DNA of 64,000 bases from Lachnospiraceae bacterium (GTDB lineage Bacteria; Bacillota; Clostridia; Lachnospirales; Lachnospiraceae): the NCBI GenBank assembly GCA_017935565.1, contig JAGBHK010000016.1, positions 104,452-168,451 on the forward strand, in the 5' to 3' direction. The notes below the pieces were generated by a model that worked only from the letters and a program-made list of their open reading frames with translations, did not search any database and was not told where the DNA came from. The stretch's first letter is position 1, and every line of letters starts with the position of its first letter. Position numbers and translations under genes: made by a program. Positions 1 through 64,000 of this stretch are shown one piece after another.

Positions 1-1172
1 ACATCATCTCTATTCTCGATACCATCGGCGATAACTTGCATTTTTAATTGTCTTCCCATCGAAAGAAGAGTTATGAGAATTTGTCGACCTCTTGGCGTAG
101 ACAATGTTTTTTGTATATATTTCGAATCAAACATTATACAGTCCAAATCTAGCTTATCCCAATATACAAGGCTTCTAAATTCTGTTCCAGCACCTATAAT
201 ACCTACGCCAAATCCAATATTTTTCAAATTTTCCAGCGTATTTATCATATTTTGACTTCCACAAGTGAAGGAATCCTCACTCACTTCTATAGTGACAACA
301 GACGGCGAAATGCCGTGTGTATCCGCATATTTCTTCAATGTGTCAGGAAAATCTTTCTCCAACAAGAGAAGTTTTGATATGCGCATGCTTATATTTCCCA
401 AAGGTCTCTCTTCTTCATTGAATCTCTTTAGTTTCGAAAACACTTCTAAAATCATCCAGATATTCAGTCTACGAATAAATCCGTTCTTTTCAAATAATGG
501 AATGAATTCGTCCTGTTCCTTCACTTTACCATCTGGCATATTCCAGCGTAACTTAATTTGAGTCGAACGCAACTTTGATGTTTGTGCGCTGATAATCGGT
601 AAATAACATATCTCAAACTCATTATTATCCAAAGAAGACTGTTGCATCTGCTCCATGTATATTTCCGAGGATATTTGCTCTTCAATATCATTATACAATA
701 CATAGCAGCCTTTTCCCTGATTCTTCGCGCAATACATTGCACGGTCACTCTTTAAAAGTAACTCACTCAAACTACTGTCGGCATACTGTTTATGCAAAAT
801 ACCAATACTTGCCGATACATTTACAGTTATATGTTCAAATCCCTCTTTTTCTTGAACTCGAAGGATTATATCGCTTGCAATACTCGTTATTTTTTCTCGT
901 GAACATTCACCTTTTATAAACAATAAGAACTCATCACCACTTAATCGAATAGCTGTTGCATTAGGCGCAATATCCCTTAAAACATTTGCAACAGATTTCA
1001 AAACCAAGTCACCTTCATTGTGCCCATAAACATCGTTCACGCTTTTGAAGTTATCCAAATCTATAAACATTATATGAAATAATTCATCTGACTCAAGTTC
1101 ATCGTATAACCAATATAAATATTGTCGACTAAATAAACCGGTCAGAAAATCATAACTGTTGGAGTCGCTCAT
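1..1172 (-). CDS. GGDEF/EAL-domain protein, partial (3' end beyond left edge)
   Basis: This open frame runs from an ATG at 1172 off the left edge without a stop, so about 390 residues are visible. The N-terminal half is a diguanylate cyclase (GGDEF) domain: FIDLDNFKSVND and YGHNEGD are typical, and the active-site loop reads RLSGDEF, that is SGDEF instead of GGDEF. The second half resembles an EAL phosphodiesterase domain, but the EAL position reads IKLRW and the usual ExLxR glutamate is missing, so it is probably a non-catalytic sensor or binding domain. There is no membrane segment or signal peptide at the N terminus, so it is likely cytosolic. The start is supported by AAAGGTG about 6 bases upstream. 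A good promoter lies at 1209-1237. Family call is firm; activity is inferred. Confidence 0.85.
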   Translation of the reverse strand, partial: MSDSNSYDFLTGLFSRQYLYWLYDELESDELFHIMFIDLDNFKSVNDVYGHNEGDLVLKSVANVLRDIAPNATAIRLSGDEFLLFIKGECSREKITSIASDIILRVQEKEGFEHITVNVSASIGILHKQYADSSLSELLLKSDRAMYCAKNQGKGCYVLYNDIEEQISSEIYMEQMQQSSLDNNEFEICYLPIISAQTSKLRSTQIKLRWNMPDGKVKEQDEFIPLFEKNGFIRRLNIWMILEVFSKLKRFNEEERPLGNISMRISKLLLLEKDFPDTLKKYADTHGISPSVVTIEVSEDSFTCGSQNMINTLENLKNIGFGVGIIGAGTEFRSLVYWDKLDLDCIMFDSKYIQKTLSTPRGRQILITLLSMGRQLKMQVIADGIENRDD

Positions 1173-1208
1173 ATGTAATCACCTTTCCGTACAAATCTAA
1201 TCACGCTA

Positions 1209-1237
1209 ATTATACAATATAAATGTTAGAATTGCAA
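1209..1237 (-). promoter_or_regulatory. Sigma-A-type promoter for the GGDEF/EAL gene
   Basis: Read on the minus strand, TTGCAA (1232-1237) and TATAAT (1209-1214) are separated by 17 bases. It lies 40 bases upstream of the ATG at 1172 and overlaps the 3' end of the acetyltransferase gene. Confidence 0.6.
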
Positions 1238-1744
1238 ATCATTTCCCTTCACCAACACCGCTCTTATAAGCCCGCCATACTTTTCCTTAACACACACAAC
1301 CTCAAACCCATTTTTCTTAAAATTATTCAAACTATATGTATTATCTGGTGATACTGTGGCCATAACATATTTATAACCCTTTTCATAAACAAGTTTTTCC
1401 GCATATTTAATCAACTTATCCTGCAATCTAAAACCACGATATTTCTCATCAACCACAATAGACTCAAGATGTGCCACCTTGCACAACTTGCAATCCTTAA
1501 GCCCAATATCTCTTCCTAAATTATCCTCACATTCATTAGGAAATCTTGTTATAAGGCTCGCCACAATCAAGCCTTCACATTCCACCTTCACCGCAAATCC
1601 AGACTCATTTATATGCTCTTTCACATAATCTAGGTCATCACAAAAAAACAAAGACTTATCTTCCAAACCTTCATATACTGATTTCATTAATTTGTATATT
1701 TTTTCAGCGTCCGACATATCTGCCAAACATAATTCAAAATTCAT
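1226..1744 (-). CDS. GNAT-family N-acetyltransferase
   Basis: 172 residues with the GNAT fold. A central beta strand LESIVVDEKYRGFRLQDKLI carries the R-G-x-x-L-x-x-x-L type acetyl-CoA pyrophosphate loop. It is followed by the C-terminal NTYSLNNFKKNGFEVV segment typical of the family. The substrate cannot be read from sequence. A GGAGG sits 7 bases before the ATG at 1744. It lies 15 bases downstream of lrgB and is probably cotranscribed with lrgAB. The call is secure at superfamily level only. Confidence 0.85.
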   Translation of the reverse strand: MNFELCLADMSDAEKIYKLMKSVYEGLEDKSLFFCDDLDYVKEHINESGFAVKVECEGLIVASLITRFPNECEDNLGRDIGLKDCKLCKVAHLESIVVDEKYRGFRLQDKLIKYAEKLVYEKGYKYVMATVSPDNTYSLNNFKKNGFEVVCVKEKYGGLIRAVLVKGNDLQF

Positions 1745-1759
1745 TATAAGCCTCCATTC

Positions 1760-2452
1760 CTACATAAATCCTGCAAACACACTTGCTCCAATAACCGTAA
1801 GCAATCCCGCCACAGCCAATGACAAACTACTCATCGCACCTTCTATTTCGCCCATTTCCATTGCCTTTGATGTTCCCATTGCATGCGCCGCACATCCAAT
1901 CCCTACACCTTTAGCAATTGGTTCTTCAATCTTAAATAATTTGCATAAAAACGGTGCAGTCATATTTCCAAAAATGCCCGTAATGATAATCACTGCAACC
2001 GTAATAGTTACATAACCGCCAAGTTCTTCAGATACACCCATTCCAATGGCTGTTGTAATTGATTTAGGAAGTAAGCTAACATACTCTTTGTGACTCATTC
2101 CAAAAATCAAACACATAAAAAGAACGCTAATCAAACTGGTTAACACACCTGACACAATGCCAATAATTACCGCTTTGGCATTTTTACGAAGTAATTCCAC
2201 CCTCTCATACAATGGTATTGCGAGACTTACCGTTGCCGGTGTCAGCAAGAAACTTATATACTTTGCCCCCGCATTATAGACTTCATACTCAATGTCAAAA
2301 GTCGCCAAAAGCAATATTACCAAAATAATCGCAATTAATAATGGATTAAAAATTGCTAATTTAAATTTCTTTTTAAAAACACTGCCCACTCCATAAGCCA
2401 AAAGTGTCAACGCCACACCAAAAAGCACTGAATTAGTCAACATTTCCTTCAT
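1760..2452 (-). CDS. lrgB: LrgB/CidB-family membrane protein
   Basis: 230-residue hydrophobic protein with about six to seven membrane segments. LPKSITTAIGMGVSEELGG is the conserved LrgB motif and GIGCAAHAMGTSKAMEMGE is the second family signature. LrgB partners with holin-like LrgA in the cytoplasmic membrane; the pair has been linked to murein hydrolase control and, more recently, to organic acid export. A GTG at 2461 would extend the frame by three residues, but the ATG at 2452 is preferred because GGAGGTG lies 7 bases upstream. The reading frame overlaps the end of lrgA by 20 bases, so translation is probably coupled. Confidence 0.9.
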   Translation of the reverse strand: MKEMLTNSVLFGVALTLLAYGVGSVFKKKFKLAIFNPLLIAIILVILLLATFDIEYEVYNAGAKYISFLLTPATVSLAIPLYERVELLRKNAKAVIIGIVSGVLTSLISVLFMCLIFGMSHKEYVSLLPKSITTAIGMGVSEELGGYVTITVAVIIITGIFGNMTAPFLCKLFKIEEPIAKGVGIGCAAHAMGTSKAMEMGEIEGAMSSLSLAVAGLLTVIGASVFAGFM

Positions 2453-2804
2453 TTGTGGCACCTCCTTTTCTCAATACAAACTGCGTAATGCGTCCAGCCA
2501 CAACCATTACAATAATAGTTGTAACCACCAATATAACCGATATTTCCACCAATATCGGCTTCAATATCCCAAAACTTTCGATAAGTCCTGCTGCCGCCGG
2601 AATGAACATTATCGGCATAATTTCAATTAAAAATTTGCCTGTGTCTTTCACCGCATCCAATTTTACAACTCCCGTCATAAGACAAACAAATAATATCACA
2701 AAACCATATACACTTGCAGGTATTGGCAAAGGCAACACATTATTTAAAATTTCACCTATAAGTGAAATACATATAATTATTCCAAATTGCTTTAAATACT
2801 TCAT
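2433..2804 (-). CDS. lrgA: LrgA/CidA-family holin-like protein
   Basis: 123 residues with four hydrophobic segments. The N terminus has the conserved LPLPIPASVYG motif and LIEIMPIMFIPAAAGLI follows in the third segment. It forms a two-gene unit with lrgB. The frame stays open upstream to 2960, but that extension is encoded by a hairpin-rich element and lacks a ribosome site. The ATG at 2804 has GGAG six bases upstream and gives the usual family length, so it was chosen. The ribosome-site sequence is duplicated at 2952-2962 on the far side of the element, so the messenger leader appears to have been invaded. Confidence 0.9.
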   Translation of the reverse strand: MKYLKQFGIIICISLIGEILNNVLPLPIPASVYGFVILFVCLMTGVVKLDAVKDTGKFLIEIMPIMFIPAAAGLIESFGILKPILVEISVILVVTTIIVMVVAGRITQFVLRKGGATNEGNVD

Positions 2805-2807
2805 AAC

Positions 2808-2962
2808 AATCTCCATTCCGAAGCGTAGCGTAGGAATCGCGCAACAGAAATTCGCGTATGCGATTTCTGTTGTCGCATCAAGGCTCTTTTGTGACGCTTC
2901 GGCACAAAAAGCCGTGTGAAAAATCAGCACATCAGTGTGATTTTTCACACTAATCTCCATTC
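2808..2962. mobile_element. Palindromic element (2819-2951) flanked by 11-bp direct repeats
   Basis: AATCTCCATTC occurs at 2808-2818 and again at 2952-2962. Between the copies lie three successive hairpins: 2839-2875 (arms around GCAACAGAAAT/ATTTCTGTTG), 2882-2913 (GGCTCTTTTGTG/CACAAAAAGCC) and 2914-2950 (GTGTGAAAAATCA/TGATTTTTCACAC). CCGAAGCGT at 2818-2826 can also pair with ACGCTTCGG at 2894-2902. No protein is encoded. The flanking duplication suggests insertion of a small non-autonomous element into the lrgA leader. A recombinational origin of the repeat is the alternative. Confidence 0.6.
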
Positions 2963-2974
2963 ATATAAAACGCT

Positions 2975-2992
2975 AGTTGAATTATACCCAAC
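2975..2992. promoter_or_regulatory. Possible lrgA promoter region with inverted repeat
   Basis: AGTTG/CAACT flank a TATAAT (minus strand, at 2981-2986). No good -35 hexamer is present at 16-18 bases, so this is only a candidate promoter/operator for lrgAB. Confidence 0.3.
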
Positions 2993-3047
2993 TTTGTGCC
3001 ATAATACATGTATATTACCAAAAAAATCATCCATAATCTATATATAT

Positions 3048-3194
3048 CTATTCAGAGCAACGCAGATTTTTACAAAATAGGCTAATCAAGCTCGCTTGAT
3101 TTAGACTATTTTATAAAATCTATGTGGCGAGAAGCCACATATGAGCAAAAGCAAAGCTTCGAAGAAGCGATTTTGCGAATAGTTCTCTGAATAG
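3048..3194. repeat. Cloverleaf-like palindromic element
   Basis: A perfect 10-bp outer stem (CTATTCAGAG at 3048-3057, CTCTGAATAG at 3185-3194) encloses three hairpins: a long one at 3065-3120 (about 26-base arms with a few mismatches), ATGTGGC/GCCACAT at 3122-3140, and GCAAAA..GCTTC/GAAGC..TTTTGC at 3145-3176. It encodes nothing. It ends 36 bases before the MurE-like gene. No flanking duplication was seen. Its layout resembles the element at 11212-11330. Confidence 0.6.
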
Positions 3195-3230
3195 TTACAC
3201 ACATAAAAAACATAAGAAAGGCATCAAATT

Positions 3231-4751
3231 ATGGCAAACATTGTAAAGATAAAAGACTTTTTAGACAAGCTTAATTCCCTTAATCTTGTCACAGAATACG
3301 ACCTTTTAGGCCGTGAAAATGATATTATTGAAAATGTAACTTTTGACTCAAGAGCAGTTACTAAAAATACATTATTTGTATGTAAAGGTATTTCATTCAA
3401 GGCAGAGTACCTTGCAGATTCCGTAAAATCTGGAGCTACCTTCTACATCTCACAACAAAAATACGATGTACCTAATATTCCTTTTATTATAGTTTCAGAC
3501 ATCCGTGTAGCTATGGCATACATTGGTGGCGTATTCTATGACGAATGTTGGAAAGCCCTTAATATGACTGCCGTTACAGGCACAAAGGGAAAATCTACAA
3601 CTTGCTATTACTTAAGGGCCATAATTGACAACTACATGGCTTCATTAAATAAAATGCCTTGTGGTATCGCTTCAACTATCGACATATATGACGGTGTTGA
3701 ATCCAAAGAATCACACAACACAACACCTGAAGCCCTTGATTTACATTTCCACTTAAATCGTGCTGTAAATTCAGGTATAACTTACTTCATTTCTGAGGCT
3801 TCAAGTCAGGCATTTAAATATCACAGATTGTTAAATTTGCGCTTTAATGTTGGTATTTTCCTAAACATTTCAGAAGACCACATAAGCCCTATTGAACATC
3901 CTGATTTTGAAGATTATTTTGCTTCAAAGAGAATTATGTTTGAACAGACAGACACAGCCTGTATCAATATGGATTTAGAGCATTACGAAGAAGTTTATAA
4001 TGGCGCTTTAGCTTCTAAAAATATAGTTAAATTCAGTGCTAAAAATCCAGAAGCAGATGTTTTCGGATACAATATCAAAAAAGAAAACGATAGAATATAT
4101 TTCAATGTAAAAACAAAGGATTTCGATGAATTGTTCTACATCACAGTGCAAGGCCCTGCCATGTACAATGTTGAAAATGCTCTCGCTGCAATCGCTGCTG
4201 CCAGAGTTTATAACATTCCTGTAGAAATCATAAAAGAAGGCTTAGAACACGCCGCTTCTGCAGGACGTATGGATGTATTCAAGAGCAATGACGGAGTTAT
4301 AACAGTTATCGTTGACTACGCTCACAATAAATTAAGTTTCGAAAAATTATACGAAGCTGTTAATATGGATTATCCAGATTACGACATTTACACAGTATTT
4401 GGTTGTCCTGGAAGCAAAGCCATTACAAGACGCAAAGATTTAGGTTTACTTGCTGGACAGCATTCCAATAGAGTGTACCTTTGTGTGGAAGACCCTAACT
4501 TCGAAAAATTCGAGGATATTTGTGACGAAATCGCCGCATATATTGACGAGGATAAATGTCCAATTAAGGTTATTGAAGACCGTGGACTTGCTCTTAAAGA
4601 GGCCATTTCCGATGCCACAAGAAAGACTGTAATTTTAGTTACAGGCAAGGGCAATGAAACAAGAAATAAATACGGCACAGAATATATCGACTGCCCTTCA
4701 GATTTGGAGAACGCAGAAAGGTATGTGACTGAATACAATATGACTCATTAA
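3231..4751 (+). CDS. MurE-like Mur ligase (UDP-MurNAc-tripeptide synthetase family)
   Basis: 506 residues with the three Mur ligase domains. The N-terminal UDP-binding domain has DSRAVTKNTLFVCKG. The central ATPase has the P-loop TGTKGKSTT near residue 118 and the ISEASSQAF and NISEDHISP segments. The C-terminal domain has SAGRMDVF, DYAHNKLSFE and VFGCPGSKAITRR. The family adds the third amino acid (meso-DAP or lysine) to UDP-MurNAc-dipeptide in the cytosol. The DNPR loop that selects meso-DAP reads EDPN here, so substrate specificity is unclear. The gene stands alone rather than in a cell-wall cluster, so it could be a second, specialised ligase. The ribosome site AAAGG is 9 bases before the ATG. 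Confidence 0.8.
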   Translation: MANIVKIKDFLDKLNSLNLVTEYDLLGRENDIIENVTFDSRAVTKNTLFVCKGISFKAEYLADSVKSGATFYISQQKYDVPNIPFIIVSDIRVAMAYIGGVFYDECWKALNMTAVTGTKGKSTTCYYLRAIIDNYMASLNKMPCGIASTIDIYDGVESKESHNTTPEALDLHFHLNRAVNSGITYFISEASSQAFKYHRLLNLRFNVGIFLNISEDHISPIEHPDFEDYFASKRIMFEQTDTACINMDLEHYEEVYNGALASKNIVKFSAKNPEADVFGYNIKKENDRIYFNVKTKDFDELFYITVQGPAMYNVENALAAIAAARVYNIPVEIIKEGLEHAASAGRMDVFKSNDGVITVIVDYAHNKLSFEKLYEAVNMDYPDYDIYTVFGCPGSKAITRRKDLGLLAGQHSNRVYLCVEDPNFEKFEDICDEIAAYIDEDKCPIKVIEDRGLALKEAISDATRKTVILVTGKGNETRNKYGTEYIDCPSDLENAERYVTEYNMTH

Positions 4752-4755
4752 AATT

Positions 4756-4785
4756 TAGGGGTGCATTTCAATGCAGCCCCTTTTT
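4756..4785. terminator. Bidirectional intrinsic terminator
   Basis: GGGGTGCAT/ATGCAGCCCC with a TTTTT run on the plus strand serves the MurE-like gene. sigF ends on its other side with an A/T-rich flank, so it may stop both. Confidence 0.85.
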
Positions 4786-5534
4786 CACATCCTACTCCTC
4801 ATACCAAGCAATATTTTCTTCTCAATTCTACTGACCTGAACCTGGCTAATCCCAAGGATTTTCGCAACCTCAGTTTGAGTTTTGTCCTGATAATACCTAA
4901 GAATTATCAATTCTCTATCCCTTTCCGACAACTCTTCAATCATTTGCTTGACCATCAAGTGATTCAATAATTTTTCCTTTTCTCCGTCGCCATTTATCAA
5001 ATTAAGATTGGCAACAACTCCTTTATCCTTATTACCCATTTTATCCATAAGATACATTTCACTGCCATCGCTTTGATAGACAGTCTTGTATATGGACTCA
5101 ACTTCTGCATTTGCATCCATAGTCATAACTACTTCTTCTCTTGTCAGTTCCATTTTTTCAGCAATTTCCTCAATGGTTGCTTCCCTTCCATATTCTTGTG
5201 ATAATTTTTCTTGTACCTGTCGTATTTTATATCCATTTTCCTTCAATGTACGACTAACCTTAATCATTCCATCATCTCTTAAAAATCGTTTTATTTCTCC
5301 AGCAATCATTGGCACCGCGTAGGTACTAAGTTTTACATCATAAGAACAATCAAATTTATCAATGGCTTTTATCATCCCTATGCAACCTATTTGAAACAAA
5401 TCCTCCATTTCATAATTTCTATTGCCAAATCGTTTTACTATGCTCCAAATTAAGCCTACATTTTCCGTTACCAGTCTGTCTCTGGCATCTTTATCCCCTT
5501 GGTGTGCAAGATTAATCATCTCAATTGCATCCAT
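4785..5534 (-). CDS. sigF: RNA polymerase sporulation sigma factor SigF
   Basis: 249 residues, the usual length for sigma-F. Region 2 shows ENVGLIWSIVKRF and DLFQIGCIGMIKAIDKFD, followed by YAVPMIAGEIKRFLRDDG. Region 3 covers about 110-160. Region 4 has a helix-turn-helix in TQTEVAKILGISQVQVSRIEKKI. Sigma-F is the first forespore-specific sigma factor and is held inactive by SpoIIAB until SpoIIAA is dephosphorylated. It is the last gene of the spoIIAA-spoIIAB-sigF operon, 16 bases after spoIIAB. Gene order and motifs make the call firm and suggest the organism descends from endospore formers. Confidence 0.96.
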   Translation of the reverse strand: MDAIEMINLAHQGDKDARDRLVTENVGLIWSIVKRFGNRNYEMEDLFQIGCIGMIKAIDKFDCSYDVKLSTYAVPMIAGEIKRFLRDDGMIKVSRTLKENGYKIRQVQEKLSQEYGREATIEEIAEKMELTREEVVMTMDANAEVESIYKTVYQSDGSEMYLMDKMGNKDKGVVANLNLINGDGEKEKLLNHLMVKQMIEELSERDRELIILRYYQDKTQTEVAKILGISQVQVSRIEKKILLGMRSRM

Positions 5535-5550
5535 TTACCCGCCTCTTTCT

Positions 5551-5970
5551 TTACTCACCAATCTTTTTACTCATCCTAATGATAGTCCCCTCAGATATTT
5601 TCGATTCAACAGTCAGACTGTCCATAAACACCTCCATAAACACAAATCCCATACCTGAACGCTCATCATCCGGTTTTGTTGTGTATAAAGGTTCTCTAGC
5701 CTTGTCCACATTTTCGATTCCAATACCTTTATCTTCAATGGTAATATGTACCTCATTTTCCTCTATTTCGCAGGTAATATATACTATCCCCTCTTTTCCA
5801 TCATATCCATGAACAATGGCATTAGTCACTGCCTCCGATACCGCAGTTTTTATATCTGCAATTTCCTCCAATGTAGGATTCAACCTCGATACAAACGCCG
5901 CCACTGTAACTCTTGCAAAATTCTCATTTTCTGAAATACTATCGATTTCTAAATACATTCTTTTCTTCAT
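5551..5970 (-). CDS. spoIIAB: Anti-sigma F factor (serine kinase)
   Basis: 139 residues of the GHKL/HATPase fold. The N-box [12 protein letters not shown] coordinates Mg-ATP, G1 is [11 protein letters not shown], and the G2 loop is [12 protein letters not shown]. SpoIIAB binds and inhibits sigma-F and phosphorylates SpoIIAA on serine. The frame is open further upstream through a TTG, but the ATG at 5970 matches the known N terminus ([10 protein letters not shown]) and has GGAAG about 10 bases upstream. It starts five bases after the spoIIAA stop, so the genes are likely translationally coupled. Confidence 0.95.
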
Positions 5971-5974
5971 ACTC

Positions 5975-6277
5975 CTACACTTCCTTTTCAATAATTTTGT
6001 ATAACCCTGATATTAAAAAAATTCTTTCAACATCACTTCTTAAATTCTTCACCTTTACAGTCCCTCCAAGAGGTTTTAAAAGCCTATGTCGCCCCATTAC
6101 AACGCCAATGCCTGAACTATCCATAAAATTAGTTTGCTTAAAATCAAAAATCACATTTTTAGCTTGTCCACTGTAAATGAATCCATCGATTTTCTCCTTG
6201 ATAATCGCCGCATTATGATGGTCTAAATCCCTATCCATCACAATAAGTAGCGTGTCCCCTTTCAAAATATACTCCAT
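5975..6277 (-). CDS. spoIIAA: Anti-sigma F factor antagonist
   Basis: 100-residue STAS-domain protein. The phosphorylated serine lies in the conserved [18 protein letters not shown] segment. When unphosphorylated it releases sigma-F from SpoIIAB, linking septation to forespore transcription. The ATG at 6277 is chosen over an upstream in-frame start because AAGGAGG lies 6 bases before it and it gives the family length. It is the first gene of the operon. The preceding gene ends in a terminator at 6308-6342, so the operon promoter must lie in this short gap; no clear sigma-H site was recognised. Confidence 0.95.
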
Positions 6278-6307
6278 CTTTTTCCTCCTTTTTTCCCTTA
6301 AACGCAA

Positions 6308-6342
6308 AGAAAAGAACGACTTTCGTCATTCTTTTCTTTAGT
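6308..6342 (-). terminator. Intrinsic terminator of the TPR gene
   Basis: AAAGAAAAGAA.GAC/GTC.TTCTTTTCTTT forms a long stem between the TPR gene stop and spoIIAA; on the minus strand the descending arm is T-rich. Confidence 0.75.
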
Positions 6343-6349
6343 ACTTTTA

Positions 6350-7744
6350 TTAATGTTTTATATGAATGGCTGCCCATTCTGCATAATCAGAATCTGGCTC
6401 CATCTCCATAACTTTGTTAAAGCAACGCTTTGAGTCTTCATTGTTCACATCATTATTCTTAAGTAAATATGAACGTCCAAGACAATATATAGCGTAAGTG
6501 TTTGTCGGATCAAACACCTCAACCTTTGAAAGCATTGAAATAGCTGTATCTGCATCACCATTATTCCATGCCTTTACACCATTGTTATAATAATGCTTTC
6601 CTGCCACAGGATATGTGAGATTCTGCAATGTAGTCTGCAATGCAGTATACGAAGCACTCACACCTTCTGTATTCTTAATTGTAAACAACATATCTGCACA
6701 TCCAATTTTATCATCAAGCATATATTTATTTGCAGCCTGGAACAAAATGTCATACGAAGCCAATGTTTCTTCTGACTTTGTACTCTCTCCAAGTTGTGCC
6801 TTCAAATCGTCTCTTTCTTTAGTGAGAGTCTCCAAACTTTCTGTTATACTCTGAATCTCAACATTTAACTTTGAAATTTCCTCATACTTACCTTTAAGTT
6901 CGCTTGCGTTCTCATTTGTCGCCTGATTAACTCTCGCAGGTGTAACAAGGAAATATACTGATGCCGCACCAATCAAGATACCTATCAAAATATTACCAAA
7001 AATTCTAAGCCCATAATTTACTTCTTTGTATGCATTTTCAGGAATAATTACATCATTACCACTAAGGGCATCTCTTTCCTTCAAATCCTCAATAGTCTTT
7101 TTCTTCTTACGGCTAGCTTCTGTCTTCTTTAACTCCTCGTACTCAATTTCTTTTAAATACTTAAGCGCCAAAGTGTTACATTTATCAATACTTAATGTTC
7201 TATTAAGTTCCTTTTTTGCTCTGTCATACTCCTCTTTTTTCATATACATCAATGCTAAAAGCAAATGACCTTTAACAAAATGATGATTGAGGCTTAAAAG
7301 TTTCTTTAACTGAATTATAGCTAAATCATCGCTTCCATCCTTTGCATAACCAAGAGCAATATTAAACTTCTTAATAGACTGGCTCATAGCCTCGTGCTTA
7401 TTAGGATTCGACTGAACCTCTTTTATATAATCATCTGCAAGATTCTTCTCCGGACTAATGTTTTTACTCAAAACCCATTCCTTAAGAGCTTGAGCAGACT
7501 CGCCCATCTCATAATACACAAGTCCTAATAAATTTCTTGCATTTATATTATTCTTATCTATCTTAATACTTCTCTGCAATAAATCTGCCGCACCAGATAA
7601 ATCCCTAACTCTGGCTTTGGCAAGACCCATATTATAATAACTGTTGGACAATTTTACAATCTTTTTATAAATAACAACATTTGTACCACAGCTATTACAG
7701 AAATCCATATCCAATAGAACGCTATTACATTTGTAGCATCTCAT
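6350..7744 (-). CDS. Zinc-ribbon, membrane-anchored TPR-repeat protein
   Basis: 464 residues. The N terminus is a zinc ribbon with CYKC near residue 3 and CNSCG at 16-20. Residues 30-205 hold tetratricopeptide repeats (YYNMGLAKARVRDL, NARNLLGLVYYEMGE, GHLLLALMYMKKEEYDRA). A lysine-rich linker is followed by one membrane helix near 247-268 (FGNILIGILIGAASVYFL). A coiled coil covers about 285-320, and further TPR-like repeats follow at 330-460. The TPR blocks therefore sit on both sides of the membrane. Such proteins act as assembly scaffolds; the partner is unknown. It begins 13 bases after the 45-residue gene. Confidence 0.75.
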   Translation of the reverse strand: MRCYKCNSVLLDMDFCNSCGTNVVIYKKIVKLSNSYYNMGLAKARVRDLSGAADLLQRSIKIDKNNINARNLLGLVYYEMGESAQALKEWVLSKNISPEKNLADDYIKEVQSNPNKHEAMSQSIKKFNIALGYAKDGSDDLAIIQLKKLLSLNHHFVKGHLLLALMYMKKEEYDRAKKELNRTLSIDKCNTLALKYLKEIEYEELKKTEASRKKKKTIEDLKERDALSGNDVIIPENAYKEVNYGLRIFGNILIGILIGAASVYFLVTPARVNQATNENASELKGKYEEISKLNVEIQSITESLETLTKERDDLKAQLGESTKSEETLASYDILFQAANKYMLDDKIGCADMLFTIKNTEGVSASYTALQTTLQNLTYPVAGKHYYNNGVKAWNNGDADTAISMLSKVEVFDPTNTYAIYCLGRSYLLKNNDVNNEDSKRCFNKVMEMEPDSDYAEWAAIHIKH

Positions 7745-7756
7745 TGCAATATCTCC

Positions 7757-7894
7757 TTAGTTTTCTTCTTCTTTAATCAATTCTATCATAATATCTGTCA
7801 AGTCAATGGTTTTGTTGTCATATATCGCATTCTCAACCTCGTCAACTTCCAAACTTGGATGAAACTTGTTGATTTCTTCTTCAAATCTTATCAT
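7757..7894 (-). CDS. Conserved-looking 45-residue acidic protein
   Basis: The ATG at 7894 follows the folC stop (7896-7898) by one base and has AAAGGA about 9 bases upstream, so it is translated as the next cistron. The 45-residue product is acidic and predicted helical, rich in Glu/Asp/Ile (DEVENAIYDNKTIDLTDIM). The frame is also open further upstream inside folC, but that part is a shadow. No domain was recognised. It lies between folC and the TPR gene on the same strand. Function unknown. Confidence 0.55.
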   Translation of the reverse strand: MIRFEEEINKFHPSLEVDEVENAIYDNKTIDLTDIMIELIKEEEN

Positions 7895-7895
7895 T

Positions 7896-9206
7896 TTAGC
7901 AATCCTTTCCAATATATTCCATAATCTCACCCACCATATATAATGAGCCAACACAGAATAATTTTTCTTCGTCACATTTACTTTCAAGAGCGTAGGCAAA
8001 TGCTTCTTTAACCGAAGGCTTGTCCACTATCTCTATATCATCTGTTTCAAATTGAATAAGTGGAATAATATTATCCATAGACAATGCTCTCGCACCACTA
8101 ACTGGCGCAACCACAACCTTTTTAACATTCTTCAATGTGTTAAGCATCGAAACCATAGCCATATAATCTTTTTCTTTAACAACAGAAAACATCAAAATAA
8201 CTTTTCCGTCAATTCCACTTACGTGTTTTACAAATTCCCTAAGTCCTTCTTCATTATGCGCACCATCTAAGAATACATCCTTCATAATTTCCTGCATTCT
8301 TCCTGCCCACTTCGTCTTTAAAATTCCTTCTTGTACAACATCTTTTGCAAGTTTTTCGCCTAAAACTTCTTCTAATGCAGCAAGTGCCAAAGCACAGTTA
8401 CAAGTCTGGTATTCCATCACAAATGGAATTCGTAATACTCCATATTTATCATACATATTTACAATAGAAAAATCAATAGTTTTCTGTGATTTTTCTACGA
8501 TTTTAATATGACTTCTTTTTATACAAATTGACTTTGAATTTTTCTCTTTAGCTTTGTTTTCAATAATTCTAGCAACTTTTTCATCCTCGCCATAATACAC
8601 AACTGGCACGCTATTCTTAATAATTCCAGCCTTTTCCATCGCAATTTCTTCAATGGTTTCACCAAGTATCTCCATATGGTCCATACTAACTGTTGTAATA
8701 ATTGTTACAAGCGGTTTTTTCACAACATTTGTCGCGTCCAATCTTCCGCCAAGACCAGTTTCAAGAATTACATATTCCATCCCCGCTCTTTTAAATATAA
8801 TCAGCGCCAACACAAAAAGCATTTCAAAAAAGGATAAATGGCTATATCCCTCGCTAATCATCTCATCCATCGTTTTTTTCAATATATTAAATGCAGTCAA
8901 AAATTCTTCATCAGAAACATCCACACCATCAACCTTAATTCGCTCATTTATCTTAACCAAATGAGGTGATGTAAACATTCCTACCTTATTTCCATTTTGA
9001 AGTAAAATACCATTCAAAAATGCGCATGTAGAGCCCTTGCCATTAGTTCCTGCAATGTGAATCACCTTCAATTCATCCTGCGGATTACCAAATCTGTTCA
9101 ACATTTCGCCTATGGTATCTTCATCAGTTTTCTTAACAAATTTAGGTATATCAAGTAAATAATTTACTGCATATTCATAATCTTTTTTATCAAAATTGTT
9201 CATCAT
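7896..9206 (-). CDS. folC: Folylpolyglutamate synthase / dihydrofolate synthase
   Basis: 436 residues, normal for FolC. The P-loop HIAGTNGKGSTCAFLNGIL is at about 49-67. FTSPHLVKINERIKVDG is the folate-loop signature, YVILETGLGGRLDATN is the second family motif, and DGAHNEEGLREF begins the C-terminal domain. The enzyme adds glutamate to folates (and in many bacteria to dihydropteroate) in the cytosol. The first of two adjacent ATGs was chosen; GGAG lies about 10 bases upstream. It appears to head a small operon with the 45-residue protein and the TPR gene. Confidence 0.95.
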   Translation of the reverse strand: MMNNFDKKDYEYAVNYLLDIPKFVKKTDEDTIGEMLNRFGNPQDELKVIHIAGTNGKGSTCAFLNGILLQNGNKVGMFTSPHLVKINERIKVDGVDVSDEEFLTAFNILKKTMDEMISEGYSHLSFFEMLFVLALIIFKRAGMEYVILETGLGGRLDATNVVKKPLVTIITTVSMDHMEILGETIEEIAMEKAGIIKNSVPVVYYGEDEKVARIIENKAKEKNSKSICIKRSHIKIVEKSQKTIDFSIVNMYDKYGVLRIPFVMEYQTCNCALALAALEEVLGEKLAKDVVQEGILKTKWAGRMQEIMKDVFLDGAHNEEGLREFVKHVSGIDGKVILMFSVVKEKDYMAMVSMLNTLKNVKKVVVAPVSGARALSMDNIIPLIQFETDDIEIVDKPSVKEAFAYALESKCDEEKLFCVGSLYMVGEIMEYIGKDC

Positions 9207-9303
9207 TTTTCATTTCTCCATTTCATATATTATTATATAAAATGGTGCATCTTTTGCAACTAATTTTTTTCGCAAAATAAATTATTTTTCGCCATTTACG
9301 CAC

Positions 9304-9336
9304 AAAAACTTGCACTGTTTTACAGTACAAGTTTTT
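9304..9336. terminator. Intrinsic terminator, likely bidirectional
   Basis: AAAAACTTGCACTG/CAGTACAAGTTTTT with T runs on both strands, between the ribbon-helix-helix gene and folC. Confidence 0.85.
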
Positions 9337-9368
9337 ATGTTTTATAAAATCATTCTCCCATTTACCAC

Positions 9369-9566
9369 TTAACTTATATCAAGTTCAGGCGGAACATCTA
9401 TCTCATCGGAAACATACTTTCCATTTTTCTTACGCTGTCTTACACACTCTGTCAACAAATACTCTATCTGTCCATTAACAGAACGAAAGTCATCCTCCGC
9501 CCATGCCGCTATGGCATTATATAATTTTTCTGACAATCTAAGTGGAACTTGTTTTTTTTCTGCCAT
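9369..9566 (-). CDS. Small ribbon-helix-helix (Arc-like) DNA-binding protein
   Basis: 65 residues. The N-terminal strand [20 protein letters not shown] and the following helix [18 protein letters not shown] match the Arc/MetJ ribbon-helix-helix fold, which binds DNA as a dimer of beta ribbons. The C-terminal tail ([13 protein letters not shown]) is acidic. It follows the SPFH gene by about 60 bases on the same strand, with AAAGGAAG upstream of the ATG. A perfect 19-bp palindrome overlaps the operon promoter at 10682-10700, so autoregulation is plausible. An orphan antitoxin is an alternative reading, but no toxin partner is present. Confidence 0.7.
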
Positions 9567-9629
9567 GCTGCACTTCCTTTCATTGGTTTGTTTTTTTTAT
9601 TTTTCGCGTAATTCCTGCGCATTAGCATA

Positions 9630-10649
9630 CTAGTATAAACTTCCTGAATTTACTACTGGTTGTGCATCGTGATTTCCGCAAAGAACTACTAATAAGTTAG
9701 AAACCATTGCTGCTTTTCTTTCTTCATCAAGTTCTACTACATTATTTTCATTCAATCTCTCTAAAGCCATTTCAACCATTCCAACAGCACCGTCAACTAT
9801 CATCTTTCTAGCATCAATAATCGCTGAAGCCTGCTGTCTTTGAAGCATTACCGCTGCAATTTCAGGTGCATATGCAAGATATGTGATTCTAGCTTCCATT
9901 ATTTCAATACCTGCTGATTTAACCTTTTCTTGAATTTCTGCACGAATTCTTTCAGCAACTACTTCACTTGAACCTCTAAGGCTTCCTTCATCAGCCTGAC
10001 CATCACCTGTTGTATCAATTCCTGGTGCTACATCATATGGATACATACGAACAATATTTCTAAGAGCACTATCACACTGCAACGAAAGATATTCTTTATA
10101 ATTATCAACATCAAACACTGCCTTTGCAGTATCAACAACTTTCCACATTACAGCAATACCTATTTCAATAGGATTACCGAGACAATCGTTAATCTTCTGT
10201 CTATTATTGTTAAGAGTCATAATCTTAAGCGAAATCTTTTTTGATGCCAAAGATGGAACAGTAATATTTGTTGAATCTAATTTAAATGTAGCGTTTGAGT
10301 TTTCAGTTCCACTCTGCGCAAGTTTTGTAGCAGCAGCAGGATTAACAGCCACACAGAATGGATTTACAAAATAAAATCCTTCTTCCTTCAATGTTCCAAC
10401 ATATTTACCAAACAATGTCAACACTAACGCTTCTTGTGGTCCTATAACCTTAAGTCCTAAAAATGGAATCCAACCAAGCGACAATATAATAATACCAACT
10501 ACCAACATCACAACACCCATAGCATCTACATTCTTATCAAGTTCAATACCACCAAATACTACAAGTGCAATTCCTCCCAGATATATCAGTAATGTAAGTA
10601 ACATCACTGCCATACCATTTTTCTTTTGACCAATTAATTTTTCGTTCAT
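9630..10649 (-). CDS. SPFH/band-7 (stomatin-like) membrane protein
   Basis: 339 residues. Two N-terminal membrane helices (about 13-35 and 40-62) are followed by the SPFH domain (about 65-290) with GPQEALVLTLFGKYVGTL, IGIAVMWKVVDTAKAVFDVDNYKEYL and the downstream helical segment EIMEARITYLAYAPEIAAVMLQRQQA. SPFH proteins oligomerise at membranes and organise lipid microdomains or protease complexes; the specific role is unknown. GGGAGG lies upstream of the ATG. The gene has its own strong promoter at 10692-10720 and is followed by the ribbon-helix-helix gene. Confidence 0.85.
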   Translation of the reverse strand: MNEKLIGQKKNGMAVMLLTLLIYLGGIALVVFGGIELDKNVDAMGVVMLVVGIIILSLGWIPFLGLKVIGPQEALVLTLFGKYVGTLKEEGFYFVNPFCVAVNPAAATKLAQSGTENSNATFKLDSTNITVPSLASKKISLKIMTLNNNRQKINDCLGNPIEIGIAVMWKVVDTAKAVFDVDNYKEYLSLQCDSALRNIVRMYPYDVAPGIDTTGDGQADEGSLRGSSEVVAERIRAEIQEKVKSAGIEIMEARITYLAYAPEIAAVMLQRQQASAIIDARKMIVDGAVGMVEMALERLNENNVVELDEERKAAMVSNLLVVLCGNHDAQPVVNSGSLY

Positions 10650-10681
10650 AATAAAACCTCCCTATTTAATCTTATGTTTTT

Positions 10682-10720
10682 TGATATCATTATGATATCA
10701 CTTTCAAATCATTGTGTCAA
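10682..10720 (-). promoter_or_regulatory. Promoter of the SPFH/RHH operon with overlapping palindromic operator
   Basis: Minus strand: TTGACA (10715-10720), 17 bases, TATCAT (10692-10697). TGATATCAT-T-ATGATATCA is a perfect 19-bp palindrome at 10682-10700 covering the -10 element, the position expected for a repressor site. The ribbon-helix-helix protein of the same operon is the obvious candidate ligand (inference). Confidence 0.65.
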
Positions 10721-10746
10721 TATAAAAATTGTAATTTTTGATTTTT

Positions 10747-11165
10747 CTTCTGGTGCACTAGATTCACCTACTTTTGGTGCACCACAGAACTTTTTTTCTT
10801 CTGGTACACTAACTTCACCTACTTTTGGTGCACCACAGAACTTTTTTCCCTCTGGTGCACTGATTTTGGCTTCTTTCGGTACACCACAGAACTTTTTTTC
10901 TTCCGGTGCACTAGCTTCACCTACTTTTGGTGCACCACAGAACTTTTTTCTTCTGGTGCACTAGATTCACCCACTTTTGGTGCACCACAGAACTTTTTTT
11001 CTTCTGGTGCACTAGATTCACCTACTTTTGGTGCACCACAGAACTTTTTTCCCTCTGGTGCACTGATTTTGGCTTCTTTTGGTGCACCACAGAACTTTTT
11101 TTCTTCCGGTGCACTAACTTCACCCACTTTTGGTGCACCACAGAACTTTTTTTCTTCTGATGCAC
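10747..11165. repeat. 51-bp tandem array, eight full copies, in a 4-unit higher-order pattern
   Basis: The GGTGCAC core starts at 10752, 10803, 10854, 10905, 10955, 11006, 11057 and 11108, with a degenerate ninth copy at 11159. The spacing is 51 bases except one 50-base unit. Each unit has a second core, the palindrome GGTGCACC, followed by ACAGAAC and a T run. Variants follow the order A-A-B-C then A-A-B-C, so a 4-unit block of about 203 bases was duplicated. On the minus strand each unit can fold as GTGCACCAGAA..TTCTGTGGTGCAC. 51 bases equals 17 codons: the minus strand reads KKFCGAPKVGESSAPEE repeatedly, but the 50-base unit breaks the frame and no convincing start was found. The array lies between the FapA-like gene and the SPFH promoter. 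Confidence 0.85.
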
Positions 11166-11211
11166 CAATGCATCCGTCCGCTCGCTCATTCGCTCGCTGT
11201 CGTTTCTTACC

Positions 11212-11330
11212 CTATGACGTATAACGCTCATAAAAAACAAGCCACAGTCGAAAAACCTTGCAAGCAAGTTTTTCGCCTCTGACTTGTTTTTCCCCGCGAC
11301 TTGCGTCGCAGGGCGCGTTATTCGTCATAG
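11212..11330. repeat. Cloverleaf-like palindromic element overlapping a gene end
   Basis: CTATGACGTATAACGC (11212-11227) pairs with GCGTTATTCGTCATAG (11315-11330), 15 of 16 positions. Inside are AAAAACAAG/CTTGTTTTT enclosing CGAAAAAC.TTGC/GCAAGTTTTTCG, and then CCCGCGAC/GTCGCAGGG. The right arm contains the last codons and stop of the FapA-like gene (stop at 11318-11320). No flanking duplication was seen. It could act as a terminator for that gene or be an inserted repeat. Confidence 0.6.
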
Positions 11331-12706
11331 TCTTCTTCGATGTATCTTTTGGAGAGGATTTTGTCTCCTTTTCGTTTAAACACTATTTCTTCGTATTCAT
11401 TTTCAACTATCATTGCCTTACCGTCTATCAGTAAACGTACACCAGGATATACTCGTTTTTCAACTACAACCTCTGCATATTTACCAACTTCAATACGGCG
11501 GTTTATTTGGTCATAAAGACTTCTCAATCTACTTATTTCTGCAGATTTTTCAATTTTAGTTCGAACTAGTTGCATATAAAGTTTTTGATCAACATCTTTC
11601 TTGTCTTTATACAAATCTATTGCGCGTTCAATCTTATCAAGTTCCTTTTCTTCCTCATGAAGTTCGCCGTACAATTCCTTTAATGTGTTGTTTACACTTT
11701 CTTCAATACCAACCTCTATAACAGTCTTTACACAAGTTTCACTTCCAAGTGTTTTTGTGCGAACTCGCCTGTTAGCCTTTAAGGAACCTCCTACAATCGT
11801 CGATGTTTTTCCATAAATATTTACATCCTTATACGCTGTAACATAAGAATTTACAATAGCATCCGACTGGACACTTCCACCTGACGATACATTAGCGTTT
11901 TCAATAAATTGAGCAAACAGATTGCCAACTGCCGAAACATCAGCCTTTCCTCCGCCTAAAATTCCTCCACGGACCAATAATTCTTTTCCCGCAGATACAA
12001 CGGCCGCTTCAATTCTTTTATTAACAGTAATATTGCCTGTCGCTTTAACTATCATACCAGCTTTAATACTGCCCATTACCTCAAGATCACCCTTAAAATC
12101 AATATTACCAGTTGATAAATCAACATCGCCTGTTACTGTAAAAATTGGTAAAACCTGAAGTTGGCCCATATTAAGTTCAACCTTACCTGCAATGGTTGCA
12201 TAGTATTTTCCGTCTTCGCCGATATTAAAGCCGTTTCCTCTAAGTGGCGGCAAATCTTTAGTCTTTTTAGGATGAATAACTTGACCTTTTACGTTTATTC
12301 CATTACTTCCTTCATCTCTAGGAATATATTCAGCCAATTCCGTGCCTATCTCAACGCTGTTAATCAAATTCAGATTATAATAGTCAACCGCTCCACTTTC
12401 AAGCAATTTAGGCTTCTTACTTGGATTTGGATTAAACTTAAATTCGTAATGCCCGTCATTACCTTCAGTAACTTCAACACCTCTTGCAATGACGACATAT
12501 TCATTATAAATCTCGTCAGTAATCATCCAATCAACTTTGTCTTTTCTTACACCTACAACAACACCCATTTCAGCAACAAGTGTCATAATATCATCTGAAT
12601 TCAATAATTCTTTATCGTCAGCAGTGATAGGTTTTAGACATAGCGCGACGCTCATAAGGTCTTCACTTATATCAATATCAATTATATTTTTAATATTTTT
12701 ATCCAT
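11318..12706 (-). CDS. FapA/DUF342-family protein
   Basis: 462 residues. The N-terminal half (about 60-180) contains the DUF342 signature NPNPSKKPKLLESGAVDYYN and RDEGSNGINVKGQVI. The middle is a right-handed beta-helix built from short repeats (GDVDLSTGNIDFKGDLEVMG, KATGNITVNKRIEAAVV, NVSSGGSVQSDAIVNSYV). A coiled coil follows at about 335-405. The family is named after FapA of Bacillus and Vibrio; its molecular role is poorly defined and may involve envelope or polar localisation. It follows valS by 27 bases. The stop codon lies inside the palindromic arm described at 11212-11330. Confidence 0.85.
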   Translation of the reverse strand: MDKNIKNIIDIDISEDLMSVALCLKPITADDKELLNSDDIMTLVAEMGVVVGVRKDKVDWMITDEIYNEYVVIARGVEVTEGNDGHYEFKFNPNPSKKPKLLESGAVDYYNLNLINSVEIGTELAEYIPRDEGSNGINVKGQVIHPKKTKDLPPLRGNGFNIGEDGKYYATIAGKVELNMGQLQVLPIFTVTGDVDLSTGNIDFKGDLEVMGSIKAGMIVKATGNITVNKRIEAAVVSAGKELLVRGGILGGGKADVSAVGNLFAQFIENANVSSGGSVQSDAIVNSYVTAYKDVNIYGKTSTIVGGSLKANRRVRTKTLGSETCVKTVIEVGIEESVNNTLKELYGELHEEEKELDKIERAIDLYKDKKDVDQKLYMQLVRTKIEKSAEISRLRSLYDQINRRIEVGKYAEVVVEKRVYPGVRLLIDGKAMIVENEYEEIVFKRKGDKILSKRYIEEDYDE

Positions 12707-12733
12707 AACCTATCACGCTCCTTTTATCATTTT

Positions 12734-15370
12734 TTATTTTGTAAGATTTGCAAGACTTTCAAGTACTCTTTCCATCATCTCTTTGTACTTAGCCTGTTTT
12801 TCCTTTTCTTCGTTAATCTTAGCTTCAGGCGCTTTATTTACGAAGTTAGGATTGCTAAGCATTCCGTCAACTCTTGCAATTTCCTTCTCAAGTTTTTCTT
12901 TTTCCTTTGTAAGACGTTCGATTTCCTTTTCAATGTCTACAAGCTCTGCAAATGGCATATATACTGTAGCCTTTGATACTACTGTAGATACAGCATCATC
13001 AGGGATTCCAGCCTTGTCAGCCTGTACTAAAACTTCACTTGCATATGAAAGTGTTCCGAAGAATACTTTACCTGTTTCAAATATATTTCTTACGTCCTCA
13101 TTTTCTGAAACAACGTATACTGTAGCCTTCTTGCTAGGTGGAACATTCATATTTGAACGAACATTTCTAATCGCACGAACAGCTTCTTTAATAGCTTCAA
13201 TGTCCGCTTCTTCCTTAGCAAAGTTTAATTCATCCTTATATTCCGGCCAATTAGAAATCATAATTGATTCTTCTTTATCTTCTAAGTTTGTGAAGATTTC
13301 TTCTGTAATAAATGGCATATATGGATGTAATAACTTAAGCGATGTAACAAGTACTGTCTTAAGTGTATATAACGCAGCTTCTTTAGTATTATTATCGTCA
13401 CTATAAAGTCTTGGCTTAACCATTTCAATGTACCAATCACAGAATTCTTCCCAAATGAAGTTATAAAGCTTATCTGCCGCAATACCAAGTTCAAACTTCT
13501 CGATATTATCTGTAACTTCTTTAGCAAGATTATTTACCTTAGATAAAATCCACTTATCTGCGTCTGTAAGCTTGTCAATAGAAACGTCTGCAATACCGCC
13601 TTCTGGCATATTCATCATAATAAATCTTGATGCATTCCATACCTTGTTTGCGAAGTTTCTGCTCGCCTCAACTCTTTCCATATAGAATCTCATATCATTA
13701 CCAGGAGCATTACCTGTGATAAGTGTGAATCTAAGAGCATCTGCACCGTACTTTTCAATAATTTCAAGTGGGTCAATACCATTTCCAAGGGATTTACTCA
13801 TCTTTCTACCAAGTGAGTCTCTTACCAAGCCATGGATAAGTACTGTATCAAAAGGAACCTGACCTGTATGTTCAAGGCCGGAGAACATCATTCTCATTAC
13901 CCAGAAAGGAATAATGTCGTAACCTGTTACAAGTACATTTGTTGGGTAGAAATATTCCATCTCCTCTGTCTTTTCAGGCCAGCCAAGTGTTGAGAATGGC
14001 CACAATGCTGATGAGAACCATGTATCAAGTGTATCTGGGTCCTGACGCATTTCCTTGCCACATTTTGGACAATTGCATGTATTTTCCTTAGTAACAATCA
14101 TTTCGCCACATTCATCACAGTAAAATGCAGGAATCTGATGTCCCCACCACAACTGTCTTGAAATACACCAGTCACGGATATTTTCTAACCAGTGGAAATA
14201 TGTCTTTTCAAAATGTTCTGGAACGAACTGTGTATCATCCTTCTTAACTGCATCAATAGCTGGACCTGCAAGTGGCTTCATCTTTACAAACCACTGCTTA
14301 GAAACTCTAGGTTCAACTGTTGTAGAACATCTATAACATGTACCAACATTATGTGAGTAATCCTCAATCTTAACCAATGCGCCTTCTGCCTCTAAATCAG
14401 CTACGATAGCCTTTCTAGCTTCGTATCTGTCCATACCAGCATACTTTGGATAATCCTCTGTAATCTTAGCATCATCTGTCATAACATTGATGATAGGAAG
14501 ATTATGTCTAGCACCAACTTCAAAGTCGTTAGGATCATGAGCTGGTGTAATCTTAACAACACCTGTACCAAAATCCATTTCTACATAATCATCTGCAACG
14601 ATTGGAATCTCTCTATGTACAAGAGGAAGAATTACTGTTTTTCCAATCATATCTTTATATCTATCGTCATTTGGATTAACTGCAACAGCTGTATCACCAA
14701 GCAATGTCTCAGGTCTTGTTGTAGCAAGGTTAATGTAACCACTTCCATCCGACAATGCATATCTTAAATGCCAAAAATGTCCAGCCTGATCTTCGTATTC
14801 AACCTCTGCATCAGAAATAGATGTAAGACATTTTGGACACCAGTTGATAATTCTTTCACCTCTGTAAATAAGTCCCTTATTGTAAAGGTTTACGAAAACT
14901 TCCTTTACAGCCTTATTACATCCATCATCCATAGTGAATCTTTCTCTGTCCCAGTCAGCTGAAGAACCAATCTTTTTAAGCTGAGTTACGATTCTTCCGC
15001 CGTATTCCTTCTTCCATTCCCAAGCTCTTTCTAAGAATCCGTCTCTCCCTAAATCTTCTTTAGTAACGCCTTCTTTTCTCATTGCTTCAACAATCTTAGC
15101 TTCTGTTGCAATTGACGCATGGTCTGTACCTGGAAGCCAAAGTGCTGAATAACCTTGCATTCTCTTTGTTCTAATAAGAATATCCTGCAATGTATTATCA
15201 AGAGCATGTCCCATATGGAGCTGTCCTGTAATATTTGGAGGAGGCATTACGATTGTAAACGGCTTCTTATCCTTATCAATCTCTGCGTGGAAATATTTCT
15301 GTTTTTCCCAGTTTACATAAATTCTTTCTTCGATTTCCGAAGGATTATAATTCTTTTCTAATTCTTTCAT
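12734..15370 (-). CDS. valS: Valyl-tRNA synthetase
   Basis: 878 residues. Class I signatures are [16 protein letters not shown] (HIGH box) near residue 47 and [11 protein letters not shown] (KMSKS box) near 525. The CP1 editing domain includes [17 protein letters not shown] zinc-knuckle segment CDECG...CNCPKCG is at about 410-435. The anticodon-binding domain covers about 600-750, and the C-terminal coiled-coil arm ([20 protein letters not shown]) binds tRNA. The enzyme charges tRNA-Val in the cytosol. The start lies only 18 bases after the trkH stop, so there is no room for a T-box leader here; expression must come from within or beyond the trk genes. Confidence 0.97.
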
Positions 15371-15388
15371 TTTTAAATCTCCATTTCA

Positions 15389-16834
15389 TTATCTATTTTT
15401 CTTCCATGTTGAAGGAAGTAATAATATAAGCATTGGGAATAATTCAAGCCTTCCCGCTAACATATCAAAAACAAATACCAATTTTGATACGTCAGAAAAA
15501 TCCGAAAAATTTTTAGTTGGTCCAACGGCTTCAAGTCCTGGTCCAATGTTATTTATTGTGGCTGCTACCGATGTGAAATTCGTCGTAAAATCATGTCCAT
15601 CAGCCGATACAATTAACAACGACACTATAAAAATCGCAAAAAAGGATACTAAATACACATTTACTGAACGGACGACTTCATGTTCCACTGTTTTTCCGTC
15701 CATTTTTACCTTTTTAACCACTCTCGGATGAGTGATTACCTTAAGTTCTTTCAACATTGTCTTAAACAAAATTATCAATCGACTAACTTTTATACCACCG
15801 CCAGTACTTCCAGCGCAAGCTCCCACAAACATCAATATAACTAATATTGATTTTGACAGTTCTGGCCACAAATCAAAGTCCGTCGTCGAAAATCCTGTTG
15901 TTGTTATGATTGAACCGACCTGGAATCCAGCATGTCTCAATGCTTCACTTATACTACCAAACATTTGCCTAATATCCACTGTTATAATTGCAATTGCAAT
16001 TAAAATAATAGATATATAGACTCGAAATTCTGCCGATTTAAACACATCTTTTATGCGACCCTTGACAACGAGATGATATAAACTAAAATTCACACCAAAC
16101 ATTATCATAAAAATTGTAATAACAACCTGCGCAAATGCTGAATAACTGCCTACGCTTGAGTTTAATACTCCAAATCCACCAGTTCCCGCCGTTCCCATGG
16201 CTATGGTTACTGAATCAAACCAATGCATACCAGCACATAACAACAGTATTATTTCTACCAACGTCAACGCAAAATACATTGAATACAATAAGAACGCTGT
16301 ATCTCTTATCTTTGGCACTAGTTTACCAACAGAGGGACCTGTGCTTTCCACTTTCATAAGATACATATTATTCCCACCAGATAATGGCAAAATTGCCATT
16401 AGGAATACCAAAACACCCATCCCACCAATCCAATGGGTAAAACTCCTCCAAAAAAGTAATGATTTCCCCATTGCTTCAACATCTGACAGTATACTTGCTC
16501 CTGTAGTCGTGAAACCTGAAACCGTTTCAAACAACGCATCTACAACTGAAGGTATTGCTCCCGAAAAAACAAATGGAAGCATGCCAAATATACTCAATAC
16601 AATCCAACTTAAAGCAACAATTACAAGACCTTCTTTAGCATATAATGTTTTTTCTTTCGGTTTAAACCTTGTTATAATAAACCCAATAACCAAACACACA
16701 AGAGCAGTCAACGCAATGCTCATAGCCTCTTTTCCCTCCCGATATATACCGGAAACTATAAGAGGTAAGAAAAGAAAGGCGCCTTCAATATTTAATATCC
16801 AACCAATTATGTAAAATATCATTCCATAATTCAT
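15389..16834 (-). CDS. trkH: Potassium uptake protein TrkH
   Basis: 481 residues with ten or so membrane helices arranged as four M1-P-M2 units of the superfamily of K+ transporters. The four pore loops are visible as TTTGASIL, GTAGTGGFGVL, ITTTGFSTTDF and NNIGPGLEAVG, each keeping the selectivity-filter glycine. TrkH forms the K+-translocating pore and is gated by cytosolic TrkA rings. trkA ends seven bases upstream, so the two form one operon, with valS downstream. Confidence 0.93.
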   Translation of the reverse strand: MNYGMIFYIIGWILNIEGAFLFLPLIVSGIYREGKEAMSIALTALVCLVIGFIITRFKPKEKTLYAKEGLVIVALSWIVLSIFGMLPFVFSGAIPSVVDALFETVSGFTTTGASILSDVEAMGKSLLFWRSFTHWIGGMGVLVFLMAILPLSGGNNMYLMKVESTGPSVGKLVPKIRDTAFLLYSMYFALTLVEIILLLCAGMHWFDSVTIAMGTAGTGGFGVLNSSVGSYSAFAQVVITIFMIMFGVNFSLYHLVVKGRIKDVFKSAEFRVYISIILIAIAIITVDIRQMFGSISEALRHAGFQVGSIITTTGFSTTDFDLWPELSKSILVILMFVGACAGSTGGGIKVSRLIILFKTMLKELKVITHPRVVKKVKMDGKTVEHEVVRSVNVYLVSFFAIFIVSLLIVSADGHDFTTNFTSVAATINNIGPGLEAVGPTKNFSDFSDVSKLVFVFDMLAGRLELFPMLILLLPSTWKKNR

Positions 16835-16841
16835 AACACAA

Positions 16842-18197
16842 CTACTCCACTATATCCGTAATATCCTCTATTCCAGGAACCATTGAAACAATGATAACGG
16901 AATCTCCAATCTTTAACATATCCTTTCCTCTTGGAGTGATTATCTCACCATTTCTGCTAATGGCAGCAAGCAAAATTCCTTCCTTGATCTTTAATTGTTC
17001 GAGAGGAACTCCAACAGCCTGATTTTCCCTACCAATTTTATATTCCAATGCTTCCACTTTATCTTCAATCAAACTATACATTGTCTCAAGATTTGAACCA
17101 TCTGCATTTTTCATAGCACGAACATATCTCATAATATAATCAGCTGTAAGATTTTTTGGATATACTGTAGTATCTAAATCAAGATTTTTGATAACTTCAT
17201 CAAAATTCATTCTCTTTATTTTTGTAACAACTTTACACTCATTGACAGTTTTTGCATACATTGACAATAACACATTCTGTTCATCATGACCTGTTAATGC
17301 TATAAATGCATCTGTCTTCTCTAATCCTTCTTCCAAAAGAACTGTTCTTTCTGTACCATCTCCATGTATAATTGTTGCTTCTGGCAATATATCACTTAAA
17401 TGCTCACATCTTGCTTTATCTTTCTCTATAATTTTTACAGACATGCCAATTTTATCTAAAACTTTTGTAAGATAAAAGGCAGTAGCACCACCACCAACAA
17501 GCATAACATCTTTAATTCGATGAGATATAATTCCTGTTTTAATAAAGAACTTCATCGCTTTCTTTGGCGATGCAACGAATGATACAACATCCTTTTCCTT
17601 CAAGACAAAATTACCTCTAGGTATAAACACTTCATCGCCTCTTTCGATAAGACATACTAATACGTCGCATTTAAGTTTCGTAGTAATATCCATTACCGAT
17701 ACGTTGTGAAGCACAGAATCTTCTGGTATCTTGAACTTCAAAAGTTCCACCTTTCCCTTTACAAATGTATCAACCTTTATGGCACTAGGCATACGAAGCA
17801 CTCGAGAGATTTCTTGCGCAGTAGCAATCTCAGGATTGATAACCATAGCAAGGCCAAGTTCTTCCTTAATCATTCTTATCTGTTGGCTATATTCGTAATT
17901 TCTAATTCTAGCAATAGTATGACAATCACCTGCTTTTTTCGCAATGAGACAACATAATATATTAACCTCATCCGATTCAGTAACAGCAATAAGTAAATCC
18001 GCATTCTTTACTCCTGCTTCTACCTGCACTTGATAAGATGCACCATTTCCCACAATACCCATAACATCATTCTGACCTGATATTTCCGATACTGTTTTAC
18101 TATCCTTATCTATAATTGTAATATTATTTCCTTCGCTGTCCAGCTGTTCAACTAAGGTTGTTCCAACCTTACCACAACCAACTATTATAATATTCAT
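16842..18197 (-). CDS. trkA: Trk potassium channel regulatory subunit TrkA
   Basis: 451 residues with two tandem RCK units. Each has a Rossmann RCK-N domain (MNIIIVGCGKVGTTLVEQL at the start; VMLVGGGATAFYLTKVL near 230) followed by an RCK-C domain. Such subunits bind NAD(H) or ATP and gate TrkH. The frame is open 126 bases further upstream, but the ATG at 18197 begins exactly at the Rossmann strand and has AGGAAGG 7 bases upstream. A promoter lies at 18238-18265. Confidence 0.93.
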   Translation of the reverse strand: MNIIIVGCGKVGTTLVEQLDSEGNNITIIDKDSKTVSEISGQNDVMGIVGNGASYQVQVEAGVKNADLLIAVTESDEVNILCCLIAKKAGDCHTIARIRNYEYSQQIRMIKEELGLAMVINPEIATAQEISRVLRMPSAIKVDTFVKGKVELLKFKIPEDSVLHNVSVMDITTKLKCDVLVCLIERGDEVFIPRGNFVLKEKDVVSFVASPKKAMKFFIKTGIISHRIKDVMLVGGGATAFYLTKVLDKIGMSVKIIEKDKARCEHLSDILPEATIIHGDGTERTVLLEEGLEKTDAFIALTGHDEQNVLLSMYAKTVNECKVVTKIKRMNFDEVIKNLDLDTTVYPKNLTADYIMRYVRAMKNADGSNLETMYSLIEDKVEALEYKIGRENQAVGVPLEQLKIKEGILLAAISRNGEIITPRGKDMLKIGDSVIIVSMVPGIEDITDIVE

Positions 18198-18237
18198 AAC
18201 AAACCTTCCTGCATAATTACATATTTGTACATATATA

Positions 18238-18265
18238 ATTATAATGTATTTTTCTGTAATGTAAA
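18238..18265 (-). promoter_or_regulatory. Promoter of trkA-trkH
   Basis: Minus strand TTTACA (18260-18265), 16 bases, TATAAT (18238-18243), 41 bases before the trkA ATG. A TATAAT on the plus strand at 18305-18310 may serve the divergent ktrB, but its -35 is weak. Confidence 0.6.
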
Positions 18266-18355
18266 GTTTTTTATTTTTTACTACAACTTTACCAAAAAAT
18301 GTTATATAATTGTGTCTGTACAATTTTATATATTAAAAATGGAGTATAGTTTAAA

Positions 18356-19732
18356 ATGAAACAAAATTTCAAAAAAACTTTGTGGAAAAAAAGGCACCAC
18401 CGCCTTACTCTTTCCACATCACAGATAATAATATTTGGTTTTATAGGCGTAATCCTTTTGGGAGCACTATTATTGATGTTACCAATATCAAACCAAAGTG
18501 GACAATCAACAAACTTTTTACAAGCACTCTTTACTTCAACAAGTGCTACTTGTGTTACAGGTCTTGTAGTATTTGACACCGCCACTCATTGGTCATTATT
18601 TGGTCAATTTATCATACTTATACTTATCCAAATTGGCGGTATGGGTGTTGTGACCATAGCTGTAGCGATTGCGCTTTTTTCTGGCAGAAAAATAGGCCTT
18701 ATGCAAAGAAGTACTATGCAAGAAGCAATTTCAGCACCTAAGGTAGGAGGTATCGTCCATTTAACACACTTTATAATAAAAGGAACTTTTACAATTGAAC
18801 TTATAGGCGCACTACTGATGATGCCCGTATTTTGTCACGACTTTGGCTTTTTCAAGGGCATATGGTATTCAATATTTCATTCCATTTCAGCCTTCTGTAA
18901 CGCAGGTTTTGATTTAATGGGTGTTAATATGCAATTTTCATCATTAACTGCTTATTCTGGTGACATTCTGATTAACGTAGTTATTATGCTTCTCATTGTA
19001 ATTGGTGGTATCGGTTTCTTAACCTGGGAAGATATTATAAATAAAAAATGGCATATTTCAAAGTATCGAATGCAAAGTAAGACCATATTATTTGTAAGTA
19101 CTTTACTAATTATTCTCCCTGCGATTTTCTTTTATTTTAATGAGTTTTCAGCCACCAAATGGAATGATACATCTCAAAGCGAAAAAGTATTGTTATCTTT
19201 TTTCCAGTCAGTTACAACTCGTACTGCTGGTTTTAACACTGTTGATTTTGCTGAAATCACAGGCGCAGGAATTACTATTATGGTAATACTGATGCTCATT
19301 GGCGGTTCACCCGGCTCTACGGCTGGTGGTATGAAAACCACAACAATAGCTGTTTTATTCGCAACTGCCATATCAGCTTTTAGAAAAAAAAATGACGCCA
19401 ACCTTTTTGGAAGACGCATCCCTTTAGAAACAATTAAGACCGCAGCCACCATTTTATTAATGTATATAACTTTATTTTTAGTAGGTAGTATTGCTATTAG
19501 TTGCATCGAAGGATTACCTATGTTACCTTGTATTTTCGAGGCTTCATCAGCTATAGCTACCGTTGGACTATCTATGGGCATAACTTCTACATTAAGTTCT
19601 GCCTCACATATTATTTTAATAATACTTATGTTTTTAGGTCGTGTAGGGGGCTTAACATTAATTTTTGCAGCTTTGTCTGTACGCAGCAACAATATATCTA
19701 GGTTACCACAGGAAAAAATCACTGTAGGTTAG
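18356..19732 (+). CDS. ktrB: Potassium transporter KtrB
   Basis: 458-residue membrane protein of the KtrB/TrkH superfamily. Its pore loops are STSATCVTGLVVFDT, SAFCNAGFDLMG, TRTAGFNTVDF and SAIATVGLSMGIT. The GSPGSTAGGMKTTT segment in the third unit is characteristic of the family. KtrB is a Na+-dependent K+ uptake pore that needs the KtrA ring. The N terminus is basic (KKTLWKKRHHRL). It diverges from trkA over 158 bases and is followed by ktrA 13 bases downstream. The GGAG is somewhat distant (about 12 bases) from the ATG. Confidence 0.93.
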   Translation: MKQNFKKTLWKKRHHRLTLSTSQIIIFGFIGVILLGALLLMLPISNQSGQSTNFLQALFTSTSATCVTGLVVFDTATHWSLFGQFIILILIQIGGMGVVTIAVAIALFSGRKIGLMQRSTMQEAISAPKVGGIVHLTHFIIKGTFTIELIGALLMMPVFCHDFGFFKGIWYSIFHSISAFCNAGFDLMGVNMQFSSLTAYSGDILINVVIMLLIVIGGIGFLTWEDIINKKWHISKYRMQSKTILFVSTLLIILPAIFFYFNEFSATKWNDTSQSEKVLLSFFQSVTTRTAGFNTVDFAEITGAGITIMVILMLIGGSPGSTAGGMKTTTIAVLFATAISAFRKKNDANLFGRRIPLETIKTAATILLMYITLFLVGSIAISCIEGLPMLPCIFEASSAIATVGLSMGITSTLSSASHIILIILMFLGRVGGLTLIFAALSVRSNNISRLPQEKITVG

Positions 19733-19745
19733 AATTGGAGGAATT

Positions 19746-20393
19746 ATGAAATCTATTTTACTTATTGGTCTTGGAAGGTTTGGCAGACATATTGCCGAAA
19801 AATTATATGAATTAAAACATCAGGTTATGGCTATTGATTCAGATGAAGGTCGCGTAGAAGCTGTGTTACCATTTGTAACCAACGTTCAAATCGGCGATAG
19901 TACCAACGAAGAGTTTTTAGCATCATTAGGAATTAGAAATTTTGATGTATGCATCGTTGCAATTGGCGACAATTTTCAAAATTCTTTAGAAACAACATCT
20001 CTACTAAAGGAACTTGGTGCTAAAATGGTTGTAGCCAGAGCTTCCAGAGATGTTCACGCAAAATTCTTATTAAGAAACGGAGCTGATGAAATAGTCTATC
20101 CAGAGCATCAATTAGCCACATGGACCGCTATACGATATAGTTCTGACCACATTTTCGATTATATTGAATTAGATGATGATTACGCAATTTTCGAAGTATA
20201 TATTCCTAAACACTGGAATGGAAAAACTATACTCGAGTTAGATTTACGTCGTAAACACAATATAAATATTATGGCTATAAAACATAATGACAAACTAAAT
20301 TTAAATCTGAAACCTGATACAAAACTTTCATCCGATGATACCATGCTTGTATTAGGGCATCATAAAGAAATCCAAAAATGTTTCCATATATAA
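19746..20393 (+). CDS. ktrA: Potassium uptake regulatory subunit KtrA
   Basis: 215 residues, a single RCK unit. RCK-N begins ILLIGLGRFGRHIAEKL with the nucleotide-binding G-x-G-x-x-G, and DADS-like acidic residues follow in MAIDSDEGRVE. The RCK-C domain covers about 140-215. KtrA forms an octameric ring gating KtrB and, in Firmicutes, often binds ATP/ADP and c-di-AMP. GGAGG lies upstream of the ATG, and the gene ends in a strong terminator. Confidence 0.93.
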   Translation: MKSILLIGLGRFGRHIAEKLYELKHQVMAIDSDEGRVEAVLPFVTNVQIGDSTNEEFLASLGIRNFDVCIVAIGDNFQNSLETTSLLKELGAKMVVARASRDVHAKFLLRNGADEIVYPEHQLATWTAIRYSSDHIFDYIELDDDYAIFEVYIPKHWNGKTILELDLRRKHNINIMAIKHNDKLNLNLKPDTKLSSDDTMLVLGHHKEIQKCFHI

Positions 20394-20400
20394 AAATCTA

Positions 20401-20434
20401 GGCGGTACCGCATCAAATGTACCGCCTTTTTTTA
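20401..20434 (+). terminator. Intrinsic terminator of ktrBA
   Basis: GGCGGTAC/GTACCGCC stem followed by seven T, immediately after the ktrA stop; the DUF5662 gene converges on it. Confidence 0.9.
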
Positions 20435-20977
20435 TAACACCTTTTTTCTTATATATGCAAATGTATATTCCTCGCCTTTTTTCGCAAGCATAGTCAATAA
20501 TTTACACAATAATTTATCAGAATTTTCATGAATCATATATTTATGATGACCACGTTTGTAGTACTCAAGCGCACTGGAATCTGTATATTCATCACCTTTA
20601 TACACCTTGCACGCCGCCACTCTGTCACAGAACATTTCAACCACGTACTTAACCGGCATTTCCATACCAGTCATACCTTTAGTCGGGTCAATACTGTAGT
20701 CAATCCAGTACTCCATATGATGTTTATTTCTACCTTTATGATGAAGCCATGCTTTTGAATACCCAGCATTTTCTTTTTGCGCTGCGTTCGGGCTTCTATA
20801 TCCTTGATAATATTTCACACCTGCAATAAATTCAACTGGTGAATATTTAGACATGTCATGAAGTAAGCCTTGCTTATAAAGTCCCGCTTTAAAGCAATGC
20901 TCCATCACTAACCTTTTATGTCTATTAATAGTATTTAAATGTCCTATGAACTTTTCCCACAAATTTAACTCTTCCAT
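20432..20977 (-). CDS. DUF5662-family protein
   Basis: 181 residues, recognisable by its conserved histidine-rich core: HKRLVMEHCF, LLHDMSKYSPVEF and KAWLHHKGRNKHHMEYW. The H..HD-type spacing suggests a metal-binding helical fold, but no reaction is established. There is no signal peptide or membrane helix. It stands alone, converging on ktrA and ending at its terminator. Function unknown. Confidence 0.8.
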   Translation of the reverse strand: MEELNLWEKFIGHLNTINRHKRLVMEHCFKAGLYKQGLLHDMSKYSPVEFIAGVKYYQGYRSPNAAQKENAGYSKAWLHHKGRNKHHMEYWIDYSIDPTKGMTGMEMPVKYVVEMFCDRVAACKVYKGDEYTDSSALEYYKRGHHKYMIHENSDKLLCKLLTMLAKKGEEYTFAYIRKKVL

Positions 20978-20997
20978 AATTAATCTCCACTATAAGT

Positions 20998-21028
20998 TAT
21001 GGGAACATAGCCTCACTATGTTCCCATA
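20998..21028. terminator. Perfect 13-bp hairpin after aspartate kinase
   Basis: TATGGGAACATAG/CTATGTTCCCATA with a 5-base loop between the aspartate kinase stop and the DUF5662 gene. The following bases on the minus strand are not T-rich, so terminator function is likely but not certain. Confidence 0.6.
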
Positions 21029-21036
21029 TATTTTAA

Positions 21037-22356
21037 TTATAACTGTGTTTCTACAAAGATATCGTAAATAGCTTTAATAGCCTTTTCAAAGTCTGCGTTC
21101 TTAACACCGATAATGATATTAAGCTCACTTGAACCCTGGTCAATCATCTTAATATTGATATTTGCATGTGATAATGCTGCGAAGATTCTAGCAGCAGTAC
21201 CCTTTACAGCCTTCATACCACGACCTACAACAGCGATAAGTGCAAGGTCTGTTTCAATTTCAATAGTATCAGGACTTGAAAGTCTGTGAATATCAGACAA
21301 TACAAGCTGCTCTTTTCCTTCAAACTCTGGCTGATGAACAAATACAGTCATAGTATCAATACCTGATGGTACATGCTCGAAAGAAATTCCATGCTTTTCA
21401 AATGCTTCAAGAACTTTTCTACCAAAACCAACTTCTGAGTTCATCATATCCTTTTCAATATTGATAGCTACGAATCCCTTCTTACCAGCAATACCTGTAA
21501 TAGTATACGCTGACTGACGACATGTACTTTCAACAATCATTGTACCTTCATCATCTGGTCTGTTTGTATTCTTAATATTGATTGGAATACCTTCTTTTCT
21601 TACTGGGAAAATAGCATCTTCATGAAGAACTGATGCACCCATATAAGCAAGCTCTCTAAGTTCTTTATATGTAATAGTGTTAATCACCTGTGGATTGTGA
21701 ATAATTCTAGGGTCAGCTACTAAGAAACCTGAAACGTCAGTCCAGTTCTCGTAAAGATTAGCTTTAACAGCCTTTGCTACGATAGAACCAGTAACATCAG
21801 AACCACCTCTAGAAAATGTCTTAACTTTTCCGTTAGCGTACGCACCATAGAAACCTGGAACAACTGCTCTTTCAATATTAGCAAGTTTTGCACTTAAAAC
21901 TTCCTGTGTTTTTTCTGCATCAAAATTACCTTCTTCATCAAAGAAAATAACTGTTGCAGCATCTACAAACTCATATCCAAGATACTCTGCCATGATGATA
22001 CCATTTAAGTATTCACCTCTTGAAGCAGCATAATCACTACCTGCTTTTGCTTCAAACTGTTCTCTAATTGTCTCAAACTCATCATCTAATGACAAATCAA
22101 GATCAAGTCCTTTGATGATTTCGTTGTATCTTTCTTTAATTTTATGAAGTGAATCTGTAATATCCTTGCCATCTTCAGCTAATGCATAACAAGCATATAA
22201 CATATCTGTTACCTTTGTATCTTCATTAAATCTTTTACCTGGAGCTGAAGGTACTACATATCTTCTAGTTTCATCTGCTCTTATAATATCTCCAACTTTT
22301 TTAAACTGATTAGCACTCGCAAGAGAGCTTCCTCCAAATTTTACAACTTTTTTCAT
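21037..22356 (-). CDS. Aspartate kinase
   Basis: 439 residues, the usual length for a monofunctional aspartokinase. VKFGGSSLASANQFKKV is the N-terminal kinase signature, TFSRGGSDVTGS is the second catalytic motif, and two ACT domains (about 300-439) provide feedback regulation. It phosphorylates aspartate in the pathway to lysine, threonine, methionine and diaminopimelate. The frame is open to 22500, but the ATG at 22356 matches the family N terminus and has GGAAGG 9 bases upstream. The 136-base leader holds an 8-bp hairpin (22389-22396/22416-22423) but is too short and lacks the motifs for a lysine riboswitch. Confidence 0.95.
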   Translation of the reverse strand: MKKVVKFGGSSLASANQFKKVGDIIRADETRRYVVPSAPGKRFNEDTKVTDMLYACYALAEDGKDITDSLHKIKERYNEIIKGLDLDLSLDDEFETIREQFEAKAGSDYAASRGEYLNGIIMAEYLGYEFVDAATVIFFDEEGNFDAEKTQEVLSAKLANIERAVVPGFYGAYANGKVKTFSRGGSDVTGSIVAKAVKANLYENWTDVSGFLVADPRIIHNPQVINTITYKELRELAYMGASVLHEDAIFPVRKEGIPINIKNTNRPDDEGTMIVESTCRQSAYTITGIAGKKGFVAINIEKDMMNSEVGFGRKVLEAFEKHGISFEHVPSGIDTMTVFVHQPEFEGKEQLVLSDIHRLSSPDTIEIETDLALIAVVGRGMKAVKGTAARIFAALSHANINIKMIDQGSSELNIIIGVKNADFEKAIKAIYDIFVETQL

Positions 22357-22492
22357 GACTAAAATCCTTCCTTCATGGAATAATAATTGATTTTCGGATA
22401 TACGCATATTATTTGCGAAAATCCACCTCATATAAGAAAACCACATTTTTAGCAAAATGGCAAGTGTTTTTTGTGATTTTATAGAAATTTTC

Positions 22493-23233
22493 TCAATCAA
22501 TATACTTAATTATTTCTTTAACAGTAATTTCAATCTGCTGTTCATTTGATATTTCAGCCTCACCGTCTCCTTCTTGTTTACCATACATTCCAAAATATGC
22601 ATGGCATCCTCCATCTATCACAACTTCACTATAATCTTTCGGGAGACATTCTTCGTATTTTTCATACTTTTCCCTATTTAAAACCTCATCTTCACTTCCG
22701 TATATTGAAATAACATCAAGAGAGGTTTCTGACAAATCTTTGGTTGAATATGAACCCAGTAAAATAAGGCCTTCAAAGTCCTTTTCGTTATCTCCAATAT
22801 ATGATGCTGCCATTGAACCACCCAATGAATGTCCTGCCATATACCATTTCTCGATTTGTGGATATTTTTCCAAAAATCCATCCGCAGCATTTACATCTAA
22901 TACTGCCAAATTACACGGCATCTTTATTAACACACAAAAAACGCCTTCTTCAGCCAATGTTGCCATCAATGGCTCGTACGCAGTATATTCAACCTTTCCA
23001 CCTGGATAAAAAATAATACCATTTTTAGAGTCTTCATTTCCCCAAACTATTACATCTTCATTAATAACTTCTCGTTTTACATCTAGATTATCCAGATATG
23101 CATCAATTTTGTTTTCGTCAGCCCTGTAATAATCATTAACATATATTACACATGATACTATTAAAACAAGCAACACACCCACTAGACTTAACAATATTAT
23201 TTTCTTTTTTGATTTATTTTCTGTTAAACACAT
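22493..23233 (-). CDS. Membrane-anchored alpha/beta hydrolase
   Basis: 246 residues. One N-terminal membrane helix (about 11-31) places the rest outside the cell or as a lipidless anchor. The hydrolase core has the nucleophile elbow MAGHSLGGSMAA (serine near 134), an acid in SIYGSEDEV and the catalytic histidine in GGCHAYFG near 214. The PGGKVEYTAYEPLM segment supplies the oxyanion region, as in the Abhydrolase_5 family. Substrate is unknown. Its start overlaps the 3' end of the preceding gene by 20 bases, so the two are coupled. Confidence 0.8.
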   Translation of the reverse strand: MCLTENKSKKKIILLSLVGVLLVLIVSCVIYVNDYYRADENKIDAYLDNLDVKREVINEDVIVWGNEDSKNGIIFYPGGKVEYTAYEPLMATLAEEGVFCVLIKMPCNLAVLDVNAADGFLEKYPQIEKWYMAGHSLGGSMAASYIGDNEKDFEGLILLGSYSTKDLSETSLDVISIYGSEDEVLNREKYEKYEECLPKDYSEVVIDGGCHAYFGMYGKQEGDGEAEISNEQQIEITVKEIIKYID

Positions 23234-23762
23234 TCATTTGCCTCACTGCATATTTTGCTGCTATTTCATCGTCACATTCTGAAAGCATTTTAACCGCATT
23301 ATGCTCTTTTAAACGCCACAATGCCCACACAACTTTTTTTGTAATATTCTCATTATTCTCACGACCATAATTTTGTCCAGGATACCTAGCATGAGCCATC
23401 TTGCATAATATTTCACAAGTAAGACTTGTAGGATGATGCTCGAAAATATCAAGAAGATTTTCTGCCTGCTTATGCCAATCATCACACGCAATAGTTCCGA
23501 GAATCTCAATGGTTTTTTCATCATATTGTTCATAAATAATTGCCATTATAAACAACTTTTCCAATTTGTCATCATTCTTCTCTTCAATAGCCTCATATAG
23601 CCATTTTTTAAAGACATCACCATCCGCTAAATTTTCTGACAATTCAGCATCTAACACTAATTTTGCTTTTTTTGCAGCTTCTGAAATATAATCAATATAA
23701 AGATTTCCATTAGCTGCAGCTGCTAAATATTTATCAATAGCTACAATATCTTCTTTTGTCAT
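23214..23762 (-). CDS. Uncharacterised helical protein
   Basis: 182 residues, mostly alpha-helical, with no signal peptide or membrane segment. Paired helices such as KLEKLFIMAIIYEQYDEKTI and EILGTIACDDWHKQAENLL recall HEAT-like repeats, but the match is loose. The ATG at 23762 is preferred to a GTG two codons upstream because GGAGG lies 10 bases before it. The gene follows the ABC exporter pair by 14 bases and overlaps the hydrolase gene. Function unknown. Confidence 0.6.
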   Translation of the reverse strand: MTKEDIVAIDKYLAAAANGNLYIDYISEAAKKAKLVLDAELSENLADGDVFKKWLYEAIEEKNDDKLEKLFIMAIIYEQYDEKTIEILGTIACDDWHKQAENLLDIFEHHPTSLTCEILCKMAHARYPGQNYGRENNENITKKVVWALWRLKEHNAVKMLSECDDEIAAKYAVRQMNVFNRK

Positions 23763-23776
23763 AGGCACCGCACCTC

Positions 23777-25510
23777 CTAAATAGTTTGACTATTATACAA
23801 CTCACTATAAAATCCACCCATTTTCATTAATTCGTTATGGTTTCCTTGTTCTATCACGTTTCCATTTTTCATTACTAATATTATATCAGCACTTTTAATT
23901 GTTGACAACCTGTGAGCAACAATAAAACTTGTTCTTCCTTCCATCAACTTAAGGAAAGCTTCTTGTACCTTTATTTCCGTTCTTGTATCTATTGAAGATG
24001 TCGCCTCATCAAGAATAAGCATCGAAGGCGATAACAACATAACTCTAGCTATACAAAGAAGCTGTTTTTGACCTTGCGAAAGACTTCCGCCGCCTTCACC
24101 TATAACAGTGTCATATCCATTAGGCAATCTTTTAATAAAACCATGTGCACGGGCAGACTTTGCTGCCTCTATTATCTCATCCATGGACGCGTCCGGTCTT
24201 CCCATTGAAATGTTTTCCTTGATTGTACCATTCTTGAGCCATGTTTCCTGCAACACCATACCGTATGCTTCACGGAGATTATCTCTTGTCATATCATAAA
24301 TAGAAACATCATTTAACTTAATATCTCCAGAATTAACATCATAAAATCTCATTAAAAGATTAATCAATGTAGTCTTACCGCAACCAGTTGGACCAACTAT
24401 TGCAATACGCTGACCTTTTTCCACTGATAAATTAAAATTTTCAATAAGTTTTTTGTCTGGTACATATGAAAAATTCACATTATTTAATTCTACAGTTCCA
24501 TCAAATTCACTGATATTAACCGCATTTTGATTATCAGGGCTTTGTGGTTGTTCATCTATCAAAGCAAAAATTCTTTCACCACAAGCCAATGCATTTTGAA
24601 GTTCTGCAATAACCGATGTTATCTCATTAAAAGGTTTTGTGTACTGATTTGCATAACTAAGCGCTCTTGAAATCTGACCCACAGTGATGCTTCCGCCTGA
24701 AATGGCAATCAGTGCGCCAATTAGCAATGTTGCCGCGTAAACAATCGCATTAATAAATCTTGTAGAAGGATTAACAATGCTTGAAAAGAATATTGCACGA
24801 AGTGACGCATCAGTCAATCTTTCATTAATTTCTTCAAATTTGTCAATGGCCCTCTCTTCATATCCAAAAGCCTGAACAACCTTTGCTCCTGTCATCATTT
24901 CGTTAATATATGATGTCTGCTCACCACGAATCTCTGACTGCAATTTAAACATATTGAATGTACGTTTAGAAATAAAATTAGCAACCAAAAGAGAGGCTGG
25001 TGTAATAACCAAAACAGCCAATGTAATTCTAATATCCAATGTAAATAAAATACAAACAGTTAATACAATAGTAATGACCCCAGTAAACAATTGAGACATT
25101 CCCATTAAAATTCCTTCTGAAAACTGGTCAACATCATTGATTATCTTGCTAACAACTTCTCCATGAGGATGTCTATCGATGTAACTAAGTGGCAAAATGT
25201 TCAACTTTTCAAATGCTTCCTTACGCATATCTCTAACAATATTATATGCTATCTTATTATTGCAAAGAGTCATAATCCACTGAGCAATAGCTGTAATTCC
25301 AATAACAATAATCATTTCTATGATTATTGATTTTAATTTAGCAAAATCAACATTATCTACACCAATAATACAATCAAGACCATCTCCTATAAGTTTTGGT
25401 AAATGTAATGTCAAAACAACTGAAACAACCGCAACCAACACATATACTAAGAGGAGATACCAATATTTACTTATATAATTTATAACTCTAAAAATCGTTT
25501 TCTTATTCAT
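23777..25510 (-). CDS. ABC exporter half-transporter with canonical ATPase site residues (partner A)
   Basis: 577 residues: six membrane helices (about 15-300) then an ATPase domain. Walker A is GPTGCGKTT. The signature loop reads SLSQGQ instead of LSGGQ. Walker B is MLILDEATSSID with the catalytic glutamate, and the H-loop is IVAHRLST. It pairs with the gene at 25516, six bases upstream, as a heterodimeric type IV exporter of the BmrCD/LmrCD/TM287-288 kind. Substrates in that class are drugs, lipids or peptides; none can be assigned here. Confidence 0.9.
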   Translation of the reverse strand: MNKKTIFRVINYISKYWYLLLVYVLVAVVSVVLTLHLPKLIGDGLDCIIGVDNVDFAKLKSIIIEMIIVIGITAIAQWIMTLCNNKIAYNIVRDMRKEAFEKLNILPLSYIDRHPHGEVVSKIINDVDQFSEGILMGMSQLFTGVITIVLTVCILFTLDIRITLAVLVITPASLLVANFISKRTFNMFKLQSEIRGEQTSYINEMMTGAKVVQAFGYEERAIDKFEEINERLTDASLRAIFFSSIVNPSTRFINAIVYAATLLIGALIAISGGSITVGQISRALSYANQYTKPFNEITSVIAELQNALACGERIFALIDEQPQSPDNQNAVNISEFDGTVELNNVNFSYVPDKKLIENFNLSVEKGQRIAIVGPTGCGKTTLINLLMRFYDVNSGDIKLNDVSIYDMTRDNLREAYGMVLQETWLKNGTIKENISMGRPDASMDEIIEAAKSARAHGFIKRLPNGYDTVIGEGGGSLSQGQKQLLCIARVMLLSPSMLILDEATSSIDTRTEIKVQEAFLKLMEGRTSFIVAHRLSTIKSADIILVMKNGNVIEQGNHNELMKMGGFYSELYNSQTI

Positions 25511-25515
25511 CGTTA

Positions 25516-27234
25516 CTACCTCGTCTGTGTTCTGTGAATTTCTTTATAAAGTTCACATGTTTCAAGTAATTCATTATGAGTACCCATTCCAGCAATTTGT
25601 CCGTCATCCATAACAATAATCTTATCCGCATGCTGTATAGATGAAGTTCTTTGCGAAACAACTACAAGGGCACCTGTATTTTTCATTTTCTTAAGTCCCA
25701 TACGAAGTTTAGCATCTGTTGCATAATCAAGAGCCGATGAACTGTCATCAAGAATCAATATTCTAGGTTCACGAACCAAAGCTCTTGCAATAGTAAGACG
25801 CTGCTTTTGACCACCTGACAAATTCTTTCCGCCTTGCATAATCATATATTGAAGGCGACCTTCTTTCTTGTCTACAAATTCTTTACTGCATGAAATCTCA
25901 AGTGCCATTTCCATTTGCTCTTTTGTAGCATTTGGATTGGAAAATTTAAGATTTTCTTCAACAGTTCCCTTAAAAAGCAGGTTACTTTGCATAACTGTTC
26001 CAACCTTATTTCTAAGGTCATTAACATTTAAATCCTTAACATCAATACCATCAATTAACACCTGGCCGCCAGTCGCATCATAAAATCTTGGAATCAAATT
26101 GATAATTGTAGACTTTCCAGAGCCAGTACCACCAATAATACCTACAGTTTCACCTTCGTTGATGCTAAAATCAATATTAGAAACCGCTTCCTCTGCTCCA
26201 TCCTTATACATAAACGATACATTCTTAAACTCAATTACAGGAGCCTTACTTATAGATGTTGGTGCGGATGAATTTGCACATTTATCAATAGATGGCTGCA
26301 TCTCAAATACACCTTCTATTCTATTTGCACACGCAATAGCCTTAGTAACCGTGATTATTAAGTTTGCCAACTTCACAAGCTCAACTAAAATTTGAGACAT
26401 ATAATTAACAAGAGCAAGCACCTGTCCTTGTTTTAAAACTCCGCCATCTACTCTTATAGCACCAACGTACATAAGAAAGATAATTGCTCCATTGATAATA
26501 ATATATGTAATAGGATTCATTAACGCAGAAATCTTACCAGCTTTCAACTGAAAGTTTCTTAAAAGTTCATTTTCTTCATTAAAATCGTTTATTTCATCCT
26601 GTTCTTTTCTAAAAGCACGAATAACTCTAACACCTTCCAAGTTGCCTTTAGTAATGCCTAAAAGTTTATCAACTCTTTGCTGAACCTTTTTGAATACTGG
26701 CATAGAAATGAGCATTATTCCAAAAACAACCACTGAAAGTAATGGAATTGTCACAACAAAAACTAACGCTCCCTTTACATCAACAGTAAATGCCATTATC
26801 ATTGCACCAAACACGATAAACGGAGAGCGCAAAAACAAACGTAAAAATAAATTTACGCCTGATTGTACTTGATTAATATCATTTGTCATTCTTGTTATAA
26901 GAGTGGATGTTCCAACTTCATCAATTTCAGAAAAGGAAAGACTCTGAATATGTTTAAACAATCCATTTCTCATACTTTTACTTACACCAACAGCTGCCTT
27001 TGCCGCATAAAACTGTGCCGTTATAGCACTTATAAGTCCTACAACGGCCAACAGTACCATAAGCAAAAACATCCTTACAGTGTATCCTCTATCACCGCTT
27101 GGAATACCATTATCAATAACAGCAGCAACAACTAACGGCACAAAGAGTTCAAAACTCGCCTCTAGCATTTTAAACAGAGGGGCGAGTATCGCTTCTTTTT
27201 TATAATCTTTTAAATAACCTAATAAATGTTTCAT
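25516..27234 (-). CDS. ABC exporter half-transporter with degenerate ATPase site (partner B)
   Basis: 572 residues with six N-terminal membrane helices and a C-terminal ATPase. Walker A is GGTGSGKST and the signature is NLSGGQ, both intact. Walker B ends LILDDSSSALD, where aspartate replaces the catalytic glutamate, and the H-loop histidine position reads VVSQRTSS, so the switch histidine is glutamine. Those are the marks of the degenerate subunit of heterodimeric exporters. Its intact signature loop completes the active site of partner A. It lies six bases after the CDF gene's strand neighbour and is cotranscribed with partner A. Confidence 0.9.
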   Translation of the reverse strand: MKHLLGYLKDYKKEAILAPLFKMLEASFELFVPLVVAAVIDNGIPSGDRGYTVRMFLLMVLLAVVGLISAITAQFYAAKAAVGVSKSMRNGLFKHIQSLSFSEIDEVGTSTLITRMTNDINQVQSGVNLFLRLFLRSPFIVFGAMIMAFTVDVKGALVFVVTIPLLSVVVFGIMLISMPVFKKVQQRVDKLLGITKGNLEGVRVIRAFRKEQDEINDFNEENELLRNFQLKAGKISALMNPITYIIINGAIIFLMYVGAIRVDGGVLKQGQVLALVNYMSQILVELVKLANLIITVTKAIACANRIEGVFEMQPSIDKCANSSAPTSISKAPVIEFKNVSFMYKDGAEEAVSNIDFSINEGETVGIIGGTGSGKSTIINLIPRFYDATGGQVLIDGIDVKDLNVNDLRNKVGTVMQSNLLFKGTVEENLKFSNPNATKEQMEMALEISCSKEFVDKKEGRLQYMIMQGGKNLSGGQKQRLTIARALVREPRILILDDSSSALDYATDAKLRMGLKKMKNTGALVVVSQRTSSIQHADKIIVMDDGQIAGMGTHNELLETCELYKEIHRTQTR

Positions 27235-27240
27235 AATTGT

Positions 27241-28113
27241 CTACTCCATTGGATTTACATGCACCATAATATGCTTTATTTTTTCGAAACGTTCCTCAAT
27301 CCTGTCATGAACATTTTCCGCAATGATATGCGCACCTTTTAAAGACATTTCGCTATCTACAGAAATCTCTAAATCCACATAAATTTTATTGCCAAATATA
27401 CGTGTTTGAAGCAAATCAATGCCTAAAACACGTTCATTTTCCATAACACACTCTCGAATCTCATTTTCAAATTCTTCAGAACATGAACGGTCTACCATTT
27501 TATCAATAGCATCCATAAATATGTCATATGCCGCCTTAACAATAAATACGAAAATAACAAGGCTGGCAATAGCGTCCATAACAGGATAACCTAACATTGC
27601 TCCACCAATACCTATAAGCGCACCAACAGATGACAAAGCATCTGAGCGATGGTGCCAAGCATCTGCCATCAACGCTCCTGAATCTATTTTTTTAGCGTAA
27701 TACCTAGTATACCAATACATTGCCTCCTTTACAATAATTGAAATTATCGCCGCAATTAAAGCTAGCATCCCCGGAACCTCTAATTCACTTTGGGTTCCAC
27801 CGAATATTTTTTCCACCGCACTTATGCAAATACCTAAACCTGTAAGAAATAAAACCATTGCAAGTACTATTGCCGCTACGCATTCCAATCTCTCATGCCC
27901 ATACGGATGTTCCTTATCCGAATCTTTAGCAGCAAGCTTAATACCTATAATGACTACAAATGTACTAAATACATCCGATGCCGAATGAACAGCATCACTA
28001 ATCATTGCACCAGAATGTGCAATGATACCAGCTACAGCCTTAAATATTGATAAAATTGCATTTGCCGCAATTGTTATTATTGATACTTTATTTGCAATTT
28101 TTTGAAAATCCAT
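27241..28113 (-). CDS. Cation diffusion facilitator (CDF) family transporter
   Basis: 290 residues. Six membrane helices cover about 10-205. Metal-site aspartate and histidine pairs appear in GAMISDAVHSASDVFS and ALMADAWHHRSDALSS. SDKEHPYGHERLE is the conserved loop after helix 2. The C-terminal cytoplasmic metallochaperone-like domain covers about 210-290. CDF proteins export Zn2+, Mn2+ or Fe2+ in exchange for protons; HD/HD in the site leans towards zinc or manganese but is not decisive. It sits five bases after the EAL-LamG gene and seven before the ABC pair. Confidence 0.9.
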   Translation of the reverse strand: MDFQKIANKVSIITIAANAILSIFKAVAGIIAHSGAMISDAVHSASDVFSTFVVIIGIKLAAKDSDKEHPYGHERLECVAAIVLAMVLFLTGLGICISAVEKIFGGTQSELEVPGMLALIAAIISIIVKEAMYWYTRYYAKKIDSGALMADAWHHRSDALSSVGALIGIGGAMLGYPVMDAIASLVIFVFIVKAAYDIFMDAIDKMVDRSCSEEFENEIRECVMENERVLGIDLLQTRIFGNKIYVDLEISVDSEMSLKGAHIIAENVHDRIEERFEKIKHIMVHVNPME

Positions 28114-28118
28114 TTAGT

Positions 28119-29558
28119 CTAAATCCTTTCATAATTGTTTATAGGCTTTTCTAAATACTTTTTATACAACTCTTTTGCAAATTCATCACTTTTTGCTTCA
28201 TTGTAAATGATAACTTCATCAACATTTCCCTTAAAGGATTGCATAAAATTATCACCACCAACTATAATTTCTTCCACGTATCTGTTACTTGGAACATCAT
28301 CCATTTCACCGACAAGTTCGCCGTCAAGATACGCTCGCATTATATTATTTTTTGCGTCAAATGTAAAGAACAAATGCATCCAAAGATTCTTTTGAAGTTT
28401 TGGACCATATATATCTCTCCAAACTCTTACGTCACTGGAATTCCACCATCTAAATACCATCAAATCATTATCTGTTCTTGGAGCAATTGAAAACAAACCG
28501 CCCGCATATCTAATATAAAATACAGAAGTCCATACAGTTAATTCTTCTGGTTTCATCCATAAAGACACAGAAAAACTTTCGCTAACCAATGTATTTTTAG
28601 GCAAATGCAATACATTTGTCGCCACCGGACCGCCTGGCATATATAAAGACTCAGTATCTTCGTGAATTCCTTTATCGTAGAAAAAGCCTTCACCTACAAA
28701 TCTGCCTTTTAATCCATTATCATCTGAAAAAATATTACCTTCAAAATCAAATATATAACTACCTACTTCTGGTTCAATGTACTTTGCCGCAAAAGTTTCA
28801 AAATCAGCCTTAGGTACTGGTCTTGAATAATAGAATCCTTGAGCCAATTGGCAACCACATTTTTTCAAAAATTCAATCTGTTCCACGGTCTCAACACCTT
28901 CAGCGATAACCTCAACTTTTAAATCAAGGCACAATGCGACTACGTTTTTTATTATAAGTTTACCTCTTTCAGTACTTCCCGTTCCATGCAAAAATTCTTT
29001 GTCGATTTTAATGGTGTCAACAAAAAGATCCTTCAACAAATTCAAACTTGAAAAACCCGAACCAAAATCGTCCATAGAAACATAAAATCCTTGTGCTTTT
29101 ACACTTTCTACGCTTTTAATGAGGCTAGTCATATCTTCTGCAAAAACGCTTTCTGTAAGTTCTAGCTCAAGTTCATTATGAGGAATACCGTATTCATCTG
29201 CAATGTCAGCTAATTCCCTGACAAAATCTCTATTTTTCAAGTGTTCTCTTGACATATTTACAGACACAATAATATCTGAAAATGGTTTTTCTAAACGCTT
29301 CCAATCAGCTTTTATGCGACATGCTTCTTCATAAATATACATATCTAATTCGCCTATCCAACCATTTTCTTCTAATTGCGGAATATAATCTCCCGGAAAC
29401 TTTAGCCCTGTAACAGGATGAATCCATCTAGACAAAGCTTCAGCACCAACTAATTTAGTTGTAACCATATCTATTTTAGGCTGAAAATACACATGAAACT
29501 GCCCCGTATCAATGGCTTCATAAAACTCCCCCATAGAAATATTACGCTTCTTTACCAT
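28119..29558 (-). CDS. EAL phosphodiesterase fused to a LamG-like domain
   Basis: 479 residues without signal peptide or membrane helix. Residues about 10-250 form an EAL domain with all catalytic positions: AEALSRW, NMSREHL, ELTES, DDFGSGFS, KIDKEFL, EGVET and AQGFYYSRP. It should hydrolyse c-di-GMP. Residues about 265-470 look like a concanavalin/LamG-3 jelly roll: FSVSLWMKPEE, NLWMHLFFTFDAKNN, MRAYLDGELVGEMDD and GNVDEVIIYNEAKS. LamG folds usually act outside the cell, so their presence on a cytosolic signalling enzyme is odd. The AAAGG ribosome site follows a TTATC repeat. Confidence 0.85.
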   Translation of the reverse strand: MVKKRNISMGEFYEAIDTGQFHVYFQPKIDMVTTKLVGAEALSRWIHPVTGLKFPGDYIPQLEENGWIGELDMYIYEEACRIKADWKRLEKPFSDIIVSVNMSREHLKNRDFVRELADIADEYGIPHNELELELTESVFAEDMTSLIKSVESVKAQGFYVSMDDFGSGFSSLNLLKDLFVDTIKIDKEFLHGTGSTERGKLIIKNVVALCLDLKVEVIAEGVETVEQIEFLKKCGCQLAQGFYYSRPVPKADFETFAAKYIEPEVGSYIFDFEGNIFSDDNGLKGRFVGEGFFYDKGIHEDTESLYMPGGPVATNVLHLPKNTLVSESFSVSLWMKPEELTVWTSVFYIRYAGGLFSIAPRTDNDLMVFRWWNSSDVRVWRDIYGPKLQKNLWMHLFFTFDAKNNIMRAYLDGELVGEMDDVPSNRYVEEIIVGGDNFMQSFKGNVDEVIIYNEAKSDEFAKELYKKYLEKPINNYERI

Positions 29559-29571
29559 TATTTGCCTTTCT

Positions 29572-29591
29572 TTATCTTATCTTATCTTATC
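29572..29591. repeat. Four tandem TTATC pentamers
   Basis: TTATC is repeated four times between the EAL-LamG ribosome site and the kdgK stop (29587-29589). Slippage here would alter the intergenic spacing. Confidence 0.8.
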
Positions 29592-30683
29592 TTTGCACTC
29601 TCGCTCCTGCTCCGCCCATTATAGCCTCAACTTCCCTTTTACTTGCCATAGTAGTATCACCTGGCGTAGTCATTGCAAGTGCACCATGGGCAGCACCATA
29701 ATTTACCGCAATATTGGCATCATTTGTTGTCATAAGCCCATATATTAAACCTGATGCAAATGAATCTCCACCACCGACGCGATCCATTATTTCAAGATTT
29801 TTAAAATCTTTCGCTTTGTAAATCTCTCCATCGGCCCAGCATATTGCCGACCAATCATTTATTGAAGCTGTTTTTACTTCTCTTAAAGTTGTAGCAACAA
29901 CTTTAAAGTTTGGATAAGTTTTTGCAGCTTCATTTATCATTTTTTATAGCCTTCTAAATTAAGTTCTTTAAGGTTCTCATCATTTCCCTCAATTTCAAAT
30001 CCAAGACAAGCTGTAAAATCTTCTTCGTTTCCAATCATTACATCAACGTATTTTGCAATTTCTTTATTTACCTGTTGCGCCTTTTCCTTGCCGCCTATTG
30101 CACTCCACATTGAAGGTCTGTAATTCAAATCATATGACACTATTGTTCCATACTTTTTAGCAGTTTTAATGGCCTCCAATATAGTTTCGCAAGATTGTTC
30201 AGACAATGCCGCATAAATACCACCTGTGTGTAACCATCTTACACCAAGCTCTCCAAATATATATTCAAAATCAAAATCTTCTGGTGTCGCTTTAGAAATG
30301 GCTGTGTTAGCTCTATCCGAACAACCAACAGCACCTCGTATGCCAAAGCCTCGTTCTGTAAAATTAAGACCATTTCTGCATACACGACCTATTCCGTCCG
30401 TTTTCATCCATTTTATAAGAGATGTATCAACTCCACCCTGAAGAATGAAATCTTCCATAAGCATACCAACTTCATTGTCAGCAAATGCAGTTATTACCGC
30501 CGTATTCATCCCAAAGCAACGACGAAGCCCACGAATAACATTATATTCTCCGCCACCTTCCCAAGCACGAAACGAACGCGCTGTACGAATTCTTCCCTCA
30601 CCCGGGTCAAGACGTAACATAACCTCTCCAATAGACACTGCATCATATTTACATTCACTTTTTGATTTTATCTTTAAATCCAT
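29587..30683 (-). pseudogene. kdgK: 2-keto-3-deoxygluconate kinase, split by a 1-base frameshift
   Basis: A PfkB-family sugar kinase lies in two frames. The first (29937-30683, 248 residues) starts with VSIGEVMLRLDPGEGR and holds GGGEYNV, the Rossmann core and the substrate lid. The second (29587-29940, 117 residues) carries the catalytic end VGGGDSFASGLIYG and AHGALAMTTPGD. The first ends TAT-AAA-AAA-TGA. One extra A in the run at 29940-29945 would join them into a normal kinase of about 365 residues. As written the halves overlap as ATGA, so re-initiation, slippage on the A run, true mutation or a sequence error are all possible. KdgK makes KDPG from KDG. Its start overlaps the eda stop by one base. 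Confidence 0.85.
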
Positions 30684-31312
30684 TATCCTCTTACCTTTCT
30701 CACTATATCCATAGCCTCTCTTGAAAGTTCGGTTATTCTCGCAAAATCGCCAGATTTAATCATATCCTTACTAACCATCCAGCTTCCACCACAAGCTATA
30801 ACTCTATTAAATTCTAAATATTTTTCTATATTATCTTTACTTATTCCGCCCGTTGGCATAAACAAAACATCCGTATACGGTGCTGCCAATGCCTTAATCA
30901 TTGTGATTCCACCACTAGGTTCAGCCGGAAAGAATTTCATAACCTTAAGTCCTAATTCCAAACCTCTTTCAATATCTGACGGTGTGCACACTCCTGGAAT
31001 CATTGTAACACCTTTATCCATTGCATACTGTACCGTACGTGGATTTAATCCCGGACTAACAAGAAACTTTGCTCCAGCCATAACAGCATCGTCAACCTGC
31101 TCTTTTGTCAAAACAGTACCTGCGCCTACAAGCATATTAGGATAAGCCTCTGATATGATTTTGATAGCATCCTTGGCAGCTGCTGTTCTAAATGTAACTT
31201 CAGCGCAATTTATCCCGCCATCAATCAATGCTTTAGCCAGTGGTAATGCATCTTTTGCATCATCTATCACTACAACTGGCACAATGCCAACTTTTCTTAT
31301 CTCGTCTATCAT
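30683..31312 (-). CDS. eda: KHG/KDPG aldolase
   Basis: 209 residues, a class I aldolase TIM barrel. The catalytic glutamate lies in NCAEVTFRTAAAKDAI, the Schiff-base lysine in GLKVMKFFPAEPSGG, and PTGGISKDNIEKYL forms the phosphate site. It cleaves KDPG to pyruvate and glyceraldehyde 3-phosphate, the last step of this uronate operon. The open frame extends upstream into the heparinase-like gene, but the ATG at 31312 matches family starts and has GGAGG 8 bases upstream, one base after the upstream stop. Confidence 0.95.
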   Translation of the reverse strand: MIDEIRKVGIVPVVVIDDAKDALPLAKALIDGGINCAEVTFRTAAAKDAIKIISEAYPNMLVGAGTVLTKEQVDDAVMAGAKFLVSPGLNPRTVQYAMDKGVTMIPGVCTPSDIERGLELGLKVMKFFPAEPSGGITMIKALAAPYTDVLFMPTGGISKDNIEKYLEFNRVIACGGSWMVSKDMIKSGDFARITELSREAMDIVRKVRG

Positions 31313-31313
31313 T

Positions 31314-33005
31314 TTAGTTTTCCTCCACTTTTCGTATGTGCATTTGAGTTTTATTTCCATTTACACGCCATTGCATAAACCAAGCAAGTTTTCTTACTCC
31401 ATAATGGTCTGTATAACTTTCTTGCAACACTTCAAAATCGCTACCATTTTTAACTTTAATTCTAAATGTATTTTTGCGACTTTTAATAACAAATCCATTT
31501 CCTTTAATAACAGGTTTATGGCTTGTTACAAGGTTTTCTGTTATGACCTTTCCGTGACTAATAATAAATTCATCTATTACTTCACACTCGCCCGAACTCT
31601 TTTCAAAGTTTATGGTTCTCTTAATTTTTTCTTCTTTTCCCAGACCATAGGCTTCTTGAATTTCCATTTCAGTTGTACCCTGACCATCTACGATGAAATT
31701 AGTCGCTCTATACAATTCTCCTGGAAACTGCTCCATACCTCCAACCAAAGGAACATTGTGTCCCAAAGAACGACAGTTTAATGTGTCGTATCTTCGTTCT
31801 CCAAAATAATCCTTTGTATATTCACCTGCTCCCAAATCATCTAAAATATATTCATCATCGCAAACATAAAGGAAACTGCCAACATCATTGTGATTATGCG
31901 GCTCACCATTGTGTCCTCCCTTAACAGCCATCGCACAGTTGTTATCAGATTTGCAAATTGACCATTGAGCCTCATGCAATATCGTATGCCATACAACATC
32001 CCCCTCGCTCATACCTACATATGTTTTTGTCCAAAAATAATCTCTTGATAAAATCACATATCTATAGCATGTATCCGACTCCAATCCTGCAACAATTGAA
32101 GGATCAGGAAATCTCACACCCTTATATCTTTTTGACAAATATGCAAGCAAACCGATTCTAACTTTTTCATCCTGCTCTGAATCTGAAAAACTTAATGATA
32201 ATGTTTTTGACAAAAAGCATTTTTGCTGAAATAATGCGATATTTTTAAGTTTTTCATTTGCAAACAAATCTGTATTTCCAGCTGAAAGCTTATACATCAA
32301 ATCAGCATATGCAACATAAAAGCTCATACCGTATGTATAATATGAAAGTCCCTCAAGACAAGCTCCATCAGCACTAAAACCATCAATATAGTGCATAATT
32401 GACTTATTTACTCTATTTACAACTTCAATTAGTTTATCTTTTTCTTTTTCCTTTTGCATAAGCCAAATAGCCGCCGCTCCAACGGAGCCGCAGCATACAG
32501 CACACCAATTCATATTAGATTCTTCCCACCATGCATACGGATATGAACTCTCCATAAATGGCGTTAACACCCTTCTGTAAACTTCTTTTCTTGCTAGTTC
32601 AACAATGTTCGCCGACAATTTTCTTTCTTGCATGCATACAATTTCTGCCAAAGAGAATGCAGTTTCAGCAGCAAATAGATCGATAAATATTTGCCAATTC
32701 TCCTTCGTTCTGTCAACATGTGCAGGCAGTGCCCAAGTCGTTTCATTGCATATACTTTCTATGATTTTTTCCAATCGTTCAATATCATTCTTCTTTCCAT
32801 ACATCGCCACCAACATAGCATATACGGTCAAAAATTTTCTTCTTTGAAAGTATACTTCTTCATATTCTAAACGACTTCCTGTATTCTCGTATATTGCGAA
32901 TAACTCTTCCGTCAATTCCGGCATTTCCTGTCCGTCCAACTCTTTTCCGGCATTTGTAAATTCATCTTCGTAAATTTTTACAAAATTGGTAAACCTATTT
33001 GCCAT
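31314..33005 (-). CDS. Heparinase II/III-family polysaccharide lyase-like protein
   Basis: 563 residues with no signal peptide, so probably cytosolic. The N-terminal half is an alpha/alpha toroid (for example PYAWWEESNMNWCAVCCG near 172). The C-terminal half is the beta-sandwich of the heparinase II/III family with the conserved GGHNGEPHNHNDVGSFLY motif near 365-382 and GEYTKDYFGERRYD after it. Such enzymes act on uronate-containing oligosaccharides. In this operon a role in trimming pectic oligosaccharides is likely, but the linkage cannot be read from sequence. It lies between DUF2264 and eda. Confidence 0.85.
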   Translation of the reverse strand: MANRFTNFVKIYEDEFTNAGKELDGQEMPELTEELFAIYENTGSRLEYEEVYFQRRKFLTVYAMLVAMYGKKNDIERLEKIIESICNETTWALPAHVDRTKENWQIFIDLFAAETAFSLAEIVCMQERKLSANIVELARKEVYRRVLTPFMESSYPYAWWEESNMNWCAVCCGSVGAAAIWLMQKEKEKDKLIEVVNRVNKSIMHYIDGFSADGACLEGLSYYTYGMSFYVAYADLMYKLSAGNTDLFANEKLKNIALFQQKCFLSKTLSLSFSDSEQDEKVRIGLLAYLSKRYKGVRFPDPSIVAGLESDTCYRYVILSRDYFWTKTYVGMSEGDVVWHTILHEAQWSICKSDNNCAMAVKGGHNGEPHNHNDVGSFLYVCDDEYILDDLGAGEYTKDYFGERRYDTLNCRSLGHNVPLVGGMEQFPGELYRATNFIVDGQGTTEMEIQEAYGLGKEEKIKRTINFEKSSGECEVIDEFIISHGKVITENLVTSHKPVIKGNGFVIKSRKNTFRIKVKNGSDFEVLQESYTDHYGVRKLAWFMQWRVNGNKTQMHIRKVEEN

Positions 33006-33026
33006 CTCTACACCCTTCTTTATAAT

Positions 33027-34670
33027 TTAGTAACAAACTTCTGTTTCTATGATATTTCTACCTTTTTCAATAGAATATTTAACTGTAGGAATATCGGTTT
33101 TTGGATTAATAACGTTTGTGTTAGGGTCCACCCTAAGAACCATAACCTCGCCATTTCCATACTTACATTTAACTTTGCATGAATCTTCTCCAACCTTCAT
33201 TGCAAAGCCCGAATCGTACGCTACACAATCGTAACCGCTCTCAATAATATGTTTTCGAATATGTCCATTTTTAGTTGGAATAATCTCTGTTTGCACTTGT
33301 ATTCCCACAAATGGTGACCATTCAGAAACTAATTTTCCATCAACAACATTGCCTTTTTTGATAGTTCTACGAATAAAAATGTGACCATCTATTTCAAATG
33401 ATAACACGCTATCTGGTGCTGCTTCGTGAAAATTCACCGGTGAGTGCATAACACTAAATCCATACTTACTTGAATATGCAAACTTAGAATACTTTTCCTC
33501 CATATGTACATGAACATGACCAAGTTCTAGTCCTATAGGGAATAACACTGCATTTCCACTATCACATCTTTGAACCATAATTTTTGCCGGTTCAAAAATT
33601 TTTATCTTATCCATTTCAGGTAATGGCAATGCTTCAGTTTCCCAAAACTCATCATCTGTACCTCTTGTAAGGCAAGCAAATATTTTAAGTCCCCAATATG
33701 GTGAACCTGGTGCATTATAACTTTCTGCCATTGTAAGATTTGGATATTCATAACCAATTGTCAACACACCATCATGGTCAAAAATCGGTTTACTAAGCCA
33801 ATATTCCAAATGTCTTAAAATAATACCTTTCATAACACCAAGTGGTAATGGCTCAACCTTAGCCATAACGCAAGCAGAATAAAATGAGGCTTGTGCAAAT
33901 CTATATGTTTGCGAACGACCATATGGAATTGCTCTACCATTTTCATCAAACCAGTATGCGAAGTTTTTGCCAAATTCCATTGCTCTTTCGATATATCTTT
34001 CACATCGTTCTTTGTCTTCATCCTTCATAAATGTGGCATATACTAAACTGTAAAAATGAATTGCAAAGGCCACATAATAATCAACCGGTGCATTAACATC
34101 ACCATCTCCATACCAACCGTCGCCAAGATAACACTTTTCTATAAAATCCAAGCTCTTTTCCATATCAGTTTCGTCATATTCTCTCGCGTTCTTTTTCAAT
34201 AAAACCTTTACAAGAATATTAAAAAACTGCCAATTACATTTATGACACCAATCGCTTTTAATTTGCGAAAGCCAACTAAACAAATTATCTTTTTGCTCGT
34301 CAGTCATTCGTCCTAATATTTTGTCACCTGACAACAATAACGCATATGATATAGCCGCCATTTCTACAAGTTTCTGGTCAAAAGGTACATTATCTTCCCA
34401 ATACTCAAAAGACTCTCTATCAGTACCTGATATTATACCTTTCACATAAATGTCTTCCCATTCCTCATCAGTACTTCCATCTGAAAAATATGCTCCCAAT
34501 GCCCAAAGTGGTCTAGAGAACCCCTCCATCCATGCTGCTGTATCAGGATAATGTGCGCTTGTAGCACCAAGATTCAGCCATGATTTTGTATGGCTGTAAT
34601 ATTTTTTTAACGGCTCGATAATATTAAACATTACCTTAGCCATATCCTGTCTTGTTTTTATCTCTATCAT
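33027..34670 (-). CDS. DUF2264-domain protein, probable glycoside hydrolase
   Basis: 547 residues. The N-terminal DUF2264 domain (about 5-370) has YPDTAAWMEGFSRPLWALGAY, ESFEYWEDNVPFDQK and DGWYGDGDVNAPVDYY, an alpha/alpha-barrel resembling unsaturated glycuronyl hydrolases. A beta-rich domain follows. DUF2264 members have been placed in a beta-glucuronidase glycoside hydrolase family (GH154 as I recall it). No signal peptide is seen, so it probably acts on imported oligosaccharides. It starts two bases after the kduI stop and is cotranscribed with the pectin operon. Confidence 0.8.
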   Translation of the reverse strand: MIEIKTRQDMAKVMFNIIEPLKKYYSHTKSWLNLGATSAHYPDTAAWMEGFSRPLWALGAYFSDGSTDEEWEDIYVKGIISGTDRESFEYWEDNVPFDQKLVEMAAISYALLLSGDKILGRMTDEQKDNLFSWLSQIKSDWCHKCNWQFFNILVKVLLKKNAREYDETDMEKSLDFIEKCYLGDGWYGDGDVNAPVDYYVAFAIHFYSLVYATFMKDEDKERCERYIERAMEFGKNFAYWFDENGRAIPYGRSQTYRFAQASFYSACVMAKVEPLPLGVMKGIILRHLEYWLSKPIFDHDGVLTIGYEYPNLTMAESYNAPGSPYWGLKIFACLTRGTDDEFWETEALPLPEMDKIKIFEPAKIMVQRCDSGNAVLFPIGLELGHVHVHMEEKYSKFAYSSKYGFSVMHSPVNFHEAAPDSVLSFEIDGHIFIRRTIKKGNVVDGKLVSEWSPFVGIQVQTEIIPTKNGHIRKHIIESGYDCVAYDSGFAMKVGEDSCKVKCKYGNGEVMVLRVDPNTNVINPKTDIPTVKYSIEKGRNIIETEVCY

Positions 34671-34672
34671 AA

Positions 34673-36364
34673 TTACAATAAATCCTGATTTCTTAAATTA
34701 TCCATATCGCCAAATTCCTGATTTTCTCCAGCCATTCCCCAAATAAATGTATAGGCTCTTGTACCACTTCCTGCGTGAATTGACCAACTTGGCGAAATAA
34801 CAGCCTGCTCATTTCTCATAACAATATGTCTTGTCTCCTGTGGCTCACCCATATAATGCATTACGTACGCATCTTCTGGAAGTCCAAAATAAAAATACAC
34901 TTCCATTCTTCTATCATGTGTATGGCAAGGCATTGAATTCCATACACTACCTGGCTTAAGACTTGTCATACCCATAACAAGCTGACAGCTTTCAACCTGA
35001 CCAGGTAATATGTATTTACAAATAACTCTGTGATTTGATTCTTCCAATGAACCAAGTTCAACCTTATTTTCATCCTTAACGATAACAACATCATCTGCTG
35101 CCACACCTTCTTTTTTAATAAGAACTGTTTTATATTCTTTATGAGCAGGTGTACTGTTGAAATAGAATTTTGCAGGATTTGCTCCATCAACACTTTCAAA
35201 AGTAATTTCCTTTGAACCTCTGCCAATGTACATACCATCTGCATTTGCTACTTCATACACTTTACCATCAACAGTAATTTTTCCTGCACCACCAATATTG
35301 ATGATACCCATTTCTCTTCTCTGCAAGAAATATTCTGCTCTAAGTTCATCTCCTGCGCTAAGCTTCAAAACTTCCTTTACAGGCATAGCGCCACCTGTAA
35401 TAATTCTGTCGTAATGACTATATACATATGTCACATCATCAGCCTTAAAAACTTCAGGAATCAAATATTCCTCTCTAAGCCTCTGTGTTGTATAATATTT
35501 CATATCATTTGGTCCTGTTGCGTATCTTACTTCCATTTCATTTACCTCTTTTTTTTTATGGTTGTTTCCAATATATGCTAAAATTCCGCCATCAACATAT
35601 AAAATATGTCCATTTACAAAATCCGATGCCTTTGATGCAAGGAACACTGTTGGTCCCATTAAATCTTCTGGATTTCCCCAGCGCTCTGCAGGTGTTTTTG
35701 CCACGATAAACGAGTCAAATGGATGTCTGCTGCCATCTGCCTGCTTTTCTCTAAGTGGTGCCGTCTGTGGTGTTGCTATGTAACCTGGTCCAATACCATT
35801 ACACTGAATATTGTACTTACCAAATTCTGAAGCCATATTCTTTGTAAGCATCTTAAGACCGCCCTTTGCAGCCGCATAAGCTGATACAGTTTCTCTTCCA
35901 AGTTCACTCATCATCGAGCAAACATTTATAATCTTACCTGCACCCTTTTCAATCATTCCAGGCAATACTGCCTTCGCCATAATAAACGGCGCAATAAGGT
36001 CAATATCAATAACTTCTTTAAATTCCTCTGTTTTCATCTCTGTCATAGGAATTCTTTTAATGATTCCTGCATTATTTACAAGAATGTCAACCTTGCCAAA
36101 CTTTTCTTCAATGTCAGAAATCATCTTTGTAACAGCCACTTCATCTGTAACATCACAGATATATCCTGTAGCATCAATACCCTTTTCTTTATATTCATTT
36201 AATGCAGTTTCAAGATGTTCTTGCCCTCTACAGTTAAATACTATCTTTGCTCCTGCATTTGCCAAAGCTTCCGCCATAGCAAATCCAATGCCATAAGCCG
36301 CGCCTGTAACAAGAGCCACTTTTCCCTCTAATGAATATAAATCCTTCACAAAATTATTATCCAT
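34673..36364 (-). CDS. Fused KduD (SDR dehydrogenase) and KduI (isomerase)
   Basis: 563 residues. Residues 1-270 are a short-chain dehydrogenase of the KduD type: VTGAAYGIGFAMAE, LVNNAGIIKRI, and the Ser-Tyr-Lys triad around SAYAAAKGGL. Residues 277-563 are KduI, 5-keto-4-deoxyuronate isomerase, with its cupin metal site MPCHTHDRRMEVYFYF. They normally form separate proteins converting 4-deoxy-5-ketouronate to 2-keto-3-deoxygluconate. Here a run of nine A (35549-35557) keeps them in frame. With eight A, KduD would stop at 35542-35544, and KduI would start at the ATG at 35536 with AGAGG upstream. The fusion may therefore be a one-base length change. The ATG at 36364 is chosen for its GGAGG. 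Confidence 0.85.
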   Translation of the reverse strand: MDNNFVKDLYSLEGKVALVTGAAYGIGFAMAEALANAGAKIVFNCRGQEHLETALNEYKEKGIDATGYICDVTDEVAVTKMISDIEEKFGKVDILVNNAGIIKRIPMTEMKTEEFKEVIDIDLIAPFIMAKAVLPGMIEKGAGKIINVCSMMSELGRETVSAYAAAKGGLKMLTKNMASEFGKYNIQCNGIGPGYIATPQTAPLREKQADGSRHPFDSFIVAKTPAERWGNPEDLMGPTVFLASKASDFVNGHILYVDGGILAYIGNNHKKKEVNEMEVRYATGPNDMKYYTTQRLREEYLIPEVFKADDVTYVYSHYDRIITGGAMPVKEVLKLSAGDELRAEYFLQRREMGIINIGGAGKITVDGKVYEVANADGMYIGRGSKEITFESVDGANPAKFYFNSTPAHKEYKTVLIKKEGVAADDVVIVKDENKVELGSLEESNHRVICKYILPGQVESCQLVMGMTSLKPGSVWNSMPCHTHDRRMEVYFYFGLPEDAYVMHYMGEPQETRHIVMRNEQAVISPSWSIHAGSGTRAYTFIWGMAGENQEFGDMDNLRNQDLL

Positions 36365-36461
36365 ATCTGCCTCCATATAATACTTTAATCTCTTATCAAA
36401 AAACTTCTTTAATTATACCACTTTTTGCCCCTTAAAGTCTAGTAAATTAATATATTATCTC

Positions 36462-37586
36462 CTACCACATAAACAATTCCTTATCACACAATTTAAATAT
36501 AGCTTCAGTAAAATAATAATCCCCATATACAATTGAGAAATTGTGCTTTTCGTCATTATAAGCCACTGAACCGCCCTCTAAAATATTATCTACATTTGTA
36601 TCCCATACACTTCTCTTTTCTTCAAGCGCCTTTAACATTTTAAGTGCAGCATTATAGAAAAATTCTTTTTCTTCTCCTTCGCAATACTCTTCGATTTCAA
36701 GCATACCACACGAAGCTATGGCTGCAGCAGTTGAATCTTCCCAATCAAGTCCTTCATCCTGACAAAAATCAACAGGAATCAATCCGCTTTCTAATATATT
36801 TGAGGCAAAATATTTACCTACTCTTTTAGCTGTTTCAAGATACTTTTCATCCTTCGTATGTCTATAACTTAATGCAAACCCATATACGGCCCATGCCTGA
36901 CCTCTAGTCCATGAAGAACCAACTTCTTTGCCCTGACCTCCAAGGGTACCAATTACATCACCTGTATTTACATCAAACTGCACAATATGATTACATGAAC
37001 CATTTTCGCGGACAAACACTTTCATCGCTGTGTTTGCATGCGCTATTGCAATCTGCTTAAACCTAGGGTCCTTTGTTTCATCTGTAGCCCAATACAATAA
37101 CGGCAAATTCATCATACAATCAATAATAGCCCAGCCGGCGGTATTTCCGTCACCTGGATCATTCCATGCGCGAATAAAGTTTCCAGCAAGATTAAATCTT
37201 CCAGCAAGATTCGCTGCTGCAAGCATTGCTCTGTTTTTTGACTTTTTGCTTCCAGTTTTTTTGTAATTAGCCACAGATGTTAACAGCCATTTAAATCCAC
37301 TGTCATGGTCCATTCCCATATAATCCATAAGGCTTCCATCTAATTTATTCTCTATATTTTCTGCAACTGTTTTAAATATTTCATCACCATACGCATGATA
37401 CAACTGCCACATTTGTCCACCATAAAATCCATTTGTCCACCAACTTATTCTGTCAGACCAGTCGTCAAAAATGCCATTTTCAGTAAGATATGGCACTTTA
37501 TCCACACTCCTATTTGCTGACGCCTTCGACTTTTCGTAAATTTTTTCAGCTACACCTAATGCCCATTGATAATCGTTATTTTTCAT
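36462..37586 (-). CDS. GH88 unsaturated glucuronyl hydrolase
   Basis: 374 residues with an alpha/alpha six-barrel. SWWTNGFYGGQMWQLY, GMDHDSGFKW with the aspartate of the hydrating pair, and the GH88 signature SSWTRGQAWAVYGFALSY near 226 are visible, together with GLDWEDSTAAAIASCGMLE. These enzymes hydrate the 4,5-double bond left by lyases and release an unsaturated uronate, which becomes 5-keto-4-deoxyuronate for KduI. No signal peptide is present. The ATG at 37586 was chosen (GGAGG at 6 bases) over an earlier in-frame one. It is the first gene of the uronate operon and diverges from the AraC-type regulator. Confidence 0.9.
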   Translation of the reverse strand: MKNNDYQWALGVAEKIYEKSKASANRSVDKVPYLTENGIFDDWSDRISWWTNGFYGGQMWQLYHAYGDEIFKTVAENIENKLDGSLMDYMGMDHDSGFKWLLTSVANYKKTGSKKSKNRAMLAAANLAGRFNLAGNFIRAWNDPGDGNTAGWAIIDCMMNLPLLYWATDETKDPRFKQIAIAHANTAMKVFVRENGSCNHIVQFDVNTGDVIGTLGGQGKEVGSSWTRGQAWAVYGFALSYRHTKDEKYLETAKRVGKYFASNILESGLIPVDFCQDEGLDWEDSTAAAIASCGMLEIEEYCEGEEKEFFYNAALKMLKALEEKRSVWDTNVDNILEGGSVAYNDEKHNFSIVYGDYYFTEAIFKLCDKELFMW

Positions 37587-37692
37587 ACTAACCTCCGCAA
37601 TATATTTTTTTCTTAATTTTATATCATTGACCATTGCAATATAATATCATATAATATTTTTTACTAACATTTTTAATTATTTTGGAGGAAAT

Positions 37693-38466
37693 ATGTTTTC
37701 AATTATCAGAGGTGGTTGTCACGAAAGACACGATAAGAATTTTATATTGAACAGACCTAACGGATTGCCTTATTATATTTTGTTAATCATTAAAACTCCT
37801 TCGTTGATTAACATTAATGGCTCTCACCAATATTGCCTTCCTGACAGCGCATTAATTATCTCTCCAAACACACCTTATTCATATAACAATCCAGACGGAG
37901 AATATATCGATGATTGGTTACATTTTGAATGCAGCGACCATAATTTCTTTGATAAAAAAATGTTAAATGTTCCCTTTCCAATAAACAATTCTCGTTTATT
38001 AACAACATATATTCAGCAAATATTATGGGAAAATAATTATGGAAATGATAGCATAAAAAAAGAGACTATCGATGCACTTATGAATATTGTGATTAATCAC
38101 ATTACATATGATTTTCATAACAAAAGCACTGATAGTAATAATTATTATAAATACAAATTCCAGAAAATTAGATTGGATATACAGGCAGCTCCATATAAAA
38201 AATACACCGCTAAGGATATTGCGGATAATATAGGGATTAGTTCGTCTCATTTTCAATTATTATACAAGAATTTTTTTGGAATTTCATTTCAAGCAGACAT
38301 TATTAATATGCGTATAGATTATTCAAAAGAACTTATCACTTCAACAAATATGCCACAGGAACAGATTGCTTATTCCTGTGGCTATTCGAGTGAAGTTCAT
38401 TTTTACAGACAATTTTTAGACAAAACAGGTATGACACCTGGTGCCTATAGGAAATTATATTCCTGA
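37693..38466 (+). CDS. AraC-family transcriptional regulator
   Basis: 257 residues. The N-terminal 140 form a cupin-like sensing domain (SPNTPYSYNNPDGEYIDDWLHFEC). The C-terminal hundred hold two helix-turn-helix motifs, TAKDIADNIGISSSHFQLLYK and IAYSCGYSSEVHFYRQFLDK, ending in the typical TGMTPGAYRKLYS. It diverges from GH88 over a 106-base gap, so it most likely controls the adjacent uronate and rhamnose operons in response to a pectic sugar (inference). TTTGGAGG precedes the ATG. Its end overlaps the convergent membrane-protein gene by 22 bases. Confidence 0.92.
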   Translation: MFSIIRGGCHERHDKNFILNRPNGLPYYILLIIKTPSLININGSHQYCLPDSALIISPNTPYSYNNPDGEYIDDWLHFECSDHNFFDKKMLNVPFPINNSRLLTTYIQQILWENNYGNDSIKKETIDALMNIVINHITYDFHNKSTDSNNYYKYKFQKIRLDIQAAPYKKYTAKDIADNIGISSSHFQLLYKNFFGISFQADIINMRIDYSKELITSTNMPQEQIAYSCGYSSEVHFYRQFLDKTGMTPGAYRKLYS

Positions 38467-39326
38467 TACCATATTTTTTGTCTTACTTTTTCTTTTTTAT
38501 CTATCACTAAATATAATACTAATAAAACTATAGATATAACATATGTGTAAGTCAAATCCACTGATAATTCATTTCGCTTAACTAATCTCATTTCATAAAT
38601 AAAAGTAACCATGATAGATATAATTGAACCCAATACAAATATATTCTTATACTTAAATTCCCCGAGCACAGCTATTACCATCAATAATATCGCAAGAATC
38701 ATAACAAGTGTCGGTATTGCATTTGTCAAAGACTCATTACCATATACAATTACACTAATAAGCGAACGAATATATGCTTGAGTTGAACACAGTATATTAC
38801 TTACACCACCCTCTATATCAACTCTGTAATAAATAATCATCGATGGTAAAGAAATAATTAACGATGGTACAAGTATGAGCCAATTTCTTTTCTTAAACTC
38901 TGTAAACACTGAAACAATTAAAGTATTACACAAAAATGCTAACATCAAACCAATATTAATATATTTATAGCAAAGCTTCTCAGTATAATTATAACTAAAA
39001 ATCAAGTTTACAACTATTGCTATAATGGCATACCACTTAATAATTGGTTCCAAAAACTGTTTTTCAGAAATCACATATATAACCGATAAAAGCACTATTA
39101 ATACAGCCATTGTAACAATAAATATTGCATTAATTGCATTGATTACATCTACTATGACATCTTCTTGATATTGTTCCAGATCAACATCAAACATTTTCCA
39201 TAAAAAACAATTTTTATCCGTTTTTAAAGAATACATTTTGCACACTAAACCATATGGTAAAAATGTTGCTATTAGACCTATTATACTAAGTAATAATAAT
39301 TTTATTTTATTCTTGTCCATAAACAT
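38445..39326 (-). CDS. Uncharacterised polytopic membrane protein
   Basis: 293 residues with about eight hydrophobic helices (for example IKLLLLSIIGLIATFLPYG, IFIVTMAVLIVLLSVIYVI, TLVMILAILLMVIAVL, TYVISIVLLVLYLVI). No family was recognised. It is the last gene of the rhamnose operon, 16 bases after rhaD, which makes a transport-related or accessory role conceivable but unproven. An alternative ATG lies two codons downstream. Its 3' end overlaps the AraC gene on the other strand by 22 bases. Confidence 0.65.
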   Translation of the reverse strand: MFMDKNKIKLLLLSIIGLIATFLPYGLVCKMYSLKTDKNCFLWKMFDVDLEQYQEDVIVDVINAINAIFIVTMAVLIVLLSVIYVISEKQFLEPIIKWYAIIAIVVNLIFSYNYTEKLCYKYINIGLMLAFLCNTLIVSVFTEFKKRNWLILVPSLIISLPSMIIYYRVDIEGGVSNILCSTQAYIRSLISVIVYGNESLTNAIPTLVMILAILLMVIAVLGEFKYKNIFVLGSIISIMVTFIYEMRLVKRNELSVDLTYTYVISIVLLVLYLVIDKKEKVRQKIWYQEYNFL

Positions 39327-39342
39327 TCATTCCCTTATTTTC

Positions 39343-40179
39343 TCACTCCAAAAACTCTTCAGGCAAATTCACATTAAAATCCTTCGCTAAATCCCTAAAA
39401 TCCTGTGTTGTAATAGTCTGGCGTTTATTAGGCTGCATAGACAGCATTTTCACAAGGATTTCTGCTGATTTTTCAACAGTATGCATAAGTCCGAAGGTCA
39501 AATCAAAATCCTCGCCAGATGCAAACATTCCGTGATGAGCCCATATTGCAACATTATATTTTTCCATAAGACGACTTGTTGCAACCGCAATATCACGACC
39601 GCCCGGAACCATCCAAGGCACAACGCCGATTCCTTCCGGGAATACAACAGGACATTCCGTTGCCATTTCCCAAAGTTCCCTTGTAAATACCTTGTCTTCT
39701 AAAGGAAGAACAAAAGTTAATGCAATTACATTTGTAGTATGCGCGTGATAAATAACACGATGTGCACCACCTGTAGCTAACATTTTCACTTCGTGGTTCA
39801 TCAAATGCGAAGGCAATTCTGATGTAGGTTTACCACCATTTACAAGTCCCCACACAATTCGATAATTCTCGCCCTTATCATCTAATTCAATAATACACAA
39901 TGAATCTTCTGGCTTTATACTAACATTTCTAAAAAATTTTCCACTGCCTGTCACAAGAAAAAATTCTTTTGCAAGTTTTGGTACAGAAGTACCGATTTCT
40001 CTCCATTCCTTTGGCGAAAAATAGCCTCTGACCTGTTCAACTTCTTCTGGTTTAATGCGATAAGAAAGGTTACCACCATTTCTTTCATGCCAGCCAAGTT
40101 CCCAACCATCATTTGCCATACGAATGAAACCCTTCATAAATTCTGCATCTAATATATTTTTGTATTCTCTTAATATCAT
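39343..40179 (-). CDS. rhaD: Rhamnulose-1-phosphate aldolase
   Basis: 278 residues, a class II zinc aldolase of the AraD/FucA family. The zinc histidines lie in HRVIYHAHTTNVIAL, the general-base glutamate region in FIRMANDGWELGWHERNGGN, and VWGLVNGGKPTSELPSH follows the family pattern. It splits rhamnulose 1-phosphate to DHAP and L-lactaldehyde in the cytosol. Its ATG overlaps the rhaA stop by four bases, so expression is coupled. The expected kinase (rhaB) is not in the window. Confidence 0.95.
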   Translation of the reverse strand: MILREYKNILDAEFMKGFIRMANDGWELGWHERNGGNLSYRIKPEEVEQVRGYFSPKEWREIGTSVPKLAKEFFLVTGSGKFFRNVSIKPEDSLCIIELDDKGENYRIVWGLVNGGKPTSELPSHLMNHEVKMLATGGAHRVIYHAHTTNVIALTFVLPLEDKVFTRELWEMATECPVVFPEGIGVVPWMVPGGRDIAVATSRLMEKYNVAIWAHHGMFASGEDFDLTFGLMHTVEKSAEILVKMLSMQPNKRQTITTQDFRDLAKDFNVNLPEEFLE

Positions 40180-41432
40180 ATTCTCTTTAAACCTACTTCC
40201 TGTTCGTATTTTTTCACATTAGCAAACCATTCTCGCTCCGTTGTTCCACATTTTTCGCAATACATTTCCCAAACATCACCAAATGGTAGCATCTTCACTT
40301 CCTCCATAAGCAACATCACTTCTGTCCAATTGTTTTCATCCTGAAGTTTTTTCAATGTAGCATTAGGTGTGCAAAGAGCTGATAACAATGCTTTTTGCCA
40401 ACTTCTAAATCCAACTGTCCACGCAGAAATTCTATTGATACTTGCATCAAAATAGTCTAACGCCATATTTACTCTGTCAAGAGCATCTGAACGAACAATT
40501 TCTTTTGCCATCTCACGGGTTTCATCATCAAATAAAACCACATGGTCCGAATCCCATCTAACAGGTCTTGTAATATGTAATGCAATTTCAGGGAAGAATG
40601 CTAAAAGTGCTGGTATCTTATCAGACACCACTTCTGTCGGATGATAATGTCCATTATCCATCAAAGGTAAACAACCTTCATGAGTTGCCGCAAAAGATAA
40701 TGTAAATTCTGCGCTACCAACCGTATAGGACTCAACGCCAATACCAAATACCTTCGACTCAACACAAGGTTTAACTTTTGCTTTGTCATGTGGTTCAGAT
40801 AAGATTTCTTCTATGGCTGTTTTATATCTTTCTCTTGGTCCAAGTCTATCTGCAGGAATATCCTTTGAGCCATCTCCTGTCCAAATATTCATAACACACG
40901 GAATTCCTGTTTCATTGGCAAAATATTCTGAAATTCTAATACATGCCTTTCCATGGTCTATCCAAAACTTTCTGGTTTTTTCGTCAGGACTTGAAAGTGT
41001 CAATCCATCCTTCACCTTATCATGCGAGAAAAATGTTGGATTAAAGTCGATTCCCATATTATGCTTTTTAGCAAACTCTACCCATTTTGCAAAATGTTTT
41101 GGCTCTAACTTATCTCTGTCAACAAATTCGCCTTCTTCAAAAATCGCATAACTTGCGTGCAAATTCAATTTCTTTTTACCAGGTGTATTTATAATAACTT
41201 GCTCAATATCCATCATAAGTTCTTCTGGCGTTCTAGCCTTTCCAGGATAATTTCCTGTTGTCTGAATACCACCAGTTAATGGTCCATCATGGTCAAATCC
41301 TGTTACATCATCACCTTGCCAGCAATGAAGTGACACAGGAATATCTTTTAATTTTTCAATAGCAGCATCCGTATCCACCCCATACTTTGCATAGATTTCT
41401 TTTGCCGATTCATATCTGTCTTGTAATGTCAT
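40176..41432 (-). CDS. rhaA: L-rhamnose isomerase
   Basis: 418 residues, a normal length. VSLHCWQGDDVTGFD and MDFNPTFFSHDKVKDGLTLSSPD-type segments (in two parts), LMDNGHYHPTEVVSDKI and RWDSDHVVLFDDE with metal ligands are diagnostic. The enzyme converts L-rhamnose to L-rhamnulose using Mn2+. GGAGGAGG lies upstream of the ATG. It sits between rhaM and rhaD and overlaps rhaD, showing a tight rhamnose operon fed by GH105. Confidence 0.96.
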   Translation of the reverse strand: MTLQDRYESAKEIYAKYGVDTDAAIEKLKDIPVSLHCWQGDDVTGFDHDGPLTGGIQTTGNYPGKARTPEELMMDIEQVIINTPGKKKLNLHASYAIFEEGEFVDRDKLEPKHFAKWVEFAKKHNMGIDFNPTFFSHDKVKDGLTLSSPDEKTRKFWIDHGKACIRISEYFANETGIPCVMNIWTGDGSKDIPADRLGPRERYKTAIEEILSEPHDKAKVKPCVESKVFGIGVESYTVGSAEFTLSFAATHEGCLPLMDNGHYHPTEVVSDKIPALLAFFPEIALHITRPVRWDSDHVVLFDDETREMAKEIVRSDALDRVNMALDYFDASINRISAWTVGFRSWQKALLSALCTPNATLKKLQDENNWTEVMLLMEEVKMLPFGDVWEMYCEKCGTTEREWFANVKKYEQEVGLKRI

Positions 41433-41454
41433 TCTTTTCCTCCTCCATAATCTA

Positions 41455-41769
41455 TTAATCTAAATGAAATACCAACTGTAAATCCGTAGAAACAGGACTA
41501 TTATCAGGATTTGTTTCCATAATATCCGCCATATAATCCCACCATTTACGATTAATCTTAGTGTCTGCGCCTTTAGCCCACAATTTTTCATCCTCAATCT
41601 CAATATATCCAAACAATGTCAATGTTTCCTTGTCAAGATAAATCGAGTAATTCTTTCCCCCATGAGCATGTATCATTTCTTTCATTTCAGGCCATAATTC
41701 ATTATGCCTTTTTTCGTATTCCTCTTCCATTCCAGGAAAGAGTTTCATTTTAAACCCTTTGTGTATCAT
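41455..41769 (-). CDS. rhaM: L-rhamnose mutarotase
   Basis: 104 residues, the usual size. The N-terminal FPGMEEEYEKRHNELWPEM carries the catalytic histidine near position 22, and the C-terminal RKWWDYMADIMETNPDNSP is the second family signature. It interconverts anomers of L-rhamnose so that the beta/alpha form required by RhaA is supplied. It lies 22 bases before rhaA and 12 after the TIM-barrel gene. Confidence 0.95.
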   Translation of the reverse strand: MIHKGFKMKLFPGMEEEYEKRHNELWPEMKEMIHAHGGKNYSIYLDKETLTLFGYIEIEDEKLWAKGADTKINRKWWDYMADIMETNPDNSPVSTDLQLVFHLD

Positions 41770-41781
41770 ATAGTTTCCCTC

Positions 41782-42594
41782 CTACATATTTTTTAAATAA
41801 TCTATATCATTCCTTGCAGTCGCAGGATTCATTTCTTCTCGAAGTAAATACATATCTTTAGCATTTTCATGCAACCAAGTTTTAATTGGCGAATAATCAA
41901 TAACACCTTCTCCTAAAAGTGTAGGTACATAACCACCATTCTCATCAAGTTTAAAATCCTTAATATGCATTGCCTCTATGTATTTTCCAATGTTAGAAAG
42001 CCATCCACTCCAATATTTATTTTGGTCAGTTGTATCTGGAAATTCCAAAAGATTTGAAGCATCAAAAATCAATCGAAGATGCTTTTCATCATTAATTTCT
42101 TCTATAACTTCCATCACAACATCAAGCGAATCAAGTGGATGCCAGTACACAGGCTCAATTGCCAGTTTCACATCTAGTTTATTTGCTTCATCAACCACTC
42201 TTTTTATGCTATCAATCATATGTGGATGCCAAATCTTCTTTTCTTCAGCGCTTAAGCGTGGATAAGCAGTTTCTGTACCAACAACCTTTGCACCAACTTC
42301 TTTACTATATGCAAGGCACATTTTGATAGTGTCAACTGCATTTTTTCTAATATCCTCATCAGGATTGCCAAGGTCTTGATAACATCCAAACACTGGAATT
42401 TCAATATTTTTATCCTCAAATGCCCTTCTTATTCTTTCCAAATGATTGAAAGTAATATCTTTGTAACTATCAATTCCCACAAAGGCTTTTGGCAGCGCAA
42501 GTTGTGCTGAATTATATCCCTCTTCATATAATTTCAAAGCCAAATCTTCTATTTCCATTTTCCCATAATCATGGGCACGAACACCTATCTTCAT
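41782..42594 (-). CDS. TIM-barrel sugar phosphate isomerase/epimerase family protein
   Basis: 270 residues of the xylose-isomerase-like TIM barrel (AP endonuclease 2 fold). Metal-site residues appear in VVGTETAYPRL, LAIEPVYWHPLDSL, IFDASNLLEF and AMHIKDFKLDENG. Members isomerise or epimerise sugars and inositols. In this operon a pectin-derived sugar is likely, but the substrate is unknown. Spacing to the neighbours is 12 bases on each side, so it belongs to the rhamnose operon. Confidence 0.85.
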   Translation of the reverse strand: MKIGVRAHDYGKMEIEDLALKLYEEGYNSAQLALPKAFVGIDSYKDITFNHLERIRRAFEDKNIEIPVFGCYQDLGNPDEDIRKNAVDTIKMCLAYSKEVGAKVVGTETAYPRLSAEEKKIWHPHMIDSIKRVVDEANKLDVKLAIEPVYWHPLDSLDVVMEVIEEINDEKHLRLIFDASNLLEFPDTTDQNKYWSGWLSNIGKYIEAMHIKDFKLDENGGYVPTLLGEGVIDYSPIKTWLHENAKDMYLLREEMNPATARNDIDYLKNM

Positions 42595-42606
42595 ATTTCC
42601 TCCATT

Positions 42607-43710
42607 CTATTCTGCGTAATTTAGTGCTTCAACCAATGCCAATATAGTCAATGACTGCCCATATGCCATCGGAGCAATCAATATATTTTTATAATGTTCT
42701 GCATTCATGCCCATACCAGTTCCAATGGAAACATTCGATACAGTTCCATCCTCGTCAATATTATCTATAATAGCTTCTATAGCCTTCATTGCGCATTCTT
42801 CATAAGATTCATCCAAATATCCATATCTGATGCCTTTTAAAATACCAGCCGCAATCGCCGCCGAACCTGACACTTCTTCATAACTGTCAGCATCATCTAA
42901 AACTGTGTGCCACAATCCACTCTCACTTTGTAATTCTTTAAGAGCTCTAACTTGCGCCTTGTATGTATCAACAATTATAGTTTTCACGCCTTCATTTAAA
43001 TTTCCATCAAACATTTCAAGATAATCAAGTATTCCAAGTGTGAACCAACTATTGCCTCTACACCAGAAGATACCTCCAAAATTGTTATACTCATTAAATG
43101 ACCAACCATGATAGAAAAGACCAGTCTTTGTATCATACAAATACTTTATATGCATTAAAACCTGATGGATACCTTCATTTATCCAGACTTCATTTTTGTA
43201 CTTATTTCCCATTTTGTTAAGGAACAACACAGTCATAAATAATGTATCAATCCACATCTCGCTGTCATTAAGGGTTATCTTATTTCTATCACCTGTTACA
43301 GAACTTGTAACATGTTGGAACCCACCCTCTTTCGTTTTTGGCAGGTCATTTATAAGCCAATTTGCCCAATCTATCATCAACTCTTCAAACTCTTTATTTT
43401 TCAATGTTTCGTTTAATTCAGTTAGTGTAAGAAGTGGCGCTGTTGTATTAATATTTCTGGCAGGAAGTCCAAATTCAATATTGTCCTTATACCATTTAAT
43501 AAGAAATTCCTTATATTCTTCACTTTCATCATACTGCATGGTTTTTAAAAGCCCATAAAGTCCCACGCCCTGTGGCCAATCCCACTCAGTTATTCCCATA
43601 TCACGCTTAAAACAGCCTGTTATTTTGTCATTGTCGATAACATCAAGGTTCATAAGCTTGTTTATTACCAAATTAAGTTTACTGCGAATATATGATTTAT
43701 CATATTTCAT
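42607..43710 (-). CDS. GH105 unsaturated rhamnogalacturonyl hydrolase
   Basis: 367 residues, alpha/alpha-barrel of the YteR/YesR type. EWDWPQGVGLYGLLKTMQ, MWIDTLFMTVLFLNKMG with the catalytic aspartate, GLFYHGWSFN and GGIFWCRGNSWFTLGILDY are the family marks. The enzyme removes the unsaturated galacturonyl residue from rhamnogalacturonan disaccharides, leaving rhamnose for the downstream rhaM-rhaA-rhaD and uronate for kduI-kduD-kdgK-eda. No signal peptide, so it acts on imported disaccharide. It is first in its operon, with a promoter at 43753-43781. Confidence 0.92.
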   Translation of the reverse strand: MKYDKSYIRSKLNLVINKLMNLDVIDNDKITGCFKRDMGITEWDWPQGVGLYGLLKTMQYDESEEYKEFLIKWYKDNIEFGLPARNINTTAPLLTLTELNETLKNKEFEELMIDWANWLINDLPKTKEGGFQHVTSSVTGDRNKITLNDSEMWIDTLFMTVLFLNKMGNKYKNEVWINEGIHQVLMHIKYLYDTKTGLFYHGWSFNEYNNFGGIFWCRGNSWFTLGILDYLEMFDGNLNEGVKTIIVDTYKAQVRALKELQSESGLWHTVLDDADSYEEVSGSAAIAAGILKGIRYGYLDESYEECAMKAIEAIIDNIDEDGTVSNVSIGTGMGMNAEHYKNILIAPMAYGQSLTILALVEALNYAE

Positions 43711-43752
43711 AATGCTACTTTTCCTCCCTTTTCACGAATAAAACTAGATATT

Positions 43753-43781
43753 ATTTTAGCATAAATAACCGTGGTTGTCAT
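43753..43781 (-). promoter_or_regulatory. Promoter of the rhamnose operon
   Basis: Minus strand ATGACA (43776-43781), 17 bases, extended TGC-TAAAAT (43753-43758), 43 bases before the GH105 ATG and just after the ilvE terminator. Confidence 0.55.
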
Positions 43782-43784
43782 CAC

Positions 43785-43814
43785 AAAAAAGCGCATCACC
43801 TTCCGGTAATGCGC
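43785..43814 (-). terminator. Intrinsic terminator of ilvE
   Basis: GCGCATTACC/GGTGATGCGC stem followed by six T on the minus strand, 17 bases after the ilvE stop. Confidence 0.9.
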
Positions 43815-43830
43815 TCTAAATTCATACAAC

Positions 43831-44856
43831 TTATTTAATTTCGTAAATCCAACCTTCTGGTGCTTCAATCTTGCCCATCTGAATGCCTGTAAGTGTATCA
43901 TATAATTTCTTTGTAACAGGGCCCATCTCTGTAGCACTATTAGCAAATACGATTTCCTTACCATGGTCAACAACTTTACCAACTGGTGAAATAACAGCTG
44001 CTGTACCACATAAACCACACTCAACAAATTCTGGAAGTTCATCCTTAAAGATTTCTCTTTCTTCAACTTCAAGACCAAGGTATTCCTTAGCAACGTACAT
44101 AAGAGAACGTCTTGTGATAGAAGGAAGAATTGTTGGTGACTTAGGTGTAACAATCTTTCCATCTTTTGTTACAAACAAGAAGTTTGCACCGCCTGTTTCT
44201 TCAACCTTTGTTCTAGTAGCTGCATCAAGATACATATTCTCATCATAGCCTTCATTGTGAGCCTGTACAATTGGATGCAAGCTCATAGCATAGTTAAGAC
44301 CAGCCTTAATATCGCCTGTACCATGTGGTGCTGCTCTATCAAAATCACTAATCTTAAGTGTTAAAGACTTAACTCCGCCCTTGAAATATGGTCCTACTGG
44401 AGTTGTAAATACTCTGAACTGATAATCTGTCGATGGCTTAACACCAATAACAGGTCCAATACCAAACATAAATGGTCTAATATATAATGTTGCACCAGAA
44501 CCAAATGGAGGAACATATGCCTCATTTGCCTTAACAGTCTGTGCAACAGCTTCTATAAACTTGTCCTCTGGGAATACCGGCATCTCAAGTCTTCTACATG
44601 AATCTGCCATACGAGCTGCATTTAAGTCAGGTCTGAAGACTACTGTTCTTCCGTCTTCTGTTGTGTATGCTTTCATACCTTCAAAACATGACTGACAGTA
44701 CTGTAAAACACCTGCACACTCGCTCATATTGATAGTCGCATCTTCTGTCAATGCCCCTTCATCCCAAGCGCCGTCCTTAAAATTAGCTACAAATCTCTTG
44801 TCTGTTGGCAAATAACCAAATCCTAGGTTAGCCCAATCAATATTCTTCTTTTCCAT
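43831..44856 (-). CDS. ilvE: Branched-chain amino acid aminotransferase
   Basis: 341 residues of fold-type IV PLP enzymes. The PLP lysine lies in GTGDIKAGLNYAMSL. YCQSCFEGMKAY, ATLYIRPFMFGIG and FVECGLCGTAAVISPVG are the family segments. It transfers amino groups between glutamate and leucine, isoleucine and valine in the cytosol. AGGAAG precedes the ATG. It has its own promoter (44902-44930) and terminator, so it is monocistronic. The leader is too short for a T-box. Confidence 0.95.
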   Translation of the reverse strand: MEKKNIDWANLGFGYLPTDKRFVANFKDGAWDEGALTEDATINMSECAGVLQYCQSCFEGMKAYTTEDGRTVVFRPDLNAARMADSCRRLEMPVFPEDKFIEAVAQTVKANEAYVPPFGSGATLYIRPFMFGIGPVIGVKPSTDYQFRVFTTPVGPYFKGGVKSLTLKISDFDRAAPHGTGDIKAGLNYAMSLHPIVQAHNEGYDENMYLDAATRTKVEETGGANFLFVTKDGKIVTPKSPTILPSITRRSLMYVAKEYLGLEVEEREIFKDELPEFVECGLCGTAAVISPVGKVVDHGKEIVFANSATEMGPVTKKLYDTLTGIQMGKIEAPEGWIYEIK

Positions 44857-44901
44857 AGAACATACTTCCTTTCACAATGAATAAAAATTCAATTTCTATC
44901 T

Positions 44902-44930
44902 AGTATACTACCATATTTTTCAATATGCAA
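44902..44930 (-). promoter_or_regulatory. Promoter of ilvE
   Basis: Minus strand TTGCAT (44925-44930), 17 bases, TATACT (44902-44907), 46 bases before the ATG. Confidence 0.65.
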
Positions 44931-44972
44931 GACTTCATCAAGAAATTTCTTTAATTCGCAAAGTAGCACTTT

Positions 44973-45590
44973 TTATTCTCTCTTTAGTTCCACAAGTACA
45001 GTTCCATAATCATGATATTCTTCTGCATGGGTAACCATTACAATCGTTTTCCCCTCTTCGTTGAGGCTTTTTAATATCTCCATAACCTTTCTGGCATTTT
45101 CCTTATCAAGAGAACCTGTAGGCTCATCTGCCAGTATAAGCTTACATGACTTTATCATAAGCCTTGCCAAGGCAATTCTTTGTTGCTCTCCACCTGACAG
45201 TTTATACACTTTTTCGTCAATTTTATCGCTAAGCCCTACTCGCCTTAACGCATCTTCAATGGTAACCTCGCTTCTGTTTTTCTTTTTAATTATTTCAAGA
45301 TTCTGACGAACCGTCTTATTGTCTATAAGAGCAAAATTTTGAAACAGAAAGCCCACCACATCACCGAAGTATTTCCTACGATTTTTATTTACATCAAGGT
45401 CTAAACCGTCAATAATAATTTGACCATCATCAATCGGTTCTATGGCACCAATCATATTTAAAAGTGTAGTTTTCCCACACCCACTGTTGCCCTTTATAAC
45501 TGCAAATGCACCATCTTCTATAGTCAAATTGTAATCCTTGAATATAACATTATCTTCAAATGCTTTTTGAAGATTTTTTATCTCTATCAT
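44973..45590 (-). CDS. ABC transporter ATP-binding protein (bacteriocin-export type)
   Basis: 205 residues, a stand-alone ATPase of the MacB/LolD-like group. Walker A is GNSGCGKTTLL, the signature YKLSGGEQQRIAL, and Walker B LILADEPTGSLD. The H-loop MVTHAEEYHDYG is intact. Its start overlaps the end of the 672-residue membrane protein by four bases, so the two form one transporter. The pairing matches the ATPase plus DUF1430-type 'bacteriocin-associated' membrane protein found with lactococcin 972-like loci. The cargo is unknown. It is the last gene under the riboswitch at 48151-48257. Confidence 0.88.
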   Translation of the reverse strand: MIEIKNLQKAFEDNVIFKDYNLTIEDGAFAVIKGNSGCGKTTLLNMIGAIEPIDDGQIIIDGLDLDVNKNRRKYFGDVVGFLFQNFALIDNKTVRQNLEIIKKKNRSEVTIEDALRRVGLSDKIDEKVYKLSGGEQQRIALARLMIKSCKLILADEPTGSLDKENARKVMEILKSLNEEGKTIVMVTHAEEYHDYGTVLVELKRE

Positions 45591-47605
45591 AAGCAGCCTC
45601 CTTTAAGTATCTTTTGAATACGTTCCTTATCCATCTTATGGCAGTTATAACTTATTAATAACAAATCAATAATTATACACAACACACCTAGTGCTATTAC
45701 ATATAATAAATTGCACAAACTAAATATTTTACAAACAGCACATGCAGCACCTATTGCCACAATTCCCACAATGCAATCAGCTAAAATTATATTTCTAAAT
45801 CTCTCAAGCGTTGAATATCCTGATACTTTCTTTATGGCAATTTCAATGCCATTGCCATTATAAAGCATACTTATAAAGGTCTGATTTACAAATATGAATA
45901 ATGATAACAGTAAAACAATTATTATTATACTGATAGTTGCAAGGCGTCGTAAGGATGTAAGTGTATTAGTATAATTATCCCATACATCTTCCATATAGAA
46001 ATCAAATTTATCACAGATATTACATTCCTCAAGAAATGCTTCAACTTCTTCAATATTTGTATGCATAAATATCTGTCGATAGAAACCGAATATATCATAA
46101 TCCGTTACTTCCGTTAATGTCGGTATATCTTTAACTTTTATATTTTCAAAAGCTATTATAGGATTATGAAATATATCACTCCCTAATTCATTATCAGGCG
46201 CTAATGCCGTTATATCTAAATCATCTTCGTATTCGATAAATACCTTATCATATTTATCAGAATCCTTGCCAATATCATTGCCAAACCAGCCAAATAGGTT
46301 TTCCTGTTCTTCTTCTGTACATTTTACTTTCTTTGGTGCAAGTATATAAAGTGTATCCTCTTTATACTCAGTTATCTCGGGTAATTTTCCCATAAGATAT
46401 TCTTTATTGCATGAGCTTATATATACCAATGGTATAAAGTCTTTATCATTATTCAATCCTACATATGTATAATGCTGTACAGAACCAGATTTTCCGTCTC
46501 TTTCATATTTAAGATATAATAAATATTCTAGATACTTTGGTCCATCAAACTTAATTGCCCATTCGCAATCATGACCATACTCACACAAATCGTCATCATG
46601 ATGAAACTGGACCTGCTTAGCACCTTTTTGTCTTTCAAATAATTCTCCCTCTTTAGCATATTTTAACCACTGAGTTATAGCTGCCACATTTGAAGCTGCT
46701 ATACATATTACTAAAAATAGTACAATCGCCTTAACCAGGTAATTGCCAATAATTGTCTCTTTCGATATTTTTTTATTTGAAAAAACCTCTGAAACATCAT
46801 ACCATAAAAGTTTCAGATAAAAGAATGCCATAATAGCAATTATTAATATAGTCACTACGAACATTGTTCCAAACTCAAACAATCCACCACAAACCAAATA
46901 ATTAAAGAATGCCTCTATTAAAAACACAGAAAGCATAATAACAGCATCCCTTAATATACATTTTCCCAGTGTTTCTTTAAGCCCTTCTCCCATAGTAAAC
47001 CTTACAAATATTTCTTTTTTCTCCAAAGAAATAAAATAATATTCAACTAAAAGTATAACCACTGCAATAATGAGCCAAATCGCACATACCATTCCTTGAA
47101 TATCTTCTAATGAATTATATCCATCAAAGTGTGGAAATCCACCTGCATATTTATCTATAAGTTCCTGCTTAAAATGGTACATATCATCATATTCACCGAT
47201 AAGCATAAATCCTTCTGGATATTTTTGAATCGTCTCTGCATTTAAATCATAAAACGAATTATATTCCACTGTAACATTTCCGCTAAATAAGCTTCCCTGT
47301 CTATTTTCATATACTTTTTCTTCTTTTTCTAAATACTCTCTTACCCTATCACTTGCATATATTTGAAACTGTTGATTTCGAGTACTTTTCGTCTCTTCGA
47401 CCATGAAAAATACCTGTAGATTATGTTTAATAGCGGTCTGTTCTACCTCTTCAAGCATTTCCATTTCCTGACCATCCTCGGGGTAAAAAGAAACATAATA
47501 ATAGTTACTATTTAGGTATGACAAATACTGTATATACATCTCATTGCTAAATAGCAAACCTATAAAAAAGAGTACACCAAATATAATCAATTTATTTCTT
47601 TTCAT
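45587..47605 (-). CDS. DUF1430-like ABC transporter membrane protein
   Basis: 672 residues. One helix at the N terminus (about 7-25), a large extracytoplasmic domain (about 30-165), three helices at about 170-275, a fourth near 290-310, a second large outside domain (about 315-540), and three to four helices at 545-665. This FtsX/MacB-like layout with duplicated outside domains resembles the bacteriocin-associated integral membrane family. It is translated with the ATPase gene (4-base overlap) and overlaps the preceding 152-residue gene by 14 bases. Family placement rests on layout and neighbours, so it is moderate. Confidence 0.7.
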   Translation of the reverse strand: MKRNKLIIFGVLFFIGLLFSNEMYIQYLSYLNSNYYYVSFYPEDGQEMEMLEEVEQTAIKHNLQVFFMVEETKSTRNQQFQIYASDRVREYLEKEEKVYENRQGSLFSGNVTVEYNSFYDLNAETIQKYPEGFMLIGEYDDMYHFKQELIDKYAGGFPHFDGYNSLEDIQGMVCAIWLIIAVVILLVEYYFISLEKKEIFVRFTMGEGLKETLGKCILRDAVIMLSVFLIEAFFNYLVCGGLFEFGTMFVVTILIIAIMAFFYLKLLWYDVSEVFSNKKISKETIIGNYLVKAIVLFLVICIAASNVAAITQWLKYAKEGELFERQKGAKQVQFHHDDDLCEYGHDCEWAIKFDGPKYLEYLLYLKYERDGKSGSVQHYTYVGLNNDKDFIPLVYISSCNKEYLMGKLPEITEYKEDTLYILAPKKVKCTEEEQENLFGWFGNDIGKDSDKYDKVFIEYEDDLDITALAPDNELGSDIFHNPIIAFENIKVKDIPTLTEVTDYDIFGFYRQIFMHTNIEEVEAFLEECNICDKFDFYMEDVWDNYTNTLTSLRRLATISIIIIVLLLSLFIFVNQTFISMLYNGNGIEIAIKKVSGYSTLERFRNIILADCIVGIVAIGAACAVCKIFSLCNLLYVIALGVLCIIIDLLLISYNCHKMDKERIQKILKGGCL

Positions 47606-48050
47606 TTACTTCCAAGCCCCACTTATCATATGCATAACCTAATAATCGTTCAATATCTTCTCTGTGTTCATCAATGGTTCCAACATTATCTTTACCAATC
47701 AACTGCATATTCTCATCGAAATGTATTACCACATCTTCATCTTTATCACTTGTATAGATTATTTCACAACCACCAAAAAGTTCAGGATAAATCATAAAAT
47801 CCCCATCCGAAGTAATCAAATCTATATTAGTAGCGAAAAAAGGATAGTTTGGAAAATTAACCGAATATGTAACACCAGTTTCTTGATCCGTTTCATGATA
47901 AATCTCTCCCTCTTCAATATATTCAACTTTTGAAGCAAACTTAAAATATATATAACCTAAATTCACTAACCATAAAATGTTAAATAATACAAACACTGCT
48001 ATAACTGTAATTATTGTATATTTGAGTCCTTTTTTTCTTTTTCTTTTCAT
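47592..48050 (-). CDS. Small membrane-anchored protein of the ABC module
   Basis: 152 residues. A very basic start (KRKRKKGLK) precedes one membrane helix (about 10-31) and an outside domain of about 120 residues ending AYDKWGLEVNEKK. No known family. The ATG at 48050 has GGAGG 7 bases upstream; an upstream extension lacks one. It lies just upstream of, and overlaps, the DUF1430-like gene, so it is likely a component of or cargo for the exporter. A 3' fragment of a paralogue lies immediately upstream (48071-48130). It is not a recognisable lactococcin 972 precursor. Confidence 0.65.
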   Translation of the reverse strand: MKRKRKKGLKYTIITVIAVFVLFNILWLVNLGYIYFKFASKVEYIEEGEIYHETDQETGVTYSVNFPNYPFFATNIDLITSDGDFMIYPELFGGCEIIYTSDKDEDVVIHFDENMQLIGKDNVGTIDEHREDIERLLGYAYDKWGLEVNEKK

Positions 48051-48070
48051 TTTGTACCTCCGTATTTTTA

Positions 48071-48130
48071 CTAATCTCCTAGAATGCCCCATTTATCATA
48101 GGCTAGTTCATAATAATGGTCTATATACAC
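48071..48130 (-). pseudogene. 3' remnant of a paralogue of the 152-residue gene
   Basis: Reading to the TAG at 48071-48073 gives YELAYDKWGILGD, which matches the AYDKWGLEVN end of the neighbouring gene. No start or ribosome site precedes it; the riboswitch terminator lies directly upstream. It indicates a tandem duplication followed by deletion. Confidence 0.6.
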
Positions 48131-48182
48131 AAAAAAGGTTGCAAAAATAAGCATGTATATAACATTTCTTATTTTCGCAACC
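48131..48182 (-). terminator. Riboswitch expression platform: intrinsic terminator
   Basis: GGTTGCGAAAATAAG/CTTATTTTTGCAACC, a 15-bp stem followed by six T on the minus strand. Its 5' arm contains GGTTGC, which is also the 3' core of the c-di-GMP aptamer, so the two folds exclude one another. Confidence 0.85.
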
Positions 48183-48257
48183 AGACAATCTTGTTTTATA
48201 AAGACTCACGGCTTTGCGCACCATTATCACTAATGGGATGCCCCTTGTATATCACAT
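48151..48257 (-). ncRNA. Probable class I c-di-GMP (GEMM-I) riboswitch
   Basis: Minus strand, in order: AAGGGGCATCC; a CCATTA-GTGA-TAATGG stem with a GNRA tetraloop; the signature GCGCAAAGCC; a second stem AGTCTT/AAGATT; and GGTTGC at the 3' edge. This is the GEMM-I layout. P1 can form between ATGT.ATATA near 48246-48256 and TATATACAT near 48151-48160. The base before CGCAAAGCC is G where A is usual, which may affect ligand preference. Since the terminator uses GGTTGC, ligand binding should favour read-through (ON switch) into the exporter module. Confidence 0.8.
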
Positions 48258-48264
48258 AGATGTT

Positions 48265-48292
48265 ATTATATCAAAAAAAAACATACCGTCAA
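48265..48292 (-). promoter_or_regulatory. Promoter of the riboswitch-controlled module
   Basis: Minus strand TTGACG (48287-48292), 16 bases, TATAAT (48265-48270). Transcription would begin close to 48257, right at the aptamer P1. Confidence 0.75.
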
Positions 48293-48345
48293 GTAATTTT
48301 CGCTTCGACGATAGTAATCATTCTAAATCATTCTTTGCGCAACTT

Positions 48346-48384
48346 TTTCGGCTAATTTATAATCAAAATATATTTTAGCCGAAA
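48346..48384. other. 10-bp perfect inverted repeat upstream of the amino-acid ABC genes
   Basis: TTTCGGCTAA (48346-48355) and TTAGCCGAAA (48375-48384) with a 19-base AT-rich loop. It lies about 50 bases upstream of the promoter at 48434, so it could be an operator. The rest of the 48093-48500 gap is explained by the riboswitch and two promoters. Confidence 0.5.
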
Positions 48385-48433
48385 TATTTCTCTTTTATAC
48401 TTTCTATTTTCCCCATCAAACCCCTATTACTAA

Positions 48434-48462
48434 TTGCATTTTCCCCAATTTCGTGATATATT
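48434..48462 (+). promoter_or_regulatory. Promoter of the amino-acid ABC operon
   Basis: TTGCAT (48434-48439), 17 bases, TATATT (48457-48462), 38 bases before the ATG at 48501. Confidence 0.6.
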
Positions 48463-48500
48463 TTAAAAAGTTAATGATATGCGAAAGGAAAGATTTTTTT

Positions 48501-50060
48501 ATGAAAAGAATACTAGCATTGGCAATGCTTATTATTACCACAATGACAATGTTTGTCGGCTGTGGTGATGACAAAGACAGTGCATCAAATGCGGCTAAGG
48601 TAATAGATATTGACCTTACAAGCGAAGAATATGCATTTGGTGTCGACAAGGACCAGCCTGAGTTGTTAGAAAAAGTTAACGAATTTATTTCTACTATAAA
48701 GCAGGATGGTACATTTAATGATATTTGTAACAACTATTTTGGTGATGGCGAACCTGTTGCAGTTGAGTCACATGAATACGATGAATCTAAGAATCAATTG
48801 GTAGTTGCTACAAATGCTGCATTTGAGCCATTTGAATACAAAAAAGGCGATTACTATTATGGAATAGATATGGAAATTGCCGCTGCGCTTGCAGAGTATT
48901 TGGACATGGAATTAGTTATCAACAATATGGATTTCGACGCTGTTTGTTTATCAGTTGGTCAGCATAAATGTGATATTGCTATGGCAGGATTAACTGTAAA
49001 AGAAGACAGAAAAGAACATGTTGATTTCTCAGTGTCATATTACAGTGCTTCGCAGAAGCTTATTGTTCCAGGTAACAGCGATGAATTTGACGGTTGCAAA
49101 ACAGCTGAAGATGTTGTAGAAATTTTAAATTCAAAGACAAGTTCAACAAAAATTGGTGTACAAAATGGTACAACAGGTAAATTATATGTTGAAGGTGATG
49201 CAGAATGGGAATTTGACGGATTGCCAGCCAGTGCAGTTGGATATAAAAACGGTTCTCTTGCAGTACAGGATTTGATGAATGGTGGTCTTGATTATGTAAT
49301 ATTAGACTCTGCTCCTGCCATCTGCATTACAGAAGCATTAGCCAAGGATACAACAAGTTTTTCTCAAAAAATTGATACTTTTAAAGAATATTTTATTGAA
49401 TATGATGGTTACAAAACAGTTTTAGAAGGTTTAAAGAACACATTGCTTATCGCAGTTTCAGGCTTACTTATTGGTATTATCATTGGTACTGTAATAGCTA
49501 CAGCAAGAGTTGTTCCAAAGTACAAAATGCTTCCTAGAGTTTTAAATGCAATTTGTACATTTTACGTTGCATTGTTTAGAGGAACTCCTATGGTTGTGCA
49601 GCTCCTCGTTTCTTACTACGTTGTATTGCCACTTATTGGTGTAAATATGACAGGTGTTGAGGTTGCTATCCTTATCTTCGGACTTAACAGTGGTGCGTAC
49701 ATATCAGAAATTATGCGTGCAGGTATTTTATCCGTTGATGCTGGACAGTTGGAAGCTGGACGTGCTGTTGGATTGAGTTTCTCAACAACTATGATAAAGA
49801 TTGTAATTCCACAGGCTGTAAAGAATATTTTACCTACAATGGGTAACGAATTTATTACACTTATTAAAGAAACATCAGTTGTAAGTTTTGTTGGTGCAAC
49901 AGACCTTTATGTTGCATTTAACAATATCGGTAGTACATCATACGAATTTATGATTCCATACCTTGTTATGGCAATGATTTACATTGTATTAGTATTAATC
50001 ATAAGTTTAGGTATTAAAATAATGGAAAGGAGCCTTAGAAAGAGTGATAGACGTAATTAA
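48501..50060 (+). CDS. Polar amino-acid ABC transporter: circularly permuted binding domain fused to permease
   Basis: 519 residues. A lipoprotein signal with lipobox FVGC places the cysteine near residue 21. The solute-binding domain is permuted: residues about 35-85 ([33 protein letters not shown]) are what is normally the C-terminal end, and the usual N-terminal part starts only at about 100 ([20 protein letters not shown]). The second half, from about 310, is a HisM/GlnP-type permease with the EAA loop [21 protein letters not shown]. It should import a polar amino acid. The ATG at 48501 follows AAAGGAAAG. The ATPase gene overlaps its 3' end by 17 bases. Confidence 0.88.
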
Positions 50061-50823
50061 TCTTAAGAAAACATTTGGTGATAAAGAAATTTTAAAAGGC
50101 ATTGATATTACTATAAATAAGGGCGATATCGTTTGCGTAATCGGACCTTCAGGCTCCGGTAAAAGTACATTTCTTCGTTGTTTAAACTGTATGGAAGACC
50201 CAACAGATGGTCAGATAATGTTTAGAGGCGAGAATATCGCTGATATGAAGGTTGACATCAACATTCACAGACAGCATATGGGAATGGTTTTCCAGCATTT
50301 CAATCTTTTTAATAACAAAACAGTTGTTGAAAACATTATGTTGGCTCCATACCACATTCAGTGCAAGAACTTGAAGAAAGACATTAAGGCAGGCAATGTT
50401 CCAGCCGAAACCACAAAAAAAGATATTAAAAAGAACTGTTTAGACCAGGCTATGGCTCTTTTAGAGAGAATCGGTCTTGCCGACAAGGCAAATGTTTATC
50501 CATCTACTTTATCAGGTGGTCAGAAACAGCGTGTTGCCATAGTTCGTGCATTGGCAATGAACCCTGATGTTATCCTTTTCGACGAGCCTACAAGTGCTCT
50601 CGACCCAGAAATGGTTGGCGAAGTTCTCGACCTTATGAAAGACCTTGCTAAAGAAGGCATGACAATGGTTATAGTTACTCACGAAATGGGCTTTGCCAAG
50701 GAAGTTGCCAATCGCGTAATCTTTATTGACGAAGGCGTTATTTTGGAAAGCGCTGAGCCAAAGGAATTTTTTGAAAATCCAAAACATCCAAGACTTAAAG
50801 AATTTTTGTCGAAGGTGTTGTAA
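50044..50823 (+). CDS. Amino-acid ABC transporter ATP-binding protein
   Basis: 259 residues of the GlnQ/HisP type. Walker A is [15 protein letters not shown], the Q-loop [11 protein letters not shown], the signature [13 protein letters not shown], Walker [16 protein letters not shown] and the H-loop VTHEMGFAK. It powers the fused binding/permease protein encoded just upstream. The start is a GTG at 50044, inside the end of the upstream gene, with GGAG about 11 bases before it. A 20-30 residue insert ([20 protein letters not shown]) lies between the Q-loop and the signature. Confidence 0.93.
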
Positions 50824-50829
50824 TTTAAA

Positions 50830-50863
50830 CAAAAAACTGCAAGTTTTAAACTTGCAGTTTTTT
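50830..50863. terminator. Bidirectional intrinsic terminator
   Basis: AAAAACTGCAAGTTT/AAACTTGCAGTTTTT, symmetric with T runs on both strands, between the ABC ATPase and the convergent zinc-ribbon gene. Confidence 0.9.
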
Positions 50864-50868
50864 CCTTT

Positions 50869-52065
50869 TTATTTATCAAACATCTCATTATAAATATCAT
50901 CAACAGAAATTATTCGTTCTCCACCTTTTATAGTTGGACAGACAAACTCAAATATTTCTAAAACATCTCGACAAATTTCATAATCCGCAATTCCGTAGTA
51001 ACAAGCATCTTCAGGCATATCTGCGTGTCTTTTATCTGTACTAATGACTAAATTATGACCGATGTCATTTGCCGACACTAATTTATATCCGATAATTGCT
51101 CTATTTCCATCCCATTTATATATTTTTTTTGCCTCATTTGATGTTAAATAGAAATAATCTTCATCATTTTTATATTCAGAACAAATTACCCCTGCTGAAA
51201 AATCTTCATAATATATCTCTTTCAATTTATCAATATCTTCTTTTTCCAAAGCTAAATACTCATCAAATGGTTTAAATCCTTTATGTGATTCTTCGAATTT
51301 TTCTATCTCTTCAATAGAATTTTCGTGCCATTCGTCAAGTTTTTCATCCAAATACTCAATATCCGACTTACTAATATTTACTTTATTATTCATAGCCTTA
51401 GCACCAAACAATTCTCTATTTTCATACACTATTTCACAATACTCTACATATATGTCTTCTGCAATTTCATTATATTCTTCCGTCCACGAAAATGCATCTT
51501 TCATTTTATCTTTATAACTATCAAATTCTTCTTTAGCAGAAGCTACATCTTGCCAAAAAAATCCAATTACATATTTAGCAATTTCGGCATCTGCATATTC
51601 AGATTCTTGGTAAAATTCGAAGAAGTCTTCTAACCATAAATACAGTTCTTCACCAGTTCCTTCCCATTCAGAAACTTCTTTCGCATAATTAATAAAATCT
51701 ATATAATAATCACTATATGGCTCTTCCAACTCTTCTGCTACCTTTATTGCTTTATCAAACTCCTTATTCCTATAATGTTCAAGTATTTCCGCACCAACAT
51801 CCCGCATTTCTTCTCTTCGTTCATCTTCTTTTTTGTTATTCATTGAATCAACAAATATGGCTATACCCACACCCAATACAAGCAATATAACAACAATAAG
51901 CACTCCCATTTTCTTTCCATTAAATTTCTTTTTCTCACCAAAATTATTATTGTTTATATTTACTGGCTGTTGATATTGAATTTGTGGCTGTACATTATAC
52001 ATCATTCCACAATTACTACATACATTTCCTTCAAATCCCCTTCCACATTTTGTACATATATTCAT
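50869..52065 (-). CDS. Zinc-ribbon membrane protein of unknown function
   Basis: 398 residues. N-terminal zinc ribbon CTKCGRGFEGNVCSNCG (residues 3-19), an Asn/Gln-rich linker, one membrane helix near 55-75 (MGVLIVVILLVLGVGIAIF), then an acidic, helical extracytoplasmic region of about 320 residues. The ATG at 52065 has AGGAGG 6 bases upstream; the longer open frame does not. The ribbon faces the cytosol and could act as an anchor or sensor. No family was recognised for the C-terminal part. It has its own promoter at 52103-52131. Confidence 0.7.
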   Translation of the reverse strand: MNICTKCGRGFEGNVCSNCGMMYNVQPQIQYQQPVNINNNNFGEKKKFNGKKMGVLIVVILLVLGVGIAIFVDSMNNKKEDERREEMRDVGAEILEHYRNKEFDKAIKVAEELEEPYSDYYIDFINYAKEVSEWEGTGEELYLWLEDFFEFYQESEYADAEIAKYVIGFFWQDVASAKEEFDSYKDKMKDAFSWTEEYNEIAEDIYVEYCEIVYENRELFGAKAMNNKVNISKSDIEYLDEKLDEWHENSIEEIEKFEESHKGFKPFDEYLALEKEDIDKLKEIYYEDFSAGVICSEYKNDEDYFYLTSNEAKKIYKWDGNRAIIGYKLVSANDIGHNLVISTDKRHADMPEDACYYGIADYEICRDVLEIFEFVCPTIKGGERIISVDDIYNEMFDK

Positions 52066-52102
52066 ATTATTCCTCCTAATCACGAACATTTTATTTTGTT
52101 TT

Positions 52103-52131
52103 ATTATATCATATCGAAAACTAATCAGCAA
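52103..52131 (-). promoter_or_regulatory. Promoter of the zinc-ribbon gene
   Basis: Minus strand TTGCTG (52126-52131), 17 bases, extended TGA-TATAAT (52103-52108), 38 bases before the ATG. Confidence 0.6.
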
Positions 52132-52150
52132 CAATTCAAAGTAATAAAAA

Positions 52151-52187
52151 TAGGTAACCATAAAGTTCAAACTTTTATAATTACCCA
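52151..52187 (-). terminator. Intrinsic terminator of nth
   Basis: GGTAATTATAAAAGTT/AACTTTATGGTTACC stem, followed by TATTTTTATT on the minus strand, 12 bases after the nth stop. Confidence 0.7.
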
Positions 52188-52198
52188 TTTTCTACACA

Positions 52199-52840
52199 CT
52201 ATATCTTCTTCCTGCAAATATCCTTCACACAACATTTATCACAATACGGCTTTGTTCTTGCCGTACAAACATCTCTTCCGTGAAGAACCAATCTGTGACA
52301 AAAATCATTTCCCTCTTCTGGAGGAATAATCTTCCATAATTCCATTTCAACCTTTTTAGGGTCCGTTATTCCATCCACAAGCCCCATTCTATTTGTAAGT
52401 CTAATACAATGCGTATCAGTAACAATAGCAGGCTTTCCATACACATCACCCATTATAAGATTGGCACTTTTTCTGCCAACACCAGGAAGTTTCAATAATT
52501 CTTCCATATTGTCAGGCACCTGACCCGCATACTCATCTCGAATAATCTTCATACAAGCACTTATATCGCGTGCTTTGCTTTTGCCAAGTCCACAAGGTCT
52601 AACAATCTTTTCAATATCATCTACCGAAGCCGCTGCCAACGCATTGACATCAGGGAATTTCTTGTACAAATCTTTAACCACAACATTTACACGGGCATCA
52701 GTACATTGAGCCGCAAGTCGCACACTTACAAGTAATTTCCACGCTTCATCATACTCAAGACTACACTGCGCTAATGGACATTCATTTTTCAACGCCTCAA
52801 TAATATCTAAGGCGAGTTGCTTTTTATCCTTCAACCTCAT
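52199..52840 (-). CDS. nth: Endonuclease III
   Basis: 213 residues, the typical length. The helix-hairpin-helix LPGVGRKSANLIMGD carries the catalytic lysine and is followed by the catalytic aspartate in IVTDTHCIRLTNR. The C-terminal [4Fe-4S] cluster cysteines are in CTARTKPYCDKCCVKDIC. The enzyme removes oxidised pyrimidines from DNA and nicks the abasic site. It lies seven bases after agcS and ends in a terminator. Confidence 0.96.
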   Translation of the reverse strand: MRLKDKKQLALDIIEALKNECPLAQCSLEYDEAWKLLVSVRLAAQCTDARVNVVVKDLYKKFPDVNALAAASVDDIEKIVRPCGLGKSKARDISACMKIIRDEYAGQVPDNMEELLKLPGVGRKSANLIMGDVYGKPAIVTDTHCIRLTNRMGLVDGITDPKKVEMELWKIIPPEEGNDFCHRLVLHGRDVCTARTKPYCDKCCVKDICRKKI

Positions 52841-52847
52841 ATTTCAC

Positions 52848-54257
52848 CTATAACATTTTTTTCTTCATATCAAAATATTTTTTAGTTTCAGCAACAACTA
52901 CACCATTAAGTGCAAGAAGCGCTATAAGGTTTGGTATTGCCATAAGTCCATTGAAAATATCTGCAATTGTCCAAACCGCCTTAACTGTCATATACGGTCC
53001 AATGAATACACATGCAATATATAACCATCTGTATATTTTGTTAGCCTTGTCGTTGTTTCCTGTCAAATAATCAAGACATCTCTCGCTATAATAATTCCAA
53101 CCAAGAATTGTTGTAAATGCAAAAAATACAAGACAAATCATCAAAAGGAACGAACCTACAACTGCTGGGAAAGGCATACCATCCTGAAATGCTTTAATAG
53201 TAACATTTACACCTTCAAGACCAGTTTCATGTGCTCCCGTAACAATTATTACAATACCTGTCATTGTACAAACAATAATAGTATCAATGATTGTTCCGAG
53301 CATGGAAATAAGTCCCTGTTCTGCAGGATATTCTGTTTTCGCTGCCGCCGCCGCAATAGGTGCACTACCAATACCAGCTTCGTTTGAGAAGATACCTCTA
53401 GCAATACCTTTTTGCATTGCAACTATCATTGCACCAATGGCACCACCTGCTACAGCTCTAAGTCCAAACGCCCCTTCAAAAATTGTAACAAATGCACCTG
53501 GAATTTTTGAAATATTGCATAAAATAATAATAAGAGCTGCAATTATATATGTAGCCGCCATAAATGGAACAACAAATTCTGCAACCTTTGAAATTCTCTT
53601 TAATCCACCAATCAAAACTAACGCAACACAAACTGTTAATATTAACCCTGAAATCACAACACTCCAAGAATAATCATTTCCAAATAATTCAACTGTATGG
53701 GCATTATTTGCATCAAAAAATGTATGAACTGCATTTGTAATACCATTTATCTGAGTAAATGTACCAATGCCAAACAAACCAACACAAACACCTAAAAATG
53801 CAAATACTTTAGCGAGCCATTTCCATTTTTTACCCATACCATTTTCAATATAATAGAATGGTCCACCTACAATGTGACCATCTTCAGCAACTGTACGATA
53901 CTTTACTGCTAAAAGACATTCAGCATATTTTGTAGCAGTTCCAACAAGCGCAGCAACCCACATCCAGAACAACGCACCTGGTCCGCCTGCCACAATAGCT
54001 GTAGCAACACCTACGATATTACCAGTTCCTATGGTAGCTGAAAGTGCCGTACATAATGCACCAAAACTTGAAACCTCACCTTCGCCAGTCTCATCTTTTC
54101 TGAACATGTATTTTACACCTAAAACAAATTTTGTAAACTGTAATCCTTTAAGTCTAATTGTTAACAAAAGACCCGTAAAAAGAATAAGCACAATAAGTGG
54201 AATACCCCAAACCACATCATTTACACTGCTTAAAAATGCATTAATTTTTTCTAACAT
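52848..54257 (-). CDS. Sodium:alanine symporter (AgcS family)
   Basis: 469 residues with about ten membrane helices. The family signatures ALCTALSATIGTGNIVGVATAI, GGPGALFWMWVAALVGTATKYAE and AIARGIF-type segment KGIARGIFSNEAGIGSAPI are all visible. It imports alanine or glycine with sodium. The ATG at 54257, one codon inside a GTG, is preferred because AGGAG lies 7 bases upstream. It is cotranscribed with nth. Confidence 0.94.
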   Translation of the reverse strand: MLEKINAFLSSVNDVVWGIPLIVLILFTGLLLTIRLKGLQFTKFVLGVKYMFRKDETGEGEVSSFGALCTALSATIGTGNIVGVATAIVAGGPGALFWMWVAALVGTATKYAECLLAVKYRTVAEDGHIVGGPFYYIENGMGKKWKWLAKVFAFLGVCVGLFGIGTFTQINGITNAVHTFFDANNAHTVELFGNDYSWSVVISGLILTVCVALVLIGGLKRISKVAEFVVPFMAATYIIAALIIILCNISKIPGAFVTIFEGAFGLRAVAGGAIGAMIVAMQKGIARGIFSNEAGIGSAPIAAAAAKTEYPAEQGLISMLGTIIDTIIVCTMTGIVIIVTGAHETGLEGVNVTIKAFQDGMPFPAVVGSFLLMICLVFFAFTTILGWNYYSERCLDYLTGNNDKANKIYRWLYIACVFIGPYMTVKAVWTIADIFNGLMAIPNLIALLALNGVVVAETKKYFDMKKKML

Positions 54258-54405
54258 CACATTACTCCTATATATTTTTCACTCAATTTAAAATTTTATC
54301 ACAATACACACCATTTTGGCAAATTATTTTCATAACAATATCACTTAAAAAACACATTGCAAATGTATTAATTAAGTATACAATATTTATGGAGGTTACA
54401 TAGTT

Positions 54406-56343
54406 ATGAATTTTATTGATAAGTTGAGAGAAAAAGATAAAAAAGTATTTCTTGCAACATTAATCGCAATAGTCCTAATTATTGCAATTATTATTTGCGT
54501 ATGTTGCTTATCTTGTAGTAAAAATCCAAGTTACGATAACTCTACAAATGATACTTCTGCTACTGATGAATCATCGTCAAAAGATATTTCGACCGAAAAT
54601 GCTCTTGATGAAACAAAAAATGATGTTGAAACAGAAAGTAGCACCGACCAAACTGAAAGTATTTCTGACGAAACTGAAAGCACAAGCGATGATGGGTCTA
54701 CGTCATCAACGAAAGCTGAAGTAACTGAAGAAACTACAACTTCTAAAATCGAAGAACCAACCACCAATAAGGGGGAAGAAAATGTTGTAAATACTGGTGA
54801 TGGCATAATCCATCTAAATGGTAACAGCATTTCCTACGACGGAACTGGTGCAACTATAAAAGGCAGTGAAGTTACTATTACTGCTGCCGGCGAATATTCA
54901 GTTATCGGTACTTTAAACGACGGCCGAATTATTGTAAACGCACCAGATGATGCAGATGTTAAAATCAATCTTTTAGGCGTAGACATAAGCAATTCTAGCA
55001 GTTGCGGAATCTATGTAATTAGCGCAGATAAAGTAACTCTGAAACTTGCAGAAAATACTACTAATACTATAAACGACAGTTCAAATTATACTTATGATGA
55101 CGTAACTAACGAGGAGCCAAACGCCGCAATATTTTCAAAAGATGATTTAGTAATAAAGGGCGAAGGAAAATTGGTTGTAAACGGAAACTTCAATAACGGA
55201 ATCGCCTCAAAAGATGACCTTAGAATCAAGGGCGGCACAATAGTCGTAAATGCAGTTAATAATGGATTAAAGGGTAAAGACGCTATCGAACTTGAAAATG
55301 CAAGCGTAACTGTAATTTCAGGTGGCGACGCCATGAAATCTGACAATGAAGAAGAAGGCATGGGTGGAATTTATATTGAGAGCGGTACTTACACATTGAC
55401 TGCGAAAGAAGATGGTATGCAGGCCGAAACAGAAATTATTATAAACGGTGGTACCTTTAACATAAAGACTGGTAATGGTAGCAATTCTTCAGGTGCAAGC
55501 AGCGACACTAGTATGAAAGGCATCAAGGCAACTGGCAACATTACCATAAATGACGGCTCTTTTACGATTAATTCCCAAGACGACAGTATTCATGCTAACA
55601 CCAATGTAATTATTGCTGGTGGTACATTAAATATGTCTTCTGCTGATGACGGACTACACGCTGATACTGATTTGACAATTAGCGGAGGCAATGTAACAAT
55701 AACAAAAAGTTATGAAGGTATAGAGGCTACAAATATTTACATAAAAGGCGGTACAACTTCCGTTGTCGCTAGTGACGACGGTTTGAACGCTGCTGGCGGT
55801 AACGACAGTTCAAGTAGCACTACTCCAGGCGGCAATAATCGCCCTGGAATGGGTAATTTCTCAAATTCCACAGGTACCATTACTTTTAGCGGTGGAACAT
55901 TAACTGTCGACTCTTCTGGCGATGGTATTGACTCAAATGGAACAGTCACATACACCAGCGGAAATGTCACTGTATATGGACCTACCTCTGGTGGAAATGG
56001 TACATTGGACTATGACGGTTCATGGACTCAAAATGGTGGCAATTTTGTAGGACTTGGCACAAAAGATATGGCGCAGATGCCAAGTGGTGGAACACAGTAT
56101 TCTGTAATGGTTACTTTTACTTCTAGTTATCAGGCTGGTTCAATTGTAACTGTTGAAGATTCTTCTGGCAAAGAAGTACTCAATGTAACAGCCAAGAAAA
56201 CATTTCAGAATCTTGTATTCTCAAATGCAAATTTAAGTACTGGTTCTTACACAATAAAAATTAACGGTCAAACTTACACAACATTTACTATTAGTTCACT
56301 ACTCACAACTGTTGGAAATTCAAGTAATAGACCTGGTCGATAA
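54406..56343 (+). CDS. Secreted, membrane-anchored beta-helical protein (DUF4353/carbohydrate-binding-like)
   Basis: 645 residues. One N-terminal membrane helix (about 14-38) ends in CVCCLSC and anchors the protein. A linker of about 85 residues is rich in Ser, Thr, Glu and Asp. From about 135 onward the chain is a repetitive beta-helix with many DDGL/GG turns (IKGGTIVVNAVNNGLKGKD, ITINDGSFTINSQDDSIHAN, NMSSADDGLHADTDLTISGG), the pattern of the DUF4353 'carbohydrate-binding domain-containing' family often found near CotH proteins. Its role at the surface is unknown. GGAGG precedes the ATG and a perfect palindromic terminator follows. Confidence 0.82.
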   Translation: MNFIDKLREKDKKVFLATLIAIVLIIAIIICVCCLSCSKNPSYDNSTNDTSATDESSSKDISTENALDETKNDVETESSTDQTESISDETESTSDDGSTSSTKAEVTEETTTSKIEEPTTNKGEENVVNTGDGIIHLNGNSISYDGTGATIKGSEVTITAAGEYSVIGTLNDGRIIVNAPDDADVKINLLGVDISNSSSCGIYVISADKVTLKLAENTTNTINDSSNYTYDDVTNEEPNAAIFSKDDLVIKGEGKLVVNGNFNNGIASKDDLRIKGGTIVVNAVNNGLKGKDAIELENASVTVISGGDAMKSDNEEEGMGGIYIESGTYTLTAKEDGMQAETEIIINGGTFNIKTGNGSNSSGASSDTSMKGIKATGNITINDGSFTINSQDDSIHANTNVIIAGGTLNMSSADDGLHADTDLTISGGNVTITKSYEGIEATNIYIKGGTTSVVASDDGLNAAGGNDSSSSTTPGGNNRPGMGNFSNSTGTITFSGGTLTVDSSGDGIDSNGTVTYTSGNVTVYGPTSGGNGTLDYDGSWTQNGGNFVGLGTKDMAQMPSGGTQYSVMVTFTSSYQAGSIVTVEDSSGKEVLNVTAKKTFQNLVFSNANLSTGSYTIKINGQTYTTFTISSLLTTVGNSSNRPGR

Positions 56344-56346
56344 AAC

Positions 56347-56374
56347 AAATGAGGATGCAATTGCATCCTCATTT
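56347..56374. terminator. Bidirectional terminator, perfect palindrome
   Basis: AAATGAGGATGCAA/TTGCATCCTCATTT with no loop bases beyond the dyad, between the beta-helical gene and convergent purB. Confidence 0.88.
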
Positions 56375-56379
56375 ATTAT

Positions 56380-57762
56380 TTATTTTAATTCTAATTCTGC
56401 CAATTTACTTGCAACACCTGTGTATGTAGCAGGTGTTAAGTTTACAAGTATTGCTCTATCTTCATCCGAAATCATATCAAGACCTTCGGCAAACTTTAAG
56501 ATGTCTTCTTTTGAAATATTCTTGCCTCTTGTCAATGCTTTTAATGTATCATATGCGTCTGGCACACCATACTTTCTAAGCATTGTCTGAATAGGTTCAG
56601 CAAGAACTTCCCATTTTTCATTTAAATCACTGGCAAGCTTGTCTGCATTTACAACACATTTAGCAAGACCATTTTTTGTCTCACTTATCGCCTGAAGCGA
56701 ATATCCGAATGCAAGGCCTAAATTTCTCTGGCTTGATGAATCAGACAAGTCTCTTTGCATACGTGACTTAGGTAATTTATTTGACAATGCAACACAAATA
56801 TTGTTTGACATATCAGCATTTGCTTCGCTATTTTCAAAACGGATTGGGTTAACTTTGTGAGGCATTGTACTGCTGCCAACTTCACCCTGAACTGGAATCT
56901 GCTTAAAGTATTCCATTGAAATATACAACCACATATCAACATCTAAATCCATCAAAACATTGTTGAAATGTCTTACACCATCAAGAATATGACATGTATA
57001 ATCATGGCTCTCAATCTGAGTTGTAAGTGGATTAAATGTAAGTCCTAAGTATTCCTCAACGAATTTCTTTGACATTGCAGGCCAATCGATATTAGGGAAC
57101 GCAGTGACAATGGCACTGTAAGTTCCTGTTGCACCATTGAATTTAGCCTTAATCTTAATACTTTCAATATTCTCTATGCTAGAATATAAACGGTATGCAA
57201 ATACTTTAAACTCTTTGCCGATAGTTGTTGGTGTTGCAGGCTGTCCGTGAGTATGCGCAAGCATTGCCATATCCTTATAATCATTTGCCAATCTATCAAT
57301 AATACCTGCAAATTCTGTTGCTCTTGGCAACCAAACATTATATAAACCATTCTTAATCATACAAGCGTATGAAGTGTTATTGATATCTTCTGAAGTACAA
57401 CCAATATGTACAAAACTTACAAGATAATCATATCCCATGTCCTTTAACTGATTGCCAATATAATACTCAACAGCTTTCACATCATGTCGTGTAACTGCTT
57501 CAATTTCTTTAAACGCCTTAAAGGCTTCATAATTGAAGTTATTTGCAATACTTTCAATCTTATCCATTTCACTCTTATCAAATCTAGCCAAAATGTCGTT
57601 TTCAACATTTTCAATCAGAAATTTTAACCATTGTATTTCCACATAAACTCTGTATTTTATCAATGCGTACTCACTAAAGTATTCAGATAATGAATCCTTA
57701 ATACTTGCGTAACGTCCATCAAGAGGACAAATAGTCATGCATTCAAATTCATGTCTTTCCAT
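56380..57762 (-). CDS. purB: Adenylosuccinate lyase
   Basis: 460 residues of the fumarase/aspartase superfamily, closer to the E. coli-type PurB. PLDGRYASIKDSLSEYFSEY at the start, HTHGQPATPTTIGKEFKVFA with the catalytic histidine, and the flexible signature GSSTMPHKVNPIRFENSEAN near 295 are clear. It releases fumarate at two steps of purine synthesis. It lies 76 bases after cyuA. TAAAGGAGAT precedes the ATG. Confidence 0.97.
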   Translation of the reverse strand: MERHEFECMTICPLDGRYASIKDSLSEYFSEYALIKYRVYVEIQWLKFLIENVENDILARFDKSEMDKIESIANNFNYEAFKAFKEIEAVTRHDVKAVEYYIGNQLKDMGYDYLVSFVHIGCTSEDINNTSYACMIKNGLYNVWLPRATEFAGIIDRLANDYKDMAMLAHTHGQPATPTTIGKEFKVFAYRLYSSIENIESIKIKAKFNGATGTYSAIVTAFPNIDWPAMSKKFVEEYLGLTFNPLTTQIESHDYTCHILDGVRHFNNVLMDLDVDMWLYISMEYFKQIPVQGEVGSSTMPHKVNPIRFENSEANADMSNNICVALSNKLPKSRMQRDLSDSSSQRNLGLAFGYSLQAISETKNGLAKCVVNADKLASDLNEKWEVLAEPIQTMLRKYGVPDAYDTLKALTRGKNISKEDILKFAEGLDMISDEDRAILVNLTPATYTGVASKLAELELK

Positions 57763-57838
57763 TGCTAATCTCCTTTAAGGTTTTTAAATTCGGTTTATAT
57801 TGTAGCATAATATGTTTGATTATACAAATTAAAAATTA

Positions 57839-59110
57839 TCACTCCACCATAATCTGTATAATCTCTTTATCAGTCTGCGACATTCCCATAACAGCTAATC
57901 TACTTATATTTGCAATAGTATTTTCAACGCCCTTAACAATAATTCCATCGCCGCCATAAAACTGGCTTCCATGCATTTGCATCTGCATTCCTAGAAGACC
58001 CGCTTCAATAGCCGAAGCAATCTTTGCTGCACAACTTGGTTTAGCACCATCACAAATCATTCCCGAATTAATCGCAACTGCATTCACAATTGTGTGGGCT
58101 ATCTCTCTAAGTTTACCTCCATACAAATATGTAATTCCTGCTGCCGCGCCACATCCTGCACTGGTCGCACCACAATAAGCTGAAAGACAACCAATACCTG
58201 TTTTCATATGAATTGTAACAAGATTTGCTACCAACAACGCCCTATAAAACAAATCGTCCTCAACTTTTAATTCTTTTGCATATACAATAACAGGAAGGGA
58301 TGTTGCCATTCCCTGATTTCCACTACCAGAATTAATAATAACTGGCATCTCGCATCCACTCATTCTCGCGTCTGCGCCTGCTGCCGCCATTGCTTTTGCT
58401 CGATTAAAGACTGTGTCTCCATATGAATCCATAAGAATTTTTCCGATACCAGCTCCCCATTTGCCCTTTAAACCTTCTTCGGCTATAGCTGTATTATATG
58501 CAATCTGTCTGTCTAAAAGATTCTTAACCTTTGAAATATCAACATTATCGGCGAACTCTATAATTCTTTCCACAGTTAAAAGGTCGCGATAAGGCTTTGC
58601 AAATTGAATATCTTCATTGTATTCTTTTTTCAATAAAACCTCTTCATCCTTAACCATTTCAATAATATTTGTATGGTTTCCTGCAGCGTGAATCAACGCT
58701 TTATGTCCATCTTTTTCAGCCTTCACTATAATTTCAAATATGTATCCGCTATCTGAAGGGGTTATCCCAATATCTGTATTTTTCATATATTCCGAAATAA
58801 CTGGAATTTTGTCTTCTTCAATATTTGACAAAACCTCCAATATCCCATCGGCATCTCCTGCAACAATGCCCGCAGCCGCCGCTGCCCCTATACCTTTCAA
58901 ACCACCAGTATGTGGTACAACAACGCTTTTGACATTTTTAATAATATTAGAACTAATAATAAGTTCGACCTTATCTGGAATCACTCCCAAGGTTTTCCTT
59001 GCAAGTGCCGCAACATACGCAATAGCAATAGGTTCCGTGCAACCCATTGCAGGAACCAATTCATCTTCAAGAATACATATATATTTTTCTTCGATATCTT
59101 TTTGTAACAT
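57839..59110 (-). CDS. cyuA: L-cysteine desulfidase (CyuA/UPF0597 family)
   Basis: 423 residues. MGCTEPIAIAYVAALA near 23, GGLKGIGAAAAAGI, GCEMPVIINSGSGNQGM and GIGCLSAYCGATSAGCGAAAG supply the conserved cysteines that hold the [4Fe-4S] cluster. The family is related to the alpha chain of serine dehydratase and breaks cysteine to pyruvate, sulfide and ammonia. It is cotranscribed with sdaA, which ends 11 bases upstream. The exact amino-acid preference is inferred from the family. Confidence 0.9.
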   Translation of the reverse strand: MLQKDIEEKYICILEDELVPAMGCTEPIAIAYVAALARKTLGVIPDKVELIISSNIIKNVKSVVVPHTGGLKGIGAAAAAGIVAGDADGILEVLSNIEEDKIPVISEYMKNTDIGITPSDSGYIFEIIVKAEKDGHKALIHAAGNHTNIIEMVKDEEVLLKKEYNEDIQFAKPYRDLLTVERIIEFADNVDISKVKNLLDRQIAYNTAIAEEGLKGKWGAGIGKILMDSYGDTVFNRAKAMAAAGADARMSGCEMPVIINSGSGNQGMATSLPVIVYAKELKVEDDLFYRALLVANLVTIHMKTGIGCLSAYCGATSAGCGAAAGITYLYGGKLREIAHTIVNAVAINSGMICDGAKPSCAAKIASAIEAGLLGMQMQMHGSQFYGGDGIIVKGVENTIANISRLAVMGMSQTDKEIIQIMVE

Positions 59111-59121
59111 AGTAATCTCCT

Positions 59122-60324
59122 CTATTCACTTAACATCAATTTTGCAAGACCACCTTCTGAGGTTTCACGATATATAACCTTCAAATCCTTGCCTGTTTCA
59201 TACATTGTTTTAACAACCATATCAAAACTAATCATTCTGGAATCAGCCAAAAAGTCCGCTAAATTCACAGCATTCAGAGCTCTCATAGCAGCTATGGCAT
59301 TTCGCTCAATACATGGAATTTGAACCAATCCGCCAATTGGATCGCAGGTAAGCCCCAAATGATGCTCTATGGACATCTCAGCCGCATATTCAATCTGGTC
59401 ATAATCCAATTCGTAAAGTTCCGCCGCTGCTGCCGCTGCCATCGCACAAGCTGAACCAATCTCTGCCTGACAACCACATTCCGCACCACTGATTGACGCA
59501 TTTGTTTTAATAAGATTACCAATGATTCCTGCCGTAGCAATGGCATGAATTATCTGTTCATCCGTAAAATTGCGTTTCGGTTGTAAAAATTTTAAAACCG
59601 CAGGCAATACTCCACAAGAACCACAAGTTGGCGCCGTAACTATAACTCCGCCACCTGCATTTTCCTCGCTGACAGCATATGCATATGCACAAATTAAACG
59701 GTTCATCTTCGTTTCTTCATTTTCATCAATGTGCCTCTGTCTAAATAAATATCTCGCCTTTCTCTGCAAGCCAAGACCACCGTGTAAAACGCCATCGGTT
59801 TCTATGCCTCGCTTTATGGAACTTTTCATAACATTCCAAACTTCGGCTAGATAATCCCAAATTTCTGGACCTTCACATTCTTCTACATACTGCCAAATAC
59901 GAATATCACGCTCGCGGCAATACTTTGATATTTCCGTAAATGAATTGAATCCATATACTTCATTATGTGCCTCTCTTTTCTCGCCATCCATAAGAACTTC
60001 GCCACCACCAATACTATAATAACGAGTCTTTTTTATTTCATTTCCATCCTTAATCGCAATAATATCCATAGTATTTGGATGATAATCTGTGTGACTTTCG
60101 TAATCAAAAACTATCTCGCACTTTTTTTCTCCAAAAACTTCTTTTATGGCAACATCTGTCATATGACCTTTCCCCGTCTTTGATAACGAGCCATAAAGAA
60201 CTGCCTTGTATTCGTCAGCATCTGGTAGTTCACTATAAAAATGTTTGGCAGCAGCCATCGGACCCATAGTGTGGGATGAAGATGGGCCATGACCTATTCT
60301 GTATAAAAATTTGAGTGATTGCAT
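59122..60324 (-). CDS. sdaA: L-serine dehydratase, single-chain iron-sulfur type
   Basis: 400 residues. The beta-type domain starts RIGHGPSSSHTMGPMAAAKHF and the alpha-type domain has the cluster cysteines in APTCGSCGVLPAV, SGAECGCQAEIGSAC and LTCDPIGGLVQIPCIERNA. It deaminates serine to pyruvate. The frame is open 11 codons upstream, but the ATG at 60324 has AGGAGG 7 bases before it and the normal N terminus. It heads a two-gene operon with cyuA, and a promoter sits at 60373-60400. Confidence 0.95.
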   Translation of the reverse strand: MQSLKFLYRIGHGPSSSHTMGPMAAAKHFYSELPDADEYKAVLYGSLSKTGKGHMTDVAIKEVFGEKKCEIVFDYESHTDYHPNTMDIIAIKDGNEIKKTRYYSIGGGEVLMDGEKREAHNEVYGFNSFTEISKYCRERDIRIWQYVEECEGPEIWDYLAEVWNVMKSSIKRGIETDGVLHGGLGLQRKARYLFRQRHIDENEETKMNRLICAYAYAVSEENAGGGVIVTAPTCGSCGVLPAVLKFLQPKRNFTDEQIIHAIATAGIIGNLIKTNASISGAECGCQAEIGSACAMAAAAAAELYELDYDQIEYAAEMSIEHHLGLTCDPIGGLVQIPCIERNAIAAMRALNAVNLADFLADSRMISFDMVVKTMYETGKDLKVIYRETSEGGLAKLMLSE

Positions 60325-60372
60325 AATACTTCCTCCTGTGATGTATATTATCCGCACAATTTACTATATTTT

Positions 60373-60400
60373 ATTATACCATATAGTTATTTTTTTTCAA
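60373..60400 (-). promoter_or_regulatory. Promoter of sdaA-cyuA
   Basis: Minus strand TTGAAA (60395-60400), 16 bases, extended TGG-TATAAT (60373-60378), about 49 bases before the ATG. Confidence 0.6.
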
Positions 60401-60440
60401 ATTGTTATGACGATAATTCTATATTTTCACACTAATTAAA

Positions 60441-60470
60441 ATAGGTCAGGATTAATTTTCCTGACCTATC
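60441..60470 (-). terminator. Intrinsic terminator of the LRR gene
   Basis: ATAGGTCAGGA/TCCTGACCTAT stem followed by TTTTAATT on the minus strand, 29 bases past the LRR gene stop. Confidence 0.8.
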
Positions 60471-60498
60471 AAAAATCATGTAGCAATTTAAACTTTAT

Positions 60499-62451
60499 TT
60501 ATGCTTGTTCTTCATCCTTTTTTCTTTTTTTCAGAATAATAATTATTAATACAACAATTATAATAACCAATATTATAATCCATAACCACCAAAAATTGCC
60601 GTTATCTTCTTCATTATCTTCATTTGAATTTGTGCTTGTTTCCTCCACAATTTCTTTTTCTGTAGGTTCTTGTGTTTCACTTTCTGTTTCTTCCACTGTG
60701 GCTTCTTCTGTTGATATTTCCTCTGTTTCTTCTACAGTTTCTTCTACAGTTTCTTCTTGTGTTTCTGATTCTGTTTCTTCAATCGTTTCTATCGGTTTAA
60801 TTTCTACACCGTCCTTAGCAACACTCACCTTAATTTGCGATATTAGTTTAATATCCCCAGCATCTACATTTTCAGGACATGTTACAACACCTTGTAAAAC
60901 AAAACTATATCCATCCTTATTCTCAATATCAAAGGATGTACCATCTACATATGTAGGCTTACTAATATTCCAATTTACTTTTGCACTCTTTGTTTTCTTT
61001 CCGTCTGTTGTAATGGATACAGTTGTAGGAAATTTCATTTCTTTTAATTCAACACCAGCCTCAACTTCGATTGAATTATTTTGCTCGATACTTAAAAGTT
61101 TTTCTTTAGCGGTCGTATACTCAACTGATAGTACGAATTTTCTTGATGTTGCATCATAACTGACACTTGCAGTTTTTCCATTAACGGTCCCCTTTGTATC
61201 ATTCTTAAACTCATACCACCAATCTGGTGTCACAGTAATAATTGCTCTATATGTTGTATTATAATCAGCTTTTCCAGTAACTTTTTGGTATGTATTTCCG
61301 TTTTTCTTTTCCCAAACAACCGATGGACTAGTTTCATTCACTCCTGCTGTCTCACAACTTGCTGTTGTATCAAAACTGTTTCCCGCTACAGGTGTATCCA
61401 CTCCTGTAACAGTCACATTATCAATATATGTAATCGCCTTGCTTGGATTAGATATATTTAATTTTAATTCCGCAGTTTTGCTACCTGACGCACCATCTAT
61501 ATCATATATATATGTAACAGTGTTAGCAGCTACATTTATTGTTAATATATTTCCAGAAACACTTCCACCACTCCAATTTGATGCAAACGATGTATTAAAG
61601 CCTGAAATCGTAGACAAGTCAAAAGTATTATCTCTTGTTTGAGATATTGTATACGAATTATCATTAGTTAATACTTCTACAATTTCAGCATTTTTACTTA
61701 TGTCTAAACAAGTAATCTGATTAGAATCAACCCAGAGTTTTTTTAGTATTGTATTTTTACTTACATCTATGTTTGTCAATTTATTTCCACGCAAATACAA
61801 ATATTGCACTTTAGTATTATTACTCACATCGAGACTTGTTATATTATTACGTATTAGACATAAATTATGTAATTCCGGATTTTTACTTACATCAACACCT
61901 GTGAGCAAATTATCTTTCGCATTAAATTCATATAGTCTTGGACAATTTGTCACATTTAAATCTGTAATTTGATTAGAATAACAATAGAAATATTTTAAAT
62001 TAGTACATTTTGTAATATCAAGGGCGGTCAATTTATTGTTTTGACAACTAATCTGATATAATTGCGGTTTAACTCCCATATTCAAACTTGTAAGTTGGTT
62101 ATCATAACAAAATACTACTCCAAGTTTTTCATTTTTACTTAAATCTAGACTTGTAAGTTTATTTCCATTACACCACAATTTATATAAATCAGGGAAATAT
62201 TCCACACCTTTTAAACTTGTAATATTTGAATTACTAACATTAATATTAGTAATATTACTACGTTCTGTAAGGCTCAAGTATCCATCATTATTCGAATCAT
62301 AACCTTTTACATGATTTCTAAAAGTTGCATCAGGAAAATTATTTTCATCAATAACTACATCTCCCTCTGCAGCTAATACTGTTACAGGCATAACATACGC
62401 AGTTATTAATAACAATACTGCGGTTATTAATAATTTAATTTGTTTCTTCAT
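60499..62451 (-). CDS. Leucine-rich-repeat surface protein with C-terminal membrane anchor
   Basis: 650 residues. A signal peptide ends at about VLAAEG (residue 28). An EF-hand-like loop YDSNNDGYLSLTE follows near 50-62. About ten leucine-rich repeats of roughly 21 residues (LYKLWCNGNKLTSLDLSKNE, LYLRGNKLTNIDVSKNT) span 75-270. Immunoglobulin-like or bacterial surface domains follow at 280-550, then a Glu/Thr-rich stretch to 615. The end is a stop-transfer helix (WWLWIIILVIIIVVLIIIIL) and KKRKKDEEQA. It should stand on the outer face of the membrane, perhaps for adhesion. Promoter at 62490-62518. Confidence 0.88.
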   Translation of the reverse strand: MKKQIKLLITAVLLLITAYVMPVTVLAAEGDVVIDENNFPDATFRNHVKGYDSNNDGYLSLTERSNITNINVSNSNITSLKGVEYFPDLYKLWCNGNKLTSLDLSKNEKLGVVFCYDNQLTSLNMGVKPQLYQISCQNNKLTALDITKCTNLKYFYCYSNQITDLNVTNCPRLYEFNAKDNLLTGVDVSKNPELHNLCLIRNNITSLDVSNNTKVQYLYLRGNKLTNIDVSKNTILKKLWVDSNQITCLDISKNAEIVEVLTNDNSYTISQTRDNTFDLSTISGFNTSFASNWSGGSVSGNILTINVAANTVTYIYDIDGASGSKTAELKLNISNPSKAITYIDNVTVTGVDTPVAGNSFDTTASCETAGVNETSPSVVWEKKNGNTYQKVTGKADYNTTYRAIITVTPDWWYEFKNDTKGTVNGKTASVSYDATSRKFVLSVEYTTAKEKLLSIEQNNSIEVEAGVELKEMKFPTTVSITTDGKKTKSAKVNWNISKPTYVDGTSFDIENKDGYSFVLQGVVTCPENVDAGDIKLISQIKVSVAKDGVEIKPIETIEETESETQEETVEETVEETEEISTEEATVEETESETQEPTEKEIVEETSTNSNEDNEEDNGNFWWLWIIILVIIIVVLIIIILKKRKKDEEQA

Positions 62452-62489
62452 AATTTACATTCCTCTCATTGTACTTTTTCCAAAAATAC

Positions 62490-62518
62490 ATTTTACACCT
62501 TAGAACAACAAAATACAA
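62490..62518 (-). promoter_or_regulatory. Promoter of the LRR gene
   Basis: Minus strand TTGTAT (62513-62518), 17 bases, TAAAAT (62490-62495), 39 bases before the ATG. Confidence 0.55.
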
Positions 62519-62537
62519 TACTTTATATATACAACAT

Positions 62538-62563
62538 AAAAGTGGTCGAATTCGACCACTTTT
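62538..62563. terminator. Perfect palindromic terminator
   Basis: AAAAGTGGTCGAA/TTCGACCACTTTT, 13-bp arms, after the 199-residue gene on the minus strand. Confidence 0.8.
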
Positions 62564-62590
62564 AAATAATTATTTTATCACTTTTGTTTC

Positions 62591-63190
62591 CTATGCCCAA
62601 GCATCATCCTTATTTGGTGTACGAATATCCGAAAGACACTGAATATCATTTACAAACCACTGACCTGTAGATGGTTTTTTACGCAATTTTATCGGTCTAG
62701 GATTATCAGCACCACCGCTTGTTACATACAATGTTGCCCAATTTTCTTCGTCAAAAGAATAAGGATTTTCGCTAACCGAAATAGTATAAGGTGTATTAGG
62801 CTTATAATTATTCTCAGGTGTTGCACCTGCAAAGAAAGATAATACTTTATATCCCTTACCTTTTAATCTATCATCAATAAACTGTCTATCTTTGCCATTT
62901 ACTTCCGAAGGCCCTTTCAAGAAATTAATCATTTCCATTGCTTCATCCGGATTTTGCTCATAACGGCTTAATGCAAGAATTGTTAATGCAGTTGTCTTAA
63001 ATGCTGAGTCCAAAGAAGCCTCTGGCAATGCCTTTAATTCATTAACATTTGTTGGAAGTTCGTTAAATGTAAAACTTTCAGTATGATTTCTTCCTTTTCC
63101 TACTGACTTTACTACATTATCTACAGCCTCTGAAGCCTCCTTCTTCAAAAATGAAGCTACTGCTTTTTTCAATGAATCAAAAATACTCAT
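62591..63190 (-). CDS. Uncharacterised 199-residue protein
   Basis: No signal peptide or membrane helix. An N-terminal amphipathic segment (MSIFDSLKKAVASFLKKEA) is followed by a helical part (SAFKTTALTILALSRYEQNP) and a beta-rich end (TPYTISVSENPYSFDEENWA, RPIKLRKKPSTGQWFVNDIQ). It resembles a family of short cytosolic proteins of unknown function (possibly DUF6935; recalled, not checked). AAGGAG precedes the ATG. It is flanked by terminators and probably monocistronic. Confidence 0.65.
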   Translation of the reverse strand: MSIFDSLKKAVASFLKKEASEAVDNVVKSVGKGRNHTESFTFNELPTNVNELKALPEASLDSAFKTTALTILALSRYEQNPDEAMEMINFLKGPSEVNGKDRQFIDDRLKGKGYKVLSFFAGATPENNYKPNTPYTISVSENPYSFDEENWATLYVTSGGADNPRPIKLRKKPSTGQWFVNDIQCLSDIRTPNKDDAWA

Positions 63191-63397
63191 ATGTTTTTTC
63201 TCCTTTACGTTTTAACTCTTTATACTTTACCTAAATACAATGCGACAAAATTATCACGCTTGTTGATTTTTATTTTATCATATATTCTTTAAAAATACAT
63301 CTGTTTTTTATTTTTAACATTCAAAAATAGTTGACTAGCATTTAGCTAAAAGACATACCGCCTCCACATGGCTCGATTGTTCCGATTTGGTGTCTGC

Positions 63398-63436
63398 CTT
63401 GATTTATTGTACCGAAGTACAAGGGAATAAATCAAG
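63398..63436. other. Stable hairpin in a gene-poor 369-base gap
   Basis: CTTGATTTATTGTAC pairs with GTACAAGGGAATAAATCAAG around a 4-base loop, with three unpaired bases on one side. The surrounding gap (63191-63559) also holds a 12-base direct repeat CCATGCACTCGA (63519-63530 and 63541-63552), separated by 10 bases. No gene is convincing; a minus-strand stretch at 63340-63400 reads like a decayed protein C terminus. Confidence 0.45.
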
Positions 63437-63559
63437 AAGATTTACTGTTAAAGGGAACATATCGAAGAAGGTAGTTCTTTCTATAGTTATGTATATTCTG
63501 TATTTCCTTGATTTCTCCCATGCACTCGAGATGGGTGAGCCATGCACTCGACGTTTATT

Positions 63560-64000
63560 TTACAAATCTCTAATCTTTTCTTTGTTAAAAAGTAAAAACG
63601 CAAAATACTCTGCCACTTTCATCGCATCTTCTTCTGATGCGAATTTCTTATTATTGTATTCCCATTTCCACTTACCATCACCATAACCAATTCCCCAATC
63701 GCCTATTTTGCTTTTAACTATGGTAAAATTTGATTCCCCAATATAAGCCGTCATATTTCCATTAACACTTCTTCTCCATTTATGAATCGACTCATTTCGA
63801 CTTTGGCATATTAACATCCCAGCAATTCCTTTTGTAGAATATATGCTACTCAACATAGCTTTTCTTTTCTCATATCCCTCTTCTGAAATCTTATCATAGA
63901 AGCTGTAATTTTTAGAAACTTTATATTCAAACAATGTTTTATTTGCTATAGCAAAATCTTCTGCCTGTTGATAATCAACCTTACATGTATGAAAAACTTC
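63560..64000 (-). CDS. Uncharacterised protein, partial (5' end beyond right edge)
   Basis: The frame is open from the window edge to a TAA at 63560, giving 146 visible residues and no ATG near the edge, so the start lies outside. Visible features are a basic helical part (EEGYEKRKAMLSSIYST), a Trp/Gly-rich beta segment (KIGDWGIGYGDGKWKWEYNN) and a C-terminal helix (SEEDAMKVAEYFAFLLFNKE). No family was recognised and no membrane segment is visible. Confidence 0.6.
   Translation of the reverse strand, partial: EVFHTCKVDYQQAEDFAIANKTLFEYKVSKNYSFYDKISEEGYEKRKAMLSSIYSTKGIAGMLICQSRNESIHKWRRSVNGNMTAYIGESNFTIVKSKIGDWGIGYGDGKWKWEYNNKKFASEEDAMKVAEYFAFLLFNKEKIRDL

Follow-up and report, generated by a model that had tools for sequence, protein, structure and literature searches.

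What would a c-di-GMP-I (GEMM-I) RNA control when the genes behind it encode a small membrane protein and an ABC transporter, and would c-di-GMP turn them on or off? The question is raised by a minus-strand locus in the window, a 64-kb stretch from the draft genome of a Lachnospiraceae bacterium (labeled G000; assembly 81% complete). With a probability of roughly 0.7, a receptor-less c-di-GMP-I riboswitch here lets c-di-GMP switch on transcription of a lactococcin-972/mediterrocin-type immunity/transport module. We infer its ligand, switching direction and immunity function; the sequence, the covariance match, the exclusive folds, the gene families and the model fold were observed.

Every element described in the earlier note was located on the minus strand of 48292-48131. 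The sigma-70-type promoter (48265..48292) was present where it had been placed, with TTGACG at 48292-48287, TATAAT at 48270-48265 and a spacer of 16 nt, matching the consensus at 11 of 12 positions. This was the top score of 25 matches in the 3.8 kb scanned at a cut-off of 9/12; shuffled sequence gave 22.1 matches (sd 4.1) at the same cut-off, so the match count is near chance and only the top score is notable. The neighborhood was not conserved when ilvE was used as the anchor: the neighbors in the window were kept within 1.5 kb in none of the six other genus genomes having ilvE.

The controlled operon

A ribosome-binding site, GGAGG (48057..48061), precedes the ATG at 48050, and no bacteriocin ORF was found between the terminator U-tract and this ATG. 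The first gene (47592..48050) encodes a small protein of 152 aa with an N-terminal hydrophobic helix, the third partner of the module; its structure model was of low confidence (mean pLDDT 55) and too poor to use. On the same strand follow a DUF1430-like permease of 672 aa (45587..47605), apparently with two FtsX/MacB-like repeats, and an ABC ATPase (44973..45590; PF00005, 113 bits) of the bacteriocin-associated TIGR03608-like type. The DUF1430 match of the permease (PF07242) reached 30.6 bits with a Pfam cut-off of 28.2. TIGR03608 was the best match of the ATPase with 233.2 bits, below its cut-off of 254.85, and the best match for TIGR01654 was 44.9 bits, below its cut-off of 189.35. Solved structures were searched by sequence with the profile of DUF1430, and none matched at E 0.1. 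When the permease model was compared by structure, BceAB came first among the best 38 matches listed, which comprised BceAB, YbbAP, HrtBA, FtsEX, MacB, LolCDE, YtrEF and one other ABC transporter.

The earlier note had named the target as an ABC exporter. The operon of a small membrane protein, a DUF1430 protein and an ABC protein was found as described, but the label "exporter" probably does not fit best, because modules of this kind are found with mediterrocin-type bacteriocins that are secreted through Sec, and because the structure model of the permease is BceAB-like. In relatives of the module the adjacent secreted gene is a mediterrocin (NF052268, 64.8 and 99.5 bits; 141.4 bits in Bacillus), and a mediterrocin-like gene was present in 14 of 32 DUF1430-module loci outside the source genome. 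In the available text of the mediterrocin paper, the bacteriocin is taken to be secreted through Sec, and DUF1430 is viewed as a likely immunity protein (PMC12345188). The operon is better called a lactococcin-972/mediterrocin-type immunity/transport module, with immunity as its probable role. A mediterrocin HMM built here gave no match in positions 42001-50500 of the window. In a separate search with a mediterrocin model, 1 of 61 genomes had a match above cut-off. The Pfam family Lactococcin_972 (PF09683) was found in 2 of 200 family genomes, the source genome not among them.

A dedicated exporter of a bacteriocin or peptide encoded elsewhere would be compatible with the same riboswitch reading, and we consider it unlikely. 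Such a role would suit the ATPase, which is nearest to the "putative bacteriocin export" family TIGR03608, and the presence of MacB and HrtBA among the structural matches. However, mediterrocin is Sec-secreted according to the available text of PMC12345188, the small protein of a second module in this genome starts Sec-type by eye, the best fold match is BceAB, and no mediterrocin was above cut-off in the genome (one match at E 0.03; assembly 81% complete).

The immunity/transport module may be compared with three known systems. It has a DUF1430 permease and an ABC protein in common with the mediterrocin cluster of Mediterraneibacter gnavus (mdcH, DUF1430; mdcI, ABC), to which it is also likened by the mediterrocins that its relatives carry. 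The window operon has no mediterrocin gene. A transcription regulator belongs to the M. gnavus cluster; the available main text of that paper contains neither "riboswitch" nor "c-di-GMP" (PMC12345188). Pneumococcal scbABC/scbBC (streptococcin B) are lactococcin-972-type loci as well, and the non-bacteriocin scbBC pair stands alone, like the window operon, in 157 of 571 pneumococcal genomes (PMC11796350, in part). Competence and peptide signals govern scbABC/scbBC, where no riboswitch takes that part. The third system is the bacitracin transporter BceAB, to which the identity is ∼10% and whose two-component partner is absent from the window operon. Bacitracin is linked to the lipid II cycle. 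The most likely role of the window operon would be BceAB-like protection against a lipid-II-type bacteriocin, not export of one.

The pairing of this RNA class with DUF1430 was seen only in the source genome, at both of its two modules. No c-di-GMP-I RNA was found at the 32 DUF1430-module loci outside it (15, plus L094, L095, L098 and L099, plus 13), a set in which some loci are fragments, one has in-frame stops, several stop close to the edge of a contig or include ∼1.5 kb of upstream sequence, and certain pairs seem nearly identical; the 32 are therefore no independent sample, and a few RNAs may have escaped detection. Outside this set are L086, which is only weakly related to DUF1430 and likewise has no such RNA, and a fragment, L240. 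In two relatives from the genus (L043 and L044), a response-regulator-like gene (LytTR-like) and a kinase-like gene adjoin the module, by eye. A DUF1430 gene with three in-frame stops was observed at L237 (G285:C9), and that genome carries a second copy, free of interruptions, at another place.

Aptamer class and ligand

The covariance check proposed in the earlier note returned a match of RF01051 to 48252-48173 on the minus strand, with 44.1 bits (gathering threshold 35; E 2.3e-5, whole-window search); no other Rfam match in the window reached gathering level. The three elements ascribed to the aptamer were all recovered: a GNRA/GYRA-capped P2 stem, CCAUUA-GUGA-UAAUGG (48221..48236; from sequence, covariance alignment and folding), the core CGCAAAGCC at 48218-48210, and the 3′ GGTTGC at 48182-48177. 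The aptamer stretch alone was of ordinary folding stability (z = -0.15; 82 of 200 shuffles at least equally stable).

Rfam columns 11, 38 and 83 were taken by us to be Vc2 positions G20, A47 and C92, and by this column assignment of our own the window aptamer reads G, A and C there in the covariance alignment. These Vc2 bases are the ligand contacts named for class I (PMC11218506, available text), and cGAMP binding has been linked to the change G20A (PMC6274999, in part). Because the assigned contact bases are kept and the cGAMP-linked change is G20A, c-di-GMP would be the expected ligand. P3 is a plain 6-bp hairpin with the tetraloop receptor of the receptor-bearing type absent. The GUGA loop together with this receptor-free P3 fits the receptor-less GYRA-loop subtype of class I, as it is described in the available text of PMC11218506. 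The window aptamer shares with RF01051 RNAs of this type the covariance, the assigned contact bases, the GUGA loop, the receptor-free P3 and the terminator platform, and differs from them by an AUC/UGC internal loop and a bacteriocin-immunity-type target. It adds a new and divergent member to a known riboswitch class.

The divergence lies in the 3x3 internal loop of P2, where AUC/UGC stands in place of AAA/GAC in 1 of 158 parsed Lachnospiraceae aptamers, the window only (162 instances minus 3 duplicates minus 1 unparsable). The usual sides among these were AAA in 150 and GAC in 135. An AAA/GAC loop is a usual feature rather than a formal criterion, and the AUC/UGC of the window is a real departure. 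A pattern search for closed-loop look-alikes gave hits in 4 of 299 family genomes, with a hairpin, by eye, only in the window's own match. How much change the aptamer core tolerates is what this odd loop would tell.

The G at 48219, directly before CGCAAAGCC, had also been proposed as a sign of altered ligand preference. This was rejected, since the same G precedes the CGCAAA core in 16 of 157 other Lachnospiraceae aptamers (17 of 158 with the window) and the known specificity position is G20.

Terminator and switching direction

The 15-bp terminator stem claimed to reuse GGTTGC was found by folding at 48137..48182 (48182-48168 paired with 48151-48137), its 5′ arm beginning with GGTTGC, and is followed by a U-tract at 48131..48136. 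A 59-nt stretch holding most of this stem (48178-48120) had a folding z of -4.4, and 0 of 200 shuffles were equally stable. GGUUGC (48177..48182) is the switching strand: either its GGUU pairs with the AGCC of the aptamer, or all six bases are taken up at the base of the terminator 5′ arm, with GGUU on AACC, and the two pairings are mutually exclusive. When the transcript was refolded in 6-nt steps, the minimum-energy fold still allowed the aptamer pairing at lengths up to 117 nt; at 123 nt the terminator form was ahead by 3.8 kcal/mol.

Because the aptamer and terminator folds are mutually exclusive, an ON switch is the best reading of the window RNA. The earlier note had also called it ON, from known GEMM-I logic; the direction is upheld as probable from the exclusive folds, but that logic is not general, as the available text of PMC11477304 and PMC9262584 describes OFF switching for class I RNAs of C. 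difficile. The Geobacter pilM ON riboswitch has the same exclusive folds, in which the terminator takes an aptamer strand (PMC9262584, in part), but pilM senses cGAMP and its genes are pilus-related. In the mechanism proposed for the window RNA, the aptamer would fold first in the nascent transcript. With c-di-GMP bound, GGUU would stay on AGCC and the following C would contact the ligand; the terminator would be deprived of its base, and polymerase would read on. With no ligand, GGUUGC would become the bottom of the 15-bp terminator, and the transcript would end before the operon. The genome has 18 GGDEF matches, suggesting that it can make c-di-GMP.

Overlapping terminators of this kind were counted at stems of at least 11 pairs. 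They reach into the aptamer 3′ end in 7 of the 9 c-di-GMP-I RNAs of the genome and in 61 of 159 Lachnospiraceae RNAs, and were found in 17 of 795 shuffles of the downstream sequence. Of the seven overlapping cases of the genome, six have an arm that begins at GGUUGC or immediately ahead of it (L004-L009; the window and five others), whereas the arm at L003 begins only at the last five bases of the aptamer; at L001 and L002 the terminator is separate from the aptamer.

The aptamer could also be a decayed c-di-GMP-I descendant with no useful binding, its strong terminator serving as a constant attenuator. We regard this as improbable. The window aptamer does have the lowest score of the nine copies in the genome, and its AUC/UGC loop is private, with no close relative among the 299 family genomes (hairpin judged by eye). 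Yet the three contact bases, by our own column assignment, and the CGCAAA core are kept, as is the C-G tertiary pair reported for Cd1 (PMC9262584, available text); none of the other eight has so long a terminator overlap, and the loop is altered on both sides, which looks like a coordinated change. A conserved class I RNA, Bc1, is reported as unresponsive in vivo in the available text of PMC11218506. That the changed loop marks a variant preferring another cyclic dinucleotide is very improbable, for although the loop is unique among 158 and class variants of other specificity exist (G20A; PMC6274999, in part), position 20 is G by our assignment and the G before CGCAAA recurs in 17 of the 158, window included.

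c-di-GMP-I RNAs in the genome and the family

Nine c-di-GMP-I RNAs were above cut-off in the genome, and their downstream genes were assigned by hand. One is that of the window; another lies upstream of the only other DUF1430 module found in the draft genome, which stands behind a 145-aa secreted protein and whose permease is 23% identical to that of the window. A third precedes a 134-aa secreted protein, two permeases (the one tested is FtsX by Pfam) and an ABC ATPase, and a fourth a 146-aa protein, a 2349-aa RTX-repeat protein and HlyB/HlyD-type genes. The fifth leads a row of ∼160-aa proteins with two SUKH-domain proteins, and genes of that small-protein family also follow the sixth. The seventh precedes serpins that are secreted (two by sequence, one tested), the eighth a GH16 enzyme, and behind the ninth the next gene is on the opposite strand. 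By this hand assignment, six of the nine lead export- or antagonism-like operons.

Several observations were made on these RNAs. The aptamer of the second module (L038:9905-10010 (-), G000:C22) has an A at the column assigned to Vc2 G20, a cGAMP-type signature, which was seen in 16 of 158 Lachnospiraceae aptamers. Pfam/NCBIfam gave no usable match for the small secreted proteins encoded at L038 and L039. Three c-di-GMP-I RNAs are near-identical (97-99%; L040, L041, G000:C41, C11) and stand before ∼150-aa proteins, the 2349-aa RTX/HlyB/HlyD genes and SUKH genes. The RNA at L037:1259-1360 (+) precedes tandem serpin-like genes, the first a Pfam serpin and the second similar by eye. The aptamer at L036:3764-3845 (+), with 78.6 bits, has a separate terminator, and its next gene is on the opposite strand.

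Across the family, a c-di-GMP-I RNA was found in 79 of 200 genomes, and downstream genes were inspected for 162 instances, many from 1.5 kb only. The commonest Pfam families of the first gene (98 first genes, 105 instances), among the 25 of 94 families listed, were HisKA (8), GGDEF (6) and SBP_bac_3 (6), which, together with other surface and signaling domains, are usual for c-di-GMP; RHS repeats were present in 2. A MacB-type ATPase was downstream in 5 of 105 instances (up to 4 kb; L131, L137, L169, L171 and L204b), in three genomes, one of them of the window's own genus. The expected count was 0.80, from 870 such ATPases in 57 genomes (Poisson P 0.0014), with observed and background counts taken at different thresholds and at most 55 candidates scored per genome, so that the background may be too low. 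Left out of the count were L067, a shorter stretch which has one, and three modules of the source genome. Several other Lachnospiraceae c-di-GMP-I RNAs precede bacteriocin-like, RTX or MacB-type operons, with modest enrichment. A scan for double-glycine leaders gave 2 forward hits and 10 in the reverse-strand control, indicating no enrichment.

The c-di-GMP riboswitch targets known from the available text of PMC11477304 are motility, pili, adhesins, a phage antitoxin RNA and some small proteins (C. difficile list). No c-di-GMP riboswitch controlling a bacteriocin was found in the titles and abstract openings searched, from which subscription journals were mostly absent, and in this literature bacteriocin-type immunity seems an unreported target class. 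A signal of surface life may be wired to bacterial warfare in a gut bacterium; if so, the decision for attachment or community would be tied directly to chemical competition in gut Lachnospiraceae. The second-module aptamer is closest (86-88%) to L058, L111, L015 (secreted protein), L137 and L122, and this likeness across bacteriocin-like and secreted-protein operons hints at shared cassettes. Tentatively, a c-di-GMP antagonism regulon of the Lachnospiraceae may be envisaged, in which ON-type RNAs, perhaps as portable cassettes, were recruited repeatedly before operons of the bacteriocin, immunity, RTX and MacB types that are unrelated to each other. In this species the switch stands at the place that a LytTR-like regulator and a kinase-like gene, by eye, take beside the module in the two relatives.

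Similar-looking small proteins were seen under several c-di-GMP-I RNAs of another genome, G138 (L112, L116). Bacteriocin-like ORFs with double-glycine leaders were noted by eye downstream at L020, L122 and L111, with no significant family match. At L137 and L169, in two other genera (G132, G016), a small protein, two permease-like proteins and an ABC ATPase lie under RNAs in the layout of G000:C38, and one permease in both is weakly similar (∼20% identity) to that of the source genome.
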